From the NCBI GenBank assembly GCA_023078555.1, contig CM041201.1:7323172-7387171 (forward strand): a DNA stretch of 64,000 bases, given 5' to 3'. Below the pieces are notes generated by a model. The model saw only the letters and a list, made by a program, of their open reading frames with translations, was not told the origin of the DNA and made no database searches. Within the stretch, counting starts at the first letter, position 1; every line of letters begins with the position of its first letter. A program made the position numbers and the translations under genes. Below are positions 1 to 64,000 of the stretch, in pieces. Source of the stretch: Ulva prolifera (Eukaryota > Chlorophyta > Ulvophyceae > Ulvales > Ulvaceae).

Positions 1-1340
1 GTGGCCGGATCGTAAAAAGCGACAGCCCGACAGAAGCACGCACGGAGAGACGCCACAGCAGGGTTCAAACGCACTCCCCTCCCCGCGAGTCCTGCCGTCA
101 CTTGCAGTTGAAACATCTAGGCCCTGTAAGCCCTGAACGACGGCAGATGCCTTTGAAGGTGCCACGTGGTGTTGAAGGGCCCGAGCAACATGGGTCGCAA
201 CTACCAACGTTGATGCCACGTGTAGTCTACCCTCCGCAGATCGTTGCGGGGTTGTTTACACTGCGCTTGCGTAGGAACATTTGTCGCCGGTAACGTCCGG
301 GTGGAGGGGGAGACATAGTCCCGTTTGCTGCTATTTCGATCCCTGGGCGTTCACCTATCCACCACGATGAAACAACGATGAACCTTTGATTGGCGCCACT
401 GTGGGCGCGTAATAAATACACTTCATCTGCATCACCTCGTGTGCACAGTGTGTCATCCTGTTCCCTTGCACCACCACCTGTCAGGCGATCCTGGTCGTAT
501 AGTCTGTTTGTCCAGAGGTACTGGTTTGCACATCAGGTCAACATTTATGCTACAGTCTGCACGCCGTTGATGCTGTATGGCCGGCAGGCAGGCTGGCTAG
601 GCCTGCTCGAACAACACAGGGGTATCACTGTATGAGCTTACACCTTTGACTCACACCTGTGTGTTACACTTGTGCTGTTCCCGTGCCACTGAGACTCGAG
701 TGTGACTATAGCCTGGGCAATGACGTGCAGCTGTCTCTGTCCTCCGCACACATGAGCTTGACATGCGCCGCTGCCAGAGCCGCAGCGCAAGATTAGGTAG
801 TGGGCTTCCTGGCCGTGTGAGTCGGGCGACACTTGCAGTGTGGCTTGGCCGCTAAGCAAAGTACATCTGGACTCACTTGGCCACGTCCGAGAGGATGTTG
901 AGTTGGTCGTGTGCTGTTCCTATGCAGTGCATAGTGCAACCTGCCTTCAACTGAACCGGTGTCACACATTCGTGCATGGCCTCTGCCACTTGACAGCTAC
1001 AGGCTGCAGTGCCTGTTCTGCCGGACTCGCTGCCAAATTGATCTAAAGTTCTTCATGGCAAGGACAATGGTCCGCACAGTAGCACACACACGGCTCGCTG
1101 CTGAAACCCGCTGCCAGGCAAATCCCCACCGCTCCTTCATCTCCATCACCGCTCCCTGTCAGCCAGAAGCAGATGCGGAGCTGCAGAGCCGTCGCTGCCC
1201 GTTCGCTGCTCCACCGCCACGCCCCGCCACTCACCGCTGTGCCAGGCCGCTGCAAGACCTGCCACCGCCTCCCCCTCGAAGACAGCGGCCTGCTGTGCCC
1301 GCTGCACCCAGCACGCCCAGCACACGTAGCGTGGCGCACG

Positions 1341-1412
1341 ACGTAGTCAGTCTCTGTCTGCGGCTTGAGCGTGTCATGATCAGCGGCCTTCCTGTCATAC
1401 TCGTTCAGCAGC
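1341..1412 (-). pseudogene. Degenerate fragment of ERCC1 exon 2
   Basis: About 70 bp closely resemble the 3' end of ERCC1 exon 2 (5838-5909): the stretch around 1342-1376 differs at only a few positions, and a second block ends in ttcagcagc in both. The flanking 'cagcacacccagcacaccc'-like sequence on the left (1300-1330 versus 5710-5738) is also shared, so this is a colinear relic of exon plus intron. Indels break the frame and no other ERCC1 exon is present here. The 66-bp repeat that sits in the ERCC1 intron next to the donor is missing from this copy. Confidence 0.6.
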
Positions 1413-2006
1413 GTGGGGCACCTCGAACGTCTGTCTGCGGTGCGCGCACTCGCTGGGTGCTAATTACGCTGGGTGCTAATTATAAGGTCGTTGCCCTCGT
1501 GCGTACGGCGCCGTATTCCTCTTGGACGATCTCTTCCACACATGCAGGGAGGCCGCCGCTTGCGAAGGGACGATGTGGTTCCGCCACAAGGCCAGGCAGA
1601 CCAGGCTGCCGCAGCTCTATAGGATTGACACCCCGAGCCAAACAGTTCTTCAAGATGAAAGATTCCTGCTGACCGTGCATGCGGAGGATGGCCCAGCTCT
1701 GCGGCCCCATCGGCTGTCGGCTGTGCGAGCAACACGCCAGCCCTTGCAAGCGCTGGGCTGCTGTAAACGCTTCGTGTGGGCTTCCGTCCTTGACTTTGCT
1801 GTGTGCGATCTGAACGTTGTACAACGTCAGCATCATCAGCAGCGCTGGCTGAGCACGCCGGCGCGTCGCCCCGAAGGTGCGAGGGCACTGCTGCGGCCGC
1901 GGCTGCCTAGTGCCTTCAGCCATAGATCTATGTCGACAGCTGCTCAGCAGCTAGCTGTGCACGTGTATATATAGAGCAAAGTATTTATAAAGCAAAGTAA
2001 AGTACA

Positions 2007-2072
2007 TCTGAATTCACTGAGCCGTATCCCATTGGACATTGGCAACCCCGAGTCAACAGGACCACACATGCC
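2007..2072 (+). repeat. 66-bp dispersed repeat, copy A
   Basis: This segment is about 86% identical to 5760-5825, which lies in ERCC1 intron 2. The core is 'actgagccgtatcc'. A weaker partial match begins at 857 (gcaaagtacatctg). No terminal inverted repeats or coding capacity were seen. Confidence 0.65.
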
Positions 2073-2307
2073 GTGACGTGCTGCACAACATCCAGGCTGT
2101 AGCAAGCTAGAGAGCACCGGCCCCTACAAATGGCGTGCACATGCAGGTGTGATGGTGGCCTCGGCGTGGTGTCACCAGGGCTCAGCGTTGGGAGGCGCAG
2201 CTGGATGCGACACCGACTGTACAAAAGGCAGGCACCAACATCCCGGTGGACAAGGTCTACCCTTCGCTGGGCGAGGTGGCCTTGCAGTCTCGGATCATAC
2301 TCGTGTC

Positions 2308-2405
2308 GGCACGGATTTCGAAAGCCCAAGCCATCGAGGCAGGTCTAGGTGATTGATCAATCACCTAGACCTGCCTCCATGGTGTAAGCTTTCGAAATCC
2401 GTGCC
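2308..2405. repeat. 98-bp near-perfect inverted repeat
   Basis: The two 49-nt arms meet at 2356/2357 with no loop (centre gattga|tcaatc). The outer 18 nt (starting ggcacggatttcgaaagc) and the inner 20 nt of each arm are perfectly complementary. Only an 11-nt middle block differs between arms. It is not in a recognisable gene. Confidence 0.85.
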
Positions 2406-2578
2406 ACTGCAGCGGTGTTGCCACTGCTTGAGCTTGCAACTGCGCTCTAGAGCTCCCATGATCAGCTGTTGGGCGCTGCGAATGACCGCCACACACGGAA
2501 TCGGCCATCCGTCGTCGCACGTTGTCGTCTGCTTCTGGTCTGTAGCCTGTTGGTGTGAAGGAGAGCGAAAGTGATCAC

Positions 2579-2624
2579 ACAGGGCGCCTGAGATACAGCA
2601 TGTGCTGTATTTCAGGCGCCCTGT
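2579..2624 (+). repeat. 46-nt hairpin followed by a T run
   Basis: Two 22-nt arms (acagggcgcctg...) are complementary except at one position and are separated by only 2 nt. The right arm runs straight into ttttt. The shape is that of a terminator-like or small-RNA-precursor-like hairpin, but no neighbouring transcript was identified. Confidence 0.75.
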
Positions 2625-4034
2625 TTTTCTGGCACTCGCCAGGATATGGCTCTTAGATGTGATGAATTCATACATGCTTCTCTTGGCTGGGCAGCTTAAA
2701 CAGCATACTGTCTGCTTATGAGCTAGGAGCCAATGAGCAGCATTGCCAATATCGATATCTGTGCACATTGGCAGCTTCACTCAGTCACTGTGGATCGTTG
2801 CGACCAACAAGAGTTCTGCAATGTCGACCTTGTGTTTCAAGCATGGGCACTGCATGAGTGGCAGTGATCGATGGGAGAGGTGGTCTGGAACCAGGCCTGC
2901 TTCTAGAGATAGAAGAGGGTATACCACTGCAGGAGTGGGTATAGGGATATAGAGGGTATACTGGTAGAGATAGAAGCTTCTAGAGGGTATACTACCCTCG
3001 AGGGTATCCTACTTAGGCATGTGCACAGATGTGCCTTCGAAACCAGCCAGGCAGGCGGACCCCGACTCTCGCGTGCTCGAACTGATCCCTCGTGAATCGA
3101 AGGTACCTGGCTAGTTACGAATACAACGTTCGGAGCCATCAGCGGGCTCTGTGGAACCAACGGACATCCGTCGGATATCACACACGTACGCACGGACACC
3201 CCGACCAAAGCAGCACGCACGGAGCCGAGTCAAGACGCGTTGCAACGTTCGACGGTGACAAGCAACTCGCCATTGCAACACCTGGGACTGAGTCCTGCCC
3301 GCCGCTTGGGCTCGAGGCGACACTCACAGCTTCATGTGCAGCTGCCACGTGGCGTTCGAGAGCCCGAGCAGACCAGCTTGGGTCCATCGTCGCTGATCCC
3401 AAACATAAGATGGTCCTCGACCTCACCCTTGCGGCTGCAGGTATGTGCTTAGGATAGCATAGCAGTCGCCGGCGGAGGTCAGGCTGGAAGGGCTTTCCCT
3501 GCAGCACCGTCATTCAGTTCAAGGCTGTGGCACAGAAGCCCAGCGGTAGTAAAATCCGAGGCTGCCCACGAGCACGTCTATCGGTCATGGTATGAAACAG
3601 GACCATGGTTACTGTGGCTCATGTGCCCAGAGAAAAATCCGAGGGCCAGCGAGCCTGCTCGGTCGTGGTGGTTCCGTAAGCCATGTGTGGTCGCAGCGGA
3701 GGTCGCAACTCTGCCGGCTGTTCAGTTCCAGGGGATAGCCATCTCCCTGATGAGGCACAGACGGAAGAGCGTTTCCGTGTTGCCGTGCTGTCGGCGTGGT
3801 CAGCGTACCCGCCGGAGCGCAGCGCCTTCGTGGGCGCTTCATAAATACACCCCATTTACCCACACCTCTTGCCCACAACCCGTCGTTGCAACAATTTTGT
3901 CCTCGCGTGGTGTAATGCTTTATGCTGGAAGTCTGGCCTGCTACGTGGGTGAACATCAGCAAGTGTGGTGCCATGATGCGGAACTGTTATGCCTTGAGGA
4001 CGTTGTGTGAGCGCAGGTTGATGTTGATGCGGAT

Positions 4035-4080
4035 GAGATTCGGTTTCAGCGTTTGTTTTCTCCCGTTCACTCTTTTGTAA
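4035..4080 (+). repeat. 46-bp dispersed repeat, copy 1
   Basis: Matches 54896-54941 at 40 of 46 positions, starting gagattcggttt and ending cactcttttgtaa. All six differences are transitions. Confidence 0.75.
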
Positions 4081-5140
4081 ACTCATGCCCTGAGGACGTT
4101 TTCAGCTCATGTGGTGAAGCTCTGTCGTGAGTTATGCACGGACGGCCGCGGCCGCCCATGAAACACAAACGAGCATCGCATCTGAAGCAGCATCTGTCTG
4201 GGCACAGCCGTGTTTAGCTGTGTCGGCAGCAGCAGTGTTCCGGTCGATGCTGATCGCCACAGCCACAGTGGGCTGCTGTTCGTGCCTGGGATGCAGACCG
4301 GCTCCGCTGGCCAAGCGCTGGACCCTCTTGGGAATTCTGCTGATTGGCGCTGACCTGGTTGTGTGGTGCATAGCAACTGTCAGAGGCACGAACAGGCATG
4401 GCAGCATCACGTGGCAGTCCCGCCACAGCTTCAACAGATCCATACAGAGCTCGCCGGTTCGGAGCTACACGCTGCAGCGGCTGTGCCATTGGCAGTCCTC
4501 ACAGGCGTCTCCGCAGCAATCAAATTGTGCATGCCTTGTGATCCAGGACCCATCTCACAGACGAGCAGTCATGCTGCTGCATACACATGGCCGCATGGCC
4601 GACACAGATTTCCGGGCTATTGTAGATGCAGTTGCTGTGCCTGTTTAAATGACTGTGCCAGCATGAACACACCAGTGTTGGGCTGTCGGGCCCAATCGTA
4701 TGTAACAATTCCGAATATTCAGGTCTAATGTCAGGGGGCAGCCCTGGGAATGCTGCAAAGCGACCCAACACTGGAACACACATGTGTGTCAGCCTGAGGC
4801 AGGCAGACACCGTCGACTTCTGCACTCGAGCTGATTTGTAAAATTGATTTTTAAAAGCGCTTCATCATTCATATGAGATCACAATTGCACGCAAGAACGC
4901 AAAACCCACTGCTGTGGCAACATCGAGCAGTTGGACAGTTGCACATCATGTGTCCGCCCTCCCCGTCCTACGAGCCCCGCTGATGCGGTGCGACACCGCC
5001 TTGGCACACTGCAAACATGCACCGACTCGAAGAGCACATTCTTGGCCCCCTGCTGCGCTGACCGGGTCTCAGGGTGCACACACTGAACCCTGGGTGTTGA
5101 CACGATCTGGTGTGCATATGTCCCACCACTTCCGCCACCT

Positions 5141-7477
5141 TCACATCACGTCATCGTCGTCGCTCAGCTCCACCTCGTCCAGCCCCGCCGCCTGCGTTGC
5201 AGCCCACTCCCGCGCCCCCTGCTCGTCACACGCCGCCGCCCCGGCGCCTACGGCCGGCCCGGCGGCGGCTCCGTCGGGCCGCGTGGCACCGACGTAGAAC
5301 GGTGTGTCGAACGCGGCAAACAGGCGCTTGACTTTCGCGGGCCCGAGGCCCGGCGCCGCCGCGAGGTCCGCCTCGGACGCCTGGAACACCTCCGCCAGCG
5401 TCCGGAACTTGGAGCCCATGACGGCGGAGTCCGTCTTGTTGACGGCGCGCACGCGCGTCAACACCTTGGCCACCCTGTATGCCCACCTCCCTCATGCACC
5501 GAGGTGCCACGCACCGCCCACATCAGCATCGGCACGGGTACATCAGCGAGCATCGGGAACAGGACACGGTAGCTTTATACATGCCAGGCCTGGTCAGCCT
5601 TGCGGGTCATGAATGGCCATGAGTGCTTTGTTCAGGACAAGTGACCACCGGCACACACATGCGTCAATGCATACTCACCGCAGACCTCGCATTCAACCTC
5701 TGTGAACCCAGCCCCCAGCACACCCAGCACACCCAGCAGATGCAGTAAAAGTGAATAAATCTGCATTTACTGAGCCGTATCCTATTGGACATTGACAACT
5801 CCGAGTGAACGGGGCCACATATGCCGAGTGCCACACCGTGCCACGTAGTCGGTCTCCGTCTGTGGCTTGAGCGCGTCGACGGCCTTGTTCTCGTACGCCT
5901 TCAGCAGCTCGAGGTAGCGCGCGGCCTCGGCGTCGGAGAAGGCGACGAGGAGCGTCACGTGCGCGTCGACGGCACCCTGCGCGACCTCGGCCAGCGGGTT
6001 GATAGGGTCCTCGACATCACAGTGGCAGAGCAGGAAGGTGCGGAAGGCGCGGTTGAGGGCCTTGATGCGCTCATGCATGTAGTGCGGGCGCAGGCGGTGG
6101 AACTTGAGGCTGAGGAAGATGGCGGCCGTCTGCACGCATGAATGCGCAGGTGTCGCTCTCCGTGGGGTGGGAACGATGCGGCGGAGTCGCAACGGGTGAC
6201 AAACGCAAGATGTGGATGGTGAGGGCGGCGCGTGCTGTGTATGCTGTGCTGTGTGATCGCATGGCGTGAGGTGAGCATGCGTAGATGCCTCGGAGGGTCT
6301 TGATTGCGGGTGGTATCGGCCAGCACTCGTGCGACACCTGCATGGTGTGACATCTGTGCGGGCTGGATGTGGACTGCGAAAGAGCGGCTCATCCAACAAA
6401 CGCGGCCGAATGTGCGGTTGCAGGGTGAGCCACTGCAGCGGTGCCGGGCAGTTGAACTGTTGTGTCCGAAGTAACATCCTGGCAGCTGCATTTGGCACTG
6501 GTGCTGAACAAAAACGGTCTGGGGGAGAGTAGGCGCCCGTGGGGCCAGCAAGGAGCCGCTGCGGCTGTTGCTGACTGCGGAGGAGGCCACTCCGTGCAGG
6601 GTGGCATGATCAGGCAGTGTTTGAGAGCTGCACTACAGCAGTGTTTGAGAGCTGCACTACAGCAGTGTTTGAGCTGCACTACAGCAGTGTTTGAGAGCTG
6701 TCATGGGACCCATGGGTGACCGTGCTACGGCTGCAAGGCATGCCCGTGGGTGCTACAGGACCAGTGTACGCTACAAGAACAGACAACTGGAGGCAAGTAG
6801 CACCACAGGAACGATGTGCAGCGCAAGGACTCAAGAACAGGAACAACAGCACAGGAGCAGTGTTGCAAGCCGGGAGGGTGCTCGGGCACCTTGTCGTTGA
6901 ACTGGAAGTCTGGCACCACGTCTGCGAAGCGGTGGTTGACGTTGCGAATGTACTTGAGGACGGGATTGCCACGTTGGTTGCTGTTGACGAGGATGGCGTT
7001 GCCCTGTGTCACGTACGAGCTGTATGTGCCTGCTCCGCCTACTGGAGGCCCCACTGGGTACATGTGCTGCGCAGGCGGGCCGTTCTGTGCAGCAGGCCTC
7101 GCTACGTTGCTGTTCGTGGGCATCTGCGGGTGTTGTGGTGCAGCTGGCCTGGCTGGGCCTGAGTATTGTGGCCTGAAGGAAGTAGAGCTGGGCAGGAAGG
7201 CTTGGGCTGAAGGTCCGGCTGCAGAGCTGGGCGCAGATCCCGCGTTTGCATAGTTTCCTGCGTACCCTGGAGGTTGCTGATCTGTGCCCTGTGCAGGTCG
7301 GCCTGACGGCCCTGCACCTGCGGTGGAGCTGCCATTGGCTGGACCAGGTGTTGCAGCACTGGCGTTCCCGGCTGCGAAGTTCGAGCGCAGCTGTGCCCGC
7401 TCAGCGTTTTGCTTACGGACGTCTTTGAATGATGGAAGCTTGAACTTCGGGGCTTGAGCTCCGCCTTCGCCTGACAT
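5141..7477 (-). CDS. ERCC1: DNA excision repair protein ERCC1 (RAD10 homologue)
   Basis: ERCC1 is the non-catalytic partner of XPF in the structure-specific endonuclease that cuts 5' of lesions in nucleotide excision repair. Three exons fit in phase: 6890-7477, 5837-6129 and 5141-5474, giving 404 residues. Residues 1-155 are low-complexity (Ala, Pro, Gly, Gln). The central nuclease-like domain starts near residue 159 with NSNQRGNPVLKYIRNV and continues through FLSLKFHRLRPHYMHERI. Exon 3 begins the tandem helix-hairpin-helix region (VRAVNKTDS, then APGLGPAKVKRLF), which binds XPF and DNA. The tail is acidic (SDDDDVM). The start is the first ATG of an uninterrupted exon. Intron 1 holds a tandem repeat and intron 2 a dispersed repeat. 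The family identity is clear; the exact length of the disordered N-terminus is less certain. Confidence 0.95.
5760..5825 (+). repeat. 66-bp dispersed repeat, copy B (in ERCC1 intron 2)
   Basis: About 86% identical to 2007-2072. It lies in ERCC1 intron 2, ending about 10 bp from the exon 2 donor. The degenerate ERCC1 fragment at 1341-1412 lacks it, which suggests insertion after the duplication or loss from the copy. Confidence 0.65.
6614..6700 (+). repeat. Tandem repeat of about 24 bp, four copies
   Basis: The unit 'gcagtgtttgagagctgcac' plus 'taca' occurs four times, the third copy lacking 2 bp and the last diverging at its end. It lies in ERCC1 intron 1. Confidence 0.9.
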
Positions 7478-7999
7478 GTGCCTAGTGCTGGGATACTACA
7501 GTCCGAGCCATCGTGGTTGCAGCGATCACGCGCAGTGCGCTTCGTGCTCTTTCTGCGATTCCAGGTCGACTTTGACTCTAGGCCAAGAGTGGATAATTCC
7601 GCGATCTCTTCACAGCACTCGTCCGACACTCACCGAAACACGAGCGAGCTCGACACTGCGCATGCCCTCATTGCTCAAGATCAAGTACGACACGACGAGC
7701 CAGGCAGCACCGAACAGCAGCCTTGACAGCTTACACCAGTCTCCGGGTGATTACATCAAGCCGGTGGAACGCCTGGAAACATCCCGGCACTCACGTCAGC
7801 AAGGTCACGAAACCACAAGGTCTACACCACGCCGTTGCTGCTGCGCGAATGTTGCTGCAGCGAGCCATCTCCAATCTCGATTACACCAGCCCGAAGGCCA
7901 TTCGCCGTAATTGCATTTGTGAATACCCCAGCTCGCCATGCGCGAGGATCCAACAGCATCACGCATGCATGTGCACTGCAACCAGCCCGCGAGGACTCC
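7478..7999. other. Spacer between RNase J and ERCC1
   Basis: These 522 bp separate the RNase J stop codon from the ERCC1 start; both genes are on the minus strand. The stretch must hold the RNase J 3' end and the ERCC1 promoter and 5' leader. I see no conserved signal or coding frame in it. Confidence 0.6.
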
Positions 8000-8535
8000 T
8001 CAGCCATACGTCAGGTCGACCCCGCCATCTGGGCTTTCCCGCGGGTTCGCGCTGCGCCGCTGCTCCAGCATGCCCGGCGGCACCGCCGACGCCCCCATCG
8101 CCTTCCGCGGCGACCGTCTCGGGCCCGTAATCTGCCTCTGCTGCGGCTGCGGCTCCCCCGGCGGCGGCCGCCCAGCGGCGGCTGCGGCGAGCGCCCCCGC
8201 CCGGGGGTCCATCTCGTGCGCCACCACGAGCACCTCCGGCCGGCGGCCGTTGAACTGCTTGCACACCTTCCTGATCGCGCCGATCAGCTTCCGCTCGACC
8301 GCTGGCAAACTGCAACCCCACGCCACACCCTCAGACCACCGCAGCCCCACATACCCTAGCGGACCCTCCATCACACTCCCGGAGAGTAAAGGAAGTATGG
8401 TAGAGGTGCCCCTGCGATCTCATGTTAGATGGTAGTATCCATGTGTGATTACTTCTGTTGATGCAACTAATACAAATCTAGAATGTTGTGGTCCCCGACT
8501 CGGACCCCGAGGGGTGTATTTCTGAGCAGCAGTGA

Positions 8536-8596
<61 letters not shown>

Positions 8597-11500
8597 CGCT
8601 CGGAGCATACACTTGAGCACATGCCTTTGAGTACATGTTTTTCGAGCACACGCAATGCACCCACAGGGCGTCAACAATTCCTGCGGTGCTGCCTGCCTGG
8701 TCGGCCTTGTCCGAGTGACACACGGGGCACGTGAGCAGAGCGATACAACAAGTGGCTACAGGTGACAGCGGGGGGCCCACCTGACGTCCGGGGGCATGCT
8801 GTCGCACGCCTCGAGCGCCTCCCGGTGGATGAGCTTCAGCAGCTTCCCGTCGTCCGTCCACATGCCCCGCGCGGTAACCCGCACCTTGCACCGGAGGCGC
8901 GCTTGCGCCATCGCGCCCGCGGGGTCGTCGCGGGCGCGCGCGAGCCCCCCCGCGAGCGCGCGCGCCACGTCCACCGCCACGACCACGATCCCGTCCTGCG
9001 CGAGGGTGTTGCGCTCACGCAGCGCCATGTCAGCGGCGGTGCCGGTGCCGCGCGCGCCGTCGTTGAAGAGCAGGTCCAGCTCGACCTGCCCCACCACCTG
9101 CACACCACCAGCGGCTGAACCTGTGTTGACAAAAAAAAAGACATCCCCAGCGCTGCTGAAGGCTGGCGATACCACGAGCCAGTCCTGCATCGTGGCGTCT
9201 TGAACATGTCTCAGACTGCCAAGCAGCCGCAGTGTGCGCTCCCTTCACTGTGGCTGCGCTATCGCTGACATGGTACAGGTTGTGGTGTGTTCACATCACA
9301 CGCCCGCACACGTGCGACTGCTGGACCGCCACAGCATGGCGCCGTGGGGCCACACGCAGCGGCGCCCACCCAATCTCACCTGTTCGGCGATACACGCACA
9401 CCCCAATTCCGCACCGACGCTCCCCACCGCGCAGCATCCCCTGTGGACTGCTTCTGACCCAGCACGCAACACGTCGCCTCAATCCAACCCCGGCGATCGG
9501 CCTCACCACCCTCCGCACAGCACCCGTCGGCAGGCACCCAGCACGCAGCACATCAGAGGAGGAACACAGCACACAGCGGGGGGGCGCACGGCCGCGGTGC
9601 CCATGGACACGTGCTCGCGCGACCGGATGTCGTTCACGCCGAGCATCTGGCCGTTGCGGATGACGGTGGTGTTGCGGCAGCCGAGGTCCTGCGCGAGCTC
9701 GGCGTGCGCGTACAGGAAGGCCGCCTCGCCGTGCACCGGCAGGAAGTGCCGGGGCTTCACCAGCTGCAGCACCTCCTGCAGCTCCGCCTGGTGCGCGTGG
9801 CCGCTGCAGAGCACAGGCCGCCGTTTATAAAAAAAAACAAAAAAACATTGACGGCAATGCGGTCGGTTTGTGGGCGTACATGGAGGCGGGAGGTGGGGGC
9901 GGGAGGGAGCCACACGCTGAGGGTCCATCCGCCGACCAATACAGGGGGGGGGGGAGGGGGGCATCACATCTGCTGCAGATCCTCGGAGTGCAGGACGGCA
10001 CGGTGGCGCGCCTTGCACGGCAAGCAGGCGACGAAGTGTGCCACGCAGGAGTGTGCGCATGCTAGGAATATGCACGATCGTTTCCAGCATGGGGCGGGGG
10101 TGGCGGGTGGGAGGGCCGGGAGCGCACCTGGCGTGCAGGCCGTCGGCGCGGTTGTTCGCGATGCGCAGGCCCATGTTGGAGATGCGGTTGAACATCTTCA
10201 TGCAGCGCTTGTCGTTGCCGGGGATCACCTTTGCGGAGTACACGAGGAGGTCGTCCGGCTGCAGCCGCAGCTTCGTGCTCGCCTCCATCGACGCCATGTT
10301 GAGCACCGCCCGGTCCTCCCCCTGCAGCCACACCCCCCCTTTGCCCGGACGTCAGCTGCGGGGACAGCAAGAGCAGCGGGCGTATGCATGCATGCATGCA
10401 CCTCCTGCAGCACGCGTGCTGATGCGGACGCAGGCTCTGCCGCACTCCCACATGACGCATCAGCTGACGAGGCGGCTGCGGACAGCGGCTGCGTCGCCTG
10501 CGTTGGCGGCTGGCCTGCTGGACGGCTCCAGGCCACGTCTGCCCGTGCACTTTCAATAGGTATGCGCGCATCACAGCTGATGTGAACGTCGGGGCTGAGT
10601 TGAACACCCACACGAGTTCGGGGGGCACAGGCGAGACCGGCGCCGCACCCGCTCCACAGCGTGCGGATCGGCCATGATTTCAAGTCGCGCCGCACCTGCG
10701 AGCCCGTCGTGATGACGAGCAGCTTGTTTGGGTCCATGCTGTCAATGTCCTCCTGCGGCACGAGGTCGTCGACCGAGAACGGCGCGAAGCCCGCGCGCCC
10801 TGCGGCCTCGAGGTACGTGTACAGCGACATCCCGAGGAACGCGACGCGCCGCCCCGCCGCGTCCGCCGCACGCTTCACGCTCCCGAGGCGGTGGATGTTG
10901 GAGGCGAACTGCGTCGCGATCACTCGCCCCTTGCCGTCGTGCTCCGCGACCTTCCGCAGCAGGTTCTCCGCGACCTCGCGCTCGCCGACGGTGCGGCCGG
11001 GGGAGAGCACGTTCGTCGAGTCCGACATCAGCAGCGCGACGCCCTCCGCGCCGGCGGCCGCGAAGGCCTCGCGGTCAAACGCGTGGCCGTCGAGCGGGTC
11101 CTCGTCGATCTTCCAGTCGCCGGTGTGCACGATGTTGCCAAACTCGCTGCGGAGGATCATGCCGCAGCAGTCCGGGATGGAGTGCGTGACGCGGAACGGC
11201 TCGATCCTGCAGTGCGGGGCGCGGCTGTGGCGGCTGTGCTCTGCGGTGCGGTGCGTGGGTCACGGGCGTGCGTGTGCGTCGGTGCTGGGCGCGTGTGCTG
11301 TGCGCCATGCGTGCAGCGAAGCGGCTGCTCTGGTGCACAGCATGAGCGCGTGTGCGGTAGAGAGGCCATGCGTGAGGGTGTGCAGCCCGGCAATGCCGCC
11401 ACTGCCACTGCCGCTCCAGGACGGAGATGGAGCGGCTGCGTGGCAGCGCGGACGCTGGCGATGGAGCCATCGCAACAGGGCTCGAGAGACCCGGGCTGTG

Positions 11501-13072
11501 GTCAGAGAGAGCGGGTGGCGAGTGAGACCTGCGATCGTTTGCGGTCGCCGTCACGACGCGCCAGCAGCAGTGTTGGTGACGCCTCGCAGCATGGCTACGG
11601 CTGACATCCAGAAAATGTATCCAAGTATTTGGAGCTGTTATATGTCATCGGGCTCGACGACCCACCACTGGTCCGCAGCAGGGGAATTGGGGGAGATTTC
11701 GGGCAGGGGGGGGCGCACTCAAAGGGCCCGGCCTGGAAGCGCTGCCGCATGCCAAAGGTGTGGAAGCGGCGCTCGTCGAAGAGCGTGAACTCGCGCAGCC
11801 GCCGCTGCACGAGCTGCATCGAGAAGGCGCCGGCGTAGATGGGGGTGTCCGGGTGCAGCGCCGGCACGACCCACGGCAGCGCGCCGATGTGGTCCTCGTG
11901 GCCGTGGGTGATCACGAGCGCCTCGATCTTGTCGCGCCACTCTGCCAGGAACGACGTGTCCGGGAGGATCTTCTGCATGCCGTAGTCCTGCAGCCACACA
12001 GCGCTGGTGGTTGTGTTCATGCGGTGCTTGCTGGTGTCGCGGTGCTACCCGCCTCGCCGCCTGTATTCTTGTAACACACAGCTGTGTGGACGGTGTTGGG
12101 TGTTGACGCGCGCAGGCGGTGTTGGTGTGCGGCAGAACAGGTGCGTCGGTCCGTGTTGCATGCCGGGTGTTGCTTGCGTGTGTGCGGTGCCCCTGTGTGT
12201 GCCCTGCGGTGCCACCCGCCTCGCTGCAGCCGATCCTTGTATCACACAGCTGAGTGCGGGAGGCACATGCGGATTCGAGGGCACTGAGCCACTGCGCGAG
12301 GTGCTGTGCTGGGCGAGGGCAGCTTTGCCACCCGCTGTAGGTTGCACTCACGCAGCTACAGGTAGGTCTCGATGAAGGTGGATGTGCTGCAAGGACATGC
12401 AGGGAGGGGAGTGAGGTGGTGGTGTGAGGCGCACGGTGAAGTCAGGGAACATGAGGCCCGCGTCGATGAGGATGTAGCGGCCCCGCGCTCCGACGAGCAT
12501 GCAGTTCATGCCGATCTCACCGAGGCCACCGATGGGCAGCACACGCAGTGGAGGGCCGTCCTCAGGCGGTGGGCCTGGGAACTGTCGGTTCTTTGGGGCT
12601 TGGGAGCTGCCTAGGTGTGACTCGCCATCACTCTGGATGAACATGCGCCCTACAGCACTGCCTTGTAGATGAGATACATGATATACATTGTTTTATATGC
12701 TTACATTCGAGTGAGCGCGTGCAAGGGCACAAATGTGGTTTGTTGACTGGCGATGCTAGCACCTCTGTTCTTGCGCCCTCTACCTCCTCCACCTCTACCT
12801 CTTCCACCTCCGCGGCCTCCTCTCCTGGCAGTGGGCTCATTACCCACTGCATGTGCTGTACTTACTCGTCTGGGGGCACTGCGGCCTTGCGGCGCTCCAA
12901 ATGAGCTGCACGACGGCATGGCCAGTCGCGTTACGAAACTGACTTGCCTGACAGGCAGCGAATGCGCTGAAAAGCAGCGTGCAGCTACCAAATACAGGCC
13001 TGCATAACACTGTGAGCTGGGCTGTGGCTGTGTCGCGCAGGCGCTAGCATTCTGGCCAGTCGTAAATGTCAA
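8000..13072 (-). CDS. RNJ: Ribonuclease J, predicted plastid-targeted
   Basis: RNase J is a metallo-beta-lactamase/beta-CASP 5'-3' exo- and endoribonuclease; in plants and green algae it trims plastid RNAs. Exons consistent in phase: exon 1 (13072 to 12731 or 12763), exon 2 (12632 or 12610 to 12435), 11719-11987, 10696-11206, 10128-10321, 9590-9803, 8781-9097 and 8000-8309; about 780 residues. The first ~75 residues contain no Asp or Glu, as in a transit peptide (a shorter start is possible at 12919). An RGG-rich linker follows, then [15 protein letters not shown], the zinc motif [19 protein letters not shown], the beta-CASP segment [18 protein letters not shown] and LPVHGE, so the active site looks intact. 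The C-terminal domain ([12 protein letters not shown]...) follows and the protein ends in a basic, low-complexity tail. The exon 1/2 junction has two equally valid solutions. Confidence 0.94.
8538..8594 (+). repeat. (CA)n microsatellite
   Basis: A 57-nt pure CA run lies in the last intron of the RNase J gene. Confidence 0.97.
9830..9961 (+). repeat. Low-complexity A and G runs in an RNase J intron
   Basis: An A-rich run (about 9830-9847) and a G run broken by a single A (9944-9961) lie in the intron between 9804 and 10127. Such runs are prone to sequencing error. Confidence 0.8.
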
Positions 13073-13829
13073 AAGTCGTCTCGCGGCGCAGTTTGGCTGA
13101 TCTAAACAGGAACTCGGAAACGCGTTGCCCGAAAGGACCGCCAGAACTCAGTAACTTGACACTTTTCCGAGGCTTTTGTGATGCTAGCATACTAGCTACG
13201 ATGCCTGTGCGGCGGAGGCAACATCGGCCTTGAAAATGCACTGTGGCGATGGGTGCCAGGTCACCACTGTTCATGGTCGCCTCCGTCCTCGTCAACTTGC
13301 CGCAGCAGGAATTTGCAGTGCATTCCACATGTTGTATTGCGTGCCTGGTGCAAGCAGCTGGATGCATGAGTTGAGTTGATGTTGCAGGATCTCGTCATCA
13401 TTGCTCTCTAGATGCAAGCACTTGCACGCCGTGATTAGCGCGTCTGGCGTCCGCGACAGAAGCGAAGCTAAGCAGGTCGCTGTGAAAGTGTAATAATTGT
13501 GGTGTACATGTAGATCTTTCCTCCCATCCTTGAGAGTATGCACTGTTTGTCACTGACCACGTCACCAGATGCGGCATGCGCACGAAGCTCTGCGTGCTTG
13601 CTACGCCGACGTCACGCTGCGGTGGAACTACCGACCCTCATAAGTGCGCTCCTGTCATGCGTTTGCGGCTCTCCGCTCTGCTGCCGTGTTGGCAGTGCAG
13701 TTGTAGAAGTGCTGGGTGGATCCTCCTCTGGAACGGATTTTATTCTGAGCGATCAAGACAGGATATTTTTATGAGCCGTCCTTACACACAGCAGCCCGGA
13801 AAGGCGTACCTCATGCGACAGTGATCTAG
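13073..13829. promoter_or_regulatory. Divergent upstream region of RNase J and the sensor kinase
   Basis: This 757-bp region separates the RNase J start (-) from the first supported exon of the sensor kinase (+). It probably holds both promoters and the kinase's first coding exon. A frame beginning at 13538 (MHCLSLTTSPDAACARSS, Ser/Arg-rich and acid-poor at first) could encode the kinase transit peptide, but I could not find a phase-consistent donor joining it to 13830. No TATA box or other motif is convincing. Confidence 0.4.
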
Positions 13830-16606
13830 CAAACCTGGTAGACGAGATGCGTCCCGGTGGTCGTGCTGCTCATCCCTCACCGAGCCAACACGGGCGCCCG
13901 TTGCTGCAGCCAGCCAAAGACCAGCACGGCCAGTATGTGCCGCAAGCGCAGCCCCGGAGGTCCGTCTGCGGTCGGAAGCGAGCGTAGCAAGCAGCCTGTC
14001 AGGCAAGCGCTCAGACTTTGTCCAGGCCAGCGAGGAGTTTCAGCGCCTGTGCGAGTACCAACTCCGCCTGCTAGCCGAAGTCTTCGCCTTCAAGGGTGAG
14101 CTCGTCGGCAGCATCTACATGCGCCTCCCAGGTGCGTCATCAGCTCCGCCAGATTTCTAAACGCTTGCGCAACCATCTGCACAGCCAAACACTCCCCCAG
14201 CATCTCGATTCATACCCCCCACACACGCAAGCGACAGGTCCTGCTCATCCAGGTTCGCTCCGAGATGGCTCGCTAGAGCTGCAGCGGATCTGCTGGACGC
14301 CTCAGGGCGCCCACACCGGGGCAGCGTCTCATGACGCCATACTCATCGGCGGACCCGGCAGCAACCTCACCGAGGAGCGCGTCACGGCGCAGAGCTCCTT
14401 CTCGCTACCAGGCCGCGGCCATGTCGTGCTGCCCCTCGTCTCCAACGCTTTCCTCGTCGGCCTTGTCGTGCTGGAGGGCTTCAACACGGCCACCCCCCGC
14501 CCGGGCCGGAGCCCGGCCGCCTGGGACAAGGCAGCGCCGCGGCGCCTGCCGTTGCCGCTGACGCGGCCGAGGCGCCGCCGCGGCCCTGCGGCCACCCCCG
14601 CCGCCGCTGACGCGCCCCCGCGCGCCGCGGCAGACCCCTTCGTACGCCCCTCTGTTCAGACACTCCACCCCCGTGGCCATTGTCCTGGCTCCATCGTGCC
14701 TCTGATCTCAACAGCGCGCAATCGCCACGGTCGCGGTGGGTAACAAGCAAGTGGGCACCTGCGTCGGCTAGACTCACGGCATGAGTGCTGGGCTCCGTCC
14801 GCCTGCGTTGCGCCTGAACAGATCATCAGAGCTGCCGCGCTCGGCCCATGCTCGATTGAGTGCTGGCACATGCAGGCGCCGGCGAAGGAGGCGCTCGCCG
14901 CGTCCGACTCCATGCGCCTCCTGCTCCTCACCGCCGGGGTGCTCTCGGGGGCCTGCTCAATGGAACTGCGCTCGGTGCTGCTCGCGGCCGCGCAGGCCGC
15001 GCAGCGCGCCGACGTCGCGGCCGCGCTCGAGGAGATCCGCGACTCCTCCGCCACGCTGCGCACGCTGGGCCACCTGCTGCGGCCGCGCCTCGACGGCGGC
15101 AGCGTGGAGGCGAGCGTCGCGGACGCGATGGCGACGCAGAGCGCCAACGTGTCGGCGCTCGCGCGGGAGCTCGAGGCCGCGCTGCAGCCCCTCTCGGCGG
15201 ACCACACGGTGCGCGGCTGCCACATGCATGGCGTGCATGCACGCATGTGCGAGTGCAACCGGTGCCTGCTGCTGCGTGTGGCGTGCACTGTAATGCATGA
15301 GGCCAGTACGAGCCGTGTTATTATTATACGACCGTGGCCGCTGCGGTCTAGCTGCGTGTTGTGTTGGACGGCTGCCCTCTTTTCTGAATGCAAAGGAAGC
15401 GTCCGATCTTGCGTGTGGAATATACGGTCACAGCTCGGCCTGTTCGCGGCCGCGGGCCGGTCTGCGCTGACACGCGGCAGCGGCCTGCAGGTCGGCCACG
15501 CCAGCGCCGCACGCATCCCGGACGCCGTGGCCCCGCATCGGCTGCACACGCCGCAGCACGGCCTCGGCGCCCCCTCCCCACCGTTTGCCCTCGGAGCACC
15601 GCCCACCCTCCGCACCGCCGCCGGCGCGCAGCCCCAGCCGGCCGCCCCGGCCACCGCGATCGCGGCGGTCGGCGCGCCGCTCGTTGGCGGCGCCGCCACC
15701 GGCGCGGCCCCCCTCGGCAGGCACGGCCGCGCGCACGAGCCGCCAGCGTCGCAGTGGATGGTGCTGCGCTCCATCGACGAGACCGAGGAGGCCGGGCTGA
15801 TGTCCGAGGGCGACGCGCTCAGCTTCGCTGAGTCAGACGCGTGGCGGCCGGTGCACAAGCCGGTGGGGTTGCTCCCGCGGCCGGTGTGGCGGGTTGAAGA
15901 AGACCCGGCCGCGGCTGAACCGGTCCGCGCCGACGTCGGCCGGGGCGCCGGTGTGGAGGGTGTAGCCGTGGTGGCTGCTGCAGAAGGTGGGGAGAAGGTG
16001 GCCGGCGCCGTGGCCGTCGTGCCACCGGTGCCAACACATCTGTGCAACGTGCTGGAGGTGGTTGCGCGGGCGCTGGTGCCGGTGCAGACGCTCTGCGAGG
16101 CGGTCGGGGTGGAGCTGGTGATGCTGTCGAGCGCTCTCGCGGCACATGTGGATTTGGTCGTCGGGCGGCGGCGCACGGCGACGGCTGGCCGGGGGCACGT
16201 GCGCCACGAGGCGGTGCTCGTGCGTGTGGCCGACGCGGACAGCGCGCAGCGCGCGATCTCACATGCGCTGGACTCTGCGGTTCAGCGTGCGTCGGCACAC
16301 GGGAGGGTGCTGGTGGGTGTGGAGCAAGACGGCGGCGCCGGCGGCGCGCCGGCGCGCGTGCGCGTGACGATCGCGGACTCAGGGGTCGGGGAGTGGGCGG
16401 ACGCGTGGGAGGCGGGGGCGGCGGCGCAGTCGGCGCAGGCGGCGATGCAGCGGCTGGGGGAGGGCAAGGCGGCGGGCGGCGGGGGGACGGCGCTGTGGCT
16501 GGCGGAGCGGTTTGTGCTTGCGGGCGGCGGGGCGCTGCGCGTCGGGCGGTGGCGCCACGCGGGCGCGGAGTACGTGCGGGCGGTGCTCACCTTCCGGGGC
16601 GCTTGA
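13830..16606 (+). CDS. CSK: Chloroplast sensor kinase (CSK)-type histidine-kinase-like protein
   Basis: CSK is a plastid, cyanobacterial-type sensor kinase linked to redox control of photosystem gene transcription. Supported exons: 13830-14131, 14253-14641, 14876-15208 and 15491-16606. The 5' transit-peptide exon is unresolved. A GAF-like sensor region (FQRLCEYQLRLLAEVF, RDGSLELQR, VVLPLVSNAFLVGLVVLE) is followed by a dimerisation helix (ALEEIRDSSATLRTLGHLL) and an ATPase-like domain (LCNVLEVVARALVPVQTLC, IADSGVGE, GGGGTALWLAERFVLAGGG). At the usual H-box position Glu, not His, precedes EIRDSS, and the N-box Asn appears to be His in ISHALDSAV. The final exon includes a long Ala/Pro/Gly-rich linker and could hide a further intron. 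The assignment rests on order and spacing of motifs recalled from plant CSK. Confidence 0.82.
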
Positions 16607-19434
16607 GCGCACTCGCCGGGCCCTCCCTCTGCCCCTCCCGGACAGACACGATCGCGCGAGCGACGTGAGTGTGCATGCGTATACATGCATTGTCACAGCT
16701 GCTCTCCGCGGCGGCTGGGTGTGCGTGTGCGTGTGTTCGCGGCGATGACAGTGCCCAGTGGATGCATGGTGGTGCTGGAGCGCTGAGTGTTGGATGCTGT
16801 AGCGGGGCGGAGTGAGGGAGCAGCGCATGCGGGTGGGCGTGGCGGCTGGCTATAGGCTCTGCCGGCGAGCATCCTGGCGTGGCCACTGGTGGCTACTGTT
16901 GTGTCAGCAAAAATTGTGTCTGCGGGAAAAAAAACACAGCTTCAAGTGCTGCGGTGGTCGATGCCAGCATGATGTGGATGCACTGGTGGTGTCGCCTTGC
17001 CAAGTGTAAGTTTCTGCCACATGTATAACATACAGTGTTTGGAAAATGAACCGCATGGAGCTTGCGCTGCCCCTGGCAGTATTTGCTCTCACGCGCCCGT
17101 ATGGCTATTGTGGAAATATCTGTGCCTGCTCCAGAGGCTGGTTGGCAGTTGACCAGATGAGACGCAGTGATAGTGTGTGCCTGCAGTGAGCCGGGTGCTG
17201 CTGCGTCAGAGAGGTGTGCGAATTTCGGTTGTTGTTGAACGTTAGTGCTGTCCTCGTTCCTGCCTCAATCCTGCCATGCTCGATCTTGGCACTCGTGTCA
17301 CGCAACAGTCATGAGCAGCAGCTGCGCGCGGATGAACACTGCGCAGCACTGGCTGAAAAAAAAGAATGGCCGTGTAATTTACCCCTGCGGCGTGTGGTGT
17401 TGTACATTCGGAGTTGTCAATGCCCATGTAAGGGTACGGCTCAGTAGATGTAGATGCACTTCACTTGCACTCCTGCTAGGTGTATATCTACTAGATCGGG
17501 TTCGGGCGGGGCACACGAACCGCCGCCAACGGCTGATTGCTCACCATGGCAGCAGCTGGAGGCGCAGCCTGCAGGGCAGCTGCGAGGCCGGACAGACGAG
17601 CGAGTCCGCAAGGACAGGGTGCAGCAACCCACTGATGGCGTGTTGTGCGTCTTGAACGAGTGAGGGCTGAATCACAGAGTTGTATGTGGCACGGGGGTGC
17701 ACGGGACTGCTGCAAAGGCATGCAGCCAAAGCAGCAGTCACTGCATGTCAGTGTAAGAAGAGCCAAGCAGACCATGTTGACTGGTATCCATATCGTACAG
17801 TGCCTTGCTGATCTCGATTGAACACGGCCAAATGTCGAGAAGTTGGGACGCATAGAGTCTCCTTCAGATGCAAACTGCACTGGCGCATGTGGCAAGTTCA
17901 GTGGAACCGAGGCACGTGTGCAGTAGCTGGGACAGATACTTCCCCAGCAGCTAGTGCTATGCGTCAATTCAGCGTGGCTCACACATTGCCCGGTGGTCAG
18001 TGGCTGTTGCAGTGAGGTCACATCAGTGCTGATGGCATGGCAGAGGATGAAGGCTTCCAGAGGTTGAGCTTGTGAACAGAGTCATGTGCCCAGATGCAGC
18101 TGTGCAATGTTTGCACAGCGGTGGCCTGCTGCTCTGGCAGACCGCTATCAAGTGGGGCGGGGGCGAGCGAAGTGCAGGAGGTGGCAGGGCGCTGGCAGCT
18201 CAATCTGTCGGGCCTGTGATGCCGTGCACAGTGACTACCCGTTTCCAGACAGCTCACAAAATCGATATCAGACTTCGGTCGTTCATGCGTTTTGGATGTA
18301 CTGCCGTCGTTCAAACTACGGCTTACCTGGCTATGCACGGTCCCCGGGATCCTTGAAATATCATACTGGGCGGTATCACAACGTGATACGCTGACAGACA
18401 CACGTCCGGACCGGGATTTCCCTCCAATAGGTTGGACGGATTTGTGCTGATCGGCTCAGTGCGAGAGCTCGGGGCGAAAGCGTCGTGGCCACCAGGACAA
18501 GCGACGCTGTGTGGGACAGCCTGTACCAGGTGACGCTCAGCCAGATGTAAACCCACGTGAGCGCGACACAGTCAGATCTGTTTCCTGCCTCTGGCTTCCC
18601 AAAGTCAGCAGTTTCGCGGAAACTGCGGGTCAGATCAGGGAAGCAGGCCTTCGGAGATTTGACAGTGGCACGTCTAATTCATCTTGTTGACCGTGCCGCC
18701 TGCCATGGCTGTGGCCCACTCAGGCAGATTTGCAGAGCTGACAGCAATAGCCCAATCGCTGGGCAGTGTTATGTGCATGCCGAAATCTCACCCGCACGCT
18801 GGCCAGATGCATGATCTGGGCCGCAGTGCACGTGCAGGTCCCGGAACCAGATTGCAGTGCCTGACCTGCGCGGCACAGTAACAATGCTACACATGGTGTG
18901 CTAATCCGCGATCCGTGACGGCCACTTGCACGCCGTGATCATTCAGTTTGCGCACAATTGCGCGCATCTGCCTCGATGCGACGTGGCTGACGTGGCTTGA
19001 CATGTCCGGCCTGTACAACGACCCCGCCCCTGAAACTGCAGTCCACACACGAGGAAGCACTACCGCAGGCTGCACGTAGAGAACATTTATGGGTGAACTC
19101 GGCAGTCCGGGGTCAGCCTCAGTGTTTAGGGCTCCGCGAAGCTGGGCGACTTAAGGAGGTAATGGCGACAGGTCATTCCAGGGGCTTGTTGGAGCGGCAT
19201 GATCGTCTCTGTCTCGCCGTCGCGGACAGGGCGCAGCAGGCGCCTCACGCATGCTTCTTGATTTATCGCCGATCGTCACACAGGGTAATTGCGACTCTTT
19301 GTTCTCTGCGCACTGTGACAATTCCCCCACAGGTTCTCCGCTCCGTCTAGCAGAAGGTGCCATAGCTAAGCCGACACATATTCCTGCATTTATGCAGAAC
19401 TGAGAGCGCGCAGGGAGCTCCTGGATAGCTCATC
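16607..19434. other. Intergenic region, no gene seen
   Basis: About 2.8 kb after the sensor kinase stop. Open frames are short, overlap on both strands and show no domain. An 8-bp-stem hairpin at 18608-18626 (gcagtttc-gcg-gaaactgc) is the only clear local structure. The promoter of the RGG protein gene must lie at its right end. Confidence 0.55.
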
Positions 19435-21454
19435 ATGACATCTTCCGTTACTATGAATGCCTTCGCCCTGCTGGGCGACACCGAAGTCGATGATCCTGAG
19501 CTTATCAGCGCTACCATCCGCAAGCCTGAGCCAGCAGCTCCCGCCAAACCAGCTCCTGAAAAACCCAAGAAGGCACCTGCACCAGGTATGTACATGTGGA
19601 CGATCTGCAGGCTGCTTCAGCCGCTAACTTTGCAGCCGCGGTCGGTGTCGGACCTGCTCCGGCTGCCCCCGCGGTACACCGTTCCTGCTTACACGCATAC
19701 GAAATTGGATCTCTGTCAGGACTGAGATCTTCTCTTACCAACTTCCGAGCCAAACTACGCTCTGTCCGAAGCTGCAGCAGTCGCCGTGACTGGCGACTGT
19801 AGATCATCCAACGCATGCCCTAACAGCGACAATCACCTATCCACTCCCGCACAGGACCAAAAGATGTTTCTCAGTCCGCTGATTCCGGCCGGGGTGGCCG
19901 TGGGCGCGGTGGTCGCGGCGGCCGGGGAGGCCGTGGTGGTGGCCGCGGACGTGGTCAAGATGGCGAAGACGGCTACGAGTTCAACCCCACCGAAGTCCGA
20001 GACAACGTTCGTGATGGCAACAACGGCATGGGCCGTGGAGGAAGGGCTGGTCGCGGCGGCCGCGCTGGACGCGGAGGTCGTCGGGAATATGACCGCCATG
20101 ATGGCACCGGCCGCTTGTGAGTTTCCAGCTGATCTGTGCCATTCAAGCGAGCCTCCTATGCCTCATATTTCTAAATTTGCTGTGTGCCGTGCTCTGGACC
20201 TGCGCTGCAGCACCCTGCTTTCGTTTGACCTATCGGCATGTGCAGCCATGAGGGCATGAAGCGCGGTGGGGCTGGCAAGGGCAACTGGGGTGTCGAAGGC
20301 ACTGACGTAGAGGAGGCAGTCGAAGAGACCACCGGAGCCGGAGGCGAGGATGCTCCTCCCGTGGAGGCCACAGAAGGTGCAGAGGATGATGCTGATGTAC
20401 CCACTGAGCCCGAGCCCGAGGTGAGCCCCAACTCCAATCACACCACCACTAGAGCCCCTCCTTGTGAAATCACAGAATCATCATTTCTGCTCAGGCTGTC
20501 GCCTGTAGGCCATGTTGACCCATGGGTCGAGGCACGTTCAGCCACAGCCTCCAACGCCACGTTTCACAGGCTGCGAGCTACCCCTGTCTAGTACTGCATA
20601 ACATCATACTACACCAGTACGCATCACGGCAACTGCTGTATCAACCATCTGAGAGCCTGTGAGATGCGTTCTCAGATGGCTGCGTCCTGTTTGTTGGTGG
20701 AGCGCTGTTTCGGGTGTCACCATCGCCATCGCCTGCACCCATTGCTGACCGCCACCCGCTTGCCTTGTAGCCGGAGGTCCAGATGAGCCTCGAGGAGTAC
20801 GAGAAGCTCCAGGCAGAGAAGAAGGCCGGCCTGAACAAGGTCGCGGAGGTGAAGGAGGTCGACACGGAGCAGTTCAAGGGCATGGCGAGCATCGAGCGCA
20901 GCAAGGTCGAGGACTCTGACGTGCTGGCCGTCTCGTCCACCAAGGCCAAGAAGGAGAAGGTCAAGTCCGTGAAGGAGCGCGGCAGCACCAAGGTCGTCGA
21001 CCTCGGGTTCTCGACCCGCGACGACAGCCGCGGCAGCGAGGGCCGCGGGCGCGGAGGGCGCGGCCGTGGCCGCGGTGACCGCGGCGGCTTCGGCGGCCGC
21101 GGCCGCCGCAGCGACGAGGAGGGCGGCTACGGCGGCCGCTTTGGCGGTGACGGCGAGGAGGGCGGCTTTGGGCGTGGCCGCGGACGCGGTCGCGGCCGTG
21201 GCCGCGGCAGCTACGGCGGGGAGGAGGGAGAGGATGGCGCGCCGGCGAATGGCGTCGACGGTGGCGAGGACGGAGGCTACGGCGGCCGTGGCCGCGGTCG
21301 TGGCCGCGGCGGATACGAAGGCGGCGAGTCGTCTGGCTACGGCCGTGGCCGTGGTGCCGGGCGGGGCCGCGGTGCCGGCCGCACCGGTGGCCGCGCCGCC
21401 GCTGCCCCTGCCGACCTGTCCCTCGCTGAAGATAACTTCCCCTCCCTGTCATAA
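19435..21454 (+). CDS. SERBP1/Stm1-type RGG RNA-binding protein (HABP4/PAI-RBP1 family)
   Basis: Members bind mRNA and ribosomes; Stm1 and SERBP1 clamp inactive 80S ribosomes. Exons: 19435-19585, 19636-19673, 19827-20116 (or from 19855 with a different exon 2 donor), 20246-20420 and 20771-21454, about 445 residues. The N-terminus MNAFALLGDTEVDDPE resembles the family start. Exon 3 is an RGG block ending DRHDGTGRF; exon 4 holds the hallmark KRGGAGKGNWGVEG followed by an acidic stretch; exon 5 begins with MSLEEYEKLQAEKKAGLNK. A second, longer RGG block of about 130 residues fills the C-terminal half and ends AEDNFPSLS. The two RGG blocks flanking the core motif are the main feature. Exon 2 is tiny and its boundaries are the least certain part. 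Confidence 0.9.
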
Positions 21455-22144
21455 ACAGGTTGACATGCAGGGCGCGGGCCGGCTGTCGGGTGGTGCGGGA
21501 GGGCTCATGGGTCGTGGGACAAGGGGCTGGAGGACACGAGGGTGCATGTGTGTGGGAGAGAAACGCTGGACTACGCAGTGTGTAGCGGGCGGCCTCATGT
21601 GTTACCAAGGCAGCCTTACCTTACACGCTGTTGTACTGGACACATAGATGACCGCCAGGTGGCAGGGCACGTGGGGGGGTCAGGCGTGTGCGCCTGCCAG
21701 CAGCTTGCCCAGTTTTGCGTTTTGTTTGACCTGCACGTGAATGTGTGGGGGCATGGTTGCTAAATTCTTGCAGCAGCACGGATAGGCGCTGCGTGTGTGT
21801 GCGTGGTACTGGATGTGTGAATGGTGTCATCTGGTGTGCGCATGCTTTGCCTGCGGCTGTGCTCACCGATCACAGGAGGCTGATATCGCACAGCCAATGT
21901 AACAGGCGAGCTCTGAGAAGCACCTTTCTCTGCAGACACTACGATCTGCCTTTTCATGTCCACGTTTGACGTAAGTTCGATCTTCATCGTTGGTGACAAG
22001 ACGCAGCGCGTGGAGGTGATGTCCACGCGCAGCCTTGCAGCAGCATAAATTGTGTGAGAAGACCGCGTTGTGCCTCGACACATACTTGGACGATAGAACT
22101 GCGTAAGATGAAGTGTGAAGCGTTTGACCGTCACACACCGCTAG
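21455..22144. other. Spacer, no gene seen
   Basis: The 690 bp between the RGG protein and the 3'-phosphatase gene hold a 3' untranslated region and a promoter at most. No coding frame or conserved motif was recognised. Confidence 0.55.
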
Positions 22145-23708
22145 ATGAGCGCTCGCCTTGCTGTGTGGAAATCATCTCTACAGGTGCACCGGGCCGCTGG
22201 CAGCTTTTGTCGCTCTTGCCAACGAAGTTCATATTCCATGGCACCAAAGAGAGCAGCAAAGGCTGAAGCAGGGGGGGCAGCAAAGAAGAAAGTGACAGCT
22301 GACCTTCCGGAGGGTATGCTTCTTCTTCCGGACTCACGCAGGCGTCAGCCAGGCAACAACAACCACCACGAATGACGCGATGCTGCTGCAGTCAAACCCG
22401 GCTGGAAAGTTGAAAAGCCTTCTTTGATCTACTTCGGGGACGATTTGCCCGGCAACGCACGCGTAGCTGCGTTTGACTTCGACGGCACTCTCGTCGACTG
22501 GAAAGAGCCAGGATCGTTTAGCCTCGAACCTGATTCATGGGAGTGGCTGACAGATGAAGTTCCCACGAAACTCAAGGTGTGACATGCATCAATCCGCATG
22601 TGCCCTGTCTTCTGCATACATGCCAGGCACAACTTGGGCTCACAGTTCAAAGGACATCAAATTCAGGAGATCCACAAGTCCGGATTCAAAATCGTTCTCA
22701 TCTCGAATCAAGCCCTAATCAAATCTGCTCTGACCGGGAAAGCAGCCACGAATGCCAAGGCCAAGTTTGATTCAGTGCTGGAGGCAGCTGGAGTGCCTGC
22801 GACAGTTCTGATCGCCACGCAGAAAGATAGCAACAGGAAGCCAGAGACCGGCATGTGGGACTTCTTCACATCCAACTGCAACGGCGGGGTTGAAGTGGAC
22901 ATGAGCGAGAGCTACTATGTCGGAGATGCCGCTGGCCGTAAGTATGACTTCTCAGACAGCGATAAAATGTTTGCAGAAAACGTAGGCCTCCCTTTCAAGG
23001 TCCCAGAAGACGTATTCGGCAAAGGCATGCTAGGCACGCTACCTCCTCACACCGTCTGTGCTCCCCGCCTCTACAATGCTGCCATCATCATGCTACGTTT
23101 CCAGCTGCTCTTTGCACAAGTGCACCGTGACTGCCACAGTCCCACCACACCATGTCCTGGGATCGGGGCTGCTCCAATCTCATGCGTCATGAAGCAGCAT
23201 GTCTTTGGCCTATGGCTGCCATCGCACAGCCCTCGCTTCAATAAACATTCCCTTTTCCCTGCACTTCCAGCAAAAGCCACCAGGCTGCGTGCTCAGTCTG
23301 CTCATGGCTGCCACCGATACTCACAGACGGCCAGCCGGCTGTGCAGAGAAGAAGCCGAACCGGGAGATGGCAACCTGCCTGCGGAAGCTAGCAGAGGAGG
23401 TTCTCAAGGATGGCACAGATGCAAAAGCAGGCTTCAAGGCAAACGCATGGCGCAAGGCCGCCAGCTCCATCGAGGGCCAAAAAGACAAGCTGACCTCTGC
23501 CAAGGAAGCCCTCAAGCTGCCCGGTGTCGGGAAGGGCACTGCGTCTCTGATTGAAGAGTTCCTGGAGACGGGGATGATGGGCGAGCGGGAGAAGGCTGCC
23601 AGAGCTGAGGCAGAGGAGACGAAAGCATCCCCGGGCGAGAAGGCCTCCCCGGGGAAGAAGGGGAAGGAAGCCGCGAAAGCAAACAAGTCGGCCCTCGCCT
23701 TCCTGTGA
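22145..23708 (+). CDS. DNA 3'-phosphatase (PNKP-type) fused to a pol-beta-like HhH domain
   Basis: The enzyme should remove 3'-phosphates at DNA single-strand breaks so repair synthesis and ligation can follow. Exons: 22145-22313, 22392-22576, 22667 to 23011 or somewhat later, and 23271-23708; about 378 residues. Residues 1-31 are acid-free, basic and Ser-rich, like an organelle presequence; a second Met (22238, MAPKRAAKAE) could start a nuclear form. HAD phosphatase motifs are complete: FDFDGTLVDW, VLISNQ, RKPETGMWDFF and YYVGDAAGR with DFSDSD. No polynucleotide kinase domain (P-loop) or ZDP-type zinc finger is seen. The last exon encodes a domain like the pol beta 8-kDa N-terminus: NAWRKAASSI then KLPGVGKGTASLIEEFL. 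The Schiff-base lysine of pol beta aligns with Leu, so lyase activity is unlikely. A Lys/Ala-rich tail follows. Confidence 0.92.
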
Positions 23709-24650
23709 GACAGGCACCAGACGCGCACGAGAACTGGCACCAAAACCACCCTCCAAGCCCCACTGGCCTCTGCATGCGAGGCAGGTAGCATCACATGCTG
23801 GGAAGGCAGGCAGCGTGCGCTGCTGCAGGACCAGCATCACGTCGGCGGCTGTGCCTCCTTTCATGGGTTTGCCGTCAGGGAGCCCCACGGCGTGCTGCGC
23901 AAGTGCCTGTGGGAGACTGCCGGACAGCGCGCCCGCTGTTGGAGCAGGCACGCGCCGCAGCATCCCTGCGTGGTGGGGCTCCTGCAGAGGGGCGGTGGTA
24001 TTGCCTGAGCATGCAGGCGCTCCTGCACGGCTGCACGTCCCCCACCTCTGCTGAGGCCGTGGTGCTGTACCTGCACCGGGCGTTGCTGCTCAGGCCCGGT
24101 GGTGGGCACCGTAGAAAGTTGATGCAGGGCTTCCTGGTGTACAAAACGCTGCGTCGGTGTTCATCGATGCTGGGACAAACACGTTACTGGTCGCAGGAGC
24201 GCCATGATCGCCCTCTGTGTGCGGTGTGTCTTGTTATTGCAGCTGCAACAAGCTCGGCCTCTGTGTGTGTGCCAGCTGCGCAGAGGCAGGTGTGGTGGAC
24301 AGCAGAGCAAGTCAGACGGGGCTGTGACTTGGGGCTATTGGTGCAAGAGGGTGGCCTCGGGATCCTGCAAGGACAGTAAGGCCAGTGTTTTTGTTGTCCA
24401 TCCGTTGGTATGAAATCGTGTAAGACATGCGTTACGTTTTCCAACTTGCAGCTGTCACAACGCAATCCGAGGTAGCGAGGTTGTCAAGAATCCGGGAAGC
24501 ACCACTAGTCCGGGAGGCAGGCCCCGAAGCATGCTCAACAGCCAAATTGCAGCTCATGCTTTCACAATTCGTGCTGCCACTGTGACCAACTGCGTGTCTG
24601 CGTCTCCACCTGCGTGCGTGCGTCTGTGCTGGTAGATTCTGCGAGCTGCC
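23709..24650. other. Spacer, no gene seen
   Basis: The 942 bp between the 3'-phosphatase and AAA ATPase genes contain only short overlapping frames with no recognisable motif. Confidence 0.55.
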
Positions 24651-27600
24651 ATGGGCGAGCAGGCGCGCGCTGGGAAGGTTGTCGTGCCGATAGTCGCCAT
24701 CGGAGCAGTATGTATCTTCGCGCTGGCGCAATGGCTGCAGTCGCAGGCGGGGGGCAGAGTGGGCAGGCGGGGCAAGTCGCACCAGTCGAGCCTCGGCCTG
24801 CGGCACGCACGGCTGACCGCAGCGGAAAGGAGACTCGCCACGCACATCATGGATCCAGAACAGGTGCAGAAGCTGAGTGAGGACGACATCATCGGGCACC
24901 AGCACATCGTGAAGCAGCTGCGCAGGACCATCGGCATCAGCTTGCGTGGTGCCGGGCGCAGCTCGGTGCTGTCACAAGGACGTGGATTTCTGATTTCTGG
25001 TCCTCCTGGTACCGGGAAGACCACCATCGCCGAGGTGTGTGTGCCTGTGCACGGCATCGGTCCACGACGTTTCGGTGTCATTCAAACTGCAATAGCCAGA
25101 TAGATGACAATTGCACCAAAGGATCATCGCCTTCCCCTACGTGGGTAATTAGATGCGGATTGGCGTCGCAGCGTGGATGTGCGCGCGCGAGATACACAAC
25201 ATCAGTGCCTCATGCAGCTGGCAGCACAGCAAAGCAACTGCAACCTTCTGCGCATCAGCCCAGACCTACTCCGCGACAAGCTCTACGGGGAATCAGAGAA
25301 GACCGTCGCGGCCATATTCTCGCTGAGCCGGAAGCTCTGGGAATGCTCGAAGAAGCCAACCATTGTGTTCATGGATGAGGTAGACACCATCCTCGGTGAT
25401 GCCTCCGAGGGCTCAGGCTCTGAGCACGAGGCAAGCCGCACAGCGCGGGCTCTGTTCGCGCAGAAGTGGGACGGCATCGAGGCGCATCCTGGCTTGATCA
25501 TCTTTGGCACCACCAACCATGAGAACAAGCTCCCCCACTACATCTACCGCCGCTTCTCATCCAGGTTCACTGTGCGTCCTGTCCTAGATTCCGCCTGACC
25601 TGATGATCCCGGTAGCCACGAGTGTCACAGCAGTTCGTCACGTCTTACCTTTGTCAAGCCGCATATGGAACGGAGTTGGTCAGGCCGGCCCGGTCACACG
25701 GAACCGAACGCCCACTCACTCGCTAGAAACTACTCCAGCAGCAGTAGACTCTTCTGGGCGCCGTGTCAGGACTCGTGTTGCATGATTCGGACAGCGCCAC
25801 AAGCGATGCCTTCTCAGGGACAGCAGCATCAGCTCTGACGCTGTCCAAGAAACTCGTCAATTCTCACCGGTTTCCGCGACATAGAGCGCTGTTGCATACT
25901 CTCTCCAAGGCCCCCATGCCCAGCTGCCCTCCACAGCAGCTGCCACCGTCACCAGTACCACGCCTTCCCCTGCCACATGCACCAGTGTCACTCAACGCGG
26001 CTGGCTGCAGATGCACACACACCGCCTTGAGACACACTCGCCGTGCGGAGCAACAGCATGCCTGCAAGACCCCACCTCAGCACCTGCGTCCTACGCCCCC
26101 ACAGGAGGCCTGCTGCAGTGCCCCCCCCCCCCCCCCCCCTTCATCGAATGATTGCACACCCAGCGCTCACAGTGTGCCGAGTGCCGCGTAGGTCGGCCTC
26201 CCGTCGCCCAGCCACCGGCGCCTCATCTTCAAGCGCTTCATCACCACCGCTGCCACGGAGCTCGTGGACCTCTGGGGTGACGACGCGCCCGCCGCCGCTG
26301 CCGCCCCGGACGTCGCGGAGGCCCTCAGCCGCTTCGTGGAGGCAGAGCTGCTGTCCGACAGCGCCCGCGCGGCGCCGCCGCTGCCCGCGGCGGAGCTGCA
26401 GCGCCTGACCGCGGCGCTCGAGGCCGTGCTGCACCCCTCGGTGCGCCGCCACGCATGGGCGCAATGCATGCGCGGGCTATCCCGCCTGACGACGTCGCAT
26501 GTGCGCTTGGACTGTGGGGCATGAGGGTGGAGGTGGAATGTGGTGGGGCGCTGGAGGCATGGTCGCGGGTGCTTGGGATGAACTTCGAGTGCGGCACCGC
26601 GGTGATTGCAAGGAACTGTAGACGCTCCTCGGCGGCGTGAGCTGTCCGGCCCGGTGATCGTGGTACCGGCAGGAAGCTTGGACAAACCCGGGCGGAACAA
26701 GTCCTCAGCGTTCTCCAGTGCCACCTTCTCCATTGACAGCACGGTCGGGCGGGATCGCCAGTGAATGGCAGCTCAGGGCACAGGAGCGTATTTGTCTTGC
26801 GGCTACCTGGAGGTTGGTGTGGATGAAGTGGTTAACGAGGCGACAGATCCGGGCTAATGCACCTGCAACTTGGCGAAACACTGGGCGAAAGGCATGTGGC
26901 AAGTGTGGTCCATGCCACAAAGGACGGCGCCTTGTGAGCCATCGGCTGGCAAAGGTTCAACAAGGAAAGCTGTTGGAAAACTCGCAGGCGTGTCTGCAGG
27001 TTCCGGTGCAAGGCATCCTGTCAAGCCCGTGTATGCCTCCACTGGAACGGCTGGCCCGACTGACCCACGGATACGCTGGCTCAGACATCAGGGACGTGGT
27101 GCATCATGGCACCCCACAGGACGAAGAGATGGACAAGATCACGTACGAGAGCCTCCTGCAGGGCCTGACCAAGGTGCGCTACAGCGAGACACCCTCTACA
27201 GCGGTTGGTGTTCAAGATATGGGTCATTGTGACGCCTCACCAATGCCACAAAAAGACCAACGTCTAGATGATCCAGCTCGAGGTAGCTAACAACGCTTAC
27301 ATTGACAGCAGAATCAAGGGCACCCTCATGAGATTTGACGCCATGGTTGTCGGCGTGTGGATGCAACCTCATTTCAAGGTCGTCGTGTTGCAGGTGATAG
27401 CCACCGAGAATCGCCAGAGGTCTGCACAAGGCGGTGCCACGAAGAGGGCGGTGCAAAGCATTGCGGAGCTGCCAGCGATCGAGGAACCGGCGGTGACCAG
27501 GGCAGCTGTGCGTCCGCTGGGTGACACAGCTTCAGTGAGGGCAGAGGTGGACTCAGCACTGCTGCCGCTGATAATGCACTACTATCCGGTCGTCCGGATC

Positions 27601-27696
27601 GTGATGCTGTCAGTCTTGTTGTCGATGACAGCCAAGATCTCAGGAAACATAGACGCCATGCGCGTATCCATGCAGAGCAAGGATGCCCCCCAGTAG
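24651..27696 (+). CDS. Msp1/ATAD1-type membrane-anchored AAA ATPase
   Basis: Msp1/ATAD1 proteins sit in the outer mitochondrial or peroxisomal membrane and extract mislocalised tail-anchored proteins. Phase-consistent exons: 24651-25034, 25218-25571, 26192-26440, 27000-27203 and 27394-27696, about 497 residues. Residues 9-29 (VVVPIVAIGAVCIFALAQW) form an N-terminal membrane anchor. Walker A GPPGTGKT is at 117-124, Walker B FMDEVD near 179-184, then TTNHENK and an arginine-rich YRRFSSRF, and the lid motif LARLTHGYAGSDIRD. Between VGLPSPSHRRLIFKRF and the lid there is an extra stretch of about 65 Ala-rich residues not typical of the family. The C-terminus has a hydrophobic segment (YYPVVRIVMLSVLLSM) that might be a second membrane contact. 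A 15-nt micro-exon at about 26620-26634 is possible. Assignment within membrane AAA proteins is an inference. Confidence 0.83.
26121..26139 (+). repeat. Poly-C run in an AAA ATPase intron
   Basis: Nineteen consecutive C residues lie in the pyrimidine-rich end of the intron before 26192. Confidence 0.95.
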
Positions 27697-27962
27697 CCAT
27701 ACACCTCCGCGTGTGCAGCGAGTCAGGGTGCAGCGTACGCCGCGGCGGCTGTCAACATAGCATTTGATTACACCCGTGGAACATGCAATGTGTCAGCAGG
27801 CATCACAGAGTCGCATGGTGTGAAGCATGCACCCGAGTCAGGACATCCAAACACAAGTACAGGCGTGCCCCGTGAGGACGCTGAAAGGCACTTAGAGCTG
27901 TAAGTCAGCCAGGCATACATGCTCACCGCGCAGCACACGCAATGGCCTGCCGCGCACACGTG

Positions 27963-30900
27963 TCACAACGACCCGTCCATGAACTCTAGCGGGTCGGCCG
28001 CAAAGTTGTTCTGCCTTGCGATTTGGGCAGCCGCGCGCTGCGGCCGAGATGACCGAGGGGGCTGCTGCCCCTGTGCTCCGTGCTGCTCTGCAGCCCCACC
28101 GGCTGCCAGAGCGGACGAGCGCATGGCTTGGCGGTGGGGGGAGGAGACTCCCCGGGAGCCGGGGTAGTACGGCATGTCATGCATGCCCCGCGACTGCCGT
28201 TGCTGCCCGCTCGGCGGCCCCGCGGCCATGCCGGCCGGCTGCCCCGGCCCGCCCCGTTGCGCCCACATCGCTGACCGCATGTCCCCCCCTTGCGGCAGCT
28301 GCATGCTGTGCCGGCCCTGAGGTGGGCCGGGGCCCCGCACCAGCGGGTCCATCATCGGCCCGCCTGGCATCTCCCCTGCAAACGACGTTGCATTCACCGC
28401 ACACACTGTATACACCCGACACCACGCACTTTGAAGCCTACAGCACTGAAACGATACCACAGCATGCAGAGACGGGCTGGCCGACCACACATTGCGCCTG
28501 CTGGCATCAGCACCTGCACAGACGGAACAGAGCCACAGCCAGAGACCATCGGCCGCATGTGAGCAAGGGAGCCGGCTCGACCCTGCTACGCTCCCATAAT
28601 TTCGGATGATTTCAAATCAGCTTTGCTGTGACATGACTTGTTGTGTTGTTCACCTTACGGGAAGTGTAAGGATACTATATCGTTTACAATGATGCAGCCG
28701 GAGGGTCGCACCGTGCCGCGCAGGGTGCATCTGCGCCTGCAGCCCCGGGTCCGGCATCATGCGCGGAGCTTCACCGCCCTGGAGCGCGTACGACCGCATG
28801 CCCCGCTCCGCCGGCATCGGGCCGGAGCCCGGCCGCTGCATCGGGTGGAAGCCCGGGCTGCTGCCGCGCGACCCATGCATGTGGTATGGCGCCGGCCCGG
28901 ACGAGCGCTGCGGCTGCGCGGCCATCCACGGCGCAGCGATGTGGCTGGAGTGGCCCCCGCTCCCGGCGTACCCCCCGCTGCTCGACAGCCGCCCCCGGTC
29001 CAGGGACATGCGGTGGCTCGGCAGGGACCCCGTCGGCGATGCGAAATGCATGCCGTCCCCCGGGTATGGCGTCGGCCCCGGCTGCGACCCCGCGGCATCG
29101 AGGAGGCCCGCCGGCGACTGCGAGGGCGAGCCGAGGCTCTGGTCGAAGCTGTGCCGCCGCAGCATCGGGTCGTCGAGGAGCCTCGACCCCGCCGGCGACT
29201 GCCGGCCCTGCCGCATCTGGTGTGTCTGCGGCGACATCAGCTGCCCGGAGCTCGAGTAGCCGCCGCTGCCGGGCTGGCCGTGTGCGCTGAGGCGGAAGTC
29301 CGGCTGCCGCTCGTGCACGCCGATCGGCGGCCCCGGCCCCGGCCCGACGCCGCCCGGCGGTAGGCCCGCGAGCTGCCCCGCCGCCATGCCCCCCTGCATA
29401 CGCGCGTAGTCCCCCTGCGGCTGCTGCGCGTGCTGCTGCGGCGGCTGCCGGCTGACGTACTGCGCGCCGCCGTGGCCCATCTGGGGGGCGCCGATGGGCA
29501 CCTGGCCGCCGGAGTGGCGGCCGTGGCCCGGGTCGGGCATGCCAGAGTGCAGCTTGCCCTTCATCGCTTCGCGCTTGTGCTTCAGCATCTGGCTCATGTA
29601 GTCGATGACGCTGTTCTGGTGGTGCTGCGTGCTGAGGTAGCTGTGGAACTGCGCGAACTTCGCCGGGTCTGCGAGCGCCATCTCATACTCGTCCTTGAGG
29701 TACTTTGCGAGGCACACTTTGCGCTTCTCGCGCGTCTCCACCTGCACTCTCCAGGCCACCGTGAGCACAGCCCGCAAAGAGGCAGCTGGGGGGTGGCACG
29801 TGTCCAGAGGCCCGCACGGGGACACGAAGAGCGCGCACCTGAGCGGCGAGGTTGCGCGCAGCCTCCATGTCAAACCGCACAGCGTTCAGGAACGCGTACA
29901 CCTCCTGCTTCTCCGCGAGCTCCTTCTGCAGCGCCGCCACGTCCTCCGGCGGCTCTAACGCCGCCTCCGCGGCGGCCGGCGCATCGGCTTCGACGGCCGC
30001 GGCCGCCGGCGCCTCGCGCCGCGTCGCCTTGCCCCCGGCGCTGCGCTTGTCGCCGGTGTCTGGGGCGGCCGCGGCGCGCTGTGACGCGAGCTCCTGCTCG
30101 CGGCGCTGCGCGGCTTCGCCGTGCTGGGGGCAATACGTCTTGTACGTCGGGCGGCCTCGGCCTGTCGAGTGCTTGCACACCGCGAAGCAACCGACCTTGC
30201 GCGCGCACAGCGGGTGGAACGTGGTGTGGCACTTCGCGTGCGCGCACTTGACGGTCGCGCCAGTGCGTTGCCGGCAATACGCACACGTCATGCTGAAGCG
30301 GTCCGCGCGGATGTTGTCGACGTTATGCACCTGCACATCTGCCAGTCGCTCACAGCTGCGCAGCCCACTGCGGCGCCGTTCGACGTCGGCCGATGTAGCC
30401 TTGCACACAGCCGTTCCTCCGTGGCACCCTGGCCACAGCACGCAGCACGCACAGCCATCCCAGTCGGGGCGCGGTATGCCGGAGACACCCAAGCAAGCTG
30501 CCGAAGCATCTGCCACGCAATGCGGGACCAGTACAGCTTGCAACGCATGCATCAGCAGACGACCGCGCTTGCGGACGAACTGATGCACCCGCACACGCAT
30601 GGGCGCCGGGGGATCGCACGGCGTCTGCCACGTCCTCGTTGGCGACGGACACCTCCGGGGTCTGCCAGTGCGCGCACACGAGGTGCACCCAGCGCTCGGA
30701 GCCCACGGCCTGCTTGAAGATGCCGCGCTTGACCGGGCAGAGGCAGCACTCCGCGTCCTTCGAGCCGCCGGGGTAGTCCGGCGAGCCCTCCTGCTTGAAG
30801 CGCGGCGGCCGGATCTTGTCCTGCGGTGTGCCCTTGGCGCGCAGCTCCCCCTCATACCTGCATACCTAGCCCACACGTGAGCAATCCCGGCCGCAACAGG

Positions 30901-33900
30901 TAGATGGCCGGACGGCGCAGGCACTCATGCCGTCTCCCCACGTGTAGCTTCATGGGCAGACAACCTGCCGAAATCTACCGCAGCAACGCCTCTGTGGCGT
31001 CGCACGCGCGACCAGGGCGGCATCGAGCCCGGCATCACATGCATGGGTGGACGCGCACAGCTTGCACGGCCAGCAGAGCCACTCCCCCGCGGGGATCTCC
31101 CCGAGCCCGTAGCACTGCTGGTGCACAGCCACGTTGCAGCGGTCGCAGAACACGATCTGGTTCGCCGCGACGCTCGTGCCGTCACCGCACACCGCACACA
31201 GCGCGTTCACCACGTCCGGAGTCTCGAGCGCAAACGGATCGATCAGCTGCTCCGCGCGCAGCGGCAGCGGCACGCCAAACACGTCGTCCGGCGAGCGGTC
31301 GTCATCGTCGTCGTCTGACGAGGACGGCAGCGCGTGCTTCGCGGTCGCGCGGCGCGCGCGCGCGACCGCAACCCCGCCGTCGGCCCCGGCCTCTGCCGCC
31401 GCCTCCGCGGCCGTGGGCTCGACGGGCTCGGCCGCGGCGCGGCGCTCCGCATCGCGCTTCTCCTGCTTCGCCTGCCGCTTGAGGGCCTTCATGTGCAGGA
31501 GGAAGGCGTCGATGTCCTGCTCCGCCTGCTCGCGCTGCTGCTCCCGCACCGCCTGCTCCGCGAGCGTCGGTAGAACGGCCTCAAGCAGCCGCGCACAGCT
31601 CCGCCGATTCGCGACCGTCACCTGCCCCCCAAAGGCAAACCCCTCAGCCTGACACCTCAATGGCGCGCTGGCGTGGTCAAAGAAAGCACGCCTGTGTCGT
31701 TGGTCACGGCAGGCCTCTCACTCCCACACCTCAATGGCGCACCATAGCAGGACCAGGCGAAATGGGCGAGGCTCGTGTGATGCCGCAGCGCCACACATCG
31801 CGCACAGCAGCGGCGCTTGCTGAACACATTCGGGGGGCATGAGGTAAGTGGGAGCGAGGGGGCGAGGCGAGACGCAGAGGTTGACGGTGCCGACAAACAC
31901 ACACTGAAAGCACTGCCAAGAGGCAAGCCGCTCCACGTCAACCTGTAGCAATCACATGTGCCACCGATGCGTACCTCAACATAATATACAAACAGCTTCT
32001 CCAGCGCAACAAAGGAAGGTATGTCAATGCACACCTGCGCGAGCTCAGATTGCAGGCTGATGATTTCAGCAACGATCTCGTCCTCCGGCGCGATCGCAAG
32101 CAGGTCCGCGTTACGATTCAACAGCTCCCACTGCTCCGCCGCCTGGCACCCCGACGTCGCTTCGGGGGCCGTGTCCGGGGCATGCACAGATGCTGCACCT
32201 GACGCCGCGGGCTCCGATGCAGGGGCCCCGGACGCCGCCGCGCCGCCTCTGGCGGCAGTGTCCGCCGCGGACACCGCCACCGACCCCGCAAGTGACGCCG
32301 CTGGCGGCCCCTCCTCCTCTGTGTGGCCCCCTCCCGCGCCTTGCAAAGGCTCTGACTTTGCCGGGGCGGGTGTAGCGGCGGTGTTCATGGACGCGCGCTT
32401 GCTGGCGCGGGGCTTGAACGGCCGCCCTCGCGAGCTCGTCGCTTGCTGTTTATTCGGCCGCGCGGCCTCTGCGTCGCCGCCGGCGTCGTCCTCTATCTTA
32501 ATGCCGGCACCACTGCGGGTGGACTTCACTGGCGAACCGTGGTGGGAGGGCCGGCCGCGTTTCCGCGTGCTGCGCCGCTGCTGCATGGTGAAGCGCAGCG
32601 GCCGGTCATCCGATAGCATGCCCTTGGCATCTGCAGCTCGCCCCCACCGTCAGCTTGTCCCCCGGATGAAGCGCAAGGCACATGCTCCACCATGCAGCGT
32701 CCACATGGCAAGATCGGCTTGCATGCGTGTCGGGTTCAGGGTGCGGTCAAGAGCCCGCCCCCTGGCCGAGGCACCGCCCATGCATGCAACAGTCTGGAGA
32801 GGTGCTCCTGCCGCCCCCGTACCTGTGGCCCGGTCGTCCGCGCTGCTGCAGTCCATGGACACCTCCCCCGCAGGCGCGCACGCCGTCGCGGCCCCCGGCT
32901 GCCCATCCCGCACGGCCAGCCTGGCGCCGTCCTGCGCGTCCCCCCCCGCGAGCATTGCCGCCCCATTCTCCGCCCGCGGTTCAGCGCCGTCCTCCATGTC
33001 GTCATCGTCTGATGCCGCAGGCGCGGCGGGCTCGGGGTCTGTGCCATCGAGCGCGGGTGTGGCAGGCGGCGCGGCGGCCGCAGCGGGCCCGCGGGTGACG
33101 CCCGCGGTCGCCGGCACCGGTGACCGCCGGCGGATCGGGAGGACCGGGTCCTTCGCCACCGCATGTTTAAGGAACTCCGCCAGGTACGGGTGCACAGCCT
33201 GCAGCAGCAGCCGCTCAGCCACGCTCTGAAGAAGACACTCATCCGGTCTCAGCCGATCCGTCCGCACAACTCTGCCCCCCTGGCCACCTCCGCCGCACTG
33301 TGTGTGGTAACACGAGCGTGCAATTCAAGGCCAGGTTGGGGATGGCGGGTGCGTACCTCATCGGGTGGAACAGGAGGCTTGATCCGGGGCGGCTCTCTGC
33401 AGCCGCCCAGGTCGAGCTCCTGTGTCGTGGGCACGATCGCTGACTGCAGGTCGAGCGACGGCAGCTGCGGCAACATGCGCTCCGCGGCCGCCACGAGAGA
33501 TGCCTGCATCAGCTGCACGACAGCCTCCTGTGCCTCCTCTGCAGTGGAGACCTCCGCTGCATTGCCTGGCGACGCAGAGTCCGCTACAGCCTGGGCCTGG
33601 TCTGGTGCTGCCGATAGGTGGAAGAAACCATTCAGCGCGAGCATGTCCTGGTCGCTGACAGGCCAAGCAGCCTTGCTGCTTGAGTGCGCGGCCCCATTGG
33701 CAGCATGCGAGGCAGCACTCTGGGTGGGGGACTTTGGAGGGTCGTTGCCGGCTGGGGGAGCGTCGCCCTGGCTCATGGACCTGGCGAGCTGTGCCACAGC
33801 TTTCCGTATCCTCTCCACAATGTCAGGTGACATCGTTGACCTGCACCATGTGCGGTACTGCTGTTCATGGCTCCCAGGAGGGGCCACTGTGACACGCGGG

Positions 33901-35008
33901 ATGCGGAGAGCAACGTGCAGCTGTCGGTATGGAAATCATGAGATAAAGAATATCTCAAGCCTTCTCAGGCGATGCAAGTACTGCTATCCAGAGATAGGGC
34001 GTACGATTTGCCTGAGGCTGCGGCTGATGCCAGAGAGCTCCAGTCAGTGTCCGAGGAAGGAAACAGGGCCGCTAAAACAGAGAGCACATGGCTGATGCAT
34101 GATCCCGGGACGCTGTGGAGCAGCGTGGCACCTGCAGACGTAGGCCTGGATGATGGCTGCTCCGCTAGCTTCTCAACCTTCAGCGGTGTTCTCTTGGTCC
34201 CCGACACCTCATTTGCAGCCTGCAAGCGCAGCTGGCATCCGTGAAGGTGCAGCTGGCACTTGGTCTCGCAGGCAGCTCATAATCAGGTAACTCGCCATGC
34301 TATGACAGATGGCGTGTGTGACATACATTTCGAGCAGAGTGTGCAGGTGCTTCAGTGGCATTGCCATTGACCTGGGATTGATCTCGGCCATCCTCATCGT
34401 CCTGCCCCGAGTGGGTGGGGTTGAATCCCAAGGCCGGCATTGTAAAAGCTGGATCATCATTCAAAGATGCGAATTGCGGCAGTAGGAGCTGGATGTCGGC
34501 TGGCTGGACTGCTCTGCAGTAGTCCTGCACAAAAGCTAACAAGCTAACTCAAGAGGCTGGTAGGTACAACCTGACATATGGGCTTTTCAGCATATGACCC
34601 GCAGAGAAAAACAAACGAATTCCTTGCACACGTGAGCCGCACCTCCATGACCATCCAGTATGCTGACATTTCGGAGTCCACACCAATTCTGCTACCAGGG
34701 AAGTGCAACTGGTCAGCCTGCGCCCTTTTTCTAGCATCCTTACTAGATTTTTTTCGCTTTTCTTCCTCGCGCTTTGCAACGATTTGGAAGGCATCCTGAA
34801 ATGTGACCCCGCTTGTTGATGCCAGTGAAGTGGTCCTTCGCTCAGCTGAGACCAACGCTCTGGCGCGATCGATGATTTCGTCTGTCTTGGAGATCTCGTC
34901 AATCAAATGAGGCGGGGCACTGCCCTGCGCCATCGTCTGGCCTCTCCTCACGAGCTCATTGTGACGGGCTGTGCTCGGGGATGGTGCCAACGGGTATCGT
35001 CGCGCCAA
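27963..35008 (-). CDS. Ada3-like protein fused to a BRPF-type PHD/zinc-knuckle/extended-PHD reader
   Basis: Eleven exons join with every phase matching: 34643-35008, 34327-34524, 34005-34219, 33357-33840, 32823-33225, 32035-32630, 31059-31621, 30620-30857, 29839-30330, 28712-29741 and 27963-28375; about 1665 residues. The C-terminal half has the PZP module of BRPF/Jade/Nto1 proteins that read histone H3 tails: a PHD finger (CAVCGDG..., residues ~896-938), a zinc knuckle (CCLCPVKRGIFKQ, ~979-1010) and an extended PHD (CAYCRQRTG to YCPQH, ~1037-1091). The N-terminal half resembles the SAGA adaptor Ada3: a YWMVMEDYCRAVQ / DDPAFTMPALG segment, SVAERLLLQAVHPYL, and EDEIVAEIISLQSELAQ followed by NRR, LLEAVLP and DIDAFLLHMKALKRQ, which follows the Ada3 C-terminal pattern. 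AT-hook-like KRGRP and RGRPFKPR lie between. No bromodomain, PWWP or acetyltransferase is seen. The last 450 residues are Gln/Pro/Gly/Met-rich. A start at Met 26 (34933) is also possible. PZP is certain; the Ada3 assignment is an inference. Confidence 0.85.
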
Positions 35009-35620
35009 GCAGCCTCAATGCCAAGCGTAAAATAATTAGAAACACATACAGCTGTTCATCGGATGGTGTCGGTAGCGAACCCGAAACGCACGCTTCGCTT
35101 CTGGGGCCCCACGCAGCGGCTGGCAGCAGCAGCTGTAAGCCGCGATTGTTCCAGCCAAATCGAATTTGGTAGATCTACAAGCAGGTCGTTGGTCCGTTCT
35201 GCACTCGTGCGGCATCCATCGCGACGGACGTAGTTGCGTGGGCATGCATGTACAGTGAAGCTGAGACGTTTCTGCAGAAACGCAGCCGCGTGACCACACA
35301 GTGACTTGCCTTGTTCTGCTGGCCCATCTCTGCTAATTACGTGGCATCGTTCATCGGTAGGTTGCGTCACGTTATGCAGGACAGGCGATGTTAGGCCCGT
35401 GTGTCCACTCGGACGGCGGAGTGGCATTGACAAGACGAATCAACAACACTGGATCGTCGCGTGAAATTGTACAAATGATATCTGAGTGATCTAATCTAGG
35501 GAATGCGGTGCTCTTTTTCGCAGCAGCCACAGGACATATTGTACACCGCTGTGAACCAAGCTATTGCACAGTGTTCCTCAATCTACCCTCCGAGAAAAAA
35601 CTTGCGTGACGCCATTCCTT
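35009..35620. other. Spacer between the Ada3-like/PZP gene and the ABCG gene
   Basis: These 612 bp lie between the ABCG stop codon and the Ada3-like/PZP start; both genes are on the minus strand. I see no coding frame or clear motif. It should hold the ABCG 3' end and the promoter of the Ada3-like gene. Confidence 0.55.
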
Positions 35621-38600
35621 TCATCTCATGCCGAGCATTCGCCGCAAGTAGGGAGACATGAGCAGAATCAGGAACAGCCCAGCTGCCCAACTCACAATCA
35701 GCACAATGTCCCTGCGCAGGTTCCCCATGTTGATGCCCAGTGTCTCAGCAATCACTTCTCCATCAACGTTGTCCAGGGATCCGAGCGACTCGACTGAGAA
35801 GTTGAACCTTGACCCCTGCACGCAACATCCCAATTCAAATGCCTCGCTCCCTCATCCCCTCAAACGCCCACATGCTACAGAGCACCAGAAAGACATTGGA
35901 AGGCAGCAGGGCCAGTACACCAGAGAGAGGGCCACACCTTGAACTCATTCACTGCCATCGCCTCAAACGCGTAGTACACCAGCGACAGGTACTGCACCCA
36001 CGCAATCAGGTGGTGCATCGTGTCCGAGTTCACCAGGAAGCCCCCAAAGAGCATCGAGATCACGAGCACGAGCACAAACACGACCGTCGCCGTCCCGGCC
36101 CGCTTCGACCACTCCACGATCACCATCGCCTGCAGCTGCGTCGCGATCGCAAACGCCACCAGCACAAACATGAACATGAAGATCCGCGAGTCCTCCTCCC
36201 GCAGCTCCGCCATGTAGTACACCGGCAGGCCGAACAGCACTGCCGGCAGAGCGCGCAGCAGCAGCGCGTCCACGAGGGTCTTTGACACCATGTAGATGAA
36301 CGCCGGGTAGTACCCGAGCCGCACTTCCTTGCGGATGACGGTGCGCTCGTTCAGCAGCGAGTCGATGGAGGTGACGGCGAGGAGGTCAAGGAAGACGAGG
36401 GTGAAGAAGATCGCGCCAGCGCGGTTCTGCACGCCGGCGATGCCGTCCTCGAGCTTCCAGAACACGAGGCCGACAAAGATGCCGAACAGCGTCGCGACGA
36501 CGGCCGTCATGATGAGCATGCTCCAGTTACGCCACACGTCCAGCAGCGCCCGCCACACCTGCACGCGCCGCGGCCGCTCAGCACACACCGCCGCAGATGA
36601 AACAGCCCAGCGAGAGTGCTACCAGCCACACATCTCAATTGTGGAAGAGCCAGCGGTGAAAGAGACTGTGCAGCTAGCTACATCCTTGCAGCACCCCGGG
36701 CGCGCTGCGACGAAAGGACAGCAAACGCGAACAACAGCCCCGCAGCACATGTCTCGCCGCAGATACAACCCATGCAAGCTGGTCCAGAACGGAAGGCAAA
36801 ACAACACCACATCAGGCGTGCATCTCTGGAGGGGGGAGCGCACGAGGATGCCCATGCGGTAGAGGATGGGCACATTGCGGCTGCGCACGCGCTCCCGGAT
36901 CCAGCCGCTCGCCGGCTGCCCGCCGCCGAGCCCCCGGCCGTACGGCGTCGCCGCGGAGTACTCCGACACTGCCCGCAGCTGCGTCGGCTCATTCACGAGC
37001 TGCAGCAGGAAGTCCGCCATCGGCACCTCGGGCCCGCGCATCACCCCTGCGCGCCCGAGCACGCCCTCCAGCTCCGCTGCCGGCCCGCTGAACACCGCAC
37101 GGCCGTTGTGCAGCAGCAGCAGGCGGTCCATCTGCGCGAAGATCGCCTGCGACGGCTGGTGGATGCTCGCGATCATGATCCGGCTGTGCTCCACGGCGAT
37201 GGACTTGACCATGGACGTGAGGCGGTGGGCGGTGTACGAGTCGAGGCCAGAGGTGACTTCGTCCATGAGGAGCATGTCGGGGCGCGCGCAGAGCTCGAGG
37301 GCGATGGAGACGCGCCGCCGCTCGCCGCCGGACACGCCGACGATGCCGGAGGAGCCGCCGACCATGCGGTGTGCGCAGCCTGCACCGCGGCCGCCACTGA
37401 CAGCGTGGACGGGAGTGTGTGTATACAGAGTTCTCACATGGAGCTGTGTTTGTTTGCGACATGCCAGAACCTGTCATCCGCGTTCTGAAGCTCACCATGC
37501 TCATATACGAGACTTCCAAACCCCAACAGCTCAGGCCATTGCATGACAGGCTACAGAGAGATTCAACACTGCAAGTACAGTATTCTGTTTGACAAGGGCT
37601 GAACAAACGAGAAGGCAGAGCGGTGGCGAACCGAGGAGGCCGAGGTCCTTAAGCAGCGCATACACAAACGTGCCCGCGTCGTCGATCTCCTTGCCCTTCA
37701 CATACTCCCGGAACATCATGCCGAGCAGCACCGTCTCGGTGACCGTCAGCGTCGGCATGAGGCAGTCGTGCTGTTGGACGAAGCCGAGCGTCGCCTTGCG
37801 GCCCTTGCTCCCGGCCACCGCGGCCGTCGGCGCGAGCTGCATGATGTCGAAGCCTGTCATCGGCGTCGGGTGCGGGTTCGGGAGGCTGTCCTTGCTCGCC
37901 TCGGGGGTGACAGCATGTGCGTCGACGATGTCGTCGGCCCACGTCACGCCGACGCGGCCGCGGGGCGCCGCCTTCTTCGGCAGCAGCTGCGGCTGCTGCG
38001 AGAGGATCGCCAGCAGACTACTCTTCCCTGCAACAGATTGCGATGCGGCGCGTGAGCGAACCAGGGCGCTGCTCACGCGTTATGGGATCAGTCATGGCGA
38101 CTCGCTGCAAGAGCGACGCAGGCCTGGTGCTTTGCACGCGGAGGTCGCTGAAGCTGTGCAGAGGCTCTCCAGACAGGACGGTCGTTTCGGACCAGAGCCG
38201 TGCTCGCATGCAAGGAGGGCAGAATGGAGTGGCAAGGAGACGGCACGCACCGGCTCCACTGGGCCCCATGATCGCGAGAATCTCTCCCGCCTGGACCATC
38301 CCACTCACATCCTGCAGAATGTGCGCCCTGCATGTACACACACCTCGTCACGCATGCCGCGCATGCAACACCGCTCCTCATGCACACCACAACCGCAGAA
38401 GGGCGTACTTTGCTTTGCCTTTGCCGACCGGCGCCGCCATCTCCGGCACCTTTGCGGCTCGGATCGCGTCCGACGTCCCGCCGGAGCTGCCGCTCAGGTC
38501 CCGCACCGGCAGCTGGTACTGCGCGCCGCCGTTCTGCACAAGCAGCGGCGACGGCGGGTCTGGTGGCGTGCCGTTGTGCTCTGACGACACCTGCAGGCTG

Positions 38601-41483
38601 ACGGCACCGTCCCCGGACCGCGCCGCCTCCGGCCCGCGCTCCGGCGACGCCGGCGACCTCTCGCCCGCGCCCAGCGACTCCACCCCCTCCCCGACCGGCT
38701 CCGGCTCGTCGAGATCCGCGGACCCGCCGCCGCGCTGCGGCAGCAGGCCGCCGGAAGGCGGCGGCGCGTCCAGGTAGATCTCCGAGAACGAGAACGCGAC
38801 CGGCGCAGCGCCCGCGGTGCTCGACCAGCTCTTCCCGACGATCCCGCCGGTGTCATGCCTGCGCACCTGCCGCACCGCACGCGACACCGCGAGCATGCGC
38901 GGGATCGTGACGAGCAGGATGAGAAACGCGAGGCCGGCCGCGAAGAAGATCGGCAGACCCGAGATGATCACGTTCCAGTTCGTCGTGGCCTTGGAGTCAA
39001 AGATGTTTTCGAGCGCGACGCTCGTCGCGTTGGTCGTCTCGTTGCCGACGCACTCCGCCGCCGTGCACGGCGCCTCGAGGAGGAACGGCAGGCCCTTGAG
39101 TTCGATGCGGCAGTACGGCTCCGCGGCGCCGCGCGTGATGTTGCCGCAGATGACCTTGGCGTCCTGGTTCAGGTTCGGCACGATCGTGTCGAGGGGCTCC
39201 GGACAGCCGAGGGGGTTCGGGCAGTCACACTTCAGCCGCGCGCAATCGACCTGTGTGTACCCCTCCGCAAATACGCAGCCCCAAGCGAGGCACATGATCG
39301 GCTGGCCCCACGCGTTTTTCGTCGTGAACGACAGCTCGCATGTGCCGCCAAACGCCTCCGGCGTGCCCGGCCGCTCCTCCGCGAGCGCCGAGACGTTGAC
39401 GTACGGGCCCGTCCCGGCCGGGTCGAGGGACACCGCCTCGCGCCCCTGGATCGACGTCGTGTTGCACTGGAACTTGAACTCTGGCAGGAGCAGGTCCGCG
39501 AGGCCGGTGACGCGCTGGAGGTCACACGAGTACTTCTTCGTGACGGTCGTGCGGCTGTACGCGAACGAGCGGTCGCAGATGGGGTTGGGGAGGTCCGGGC
39601 GCAGCAGGGTGCATGCGTCGTCGGTCTGGCAGAGGTCGCAGGAGTAGCCGGTATACCCTGAGAGGCACTCGAAGCAGGTCCCGTTCTCGGGGTCCTGGCG
39701 GGCGCACGTTTGCAGGAGCGCGCGGTCGCTGATGTCCTCGAGCTCTGCACGCGTACGGGGCGGTGAGTCAGGAGGGGCGCGGGGGGAGGGGGCAAGACGG
39801 TGTGCATGGGCTGATGTGGTAGAACGCCACAGCTCTGGAGCTGGCACCGGCGAGTCGGGAGTGGAGGGGGTGTAATGCTCGCAGGTATGGATCGTTCCAT
39901 GGGCGGCTCTGACGGGATCGATTGCCAGCTCTGCAGTTGGGAGGGACAGGAGGGACAAGTGGGACGGTCACCATCGCAGCATGCTGAGAGCTCACAGGTG
40001 ACTTGGACCTCTGGGCGGGAGGTTGGAGTGGCAGCGCAGGGGGCGGGTTTAAACACATGGGATACAGATGGGTTCAGATGACTGGTCGATCAGCTGGGTT
40101 CACGCACTGGGATGGGGATGGACGACTCTGCGGTGCAGCTCGTTGAATCTGGGGAGCGCTGAAGCTGGGGAGGCTGGCCAGAGTGCAGTTACAGCAGGCA
40201 GGGTTGGGCGGCCAGTGCGATGGTGTGATGCTCATGCAGAGCATAACAAGGGGCGAACGGGTGGGCTGAGGAGACTGGAGGAAGAGCAGGGCAGGTGGGC
40301 TTGCCGGCACGCACCTGCGGCTGGGACGTTGCTGGTGTTGCCTGGGAGCATGTATGACACTGGCAGAGGGCAGAAGCCCTCGGCGACATTGCAGCCAAAG
40401 CCGCTCCAGCCGCAGTCGCACACACACTTAGGCTCGCCGTTCTTGAGCTTGCAGGCGCCCTTTGCTCCGCAGAAGAATGGGCAGCCGACGACCATGTCAG
40501 CAACGAGGTCTCCTTGGAACGTCAGCTGAGCAGGGAGCGTGTCGTTGGCAACTGCATGGAACCGGCGCCGGTCCGGATTCATGCGCAGATGCTCCCGGGA
40601 ACTTTCAACAGGATGGATGCGGTCATCGATCAGAACATGCGTGCGTTCAACAACGTCTGTGCAAGCGGGAGCACGGTCGCACATTGTGCATCCAGAATCA
40701 CCGGCATCTGGAGATTCTGAAACTTGAAACGGATTACGGATTCGGCTTGACGGATTACCGTCACGTTGGCGGCTGTCGTTGAGGGGAGCGTGGGTAGCTG
40801 TCTGTATATGATTCGGCTTTGCGACCGCGTCCACGCCAAACCGCCCGTAACCGTGGTCGAAAATCCCACCAGCCGCTTCTGCAATGAGTGAATAGGGGTT
40901 AAGGGGCACACTTGGCAGAGTGGTCTGCGATTGAGACGTGATCATGCCCCTTGCATCACTCAACACGTAAACGCCAGCCACAAAGCAACAACGGGATGAG
41001 ATCGCATCGCAATCATACCTGCAGCATCACTTGCCCTACAGCAACATCCTTGAGGGTCAACCCGTTGAAAACCTGTGAGCTGAACTGCCATTCGAGGGAC
41101 ACCACGTCAAGCCTGCCGATCCCGGGAGTGTCGGTCTGGATGGTTGGAGGCCACATTCTCGCGTGCACGTTATCAATGGGGAAATACGGTGCCACCCTTG
41201 CGCCTTCTAACACGTCAAGCGCGGAAGCAACATCCCCGGGGCAGACACCCGTTGTGAACAAAAACAAGCGCCCTTGCGCGCCGATCCTCTCCGTCGTAAC
41301 ATCTGACTGGATCCTCGAACCTGTTCTATTATTGACGAATGCGTCAACTGTCCAGCTTGATTGCGTTGGATCGATCTCTAACGAGAGCTTACATCCGTCC
41401 TGGCCACGTACGCAAACGCCCAGCAACAGCACGGCGGCCAGGAGCCCAACGATCATTCTCACGGCGACCATAACTATAGACAC
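35621..41483 (-). CDS. ABCG-subfamily half-transporter with EGF-containing ectodomain
   Basis: An ATP-driven exporter of the white/ABCG group, in the subtype with a long N-terminal ectodomain (plant ABCG24/28, yeast Adp1). Exons: 41019-41483, one starting at 40878 whose end is unresolved, one ending at 40315, 38409-39744, 38251-38327, 37632-38027, 36844-37379, 35938-36558 and 35621-35815. The first exon opens with a signal peptide (MIVGLLAAVLLLGVC). The ectodomain is Cys- and Asn-rich with an EGF-like unit (CGAKGAC...CVCDCGWSGFGC) and a second Cys cluster (CFECLSGYTGYSCDLC). One membrane span (GLPIFFAAGLAFLILLV) leads to the cytoplasmic nucleotide-binding domain: Walker A GPSGAGKSS split over two exons, Q-loop GFVQQHD, signature VSGGERRRVSI, Walker B MLLMDEVTSG, and IASIHQPS. 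The ABC2 membrane domain follows (FGIFVGLVFWKL to the final span VLIVSWAAGLFLILLM). The junction between the second and third exons (about 40560-40720) could not be fixed. Confidence 0.93.
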
Positions 41484-43800
41484 ACTAGTTTCAGTAAGTC
41501 AAAAGCGCTCCGCACGCAGCGATGACAAACGCTGAGTTTCACGCGACACCTCTGCCGAGGCACGCATTCATAACGCACTCAAACAAGCGCACACCTACCT
41601 TGTCCCTGCTTCTCAACGCTTGGCTTTTTGTGAAGCTCGATCTGATCATCTACTCGGCCGACAACGTCTGTTAGCGTGCATAATCGCACCGTCGCCACGT
41701 GTGATGCATGTCAGTGCATGCATCGACGCGCGCAAAGTCAGGGCGCCACGCACTCGCGCACGATCATGTGGACGGCCCTCGTCTATCAACAACCGCTCAC
41801 GGAAAAGCCCTAGAGGCGCCTATCTGCTGCATGCGCACTTTGTCTGGAAGCCTGTCCCATCAGCATGCATGATGATCAGCTGCAGTATTGCTGAAGTACT
41901 GATGAATTGATCAGTACTGCAGGATCCTGACGGTCATATATCCTAGCTTTCCCATATGATGCACCATGCTGATTTCAGTCAACGCCAATAAAGCAAAAAT
42001 ACTCGTGGCTTGGCATATGCAGCGCCGTCTCGTCACGGGACGTGGGCGGCCCACCCCTCAGCATCACAGCTCATGCCATCACTTCTGTGCATGCACACAG
42101 CGAGATACCTATGCATGTGCTCCAGATTCCTTGCAGTCATGCCTTAGGCCTCAGGCCCAGGCCCCCCGATCAATGCTGCAGTGGGCTGGGGCCACCGCGG
42201 CAGCCGGGCCGCCGTGGTTGCAGCCGCTCTGTCGCGTTGGCGGCAACATCCGCCACACGGTGTGGCCGGCACCTTCCGATGCGACGATGTTGCGAACCGG
42301 TCTGATCAGACAGCGCACCACCGGTACGGCATATGCACAATGACCCGCCGGAGGCACCGTGCCCGCAGTTCGGGAGCAGCACGCAGATGGCAGTGTTCCG
42401 CCCACAAGCAGGCGGAGTCCGCAGGAACATGCTCAGCATGCACAGCATGCATGCTAGGGGAGTCCCGTGGCGTGCTACCACGCTGCCGCTGGACGACGTG
42501 CTCCGTCGGCTGGCTTTACATGTGTCATGCGGCAGCGCTTCAAGTTTTACCTCAACTGCGGCAATCCAGTGACGTGGCCGCGCCTGCGCCGCTGGACTCT
42601 TGCACGTCGCGGCTGGGCGCTTGCACGTCGCAGCTAGTGTAATTAACACGTCGCACAGGAGCTGACGCAGGTCCCCACCCCCCCCCTGCTCCCACGAGCA
42701 CCACATTTGCCACTCCACCACATCCCAGCGTCACGCGTGGCGCCAAGGCCTTCCCGCAGCTAGCTGTACAGGGTAGATGTTGTTCTAGATCCTGCGCGCC
42801 CCGACGCGCATCTTCGCATCTGAGTGCGTTAAGCAGGGGTGAGCCAAAGTACGCGTCCTCCTCATGCATTGCAATGTCCGGTCCTGTGAAGGTGTGAGTG
42901 TGCTGCCTAGCGGCAGCCGGAAGCGAGCGGCATGTTCGCACACACCAGGCCCACCAGCGTCTCTCCGGATGTTCCACCGCGATCGTCAGCACTCGTTAAC
43001 TGTTAATTGACGCTCAACGTGTACACGTCAAGCCGCGATATCGACGCCCCCCAGCCACAGTCGTCCGCCGCTGAAGCCGGCTAGCTGCAGCTTGTGCCAC
43101 GAGCCCAAGCGCCTGCGGCCTGAAGGGGGGCAATTGTGGGTACAGGCGTGATGCCCGTGGCGGCGGCGGTCGCCATGCTCTCTGGAGAGGCCTCGGTCCC
43201 GGCTCACAGCCGCTGTGGCGGCTCCTCTCGCGTGCCCGGTGGCGCACGAAGACCATGGCGCTCGTGCAGCAGCAGCTCGAGGCCGAGGCGCGCCACGCAG
43301 CCGTGGCCTGTCCAAGTGCCGCATACGCCCTCCAACTGACTATGTAGGGTCGCGGGAAGCCCGCATTGAATGAGCCCGCGGGCACGCCTGCAAGCGACCA
43401 ATGTCTTATGCGACTTTGGCGTGCAGCGGCAACGCCAGATCCGGCACCCAGCGGCTGCACGGATGCGCTTCGATCAAGTGCTGTTGTTCAGGGATGAGGC
43501 ATCAGAGGAACAGAGACTGAAGGCAGTCCGTGCACCCGGCTCAGGGTTTGCGTGGACGTTGGCGGCATGGCCTCGGGCGACCACACAACAGCTCCCGTAC
43601 GTCTCGGCGTGGTGATCGGCCAACTCAACATCAAACACGAGGCACCCACAGTTACGAGAACGGTTTCTTTGGTTTCTTTCATCATCGTTGCGCAGGATAA
43701 CCATCATCACTGGCAGGCGTGGTCCACCGCCCGGCACACACTGGGAAGCAGCAGCTCCTTGCAGTGTTCATGACCTTGCCTTTTATCATCTGAGAGGACC

Positions 43801-43980
43801 GCCAGCACACATGCACCGCCCCGCCAGCACACATGCACCGCCAGCACACATGCACCGCCAGCACACATGCACCGCCCCGCCAGCACACATGCACCGCCAG
43901 CACACATGCACCGCCAGCACACATGCACCGCCAGCACACGTCTACTTCCAGCATACATCGACCGCCGGCACACATCCACC
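43801..43980 (+). repeat. Minisatellite, 17-bp unit
   Basis: The unit ccagcacacatgcaccg is repeated about ten times. Two copies are followed by an extra 5 bp (ccccg phase), and the last two or three copies are diverged. Every unit is alike with no unique spacers, so it is not a CRISPR array. It is not in a recognised gene. Confidence 0.93.
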
Positions 43981-45122
43981 GCCCCCGCTCAGGACCCTAC
44001 ACACACCGCCCCTGTGGCAGCATTCGCAAGTAGCCGCTGCAGCCGGCGTGCGTCCTGCTCAGCGTGCGCGGTGCAAACGACTTCCGCGATCACGGGGCCC
44101 CTCCGACGCGGGCGTTTGTTGACGCACGTGGGCGAGGGATTCGAGCACCCTGACTCACGCCACGGCGCGCTCCGGCTGCATCTCTCCTGGCAGCCGCTGG
44201 GGGGGTGACTATTGGCCCCGGGACCCCCCCTCAGCTCTGTGGGGACGGGCCTGAGTGATGTATGGTGGCTGTCCGGTGGCAACCGTCAAAGCTGCTGCCG
44301 AACGAGACGATCGGTCGCAGTGGCTTGCTAGCTCGGTGGTGCTACTCGCTCGGCGGCTGCACATGCAGCGAGCCGCACGACTGCGAGCTCTCTGCTGCTG
44401 CTGCCGCCAGCTGAACTAGGCGCAGGAGGGCTGTGCCAGCGGCACTACGGACAGGCCACCCAGCCTGGGTGCGGGAGCAGTCGTGTGCGGGAAGTTCGTG
44501 GACGTTTTGGGGCAAGCTGGGCTGCACAGGAGACTGCTGATCATGACACCTGAAGACCACATCGATCAGCCACACAGGCCTGCGCATGACGATTCTGTGG
44601 ATGGATCCACTGTCGTCGCCGCTCAGTGATGATGTGCTGCGTAGTCATATTATGCTATACTGTGTAGCTCATCAGCAACAGCACAGTCAATCTCGATTTT
44701 CTTAGCCTTGAGAGGCCATTGAAAACTCCGAACGACTACGACCACATGCAGTAACAAGGTAATGCCTCCGCAGCTCTCCAGCTGGAGAGCTGGGCACGCG
44801 GTGTGGCCTGGAACTGTGGCAAGCAGTGAGAGTGCACTGGGCGACAGGAGGACGTCATGCTGCGGGCTGCCTGGGTGGTGGCTGCGGGGTCTTCCGGTCG
44901 CACCGGGCACGGAATGACATGAGCAGAAGAGCCAACCTGCTGCTGGTTCCATGGGGTGTTTTGGCGACTGTGCCCCAGCACGCAGAGCAACGGCCAGCAG
45001 CTGAGGAGGAAACCGGTCGGGGGGGCTGTCATAGAATGATGCGTGCCGCGGCCGGTGGCCACACACATGCATCAACAGAGGCGGTGATTCCGGGGCGATC
45101 TGCTGTGTAGCAGCAGCTGCAC

Positions 45123-46052
45123 CTGGAATCTGGGCAATGGCATCGTCAGAGTCCACCATAGGATCAGGCGTGGTCAGCTCTGTCACGACTTGCAGCTGTA
45201 CACATGCTCTACTTTCAATGAAGAGGCAGAACGAGTGGGGCTGAGGAAGCGGCCACGATGTGTATTGCGGCCCAACCGAACTGACGGCCCGCTTGAGCTC
45301 ATGCACTGGCAATGGGCTTGAGTTGATTTGAGAGCCTCACAAGCCATGAAGTACGGGGTCAGTGCGTCAGTGCATGAGCTCAACTGCGAGCCTCAGAAGC
45401 CATGCAGTATGGGCTGTGTTTGCCAATAGACTCATCGGATGTCAAGGCATGCTTGGTCGGCATTCGTTCGGACCATTCCTAGTCTTGACAACGGATCGTT
45501 CTGAAGCTGCAACTAGCTGAAGGCCTTGCAGCAGGGCCAGAATCATGTACAGGTTCTTGCCTTTCACAATGCTGTCGTTTGCAGTAATTGGCAGCAGCTG
45601 TGTGGGAGTACCTGTACTGATAGACAACGATCCCTCGGCCACCACTGAACTACATGCTTCGATGTGAGAATATTTTGCCACGCAGCTAGAGCGCCCTGCT
45701 ACAATCGCGAGAGCCGCTCCCGAAATTCTTACGCCACGCGCGCTTCCAACAAGGCTTGGTCATCCGTCGAGCATTTATCTTGGAGCGTTCAATGCGTTGT
45801 GCTGCTGTACCGCACAGCGTCTATGATGTGGTATTTTCTGCACTTCGGTGCTACCTGGTGTACTTCAGTTTGTGCCAGTAGAACTTCATACACGCGCGCC
45901 TGCAAGGGTCCATTAGTGTGTTGCTGTGTTGCTTTCAGACTGCGTCGGCGTGGCTGGTGTGACTTGAGTTTGCGGTACAGAAGATTCCGAGAAGAGCACA
46001 CGGATGCTGCCAAACACAGCGCGAGGATCTCTTCCGTTTCAGCGTTGAACAC
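45123..46052 (-). other. Exon-like segments of an unrecognised gene
   Basis: Several minus-strand frames look more protein-like than their surroundings. 45123-45195 is bounded by acceptor and donor signals and reads VVTELTTPDPMVDSDDAIA. 45442-45681 contains TPTQLLPITANDSIVKGKN followed by LYMILALLQGLQLVAASE. 45789-46052 contains FNAETEEILALCLAAS and ARVYEVLLAQTEVHQ, the latter after a clean acceptor. I could not join them into one phase-consistent model or assign a family. They may be part of a divergent gene, a decayed gene, or chance. Confidence 0.25.
45293..45409. repeat. Interleaved inverted and direct repeats
   Basis: A perfect 16-bp inverted pair (ttgagctcatgcactg, 45293-45308 and 45368-45383) is interleaved with a 22-bp direct pair (45332-45353 and 45388-45409, two mismatches). 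Confidence 0.8.
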
Positions 46053-46832
46053 ACACAGCTACACTGCAGCAGCCCACGCACCACTCCGGCGGGATCGGAT
46101 CCAGTGAACCTGAGATATCTCAAGTTGTTATTCTACAATATATAAACACCGTTCTGGGTTTCGGAACAGTGCTTCTGTGATTTCATGGCGAGGTGTTGCG
46201 TCCACATGCTGCCTGTCCGACATTGTCCCTTGATCACGACGTCCGCATATTTCCGCAGCGACCACTGCTACCTACGTTCATGACTATGCGCAACTGTAGC
46301 TGGAACGCTGTGGTTCGACAGCCTACGATGCGCGATGTGGTTGCAGCACGATGCGCGGTCCTCTGCATCATGCTGCATGGCCACCTTGAGCAGCCGTTGT
46401 TGGTGACTGTGACTAAAGGTTGCACTTGCGATTGCAACAGCACGCCACCATCTGCTCTGCACGGCCCTGGGCCTGCACGGTCGGTCAATGCACGCACACA
46501 AACACGATGTCAAACACCTTGACCATGAGGTGTTACTGCCGGAGCGGCGTGGCGTGGCCAAAGTGATGTACAGATTTTGCCGACCAACTTGAATCGATAC
46601 TTCTGGGATACGGAGATCACGGTGAGAGTCCATGGCGCCTGCGCATGCATGTGTGTGCAGGCCCTCAGCTTCTGCCTGATCCGCTGCGCGCGCCTCGCGC
46701 CTTCGTCATCTGCGACTGCCTTGACATGACAAAGCCGGGGAGGCAGGTCGACTGCAGCACCGCAGGAGCCACACACACCACAAGGAGCACCAGGCACGAG
46801 TGGGGGGCGCACCCAAGCCATCTCTCCCTGTG

Positions 46833-46872
46833 ACTCAGGCGATGCTCCGAAGACTGAGGCGATGCTCCGAAG
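46833..46872 (+). repeat. 20-bp tandem duplication
   Basis: Two adjacent 20-bp copies of actcaggcgatgctccgaag differ at one position. Confidence 0.9.
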
Positions 46873-49746
46873 ATCTACAGCTATGAACCGCTATGGACCC
46901 GTGTGCCCAGTCTCTTGTGTGCATTGTCACATTACAAGGAGCTGGGCCGTTGCATGGGAGAACACCAGCTGAAACTACCAGGCAGAGCATCATATGAGCT
47001 GAGTATACGTAGCAGACGCGGCCATGCACCAGATCAAACTACCAGGTAACTTCAAAGCTAGCCAGTAATACTGGCCCAGTATGGGATTCACAGTTGGACC
47101 GAACGCCCGGCTAGGACGGCTCAAGTTTCCTCGCACAGCACCTACCCGCCTGTATCTATAGCACAGACACGCATGCAGCACATATGTTGTAGGGCGGTGC
47201 ACATGCGTGAGCTGCAGGCGCGGCCGCTCCTGCTGCAGCACGTATAACGCATGGCCGCTCACGGTGGCTTGCAGGCTTGCACGATTCATCAACACTGTCA
47301 CATATGTGACATTGTTCCGATGCAATCATGCACCGAGTCCATGCAAGTGTGCGAGTGCTGTGCGCGATGTCCCTGCGTCGGCGTTCGCCACGTCACACCT
47401 GCCCGAAAACCTGGGAATGTACACGTAGGCGGTGGAGCTGCGCAAGTGCATGTGCATTTGTTGCGCGCGTCTTGCGCGGCGGCGGCAGCACATGTGAACT
47501 GGCTGCCTGCCAGGCATGCAATGCTCACCGCCTCGTGCGAACAAGTGGCGCTGAGCGGTCGTGAGCCTCTGCACGCTTGCCCGGTTGCCGATGGTCATTC
47601 CGCACAGGCCAGCGTTTTGGGCACTTTCACAGCTGACGTCGTGACGGATAATACGCCTTCTCGCAATCTGCATTCCACTCACCAGACCACGAGCGCGCGG
47701 ACTCAGCCACAGTCACACCCATATACGATGATGCTATGGGCTTAGAATAGCCGTGGCCACGGTCAGCGCTTACGCCCGTTGAAGGACAGCTGCAGCGTAC
47801 ATAATACATTATGCATGCGCAGCATGCAAGCCCGACGCTCGGAGCTTCTTACGGCACAGACGGGTCGTACGTTTACGATGTGCCACCTCGAACAATCCTG
47901 CGCGCGGTTCGATCGCGCAATGTTCGCGATGTCGTACGCAGATCCTTCGATGCCTAACAGCGCGCTAGACCTGGCCCGGGCTGACCCCGACGGGGCGTGT
48001 CGGAAGGTCATGCACGCAAGGCATGCAGGATGAACATCACCGGCCTTTGACCCACAAGTTATGCTACGCAGTCGAGGGGCTATGCACGCGCTCGCCTGCA
48101 AGCGCCCTCACGCATATGCGTGTGCATGCTAGATCTATACTATGACACGCTGCCGCTGCGCAATTGTTGCACAGTTGCAACGCCGGCGCTGATTCGCCGG
48201 CTGCACTGGCGCTTGCAGCTCCGGATCCGTGCGTGTATCATGCATGCCATGACCGCCTGGCGACGCGATACCCCTGGTGCGCTCTTCATCGTACACGAGT
48301 ATGCAGAGGCCACCGAACGGCGGTGTTTGCACCAAACTCGCACTTCGGGCCTTCGAAGCCTGCGACGTCGACAGCATGGCTCCGCATGTCACGACAGTGT
48401 GACACACGCGCCGGGCCATGGCGCGCTGGGCTGCCTAGGCAGCTCGGCTGAGCTGGTTCGACGGTACAGCAGTCGGGCCAACCCGATGAAGCGGCCGCAT
48501 ACACGCGGAGGAAAGAACGAAACATGCCGCGGTCGAGTGTGGACGGGGCGTAGCCGATCGCGCCGTCTTCCTGCAGGTTTAATCGCCGCGCACAGACACC
48601 TCCCGCAGGACTGAGAATAGGGTGCTCTCATACGGACACGCGTGGACCTGGCGCTGCTGCTCTGGGGAAGCCCAACGCGCTTGTGGCGGACGCGCGGTCA
48701 AAGTTGGCTTTTGGGCATGACTTTGCAGGAATTTTTCTCTGTCTCGGCCCAGAAATTCCGACGAGGCATCAGGTCTTCCATGTTCCACAGGAGTGATTCC
48801 CGTGCATGCTCATCGTGTTGACAGCTATGACGTCCGCATGCATGCTCGGTATCCGTTGGCGCCTGTGCTTTGCTGCCACCACACGACAGCGCCCTGGTTA
48901 AACACCAGCAGGGCATGTATGACGGGCAGGCTGGCTCTACGGGCAACACAGTCACGGTGATCTGCTGGTGAATTTGCGGAAGCAGGTCTGCTATTTTGGT
49001 GGGAAGTTCACAGCTTATACACAATTCATTCTTCCGTCTCTGAGCTATCAAACACCCTTTTTAGTGCAAGAAGTAGCGTTGATCGTTGGTTTGACGTCCT
49101 GAAGGTCGATCTGAGCAGCGGGCTTGAAGTTCTCGCAATGTGCAACCACCGCAGCGCTGAGGCACAGCCGCAGTGGTAATGCGGCACAGTGAGACTAGCA
49201 GATGGTTCATTGCGGGTTACTGTCCCGTCCAGGAGGTCAGGGAGGCAATCAGGGCGCGCATCTGAAAGTCGTTGTGGAGCTAGAGCGCGAGGAGCGTTGC
49301 CAGGAATCGAGTAGTAACAGGTGCGCGTCGGGCAGGGAGAGTGCATCAGGAAGGTGTTGATGGTTAATTGTACATGCTGCTATGTACTAAAGCATGCCCT
49401 GTGGGCCCGGTTGCGTGTTTGTGTCGCAACCAGCTGCTTCCCATCCATGGCCTACACGATCGCTGCACAACCGAGCCACGGCAGCCATGAATGGTCACAT
49501 TCCATCGCAGAAGACGCCGTAGTTCACATGCAGTCTGTTCTCTCTTCTCGCAGCCCGCGACAGGAAAGCCCTTGGTGCCTGTCTTGCCTGCGGGCACCTC
49601 GTTCGCGGCTGCGCCAACCGGCTACGCTTTCAGGCCTCAGCACAGGCTCCTTGTTGCAGGTCAACGTCGCATCCGCTGTCTCCAGCGTGATTCCGTCCGG
49701 TGGCAATTGGACAGTTCTGCATGTCGTGCCGGTAGGACAAGCACAG

Positions 49747-52700
49747 ATGGGCTTGTGCGCATCAAAGCCTGACGAGGTCGACCAGGCCGACCGGCATGGG
49801 GATCAACGGAACATCCACGATTTCCCTGCCTCTGGCGGCCCAATGGGCCAGGCACAGCGAGACGATGGCGATGGGAGAGCAGACGAGGGCAACAGCCCAC
49901 CCCAGCCAGGAGCCCATGACTTCTCACACCGCCCAGAAGACCTCAGATACAGTATTTTACATACTCCCCCCACAGACCGGCGCCTCGAGCCGTACATCAC
50001 CAGCTTCGCCGACCTTGTCAAGAAGAGCCCAGCGAAGCGCAAGGACCTCGGGACGCCCAACGTCATCACCTGCCTTACCGGTGCCCTCCAGAAGGGCCCC
50101 ATCCCCGTCGCCAAGGCAGCAGCGCACGCGCTCAAACTCCTCTCCTTCTGCCACGCAAACCACAAGTACGGCCTCCCCACTCCTCTCCCCCTGCCCCCCC
50201 TCCCCCACCCGCATACTCACCGCTGGGCGTTTACACCCCGCTCTCACGTCCCCGCTCCGCCCTCCAGGAACTTCAATGAGTGCTCCAGCTGCGTCCCGGC
50301 TCTGATCGAGTGCCTGCACCACCCGGAGTACCGCATCACCGTGTGCTGCCTGTCGACCCTGACCAACCTCGCGGCCTCGCCGTTCCTCCTCCGCCGCCAC
50401 CTCGCCGACGGCCGCCTGCTCTCCTGCCTCGAGCGTGTGCTCACACAGAACATCCAGGACGCGGACCCGCAGGCCAACGCGGCGCAGCTGCTGCTCAACC
50501 TCTGTTCCCTCGCCGCCCCGCGCTCGCCACCGCTGCCCATCGCGGACGACAACTGCACCGTCGTCTCGATGGCGACTGGCGCGCAGACGCAAACAGCCGC
50601 GCTCTCGCGGGACCTCCCCCCGACGCACGCGACGCACCTCACGTTGAAGTCCACGCGTGACAGCAGCACCGTCGGCCTGAGCACCAACTCCCCGAGCCTC
50701 GCTTTCACGCCGCGAGGCTCGCAGCACACCGCCGTGAGCTCCGTCCCGGACGCGCTCAACGAGACCGTCGGCACGATGACCGTCGACGACTGGACGTACC
50801 ACGCGGCCGACGCGATCGTGCCGCTGCCGCAGCCGGACGTCGAGCGGCTCATGCGTGCGGGCCTGTACGTGCTCGACAAGGCCCCCGCAGCCACCCTCGA
50901 CCACGAGGCGCGCGAGATCTGCATCGAGGCCGTGCTGTGCCTGCTGCAGAACCCTGATGCGCCGGAGGAGCCAGTCGCGCGCGCCGCCGCGCCGTTCCTC
51001 AAGCACCGCGGCCTCACCACGATCCTCCGGGAAGCCCTGCGGCGGGACCCCCTCGCGTCGACGCAGGTCCTCGTGTGCGCGATCCTGCGCCTCTTTGCCG
51101 CGTCACATGCCGAGGAGATGTACAGTGGGAAGCTCGTCAACGCGGTCGGCCACATGCTGGCGCACAAGACGAAGCGGGGAGCCGACGAGAGACACCTCGA
51201 CCTCGACGTGCATCAGGCGGCGCTGGCGCTCGTGCTGTGCGTCATCGGAGAGGGCGCCGCGTTCCAGGTACGCATCCCCGGCCTGGGGTCGGCTTCCTGC
51301 TGCATTCTTCCTGCTGCATACAACAAATCACAAGGGTCTGGGCCATTGCATAGCAGAGAACACCACAGCACATTACCAGTCCTTGCCGCTGTGCGGCAGC
51401 CGCGTCGGTGGCGCATGTCCGGGCAGAGCTGTGCCCCCACATCGCGTTGGTGCGAGCGGCTGTCGTTGGGAGCCATTCCAGATACGCCAGAGCGCGCGGC
51501 TGACGGCGTGCGCGTGCGTGTGCAGCAGACCGCGCTCGCCCACGAGACGGTGCCGCACCTCGTCAGCAGCCTCGCGTCGTCCTCCGTCGCGGTGCAGCTC
51601 ACGTCGTGCTACGTGGTCGAGGCGCTGCAGCGCAACGCGGCCACGCGGCGCGCGCTCGACCGCCGCGACGTCGTCACCAAGCTCGTCGAGCTCAACCAGC
51701 GGCAGCACGCGCTGTCCGCCGCGCCGGCGATCCGCTGCGTCGGGCTGCTCTGCGAGCTCAGCCGGGACAACGCCGACGCGGTCGTGCGCGCCAACGGTCT
51801 CCACACGATGCTCTCGACGCTGGAGGACGACTGCCCTGCGCAGGTGCGCGCCCGTGCTGTGCATGCTGCGCTTTGCCCCCGAAACAATCGGCCGGGGAAT
51901 GGTGTACGGGTACGTGGCGCTGTGGGCGGTCCGCGCCACACCCGCATGCGCACTCGGGGGCGTGCGCTGAGACGTGTCGGGTGGTGAGTGAGTTGAAGTC
52001 AAGTGGAGGGGCTGAGCCCGTGCTGCGTGCTGTGCAGGCGCAGCGGCAGGCGCTGGTGTCGATCAGCAAGGTGCTGCGCAGCGCGCACCGCGAGTGCCTG
52101 AGCCCGGTGCTGCAGAGCGGCCGCACGATCGCGCTCGCGGCCTCGGTGCTGTTCCACACCGCGAACAGCGACGTCAGCAACCAGGGGCAGTGGCAGGCGT
52201 GGTGCTGCCGCGTGCTCTGGGACGCGACGGAAGTAGACCAGGCTTGCTGCAGCAAGGTGCCCCCCCTTCCGTGCTCGGCCGCCTGTTCTGGTGCAGGCAC
52301 CTGTCAAACCGCCGCGCGGCAGCGCCGCGCGCGGGTGTGGCGAACCAGTTCACAGTTTACACTCGGCCGTGTGCAGGTGCTGAGCGTGCTGCACAAGAAG
52401 GCGGAGGTGCTGGGGCTGATCGGGCTAGACGCAGCCACCTGCACGCGCCGCGAGGTGCTCGAGAAGCTGCACACGCGCATGCAGGAGTGCTCGCAGGAGT
52501 TTCTGTCGGTGGTGGCGGAGCTGCAGCAGGTGGAGGAGGCGGTTGCGTGTGGCCTGGTGTACGGGCACCACAGTCTGCTGTCCAACGGGGAGCGGGCGGG
52601 GGGCCCGCGGGGGGGGCCTGATCAGCGGGCGCCGCGGGACGGGCGGCCGGGGCGGTCTGCGCCGCACTTCCGGCCGCCGCCGTTGCTCGCGTCGGCGGCG

Positions 52701-53571
52701 ATGCGGCCGGTGGGGAACACAACGCAGAGCACGACGGACACGCTGCACCGCACGCATGTGTCGCTCGCGACCGCGCGCGGGTCGACGTGTGTCAACACTC
52801 TCGACCTGACGGACTCGTCGGCGGTGGGGACGTCTATGATGGGGTACCCATCGGGGCTCGCCGCCGCGCTCGGGGACGCACAGCCGCGGGAGCGGCACGC
52901 GTCGCCGCTGCAGAACGCGCGGATCAACTCCGTGGTCGGGGGGCAGCGGGGGCAGGGGGGCGGGGAGTGCCGGGAGGAGGGGGGGGCCGGGAGGCGGGTG
53001 AAGGGCAGCGGGTGGGGGGATGAGGAGGCCGGAGGGTTGTGCCTGCCTCCAGGGGAGGGCATGGCTGCGCGGGGGCGCGGGGCGGGGGAGCTGCATGACG
53101 GCCACGATGATTCCGGCGGCCCGAACTCTGCACAGCGCTCCGCGAAGGGTTGGCCTGTGAGTGGTGCGTCCTCCCGTCACTGATCTACTCTACTCTTCTG
53201 TGCCCCTGATGTTGTCCTGTCCTTGCAGTCGTAGGAGCACCCTGGCATGGTGCAGCAATGGATATGGGGAGTCTACTCTGCAGCTGCCTGCTCTGCATGT
53301 ATGCATATTGCAGCCCAGGGTCCGCATGTGTGAGTGCATGTGGTGTCAGTGCCCACCCTGATTTCAGTTGGTCTGTTGTTGCCGGCTTCAGCTTCAGCTT
53401 CACCCGGGGCCGTATGCAGATAGAGGTGGGTCCGCAAAGTCCGGCAACGGGCGGAAGCAGCTGGCCAGCACTGAGGAGTGGATTCCGCCGCCCCCCAAGG
53501 ACACCCCGGACGGCCCGCAGTCTTTAAAGCTCAACATAAATGACATGTTTGAGAACCATAGGCCGGTATAG
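49747..53571 (+). CDS. Armadillo-repeat protein with N-myristoylation/palmitoylation signal
   Basis: Six exons join in phase: 49747-50165, 50268-51267, 51526-51843, 52038-52256, 52377-53148 and 53420-53571, giving 959 residues. The ATG at 49747 begins MGLCASKP, a Gly2 myristoylation site next to a Cys3 palmitoylation site, which argues for this start and for membrane attachment. Residues from about 80 to 600 are alpha-helical repeats of armadillo type (for example VPALIECLHHPEYRITVCCL, VPHLVSSLASSSVAVQL, AIRCVGLLCELSRDNADAV). A helical segment follows (KLHTRMQECSQEFLSVVAEL), then a long Gly/Arg/Ser-rich low-complexity region, and a conserved-looking tail (STEEWIPPPPKD, LKLNINDMFENHRPV). The architecture recalls Vac8-like scaffolds, but no specific orthologue is recognised. 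Codons are strongly GC-rich at third positions. Confidence 0.78.
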
Positions 53572-54895
53572 ATGCTTACGATTTTTCCCTGACTCCCCAG
53601 CCTCGTCGGTGGGGGCGCTTCGTTGACCGCATGCTGCAGTGCCTGTAAACTACATACCTGCAGTAAACCCAGCCAGCGATATCCTCGTGGGCTCGCACGC
53701 GGGTGAGAGGTCGCGCTTGGCTGTCCACAGCTCCGCTGTTGCACGCGTCCCCAGCTGCCTGTGGACGAACAGACGCGCACGTCCATGACAGATAGAGACA
53801 CGGTTGGGAAACAGTCCGGTGGACAAATGCAGCGTGGCTGTGTTGGATCTGGTGGTGGTGGTGGCGCGTACGTCGCCCGCCACTGCGTTCGCGTGCTCGC
53901 ATGGATGACGCAACACGTATGCACTTCGCATCGCCCAAACTTCGCAAGCCGGTGCGAAAGGCGCTGCCGCTGCTGGGGTGATGCACACGTTGTTCACTGC
54001 AGTTTATGCAGAGTGCCTGAGCCGGGTTGCACAGTCTGCTCTCGCCGCAGCGCGAAGGCCTCGGCGTGGGAAATGCTGGCCCGCCGCCATCATCCCGGCA
54101 AAGCCCACGCCGCCGCATGACTTCGTACGCCGCGACGAGATCAATACACAACCCACACATCATGGTTTCGGCGCCCTGGTGTGCGCTCGTGTCGCACCGG
54201 TACGAAAGCGCATCTAGACCCAGCCCAAGCCGTCGCATATCTCCATTTCTCGCGGCCTCGTCAGAACAGCCGTCCAGCCTGTCACAATGTGAAACGTTCG
54301 CTTCGCTGCTCGCTCGTGAGCTCTCACGACGCCATCTGCCTCGTCGCACGCCATCGCGTTCTGGCGGGAACAATGTGGTACAACCGTCGCTGGCTACCGT
54401 AGCTATGCATAGATGTCGCCATGTTCTACAGCCCTTCTCGGTCGCCCGAAGACTGTATACGTGGCGCGAAGTGCATGCGTGCTGCGCGCCCGCGGCAGGT
54501 TGCTTGCAGCACATGTGCACTGGGCAGTGCAGTGCCTGCTGCCTGTCTCTCCGTCTCTGCCTGTGCTGCAGCACCCAGGTGGCGACACATGCATCGCTAT
54601 CGGTCCTGCCTTTGGTCGCGTCGAACCGCCATACAGTATTTCCAGCGCGTGTGCGAGCTCGGGGCAGGTTCGATCGAACCTGCGCACAGTGCGCGCTGCG
54701 ACGCGGCCGTGTGACGGACGAAAGAATTCCGCGAGTGCTGCCGTACGTCCACGCTGCGGTGTGCCACGCTTCAGCTCTCAGGAAGAATTAACGGAAACAT
54801 ACATCCCTCGGTCGACATCAATCGCTGCGGGCTCGAGTTGCATCAGCTCGGTGTTGGCAAGAGGCCACCAAGCGCTTGCAACATTAATATTGCAC

Positions 54896-54941
54896 GAGAT
54901 TCGGTTTTGGTGTTTGTCTTCTTCCGTCCACTCTTTTGTAA
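54896..54941 (+). repeat. 46-bp dispersed repeat, copy 2
   Basis: Partner of 4035-4080. Sequence beyond the 46 bp is not obviously related, so this may be a conserved core of a larger decayed element. Confidence 0.75.
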
Positions 54942-55414
54942 TATTGAACGAGTGCGCACGCCATCACAGGTGATGGCAATTTTAGCCCAGGTGACGTGTC
55001 GACACATCTCCGCAGTTGTAGATCAGGGAGGCTCTCGACAGACTGGAGGTAGATGGGTGGAAAGAGTACTCTTTGGTGGTTAGATTTCCATGGCTTGTGG
55101 GTGTGCATGCGAGTGGTGAGTGGTGTCCCCGGCCGGTGTACCGCGCGTAGCCTCTCAAGGCATGACAATATATATCAACCAATTGAGCAGTCAACAATGA
55201 CTGACTGCTACAGCTGCTGAGGAGCATCTGTGTTTCTTTCTGGGCATACCGTGTACGCTCTCTATAGAGCAGGCAGCTAGCTATAGCCCCACACTGTTTT
55301 CATGTCACAGTAGCGGGCTCAAACACACACGCGCACAATTGCCTCGATATTTCATTCACACCGGTGCCGTACTTATGCGTGGCTGTGGCACACAGCCATT
55401 CAAATTCAACTCCC

Positions 55415-55461
55415 TTCCTCAATTAATTGAGGAATTCCTTAGTGCTCATGCTCATGAGCAC
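55415..55461. repeat. Palindrome cluster
   Basis: A perfect 20-bp palindrome (ttcctcaattaattgaggaa, 55415-55434) is followed within 30 bp by an 8-bp-stem hairpin (gtgctcat...atgagcac, 55442-55461), and then by the 12-bp palindrome cccggcgccggg just beyond. Confidence 0.8.
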
Positions 55462-55789
55462 CCGGCGCCGGGCCCCGCTGCACATCGATGTGATATCCCA
55501 CAACCCACATATGGACATGTGTCCATCCATGCATGGAGTCTTGAACAGTGGGCTCAGCTAGTGTCACATGCATTGAGGGTTCAAAAGGGGTGTTGCGAGG
55601 CTCAGTGGAGGTCCCCACCCTGCCAGCCAGGCTTGTGCGCTGGCCGTTCTGCATGCGTGCCCGCCCGGCGTGCGGTAGCTATAGATGCATGCCGGCGGAT
55701 GCTGCCTGTCGGCTCACTATATACTGGAGGCCGTTAACGATTGTAACATGTGTGATACAATAGAGATGCTGTGTGTTCCGGTTGCTTTG

Positions 55790-56065
55790 CTATGCTAGGA
55801 AAGCTTTCGCAAAGACCAAATGTGAGGCCTCGAAGTTGGCGAAGCGGCAGCGGCGGAGGGTCGCGCGGGGGTTCTGCCGCGGTTCCGCCGCGGTGCCGCC
55901 GCTGGAGAGGTCGAGCAGCTCGCTGTGCGGGAGGTGGATGGTGCGGAAGAGGCAGTTGGAGAAGGTCGCGTGGAACTTTTCGGTGACGAGGAGCGGCGCG
56001 ACTGGGGCGGCGATGTTAACAAACACGGAATCTGCAGGCGAGGCCATATGGCCTGCAGGCGGCAA
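55790..56065 (-). pseudogene. Possible remnant frame with beta-helix-like pattern
   Basis: A 91-residue frame contains FHATFSNCLFRTIHLP and ATLRRCRFANFEASHLVF, whose alternating hydrophobic/Cys pattern resembles turns of a right-handed parallel beta-helix. No complete gene or splice partners were found around it. It may be a decayed fragment or chance. Confidence 0.2.
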
Positions 56066-57244
56066 CAGAATTCTTGTCTAAACACCAGCGCCACTGCCAA
56101 CGGATGCAGATATCTCGAGATACATGTCGAACCCTTCCAGCTCTCGAGCATTCGTGCACAGCAGGACCCCCATGGGCACACACTGCACGCCAGCGAGGGC
56201 TGTTCTGTGAGGAGGAGGCTGCATGTGTTTCTGGGACTCCGTTAGCTCGCGGCAGTGGCGATGAGGGCTTGCATTGACGATCAGCACAGCCTTTGATATC
56301 GATAGATCTAGTCGTAGCTGTTTTACGTACCGGCTTCGCACTCATGAAACCATGAGCGCCGCTATTCGACTATCCTCGGGAGACTCTCAGAACAATCGAG
56401 AGATACTGCAATTGGCGAGAATCTTGCAATTGTCATGTATATCTTGTCATTAATCAATTGCAAAGCACCGCGCTGCTGCGGTGTGTGTATCGTGCGCACT
56501 GTAAACATGTGCATGTGCCATCGAGGATTCAATGAGTTTTCAGCTGATGCGTGGGTGGAATGATTGTCGGACGGATCGGACGGCAAGGCCGCGGCCGACA
56601 CTTGCTGACTCACAGCTCACGGCATGATGCTCACGTGGCAGGCTGGCATACTGTGCACGTGGCAACACGTGGCACGAGAGCGCTGCGTCCACCACTTGTA
56701 GATATCGATACACTATCGAAAGATCTGGGACATCCTCTGACACGACCGACATGAGTCATTGACGTGCGCTAGGCCAGCTGGTCCTACTAGTCCCTGGTGC
56801 ACTTGCAAGTTGCAGAAAAGCAACGCAGATTCTGAGCAAGTTGTGCACATTGGCTAGCTGCATGGACTGGTGTGGACCGTTGGCGATTTGAATCTGCCCT
56901 TGGATTCAATTGGAGCTCATGCAGTCATGAGGTTGCTTGCACGCGCTGGACGATAGCGTGGCCAAGGTGCAGCAGAATGCATGGTTGACAACTCGCATGC
57001 CTGCCCAGATGTCGATGCCGTACGGCAGCACGGGCTGTTGGCCACATCGAGCTGACACACCGCAAGGATGTTACTGAAGTGCTACAGGAAATCCCTTCAC
57101 GACATCTTGCATGGCTGCCTGGGACACTGGAGCCGATTGCGACTCTTGTTTGCAGCTGTATAAATCGTCGCATCAGTCAGGCCTGCTTGTTCAGTCAACG
57201 CTCCACGACGAACAAGGACCACCTTCTTTTGGTCTTAGGCCGTC

Positions 57245-60055
57245 ATGAAGTTTCCGTTCTCCCGAGGTCGTAGCCATGGCCGTGGCAATCGCTTGAACCA
57301 GCTCGCCACACATGCCACAACCTCAGCGTTGCCGTGGCAAGCTGCAGGCGCTGTTGTCGCAGCAGGAGTACTCACGCAAGTAATGAAGCCGCAACCTTCT
57401 AAGGCTGCTGCAGAGGCGCCAGTTGAACCTGTCAAAGTTCCAAGTGCGCTGTCGTTCGAAAACCTGCGTGTTCGCTCGAAAACCTGCGTGTTCGCCCGCG
57501 AGTTGATGCTCGCCTCAATGACGTCGACACGCTCCCACACGATATTAATATTCCCTTTGTGAGCCCCACTCGCTCAATGCGCAATGCTTTTGCCCACACC
57601 GACCGTCGCGGTCAACTGGCGTGCTCGACACCGTCGATGTCCGCATTTAGCAGGTGCATGCCGGTGATGCCTCTGCAGCATCTCATACAAGCTCACATCT
57701 ATTTGCTCCTGCAGAGGGGTGCGATGAAGTGGACGTGGTGTTGTCCAGTGGCTTCCTGTCCTTCGCCAATCATGCCGGTTTCCTCAGAGCAGTAGAGGAG
57801 GTGCGTTACTGCTTCCACGCCACAGGTGTTTTCGTCACCCACAGCCGACCACTATTCGTCGCATGCTGCATCAGCCGTTGTAGGTCTGATTCTTCGTATG
57901 ATAATGAACGTGTCCACAATTGAAACACTCCAGGCACCGCAAATTCGCGTGCGCAATGCCATGCAGACGCGCGTCTGTGATCTGGTGCACGCCTGACCAC
58001 GTCTTGGAATCTCAGCGCACCACTGTGTGATAGAAGTGTGTCCAGATCAAGATGCTCGATCTGTGGAGTTGCTCCACGACGGCGAGCTTGCCCGGTCAGC
58101 AGCAGACATCTGCGCTTCACGAAGCATCTGAGCAGGCTTGCATGCACTGTCTGCTGGCCGCTTGAGCCACACACGCACACATATCCTCTTTTACCGCGTT
58201 GGTCGTACGTTCTGCAACTACGGTACGGTTGGCGATGTGTCTCGGAGTGTTTGCTCGTGGCTGTGCATCCTTGCATGGCATGCAGGACTCGGTGGGTCAA
58301 TCAGTGAACGCCAGGTCCCGCCACGATCCTGCATGTTTGCATGCACTGCCACATTCTGTATGCGCCAGCACTGTCTAGAACTCATCCGCAGAAGCTGCAA
58401 ATCCTGCATACGTGCATGCAGCCATGCAGCTTCCATCTCTAAGAGGCATGCCTTAAGCCTCAATTGTACTGCCTGTGTTGTTAGGCCCGAGCCAGTCCAC
58501 AAGGATGGCTCATATCACATGTGATATCATTTGTGACATATGCCACAAGGGCAGTAGCAGGCTGATCACAGTGGATCGGGGGCACGACGGTGCCATGCAC
58601 ACAGCCTTCGAGTCAGTGGCGGAGACTTGCGCTCATCCGTGCCATGAAAACCCTCGGCAGTCCCCTACGTGCAACACCACTGACTCCCTGTTGCCACTGC
58701 CAGTGAGACCGCAGGGCAGGAGGATGCCACCGCCGCCCGCATTCTCTTCTTTTTCTGCTCTCTGCAATCGGCGCAGTGCCGGCCCCCCTCCACCACCCCC
58801 TGCCGGTGTCACGGCCGCATCGCTGCACCTCACACACACACATGCATTTGCAGCGTGCGGCACACTCATCAGTAGCGCGTTCGTGCAGAGTGGTTTCCGC
58901 GTCGGCGGCATCATGGGCACTTCGGCGGGAGCCCTCTCCGGGAGCCTCTACGCGGCTGGTTACGCCCCTGAGCAGGCACGCCCCCCCCGCTGCCCCACCC
59001 CCCACCCCACGGTGAATGCTCAGGGTTTCGAGTCAACTGGCAGCAGACTGCGCCTGCTAGTCGGAGAGGGCAGAGTCCGCAGTATTTTCGCTGACCGATG
59101 CTGCCCGTGATGTGGGTGCTGCGCCGCGGCGGCGCCGTGTGTGCCGAGGGCGCAGGCGGCGACACGGCGCAGCGTGCAGGCGCCACACACCGCGGCCCCT
59201 CCCGACTCGAGGCGGCCTGTATACGCTCCAAACCCACCCACACAGACAGAAACACGTGGCAGGCAGGCAGCCGCAGCGCCCGCGGAGCGCTGGCCGGCTG
59301 CTCCACTCCGGCATGTAATCCCCGGCACCGCCCGGTTTCCAACTCGCATGTATCGCACCGCCTGGGGTGCCCACGTGCGTGTCACCATCGGGAGTGGCTG
59401 AGCACACGCCACTCCGTCCCTCGGCAGGTGTCCTCCTGTCTGTCCACGAGGGGTCCACACGCCGCCATGCACATGCGCGTGCGTGCAGGTCGCGTACGAG
59501 CTCTCGCGCCTGCCCCCGATGGAGTACCTGCAGCTGAGCTCGCAGCCCTGGGAGGGGGGGATGCTCAACATGAACAAGGTCGTCGAGCGCTACCGCGAGC
59601 TCCTGCCCGCGACGTTCGAGGAGCTCGGCACGAAGTTCGCGGTCGGCGTGTACACGCGCGATGGCGAGTACCGCGTCATCGACTCCGGGCCGCTCCCGGA
59701 GGCCGTCGTCGCGTCGGCGGCGATCCCGGTGCTCTTCGAGAACGTGCCGGTGCCGGGCGTCGGGCAGTGCATGGATGGCGGGAAGTTTGACCGCGTCGGG
59801 CTGGAGGGGTGGCAGCGGCTCGGGGAGGAGCAGGGGCGCAGCGCGCGGGGGGTGACGCTCGTGCACCTCATCTCGCGGAGCTCGCCGTTCAGCGGGCGGG
59901 AGGAGGTGGAGGGGGGGGCGGAGGCGGGGGTCGTCGTGCTGCGCTCGCCGAAGAGCGGGGTGAGCCTGGCGTCGCTCGGCGAGTTTGACGAGCACTACGA
60001 TGCGGCGTACCAGCGGTCGTGCTTGGCGCTGGCGGAGGGCCTGCGGCGGGCGTGA
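57245..60055 (+). CDS. Patatin-like phospholipase with a frameshifting duplication in exon 1
   Basis: Patatin-like lipases hydrolyse acyl lipids with a Ser-Asp dyad. Exons: 57245-57610, 57715-57800, 58889-58975 and 59489-60055, about 360 residues if the frame were intact. The N-terminus (MKFPFSRGRSHGRGNRL...) has no acidic residue for over 50 positions, suggesting plastid or mitochondrial import. Exon 2 carries DVVLSSGFLSFANHAGFLRA, where the usual Gly-rich oxyanion loop is SSGF. Exon 3 has the nucleophile elbow GTSAG and YAAGYAPEQ; exon 4 has the catalytic Asp in MDGGKFDRVG. In exon 1 a 20-bp unit is repeated in tandem (57456-57475 and 57476-57495), which shifts the frame; with a single copy the exon is open and all phases agree. 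Intron 3 appears to use a GC donor (gcacgc). The gene may be broken, allelic, or misassemb­led at this point. Confidence 0.85.
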
Positions 60056-61033
60056 CGCACGTGCTGGGCACGCTGCGATTTGCAGCCGGGTGCGCGCAGG
60101 GACATGCGTGCGTGTGAGGTGGTAGGCTGAGGAGATCTGGCGGAGCGTGGCAGGAGGTGTACGTATGTGTGTTTGCAAGCCGCGATGCTTGTTATCAGAC
60201 ACGAGCGGCGACGCACGCTATCCGACACCAGGATGGTCGGAGGATGAGTGAGTGGATGTGATGCCATCTCGGGTCTGACAGACGCGGTCGGGCCGTGCGG
60301 TGGAGGTCTGCGCGTGCAGGGGTGTCATGTCATGGTCCAGATGACGGCGGTGCTGTGACGGTCTGGAAGGCCGACAGAGGGACAGGTGTAGAGGAGCAGA
60401 GTATCGTAATGGAAGGTGGGCTGCGTCGTGGGGCGGCCGGGGGCTCTGGAGGCGTGTACATGAAGGAGTTCGCCAGGACGACAAGTGTCTTTGCCCAGGA
60501 CGTTGATGACTTTATTGGATTCTGGAAAGATGCAGCTTGTGAGCTGCGGCGTTGTGTAATTCCGTGTGTGTTTCCATCAATTTGTTGGGTTCACGACCTC
60601 AGCCTTGAGCGCACAGGCCATTTGGTTTCAGTTGCCTGGACACTTGGCAGTCATTGCAGCTGCATAGATCCATTGTGTTGTAACTTCTCAAATGCGGCGT
60701 TACAAAGACATGCCTGGCTCACTCGCAGGCAGCATAACATAATTGGTAGATAAAATATGTATAAAAAGCGTTACAGAGCGCAGGCCAAGCCCTACCGCCA
60801 CTCTATAATTGTTTGCTTATATGTTCATATCACCATTGGATCAGTCATTGATAACTGAGTTACCGATTATCGGACATGTTTTCTTAAACATGTCCAAAAT
60901 ACCAGACCAGTGTTACACAGACATGCCTGGCTCACTCATGTGCACATTTTACATGAGCTGCATGTTCATACATTCGATAGTGTCAAGCGCAGGGTGCCTG
61001 CGGCTGAGTTCATGCACCGCCTTGAACGCAGGT
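60056..61033. other. Spacer between patatin-like gene and RPB5
   Basis: The 3' ends of two convergent genes face each other here. It holds a 26-bp direct repeat, a 10-bp-stem hairpin at 60872-60895 (ggacatgttt-tctt-aaacatgtcc) and an AT-rich patch near 60745-60770 (tgtataaaaag) that resembles a TATA box but has no gene downstream. No coding frame was recognised. Confidence 0.55.
60699..60937 (+). repeat. 26-bp direct repeat pair
   Basis: 60699-60724 and 60912-60937 share 25 of 26 bp (gttaca-agacatgcctggctc pattern plus actc). The enclosed 187 bp are AT-rich and non-coding. Confidence 0.85.
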
Positions 61034-62043
61034 CTAGATGCAGTACCGGTACGTGACGTAGCGGCCGGCTGTTTCTGAGGCTCGGACGATGCGCACAACG
61101 TCGCCTCGCTCCATGCCGAGGTATTTGGCGACAGGGTCGGACAGCTGGATGCGCGGCAGCTGTGTTTCCCGGACCTTGTACCGCTTGAGCAGCGTGTCCT
61201 TCTCGTCTGGCGTCAGCAGCTGGTGAGTGGGGACCATGGTGTGCTTGGTGATGTTGATGACCAGCTCACTCTCGAGAAACTGCATGGACGAGCCAGGTGT
61301 TGCACGTGGCGAGCAGCATGGAGAGTCCAGGAGGGCGGTGTGAAGTACGTGGACTCGCCTCCATGTGCAGGGATGCTGTGCAGTGCTCGCAGGTGGAGAC
61401 AGTGACCATGCAGGCAGTCAACTGTAATGTGATGCAGGAGCAAGGCTTAATGTGGGCGCATTCACTGACACAAGCCACAAATGCGCAGGCACAGCCACAA
61501 ATGTGCAGGCAGATAGTGTGTTTGATACAAAACGATCACATGCAGCCGCACAGCGAGACTGTGCAACAGAGTCGCAAGGAGCGCACATCCTCTATCCGGT
61601 ACGTATTCTTGACCAGGGCACGCTCAGTGCTGGCTGGGCCACTGAGCTTCTTCTGCAGGATGAGGATGGCCCGGTAGATTTGATCTTCTTTCATGCGCTC
61701 GATGTACTCTTGCAGCTTGGTCACTCCCAGTTTCTCCTCCGAGACAAAGAATATGATGATCTGCGATCGGAATGACAATGTTAGGAAGCTGGCGGTGGCA
61801 TGAAGCGGTCTACACTACTGTCATGCACAGCAGCACGCAGCATACCTGGTCCTGTGAGTCCCCTAGCCGCGCTGCGACGATAGTGAGGCTGTCTCTTACA
61901 GCATCTCCAGTACCGAATTCGTCCTCGAATGCGTCAAACGTCATTGTGAGTTTGTCCTCCGATACCATGTAGTTCCTGCTGCTCAGCATCTCCCAACATG
62001 TTTTGTATACCCTAAACAGCTGTAGCTGCGTGTTATCACCCAT
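61034..62043 (-). CDS. RPB5: RNA polymerases I/II/III shared subunit RPABC1 (RPB5)
   Basis: RPB5 is a common subunit of the nuclear RNA polymerases, in the lower jaw that contacts downstream DNA. Exons: 61846-62043, 61614-61760 and 61034-61279, about 196 residues. Exon 1 ([19 protein letters not shown]) and exon 2 ([19 protein letters not shown]) form the eukaryote-specific jaw domain. Exon 3 is the highly conserved assembly domain: [46 protein letters not shown] and [10 protein letters not shown]. The join of exons 2 and 3 is about ten residues shorter than usual for the family, so a micro-exon may be missed or the exon 2 donor may be elsewhere (61622 is an alternative but is out of phase). 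Confidence 0.95.
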
Positions 62044-62671
62044 TTAAAAATCCTATTCAAACGTTGTATATGCTGAATGTCCAGTTGCTTGCCCACCCAG
62101 GCGCAGCTTGGATGACAGCTGCCGGCTTCGACAGCAGAAGCTTGGGCAGGCTACAAGAACGAGCGTGGGCCGTCACGGCCAAATTGAACAAATGAGTAAG
62201 CTCTGTGTCTGACGCAGCTGAGACACAGCTTTGTAGTTTCCACGGTGGACCTGCTCAAGTGCACGCGGTGATGATCGAACCTCAGAGCCCCGTTTGTCGC
62301 CGTGAGTTGGCAGAGGGGTGACATAGACAAAAGTGATGCATCTCATTGAGCTCTGCCGAGGTCCCGTGTCGCCGATGCCGTCGTTTGTGGGCTCACCGCA
62401 GTTGAATCCGCCTTGTGTTTGTGGCGGTGGTGGTGTAGCGGGGGGGAAGACGGCGCGCCAATGGCAATTCCTTGGCCACGACGGAGGTTCGGACTCCACA
62501 GTACAGTTGTCAAACACTCATGCGCTGCGTGGTGAAGTGGATCGCATGTTGAGCAGATATTCTCCGCATCCACGGCTGACGCTGAGCAGCCGCTGCGGCC
62601 TGTTGAACACCGTGTCCACAACTCCTGCCGCGTTGCTTGTAGCGTAAATACATCATAGGCAACTATCTGCG
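62044..62671. promoter_or_regulatory. Divergent promoter region of RPB5 and the NOP4/RBM28-like gene
   Basis: The 628 bp between the two start codons must serve both genes, one for a polymerase subunit and one for a probable ribosome-biogenesis factor. No TATA box or conserved element could be picked out by eye. Confidence 0.4.
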
Positions 62672-64000
62672 ATGGAGGGTGTTGATCGCTGTACGTGCTT
62701 CGTGCGCAATATCGCGACAGACGTCAATGAGGAGCAGCTCACGGATCTCTTCGGGCAAGTGGGGCCCGTCAAGAACGCGTTTATCATTGGAGAGAAGGGC
62801 GCCGAGAATCATAAAGGATATGGCTTTGTCACGTTTGCTCTTCCTGATGACGCACAGTCTGCAGTCGCTAAGCTAGCCAACCACAAACTGGCAGGGAAGA
62901 GGCTGCAGGTGCAGAGGAGCCGCACACATTAGCACACCTGTCTCACCAGCGCCTGAACTGCTATGCACATTGACGCCTACCAGATTATTCGCATGCCCGC
63001 TCTGCTCGTATGCATCGTCCCCACACGAATGCATCGTGATGCACACAGGTCGAAGCAGCCAACAAGCGGAAGCCCTTGAAGGACCGCAACAACTTCAAGG
63101 CACCACTGGACCCCGATCAGCCGACACCGACGGACTCAGGCACGCATTTCTCCCAGTGCATCTGCGCAATGCTCCCTGACCACCTCCCCTTCAACATGCC
63201 ACAGCACACGTGTCTATGGAGATGTCATTGCCCTCAACAGCCGACTCCGTCTGCATACAGCTACAGCTAAGCTACACAGCTCCAGATGCTATGATGTGCA
63301 GCGCGTGTCCATCTGTCATCATGTGCCACAGCCAAGTCCATCTGCACCTGGCTGAGGCCAAGCTGCACCTGCTGCAATGCGCAGCCTGCGGCGCCCATCC
63401 ATCCTCCAATCATGGCCCAACCCTTGCCCTGTATCTCGACCTGATATCGTATCTCGACCTGATGTGCATGAGCACCTGCAGGCCCAGCGCCCGCGGGTGC
63501 CCCGTCACACCACGCCACCATCAGCACCGACCTCAAGGCCTCACTCTGCAAGGCCGTCGCCGTCTCCGGCTTCCACCCGAACCAGACCGCGGCAGTCGAG
63601 AAGCTCGCGCGCAGGGGCGGCGCCGTCGCCAGCGTCGACGCCGAGGTGCCGGCCGCCATCGCGAAGTTCGCAAAGCTGCAGCAGGACGGCTGCGAGGGCC
63701 CCGCGCTGCTGGTGCACTACAAGACGGTGAAGGACGCGGTCGCGGCGGTTGCGAAGCTGCACCGGCACCGTGTGGGGACTGGGAAGGGCAAGGGCGCACT
63801 CTGGGCGCGGCAGGTCAATGGGGAAGGTGCCAACGTGCGTCCCGCCACCGCCGACATTCCCGCTGCTGATGTGTACACCAGGGAACACTGAGTGTGGGAG
63901 TGCGACCAACAAAATCTAACTGTTGCCCCCTACTTGGTTTCATGGACCGCTTGCGATCACTGCCAGCCGGGGAGGTATCCACAAGCACTGGTCATCGGAT
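62672..64000 (+). CDS. RRM protein, NOP4/RBM28-like (3' end outside window)
   Basis: NOP4/RBM28 proteins are nucleolar, with several RRMs, and act in 60S ribosome assembly. Phase-consistent exons: 62672-62908, 63049-63139 and 63482-63834. The first RRM has RNP2-like CFVRNIA and RNP1 KGYGFVTF. Exon 2 is a basic/charged linker (KRKPLKDRNNFKAPLDPD). Exon 3 holds a second, degenerate RRM (VSGFHPNQTAAVEKLARRGG, LLVHYKTVKDAVAAVAKLH) ending in LWARQVNGEG, a pattern I associate with NOP4/RBM28. A strong donor (gtgcgt) follows at 63835; the frame can also run on to a stop at 63889-63891. Another exon could begin at 63967 (after ctgccag), so the gene probably continues past the window. Intron 2 appears to be GC-AG. 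RRM calls are firm; the family is an inference. Confidence 0.8.

What the first reader, a model, noticed from the sequence alone, without database searches (positions are those of the whole stretch)
27963..35008. Fusion of an Ada3-like SAGA adaptor with a BRPF-type PZP histone reader
Ada3 belongs to GCN5/SAGA complexes, while PHD-knuckle-extended-PHD modules normally sit in BRPF/Jade/Nto1 scaffolds of MYST complexes. Here the Ada3-like N-terminal motifs and C-terminal coiled segment (EDEIVAEIISLQSELAQ...DIDAFLLHMKALKRQ) precede a complete PZP module in one 11-exon frame whose phases all match. If real, one protein would couple a GCN5-type adaptor to an H3-tail reader.
Basis: partly seen in the sequence, partly recalled or inferred. 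Interest (0 to 1): 0.75.

Follow-up and report, generated by a model that had tools for sequence, protein, structure and literature searches.

The report
Green algal ADA3 fused to PZP reader
A seaweed gene joins the GCN5 partner ADA3 to a histone-tail reader of the BRPF/JADE type in one protein, and the same joint protein is found in many green algae and land plants, although ADA3 had been reported missing from green algae of the chlorophyte group.

Summary
One minus-strand gene (34933..27963, 11 exons, 1631 aa) encodes two ADA3 blocks, then a complete PZP module and a long helix. Pfam Ada3 (PF10198) scores 35.0 bits, cut-off 24.5. A profile of the N-terminal block has yeast and Chaetomium Ada3 as its two best PDB hits; that of the C-terminal block has Chaetomium Ada3 first. 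The gene aligns end to end, 71% identical, with an independent model labelled Ulvmu1. It is no oddity of this alga: 96 of 134 proteins carry both ADA3 blocks with an extended PHD, including named chlorophytes, mosses and angiosperms; of 114 further PZP proteins 3 (land plants) carry both and 111 neither, though one of the 111 gives a doubtful hit by profile comparison. Published surveys report ADA3 missing from chlorophytes (PMC8071052, PMC7915528); here it is, fused. Most likely role: scaffold tying GCN5-ADA2 to the H3 tail and to ING-EAF6, as in the plant PAGA complex; identity with PAGA subunit SPC is a recalled lead, not shown. No transcript or binding data were available.

The parts
34643..34933 (-). 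exon 1 (start codon at 34933), aa 1-97
   Evidence: collinear with P0001
34327..34524 (-). exon 2, aa 98-163
34005..34219 (-). exon 3, aa 164-234
33357..33840 (-). exon 4; acceptor 33840 gives ...GKS|STMSPD as in P0001 ...SKSSTLAPD
32823..33198 (-). exon 5; acceptor 33198 supported by P0001 (DE|AVHPYLAEF vs DETVHPYLAEF), instead of 33225
32035..32630 (-). exon 6
31059..31621 (-). exon 7
30620..30857 (-). exon 8; donor at 30620 supported by P0001 (EDVADA|VHNVD vs EDVAEAVHGID)
29839..30330 (-). exon 9
28712..29741 (-). exon 10
27963..28375 (-). exon 11 with stop codon
34408..34750 (-). ADA3 N-terminal block (AdaN, aa 62-136; intron 34525-34642 inside), motif AYWMVMEDYCR...DDPAFTMPALG
   Evidence: profile A1 finds yeast Ada3 (4.3e-5) and ctAda3 (6.5e-4) first in the PDB
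31439..32151 (-). ADA3 C-terminal block (AdaC, PF10198, aa 682-781; intron 31622-32034 inside)
   Evidence: PF10198; profile A2 finds ctAda3 first, 1.8e-4
30118..31231 (-). PZP module: PHD finger, zinc knuckle, extended PHD (aa 851-1058; two introns inside)
29664..29955 (-). long helix after the PZP (aa 1113-1177; intron 29742-29838 inside), candidate ING/EAF6-docking helix
   Evidence: profile A3 best PDB hits EPC1 228-272, E about 0.1; helix 672-742 in the model of P0105

Best explanation
The gene encodes a green algal ADA3, carried as the N-terminal part of a PZP scaffold protein. Shown here: one gene model, collinear with an independent one; two ADA3-homologous blocks in ADA3 order; a complete PZP; a long helix after it; the same layout in many green algae and land plants. 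Inferred: the ADA3 blocks seat GCN5 and ADA2 (exons of both are in this genome), the PZP holds the N-terminus of histone H3 and nearby DNA as in BRPF1, and the helix carries ING and EAF6. One chain would thus take the GCN5 acetyltransferase to the H3 tail, in the way Nto1/BRPF takes a MYST enzyme there. It is probably the algal counterpart of the scaffold of the plant PAGA complex, and in chlorophytes, where no separate ADA3 has been reported, perhaps the only ADA3.
For: PF10198 35.0 bits (cut-off 24.5), PHD and zf-HC5HC2H over cut-off in one frame. AdaN profile: yeast Ada3 349-412 and ctAda3 305-370 are the two best of 177,635 PDB sequences. AdaC profile: ctAda3 571-659 best, yeast Ada3 565-649 fourth (E 0.87); same order as here. 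Collinear with P0001 at 71%; AdaN 88%, AdaC 85%, PZP 86%, first linker 60%. Both blocks with an extended PHD in 96 of 134 proteins. Five AdaC residues (P, E, E, Q, L) and PZP cysteines and histidines invariant over 35 proteins. Control: 111 of 114 further PZP proteins have neither block at E<=10. GCN5 HAT exons with bromodomain exons 0.8 kb downstream; ADA2-like ZZ followed by SANT-like residues. BRPF1 PZP binds H3 and DNA (PMC4705663, passages, abstract included); Nto1's C-terminal helix bundles with Yng1 and Eaf6 (PMC12789522, passages); plant ING1 binds SPC in PAGA (PMC11960017, passage).
Against: No transcript, proteomic or binding data. Of 20 family members scanned whole, 6 pass the PF10198 cut-off, 4 hit below it and 10 do not hit. 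Single sequences did not find Ada3 in the PDB convincingly. The helix match to EPC1 is weak. EAF6 and ING gave only sub-threshold hits in this genome. That SPC is this protein is recalled, not shown. MYST genes are present too, so a MYST partner is possible. The control is redundant (largely AF10/AF17 orthologues), and P0136, one of its 111 negatives, gives a doubtful AdaN by profile comparison (52%).
Confidence: 0.74

Rival explanations
1. A BRPF/JADE/Nto1-type scaffold of a MYST acetyltransferase whose ADA3-like blocks are inherited decoration; it serves MYST, not GCN5.
For: PZP closest to BRPF1, JADE1 and NTO1; helix like EPC1 (weak); MYST genes in the genome; of three loci with a PZP match over the cut-off the two others look ATX-type by eye, so no other BRPF-like gene was seen.
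Against: No EPL1-like domain, which Nto1 has beside its PZP (PMC12789522, passage), was found in the protein; both ADA3 blocks are among the slowest-changing parts, like the PZP, and are kept in chlorophytes and angiosperms.
Confidence: 0.13
2. Two neighbouring genes, an ADA3 and a PZP gene, joined by a wrong exon chain.
For: The model is mine; no cDNA was available; the splice sites had to be chosen among alternatives.
Against: P0001 keeps the joint end to end, and 95 of the 133 other proteins have both blocks and an extended PHD in one chain.
Confidence: 0.03
3. The ADA3 likeness is a coiled-coil coincidence and the N-terminal half is an unrelated green-lineage domain.
For: AdaC is one long helix; many members fall below the Pfam cut-off; yeast Ada3 matches AdaC only at E 0.87.
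Against: AdaN, a separate block of different composition, independently finds Ada3 first; order is kept; 11 of 14 AdaC segments hit PF10198 at E<=1.
Confidence: 0.05

Closest known systems
Ada3/Ngg1/TADA3 (PF10198), HAT module of SAGA-type complexes
   Same: Both Ada3 blocks in the same order; PF10198 over its cut-off
   Different: Canonical Ada3 is not known to me to carry a PZP or an ING/EAF6-type helix (recalled)
BRPF1-3, JADE, Nto1 scaffolds of MYST complexes
   Different: EPL1-like domain not found; no bromodomain or PWWP in the Pfam scan; ADA3 blocks instead
Plant PAGA complex (GCN5, ADA2A, ING1, SPC)
   Same: A GCN5 complex with an ING subunit that binds SPC (PMC12579105 and PMC11960017, passages)
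   Different: The sequence of SPC was not available; identity is a recalled lead; most land plant relatives seen have an extra extended PHD between the ADA3 blocks, this one has not
Plasmodium GCN5-ADA2 complex with PfPHD1 and PfPHD2
   Same: GCN5 and ADA2 with large proteins carrying four PHD fingers each, some extended, and no ADA3 named among the subunits (PMC8396726, section 6 part 1)
   Different: Whether PfPHD1/2 contain ADA3 blocks was not tested

Membership tests
Ada3 | PF10198 domain over curated cut-off | tested here: met
   35.0 bits, cut-off 24.5
Ada3 | N-terminal conserved block upstream of PF10198 | tested here: met
   profile A1 best PDB hits yeast Ada3 and ctAda3
Ada3 | Binds Ada2 and Gcn5 | not testable with these tools
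   GCN5 and ADA2-like exons exist in the genome
BRPF/JADE/Nto1 | PZP module | tested here: met
   fold of relative P0105
BRPF/JADE/Nto1 | EPL1-like N-terminal domain (PF10513) | tested here: not met
   absent from the Pfam scan of the whole protein at E<=5, (a very divergent copy could be missed)
BRPF/JADE/Nto1 | C-terminal helix for ING and EAF6 | tested here: inconclusive
   EPC1 best hit but E about 0.1; fold match to NTO1 reaches over the helix with rmsd 20.9
PAGA subunit SPC | Orthology to Arabidopsis SPC | not testable with these tools
   PAGA paper not held; ING1-SPC binding passage

The most novel reading that the evidence does not exclude
The ADA3-PZP scaffold is older than green plants: an early eukaryote GCN5 complex was built on it, and the plant PAGA complex and the Plasmodium GCN5-ADA2-PHD1/PHD2 complex descend from it. 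Chlorophytes kept it as their only ADA3; animals and fungi have the parts apart. Support: P0116, labelled Rmarinus (Rhodelphis marinus as I read it), has PF10198 over cut-off plus two PZPs; unnamed P0040 and P0014 carry AdaN between or after PZPs (profile probability 94% and 88%), P0013 and P0136 perhaps (56%, 52%). Against: oomycete and other stramenopile proteins were indecisive (at most 21.5%), and PfPHD1/2 were not tested.
Probability: 0.3. Interest if true: 0.82.

Novelty: new variant of a known kind. Interest (0 to 1): 0.62.

Why it matters
One paper states that ADA3 is absent only in chlorophytes (PMC8071052, passage), another did not detect it in about 20 chlorophyte genomes and read its presence in charophytes as the first complete GCN5 module of plants (PMC7915528, passages). 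The gene here, and counterparts in named chlorophytes such as Raphidocelis subcapitata (PF10198 over cut-off) and Chlamydomonas eustigma (PF10198 below cut-off, found by my profiles, of which it was a seed), show an ADA3 homologue fused to a PZP reader. It suggests how GCN5 and MYST-type complexes exchange subunits, offers a reason why a plant GCN5 complex contains ING, and makes a direct prediction for divergent GCN5 complexes of other lineages. Some relatives carry names such as Peregrin, Jade-1 or PHD finger family protein, which hide this.

Tried and rejected
Own-genome search with PF10198 found nothing, not even this gene, whose domain is split by an intron; it therefore says nothing on a second ADA3. 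A protein query of the two blocks found only this gene, which would miss a divergent paralogue. EPL1 and SGF29 searches of the genome found nothing and had no working positive control. A regex for the post-PZP helix hit 1 of the 28 proteins tried and was dropped. A regex for both ADA3 motifs was run on 131 proteins without a strong AdaC hit; it was printed only for proteins with both motifs (none) and for 14 chosen ones, where it gave an AdaC-like match in P0040 and an AdaN-like match in P0111. Profile comparison of inter-PZP regions of oomycete and stramenopile proteins was indecisive (at most 21.5%). VIA-align rows outside the PZP are not evidence; no ADA3 chain is among the rows shown. NCBIfam gave no hit for P0001 and P0105. 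Paper searches for a printed account of an ADA3-PHD or ADA3-PZP fusion found none in the listings; the library lacks most subscription papers, including the PAGA paper.

Full report
What is there. The minus strand from 34933 to 27963 carries 11 exons that join with GT/AG introns and matching phases into a 1631-residue frame. My first model (1636 aa) was corrected at two splice sites by comparison with P0001, a 1646-residue protein labelled jgi/Ulvmu1 UM005_0199.1 (Ulva mutabilis, as I read the label), found by database search. The two align end to end, 1134 of 1598 aligned positions identical (71%); AdaN is 88%, AdaC 85%, PZP 86%, the first linker 60%. The window lies in an unnamed 88.9 Mb genome; the similarity to Ulvmu1 suggests an Ulva or close relative (inference).

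ADA3. An alignment of 14 green-lineage N-terminal blocks (A1) searched against 177,635 PDB sequences has yeast Ada3 (6tbm_B 349-412, 4.3e-5) and Chaetomium Ada3 (9ynv_O 305-370, 6.5e-4) as best hits; the next is a calpain at 0.1. An alignment of 14 C-terminal blocks (A2) has Chaetomium Ada3 571-659 first (1.8e-4); yeast Ada3 565-649 comes fourth at 0.87. Single sequences did not find Ada3 convincingly, so the claim rests on profiles and Pfam. PF10198 passes its cut-off in 6 of 20 family members scanned whole (window, P0001, P0009, P0033, P0044, P0116), hits below it in 4, and not at all in 10; of 14 excised segments 11 match at E<=1.

How widespread. I built HMMs of AdaN (14 seeds) and AdaC (17 seeds) and an extended-PHD model, and scanned the 133 proteins then in hand plus the window protein (ADA3 blocks at E<0.01, extended PHD at E<1e-5). 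Of 134: 76 read AdaN-ePHD-AdaC-ePHD, 19 AdaN-AdaC-ePHD (including the window), 1 AdaN-AdaC-ePHD-ePHD, so 96 have both ADA3 blocks; 15 read ePHD-AdaC-ePHD, 3 AdaC-ePHD, 1 AdaC-ePHD-ePHD; the other 19 lack AdaC (2 of them, P0014 and P0040, have AdaN). The set came from searches with family members, so these are not frequencies, and seeds are counted among the hits. Named members include Raphidocelis, Chlamydomonas eustigma, Symbiochloris, Micractinium, Volvox, Gonium, Pedinophyceae, Klebsormidium, Selaginella, Sphagnum, Ceratodon, Physcomitrium, Adiantum, Amborella and other angiosperms; Ostreobium P0010 has AdaC and ePHD but no AdaN, its model being short. As control, 114 further PZP proteins, largely animal AF10/AF17 with some BRPF and fungal ones, were scanned: 3 (Pterospermum and two Salix) have both blocks, 111 have neither at E<=10. 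That control is redundant, and one of the 111, P0136, gives AdaN at 52% by profile comparison. A tree of 35 members, with P0001 standing for the window, puts P0001 with Ostreobium P0010 and the unnamed P0011 (support 0.88), and groups land plants with Klebsormidium (1.00) and the unnamed prasinophyte-like proteins (1.00, the label being my inference); Raphidocelis falls outside the other chlorophyceans with middling support, so the fit to the species tree is good but not perfect. The form with two extended PHDs is the commoner one here and occurs in land plants, Klebsormidium and the pedinophyte, so the single PZP of this gene is probably a loss (inference).

Partners in the genome. GCN5: HAT matches at C4:4989988-4990840 with bromodomain matches at C4:4991638-4992563. 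ADA2: a ZZ match at C4:6006907 followed by SANT-like residues, read by eye. EAF6: best 23.8 bits against a cut-off of 25; ING: best 18.5 against 23.9. MYST: two loci and a third with an in-frame stop. Three loci carry a PZP match over the cut-off, with weaker ones elsewhere; the two others look like trithorax/ATX genes from SET-like residues seen by eye, while Pfam on the exons tried found PHD and a sub-threshold SAND but no SET.

Literature. PMC8071052 (passages) states that ADA3 is absent only in chlorophytes. PMC7915528 (passages) reports ADA3 undetected in about 20 chlorophyte genomes, using Arabidopsis proteins as queries, and reads its presence in charophytes as the first complete HAT module. 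The present gene and its chlorophyte relatives speak against the absence. PMC8396726 (passages; section 6 part 1) describes a Plasmodium GCN5-ADA2 complex with PfPHD1 and PfPHD2, each with four PHD fingers, some extended. PMC12579105 and PMC11960017 (passages) describe plant PAGA with ING1, and ING1 binding to SPC. The PAGA paper itself is not held; that SPC is the land-plant member of this family is a lead from recall.

Mechanism. Shown: the fused, conserved architecture. Inferred from relatives: ADA3 blocks hold GCN5-ADA2; the PZP grips the H3 N-terminus and DNA, as BRPF1 PZP does (PMC4705663, passages, abstract included); the helix may dock ING-EAF6. The protein would then do for GCN5 what Nto1 or BRPF does for MYST enzymes.

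Noticed in passing
P0013 (unnamed source, 1987 aa): Pfam shows a partial bromodomain, two PZPs and a weak GNAT acetyltransferase match (E 0.056) at 885-922; an ADA3-like stretch (PPPLGTHYRVRWAREDAPLL) lies between the first PZP and the GNAT match. Possibly scaffold and enzyme in one chain.
   Followed up: partly
P0040 (unnamed source, 1513 aa): Four PZPs, an AdaN block, an AdaC-like motif and an MSL3-type chromodomain in one protein.
   Followed up: partly
C-termini of P0002, P0004, P0009, P0036, P0039, P0088, P0100, P0105: A motif like MTxxEAxxxNxxLPxGYxYVP lies near the end of family members from algae to angiosperms; the window protein and P0001 lack it and end in RSSRPQRAAAQIARQNNFAADPL and a few more residues. 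Function unknown.
   Followed up: no
G000:C1:1608590-1609150: A third MYST-like locus with an in-frame stop, nearly the same in part as the copy at C1:6175649; looks like a decayed duplicate.
   Followed up: no
window 35875-37473 minus: Neighbouring gene upstream: ABC-2 type membrane domain (2.6e-38) and an ABC ATPase fragment just under its cut-off; looks like an ABCG-type transporter.
   Followed up: partly
L021, L022: The two other loci with a PZP match over the cut-off appear to be trithorax/ATX-type by SET-like residues seen by eye; SET was not confirmed by Pfam on the exons tried.
   Followed up: partly
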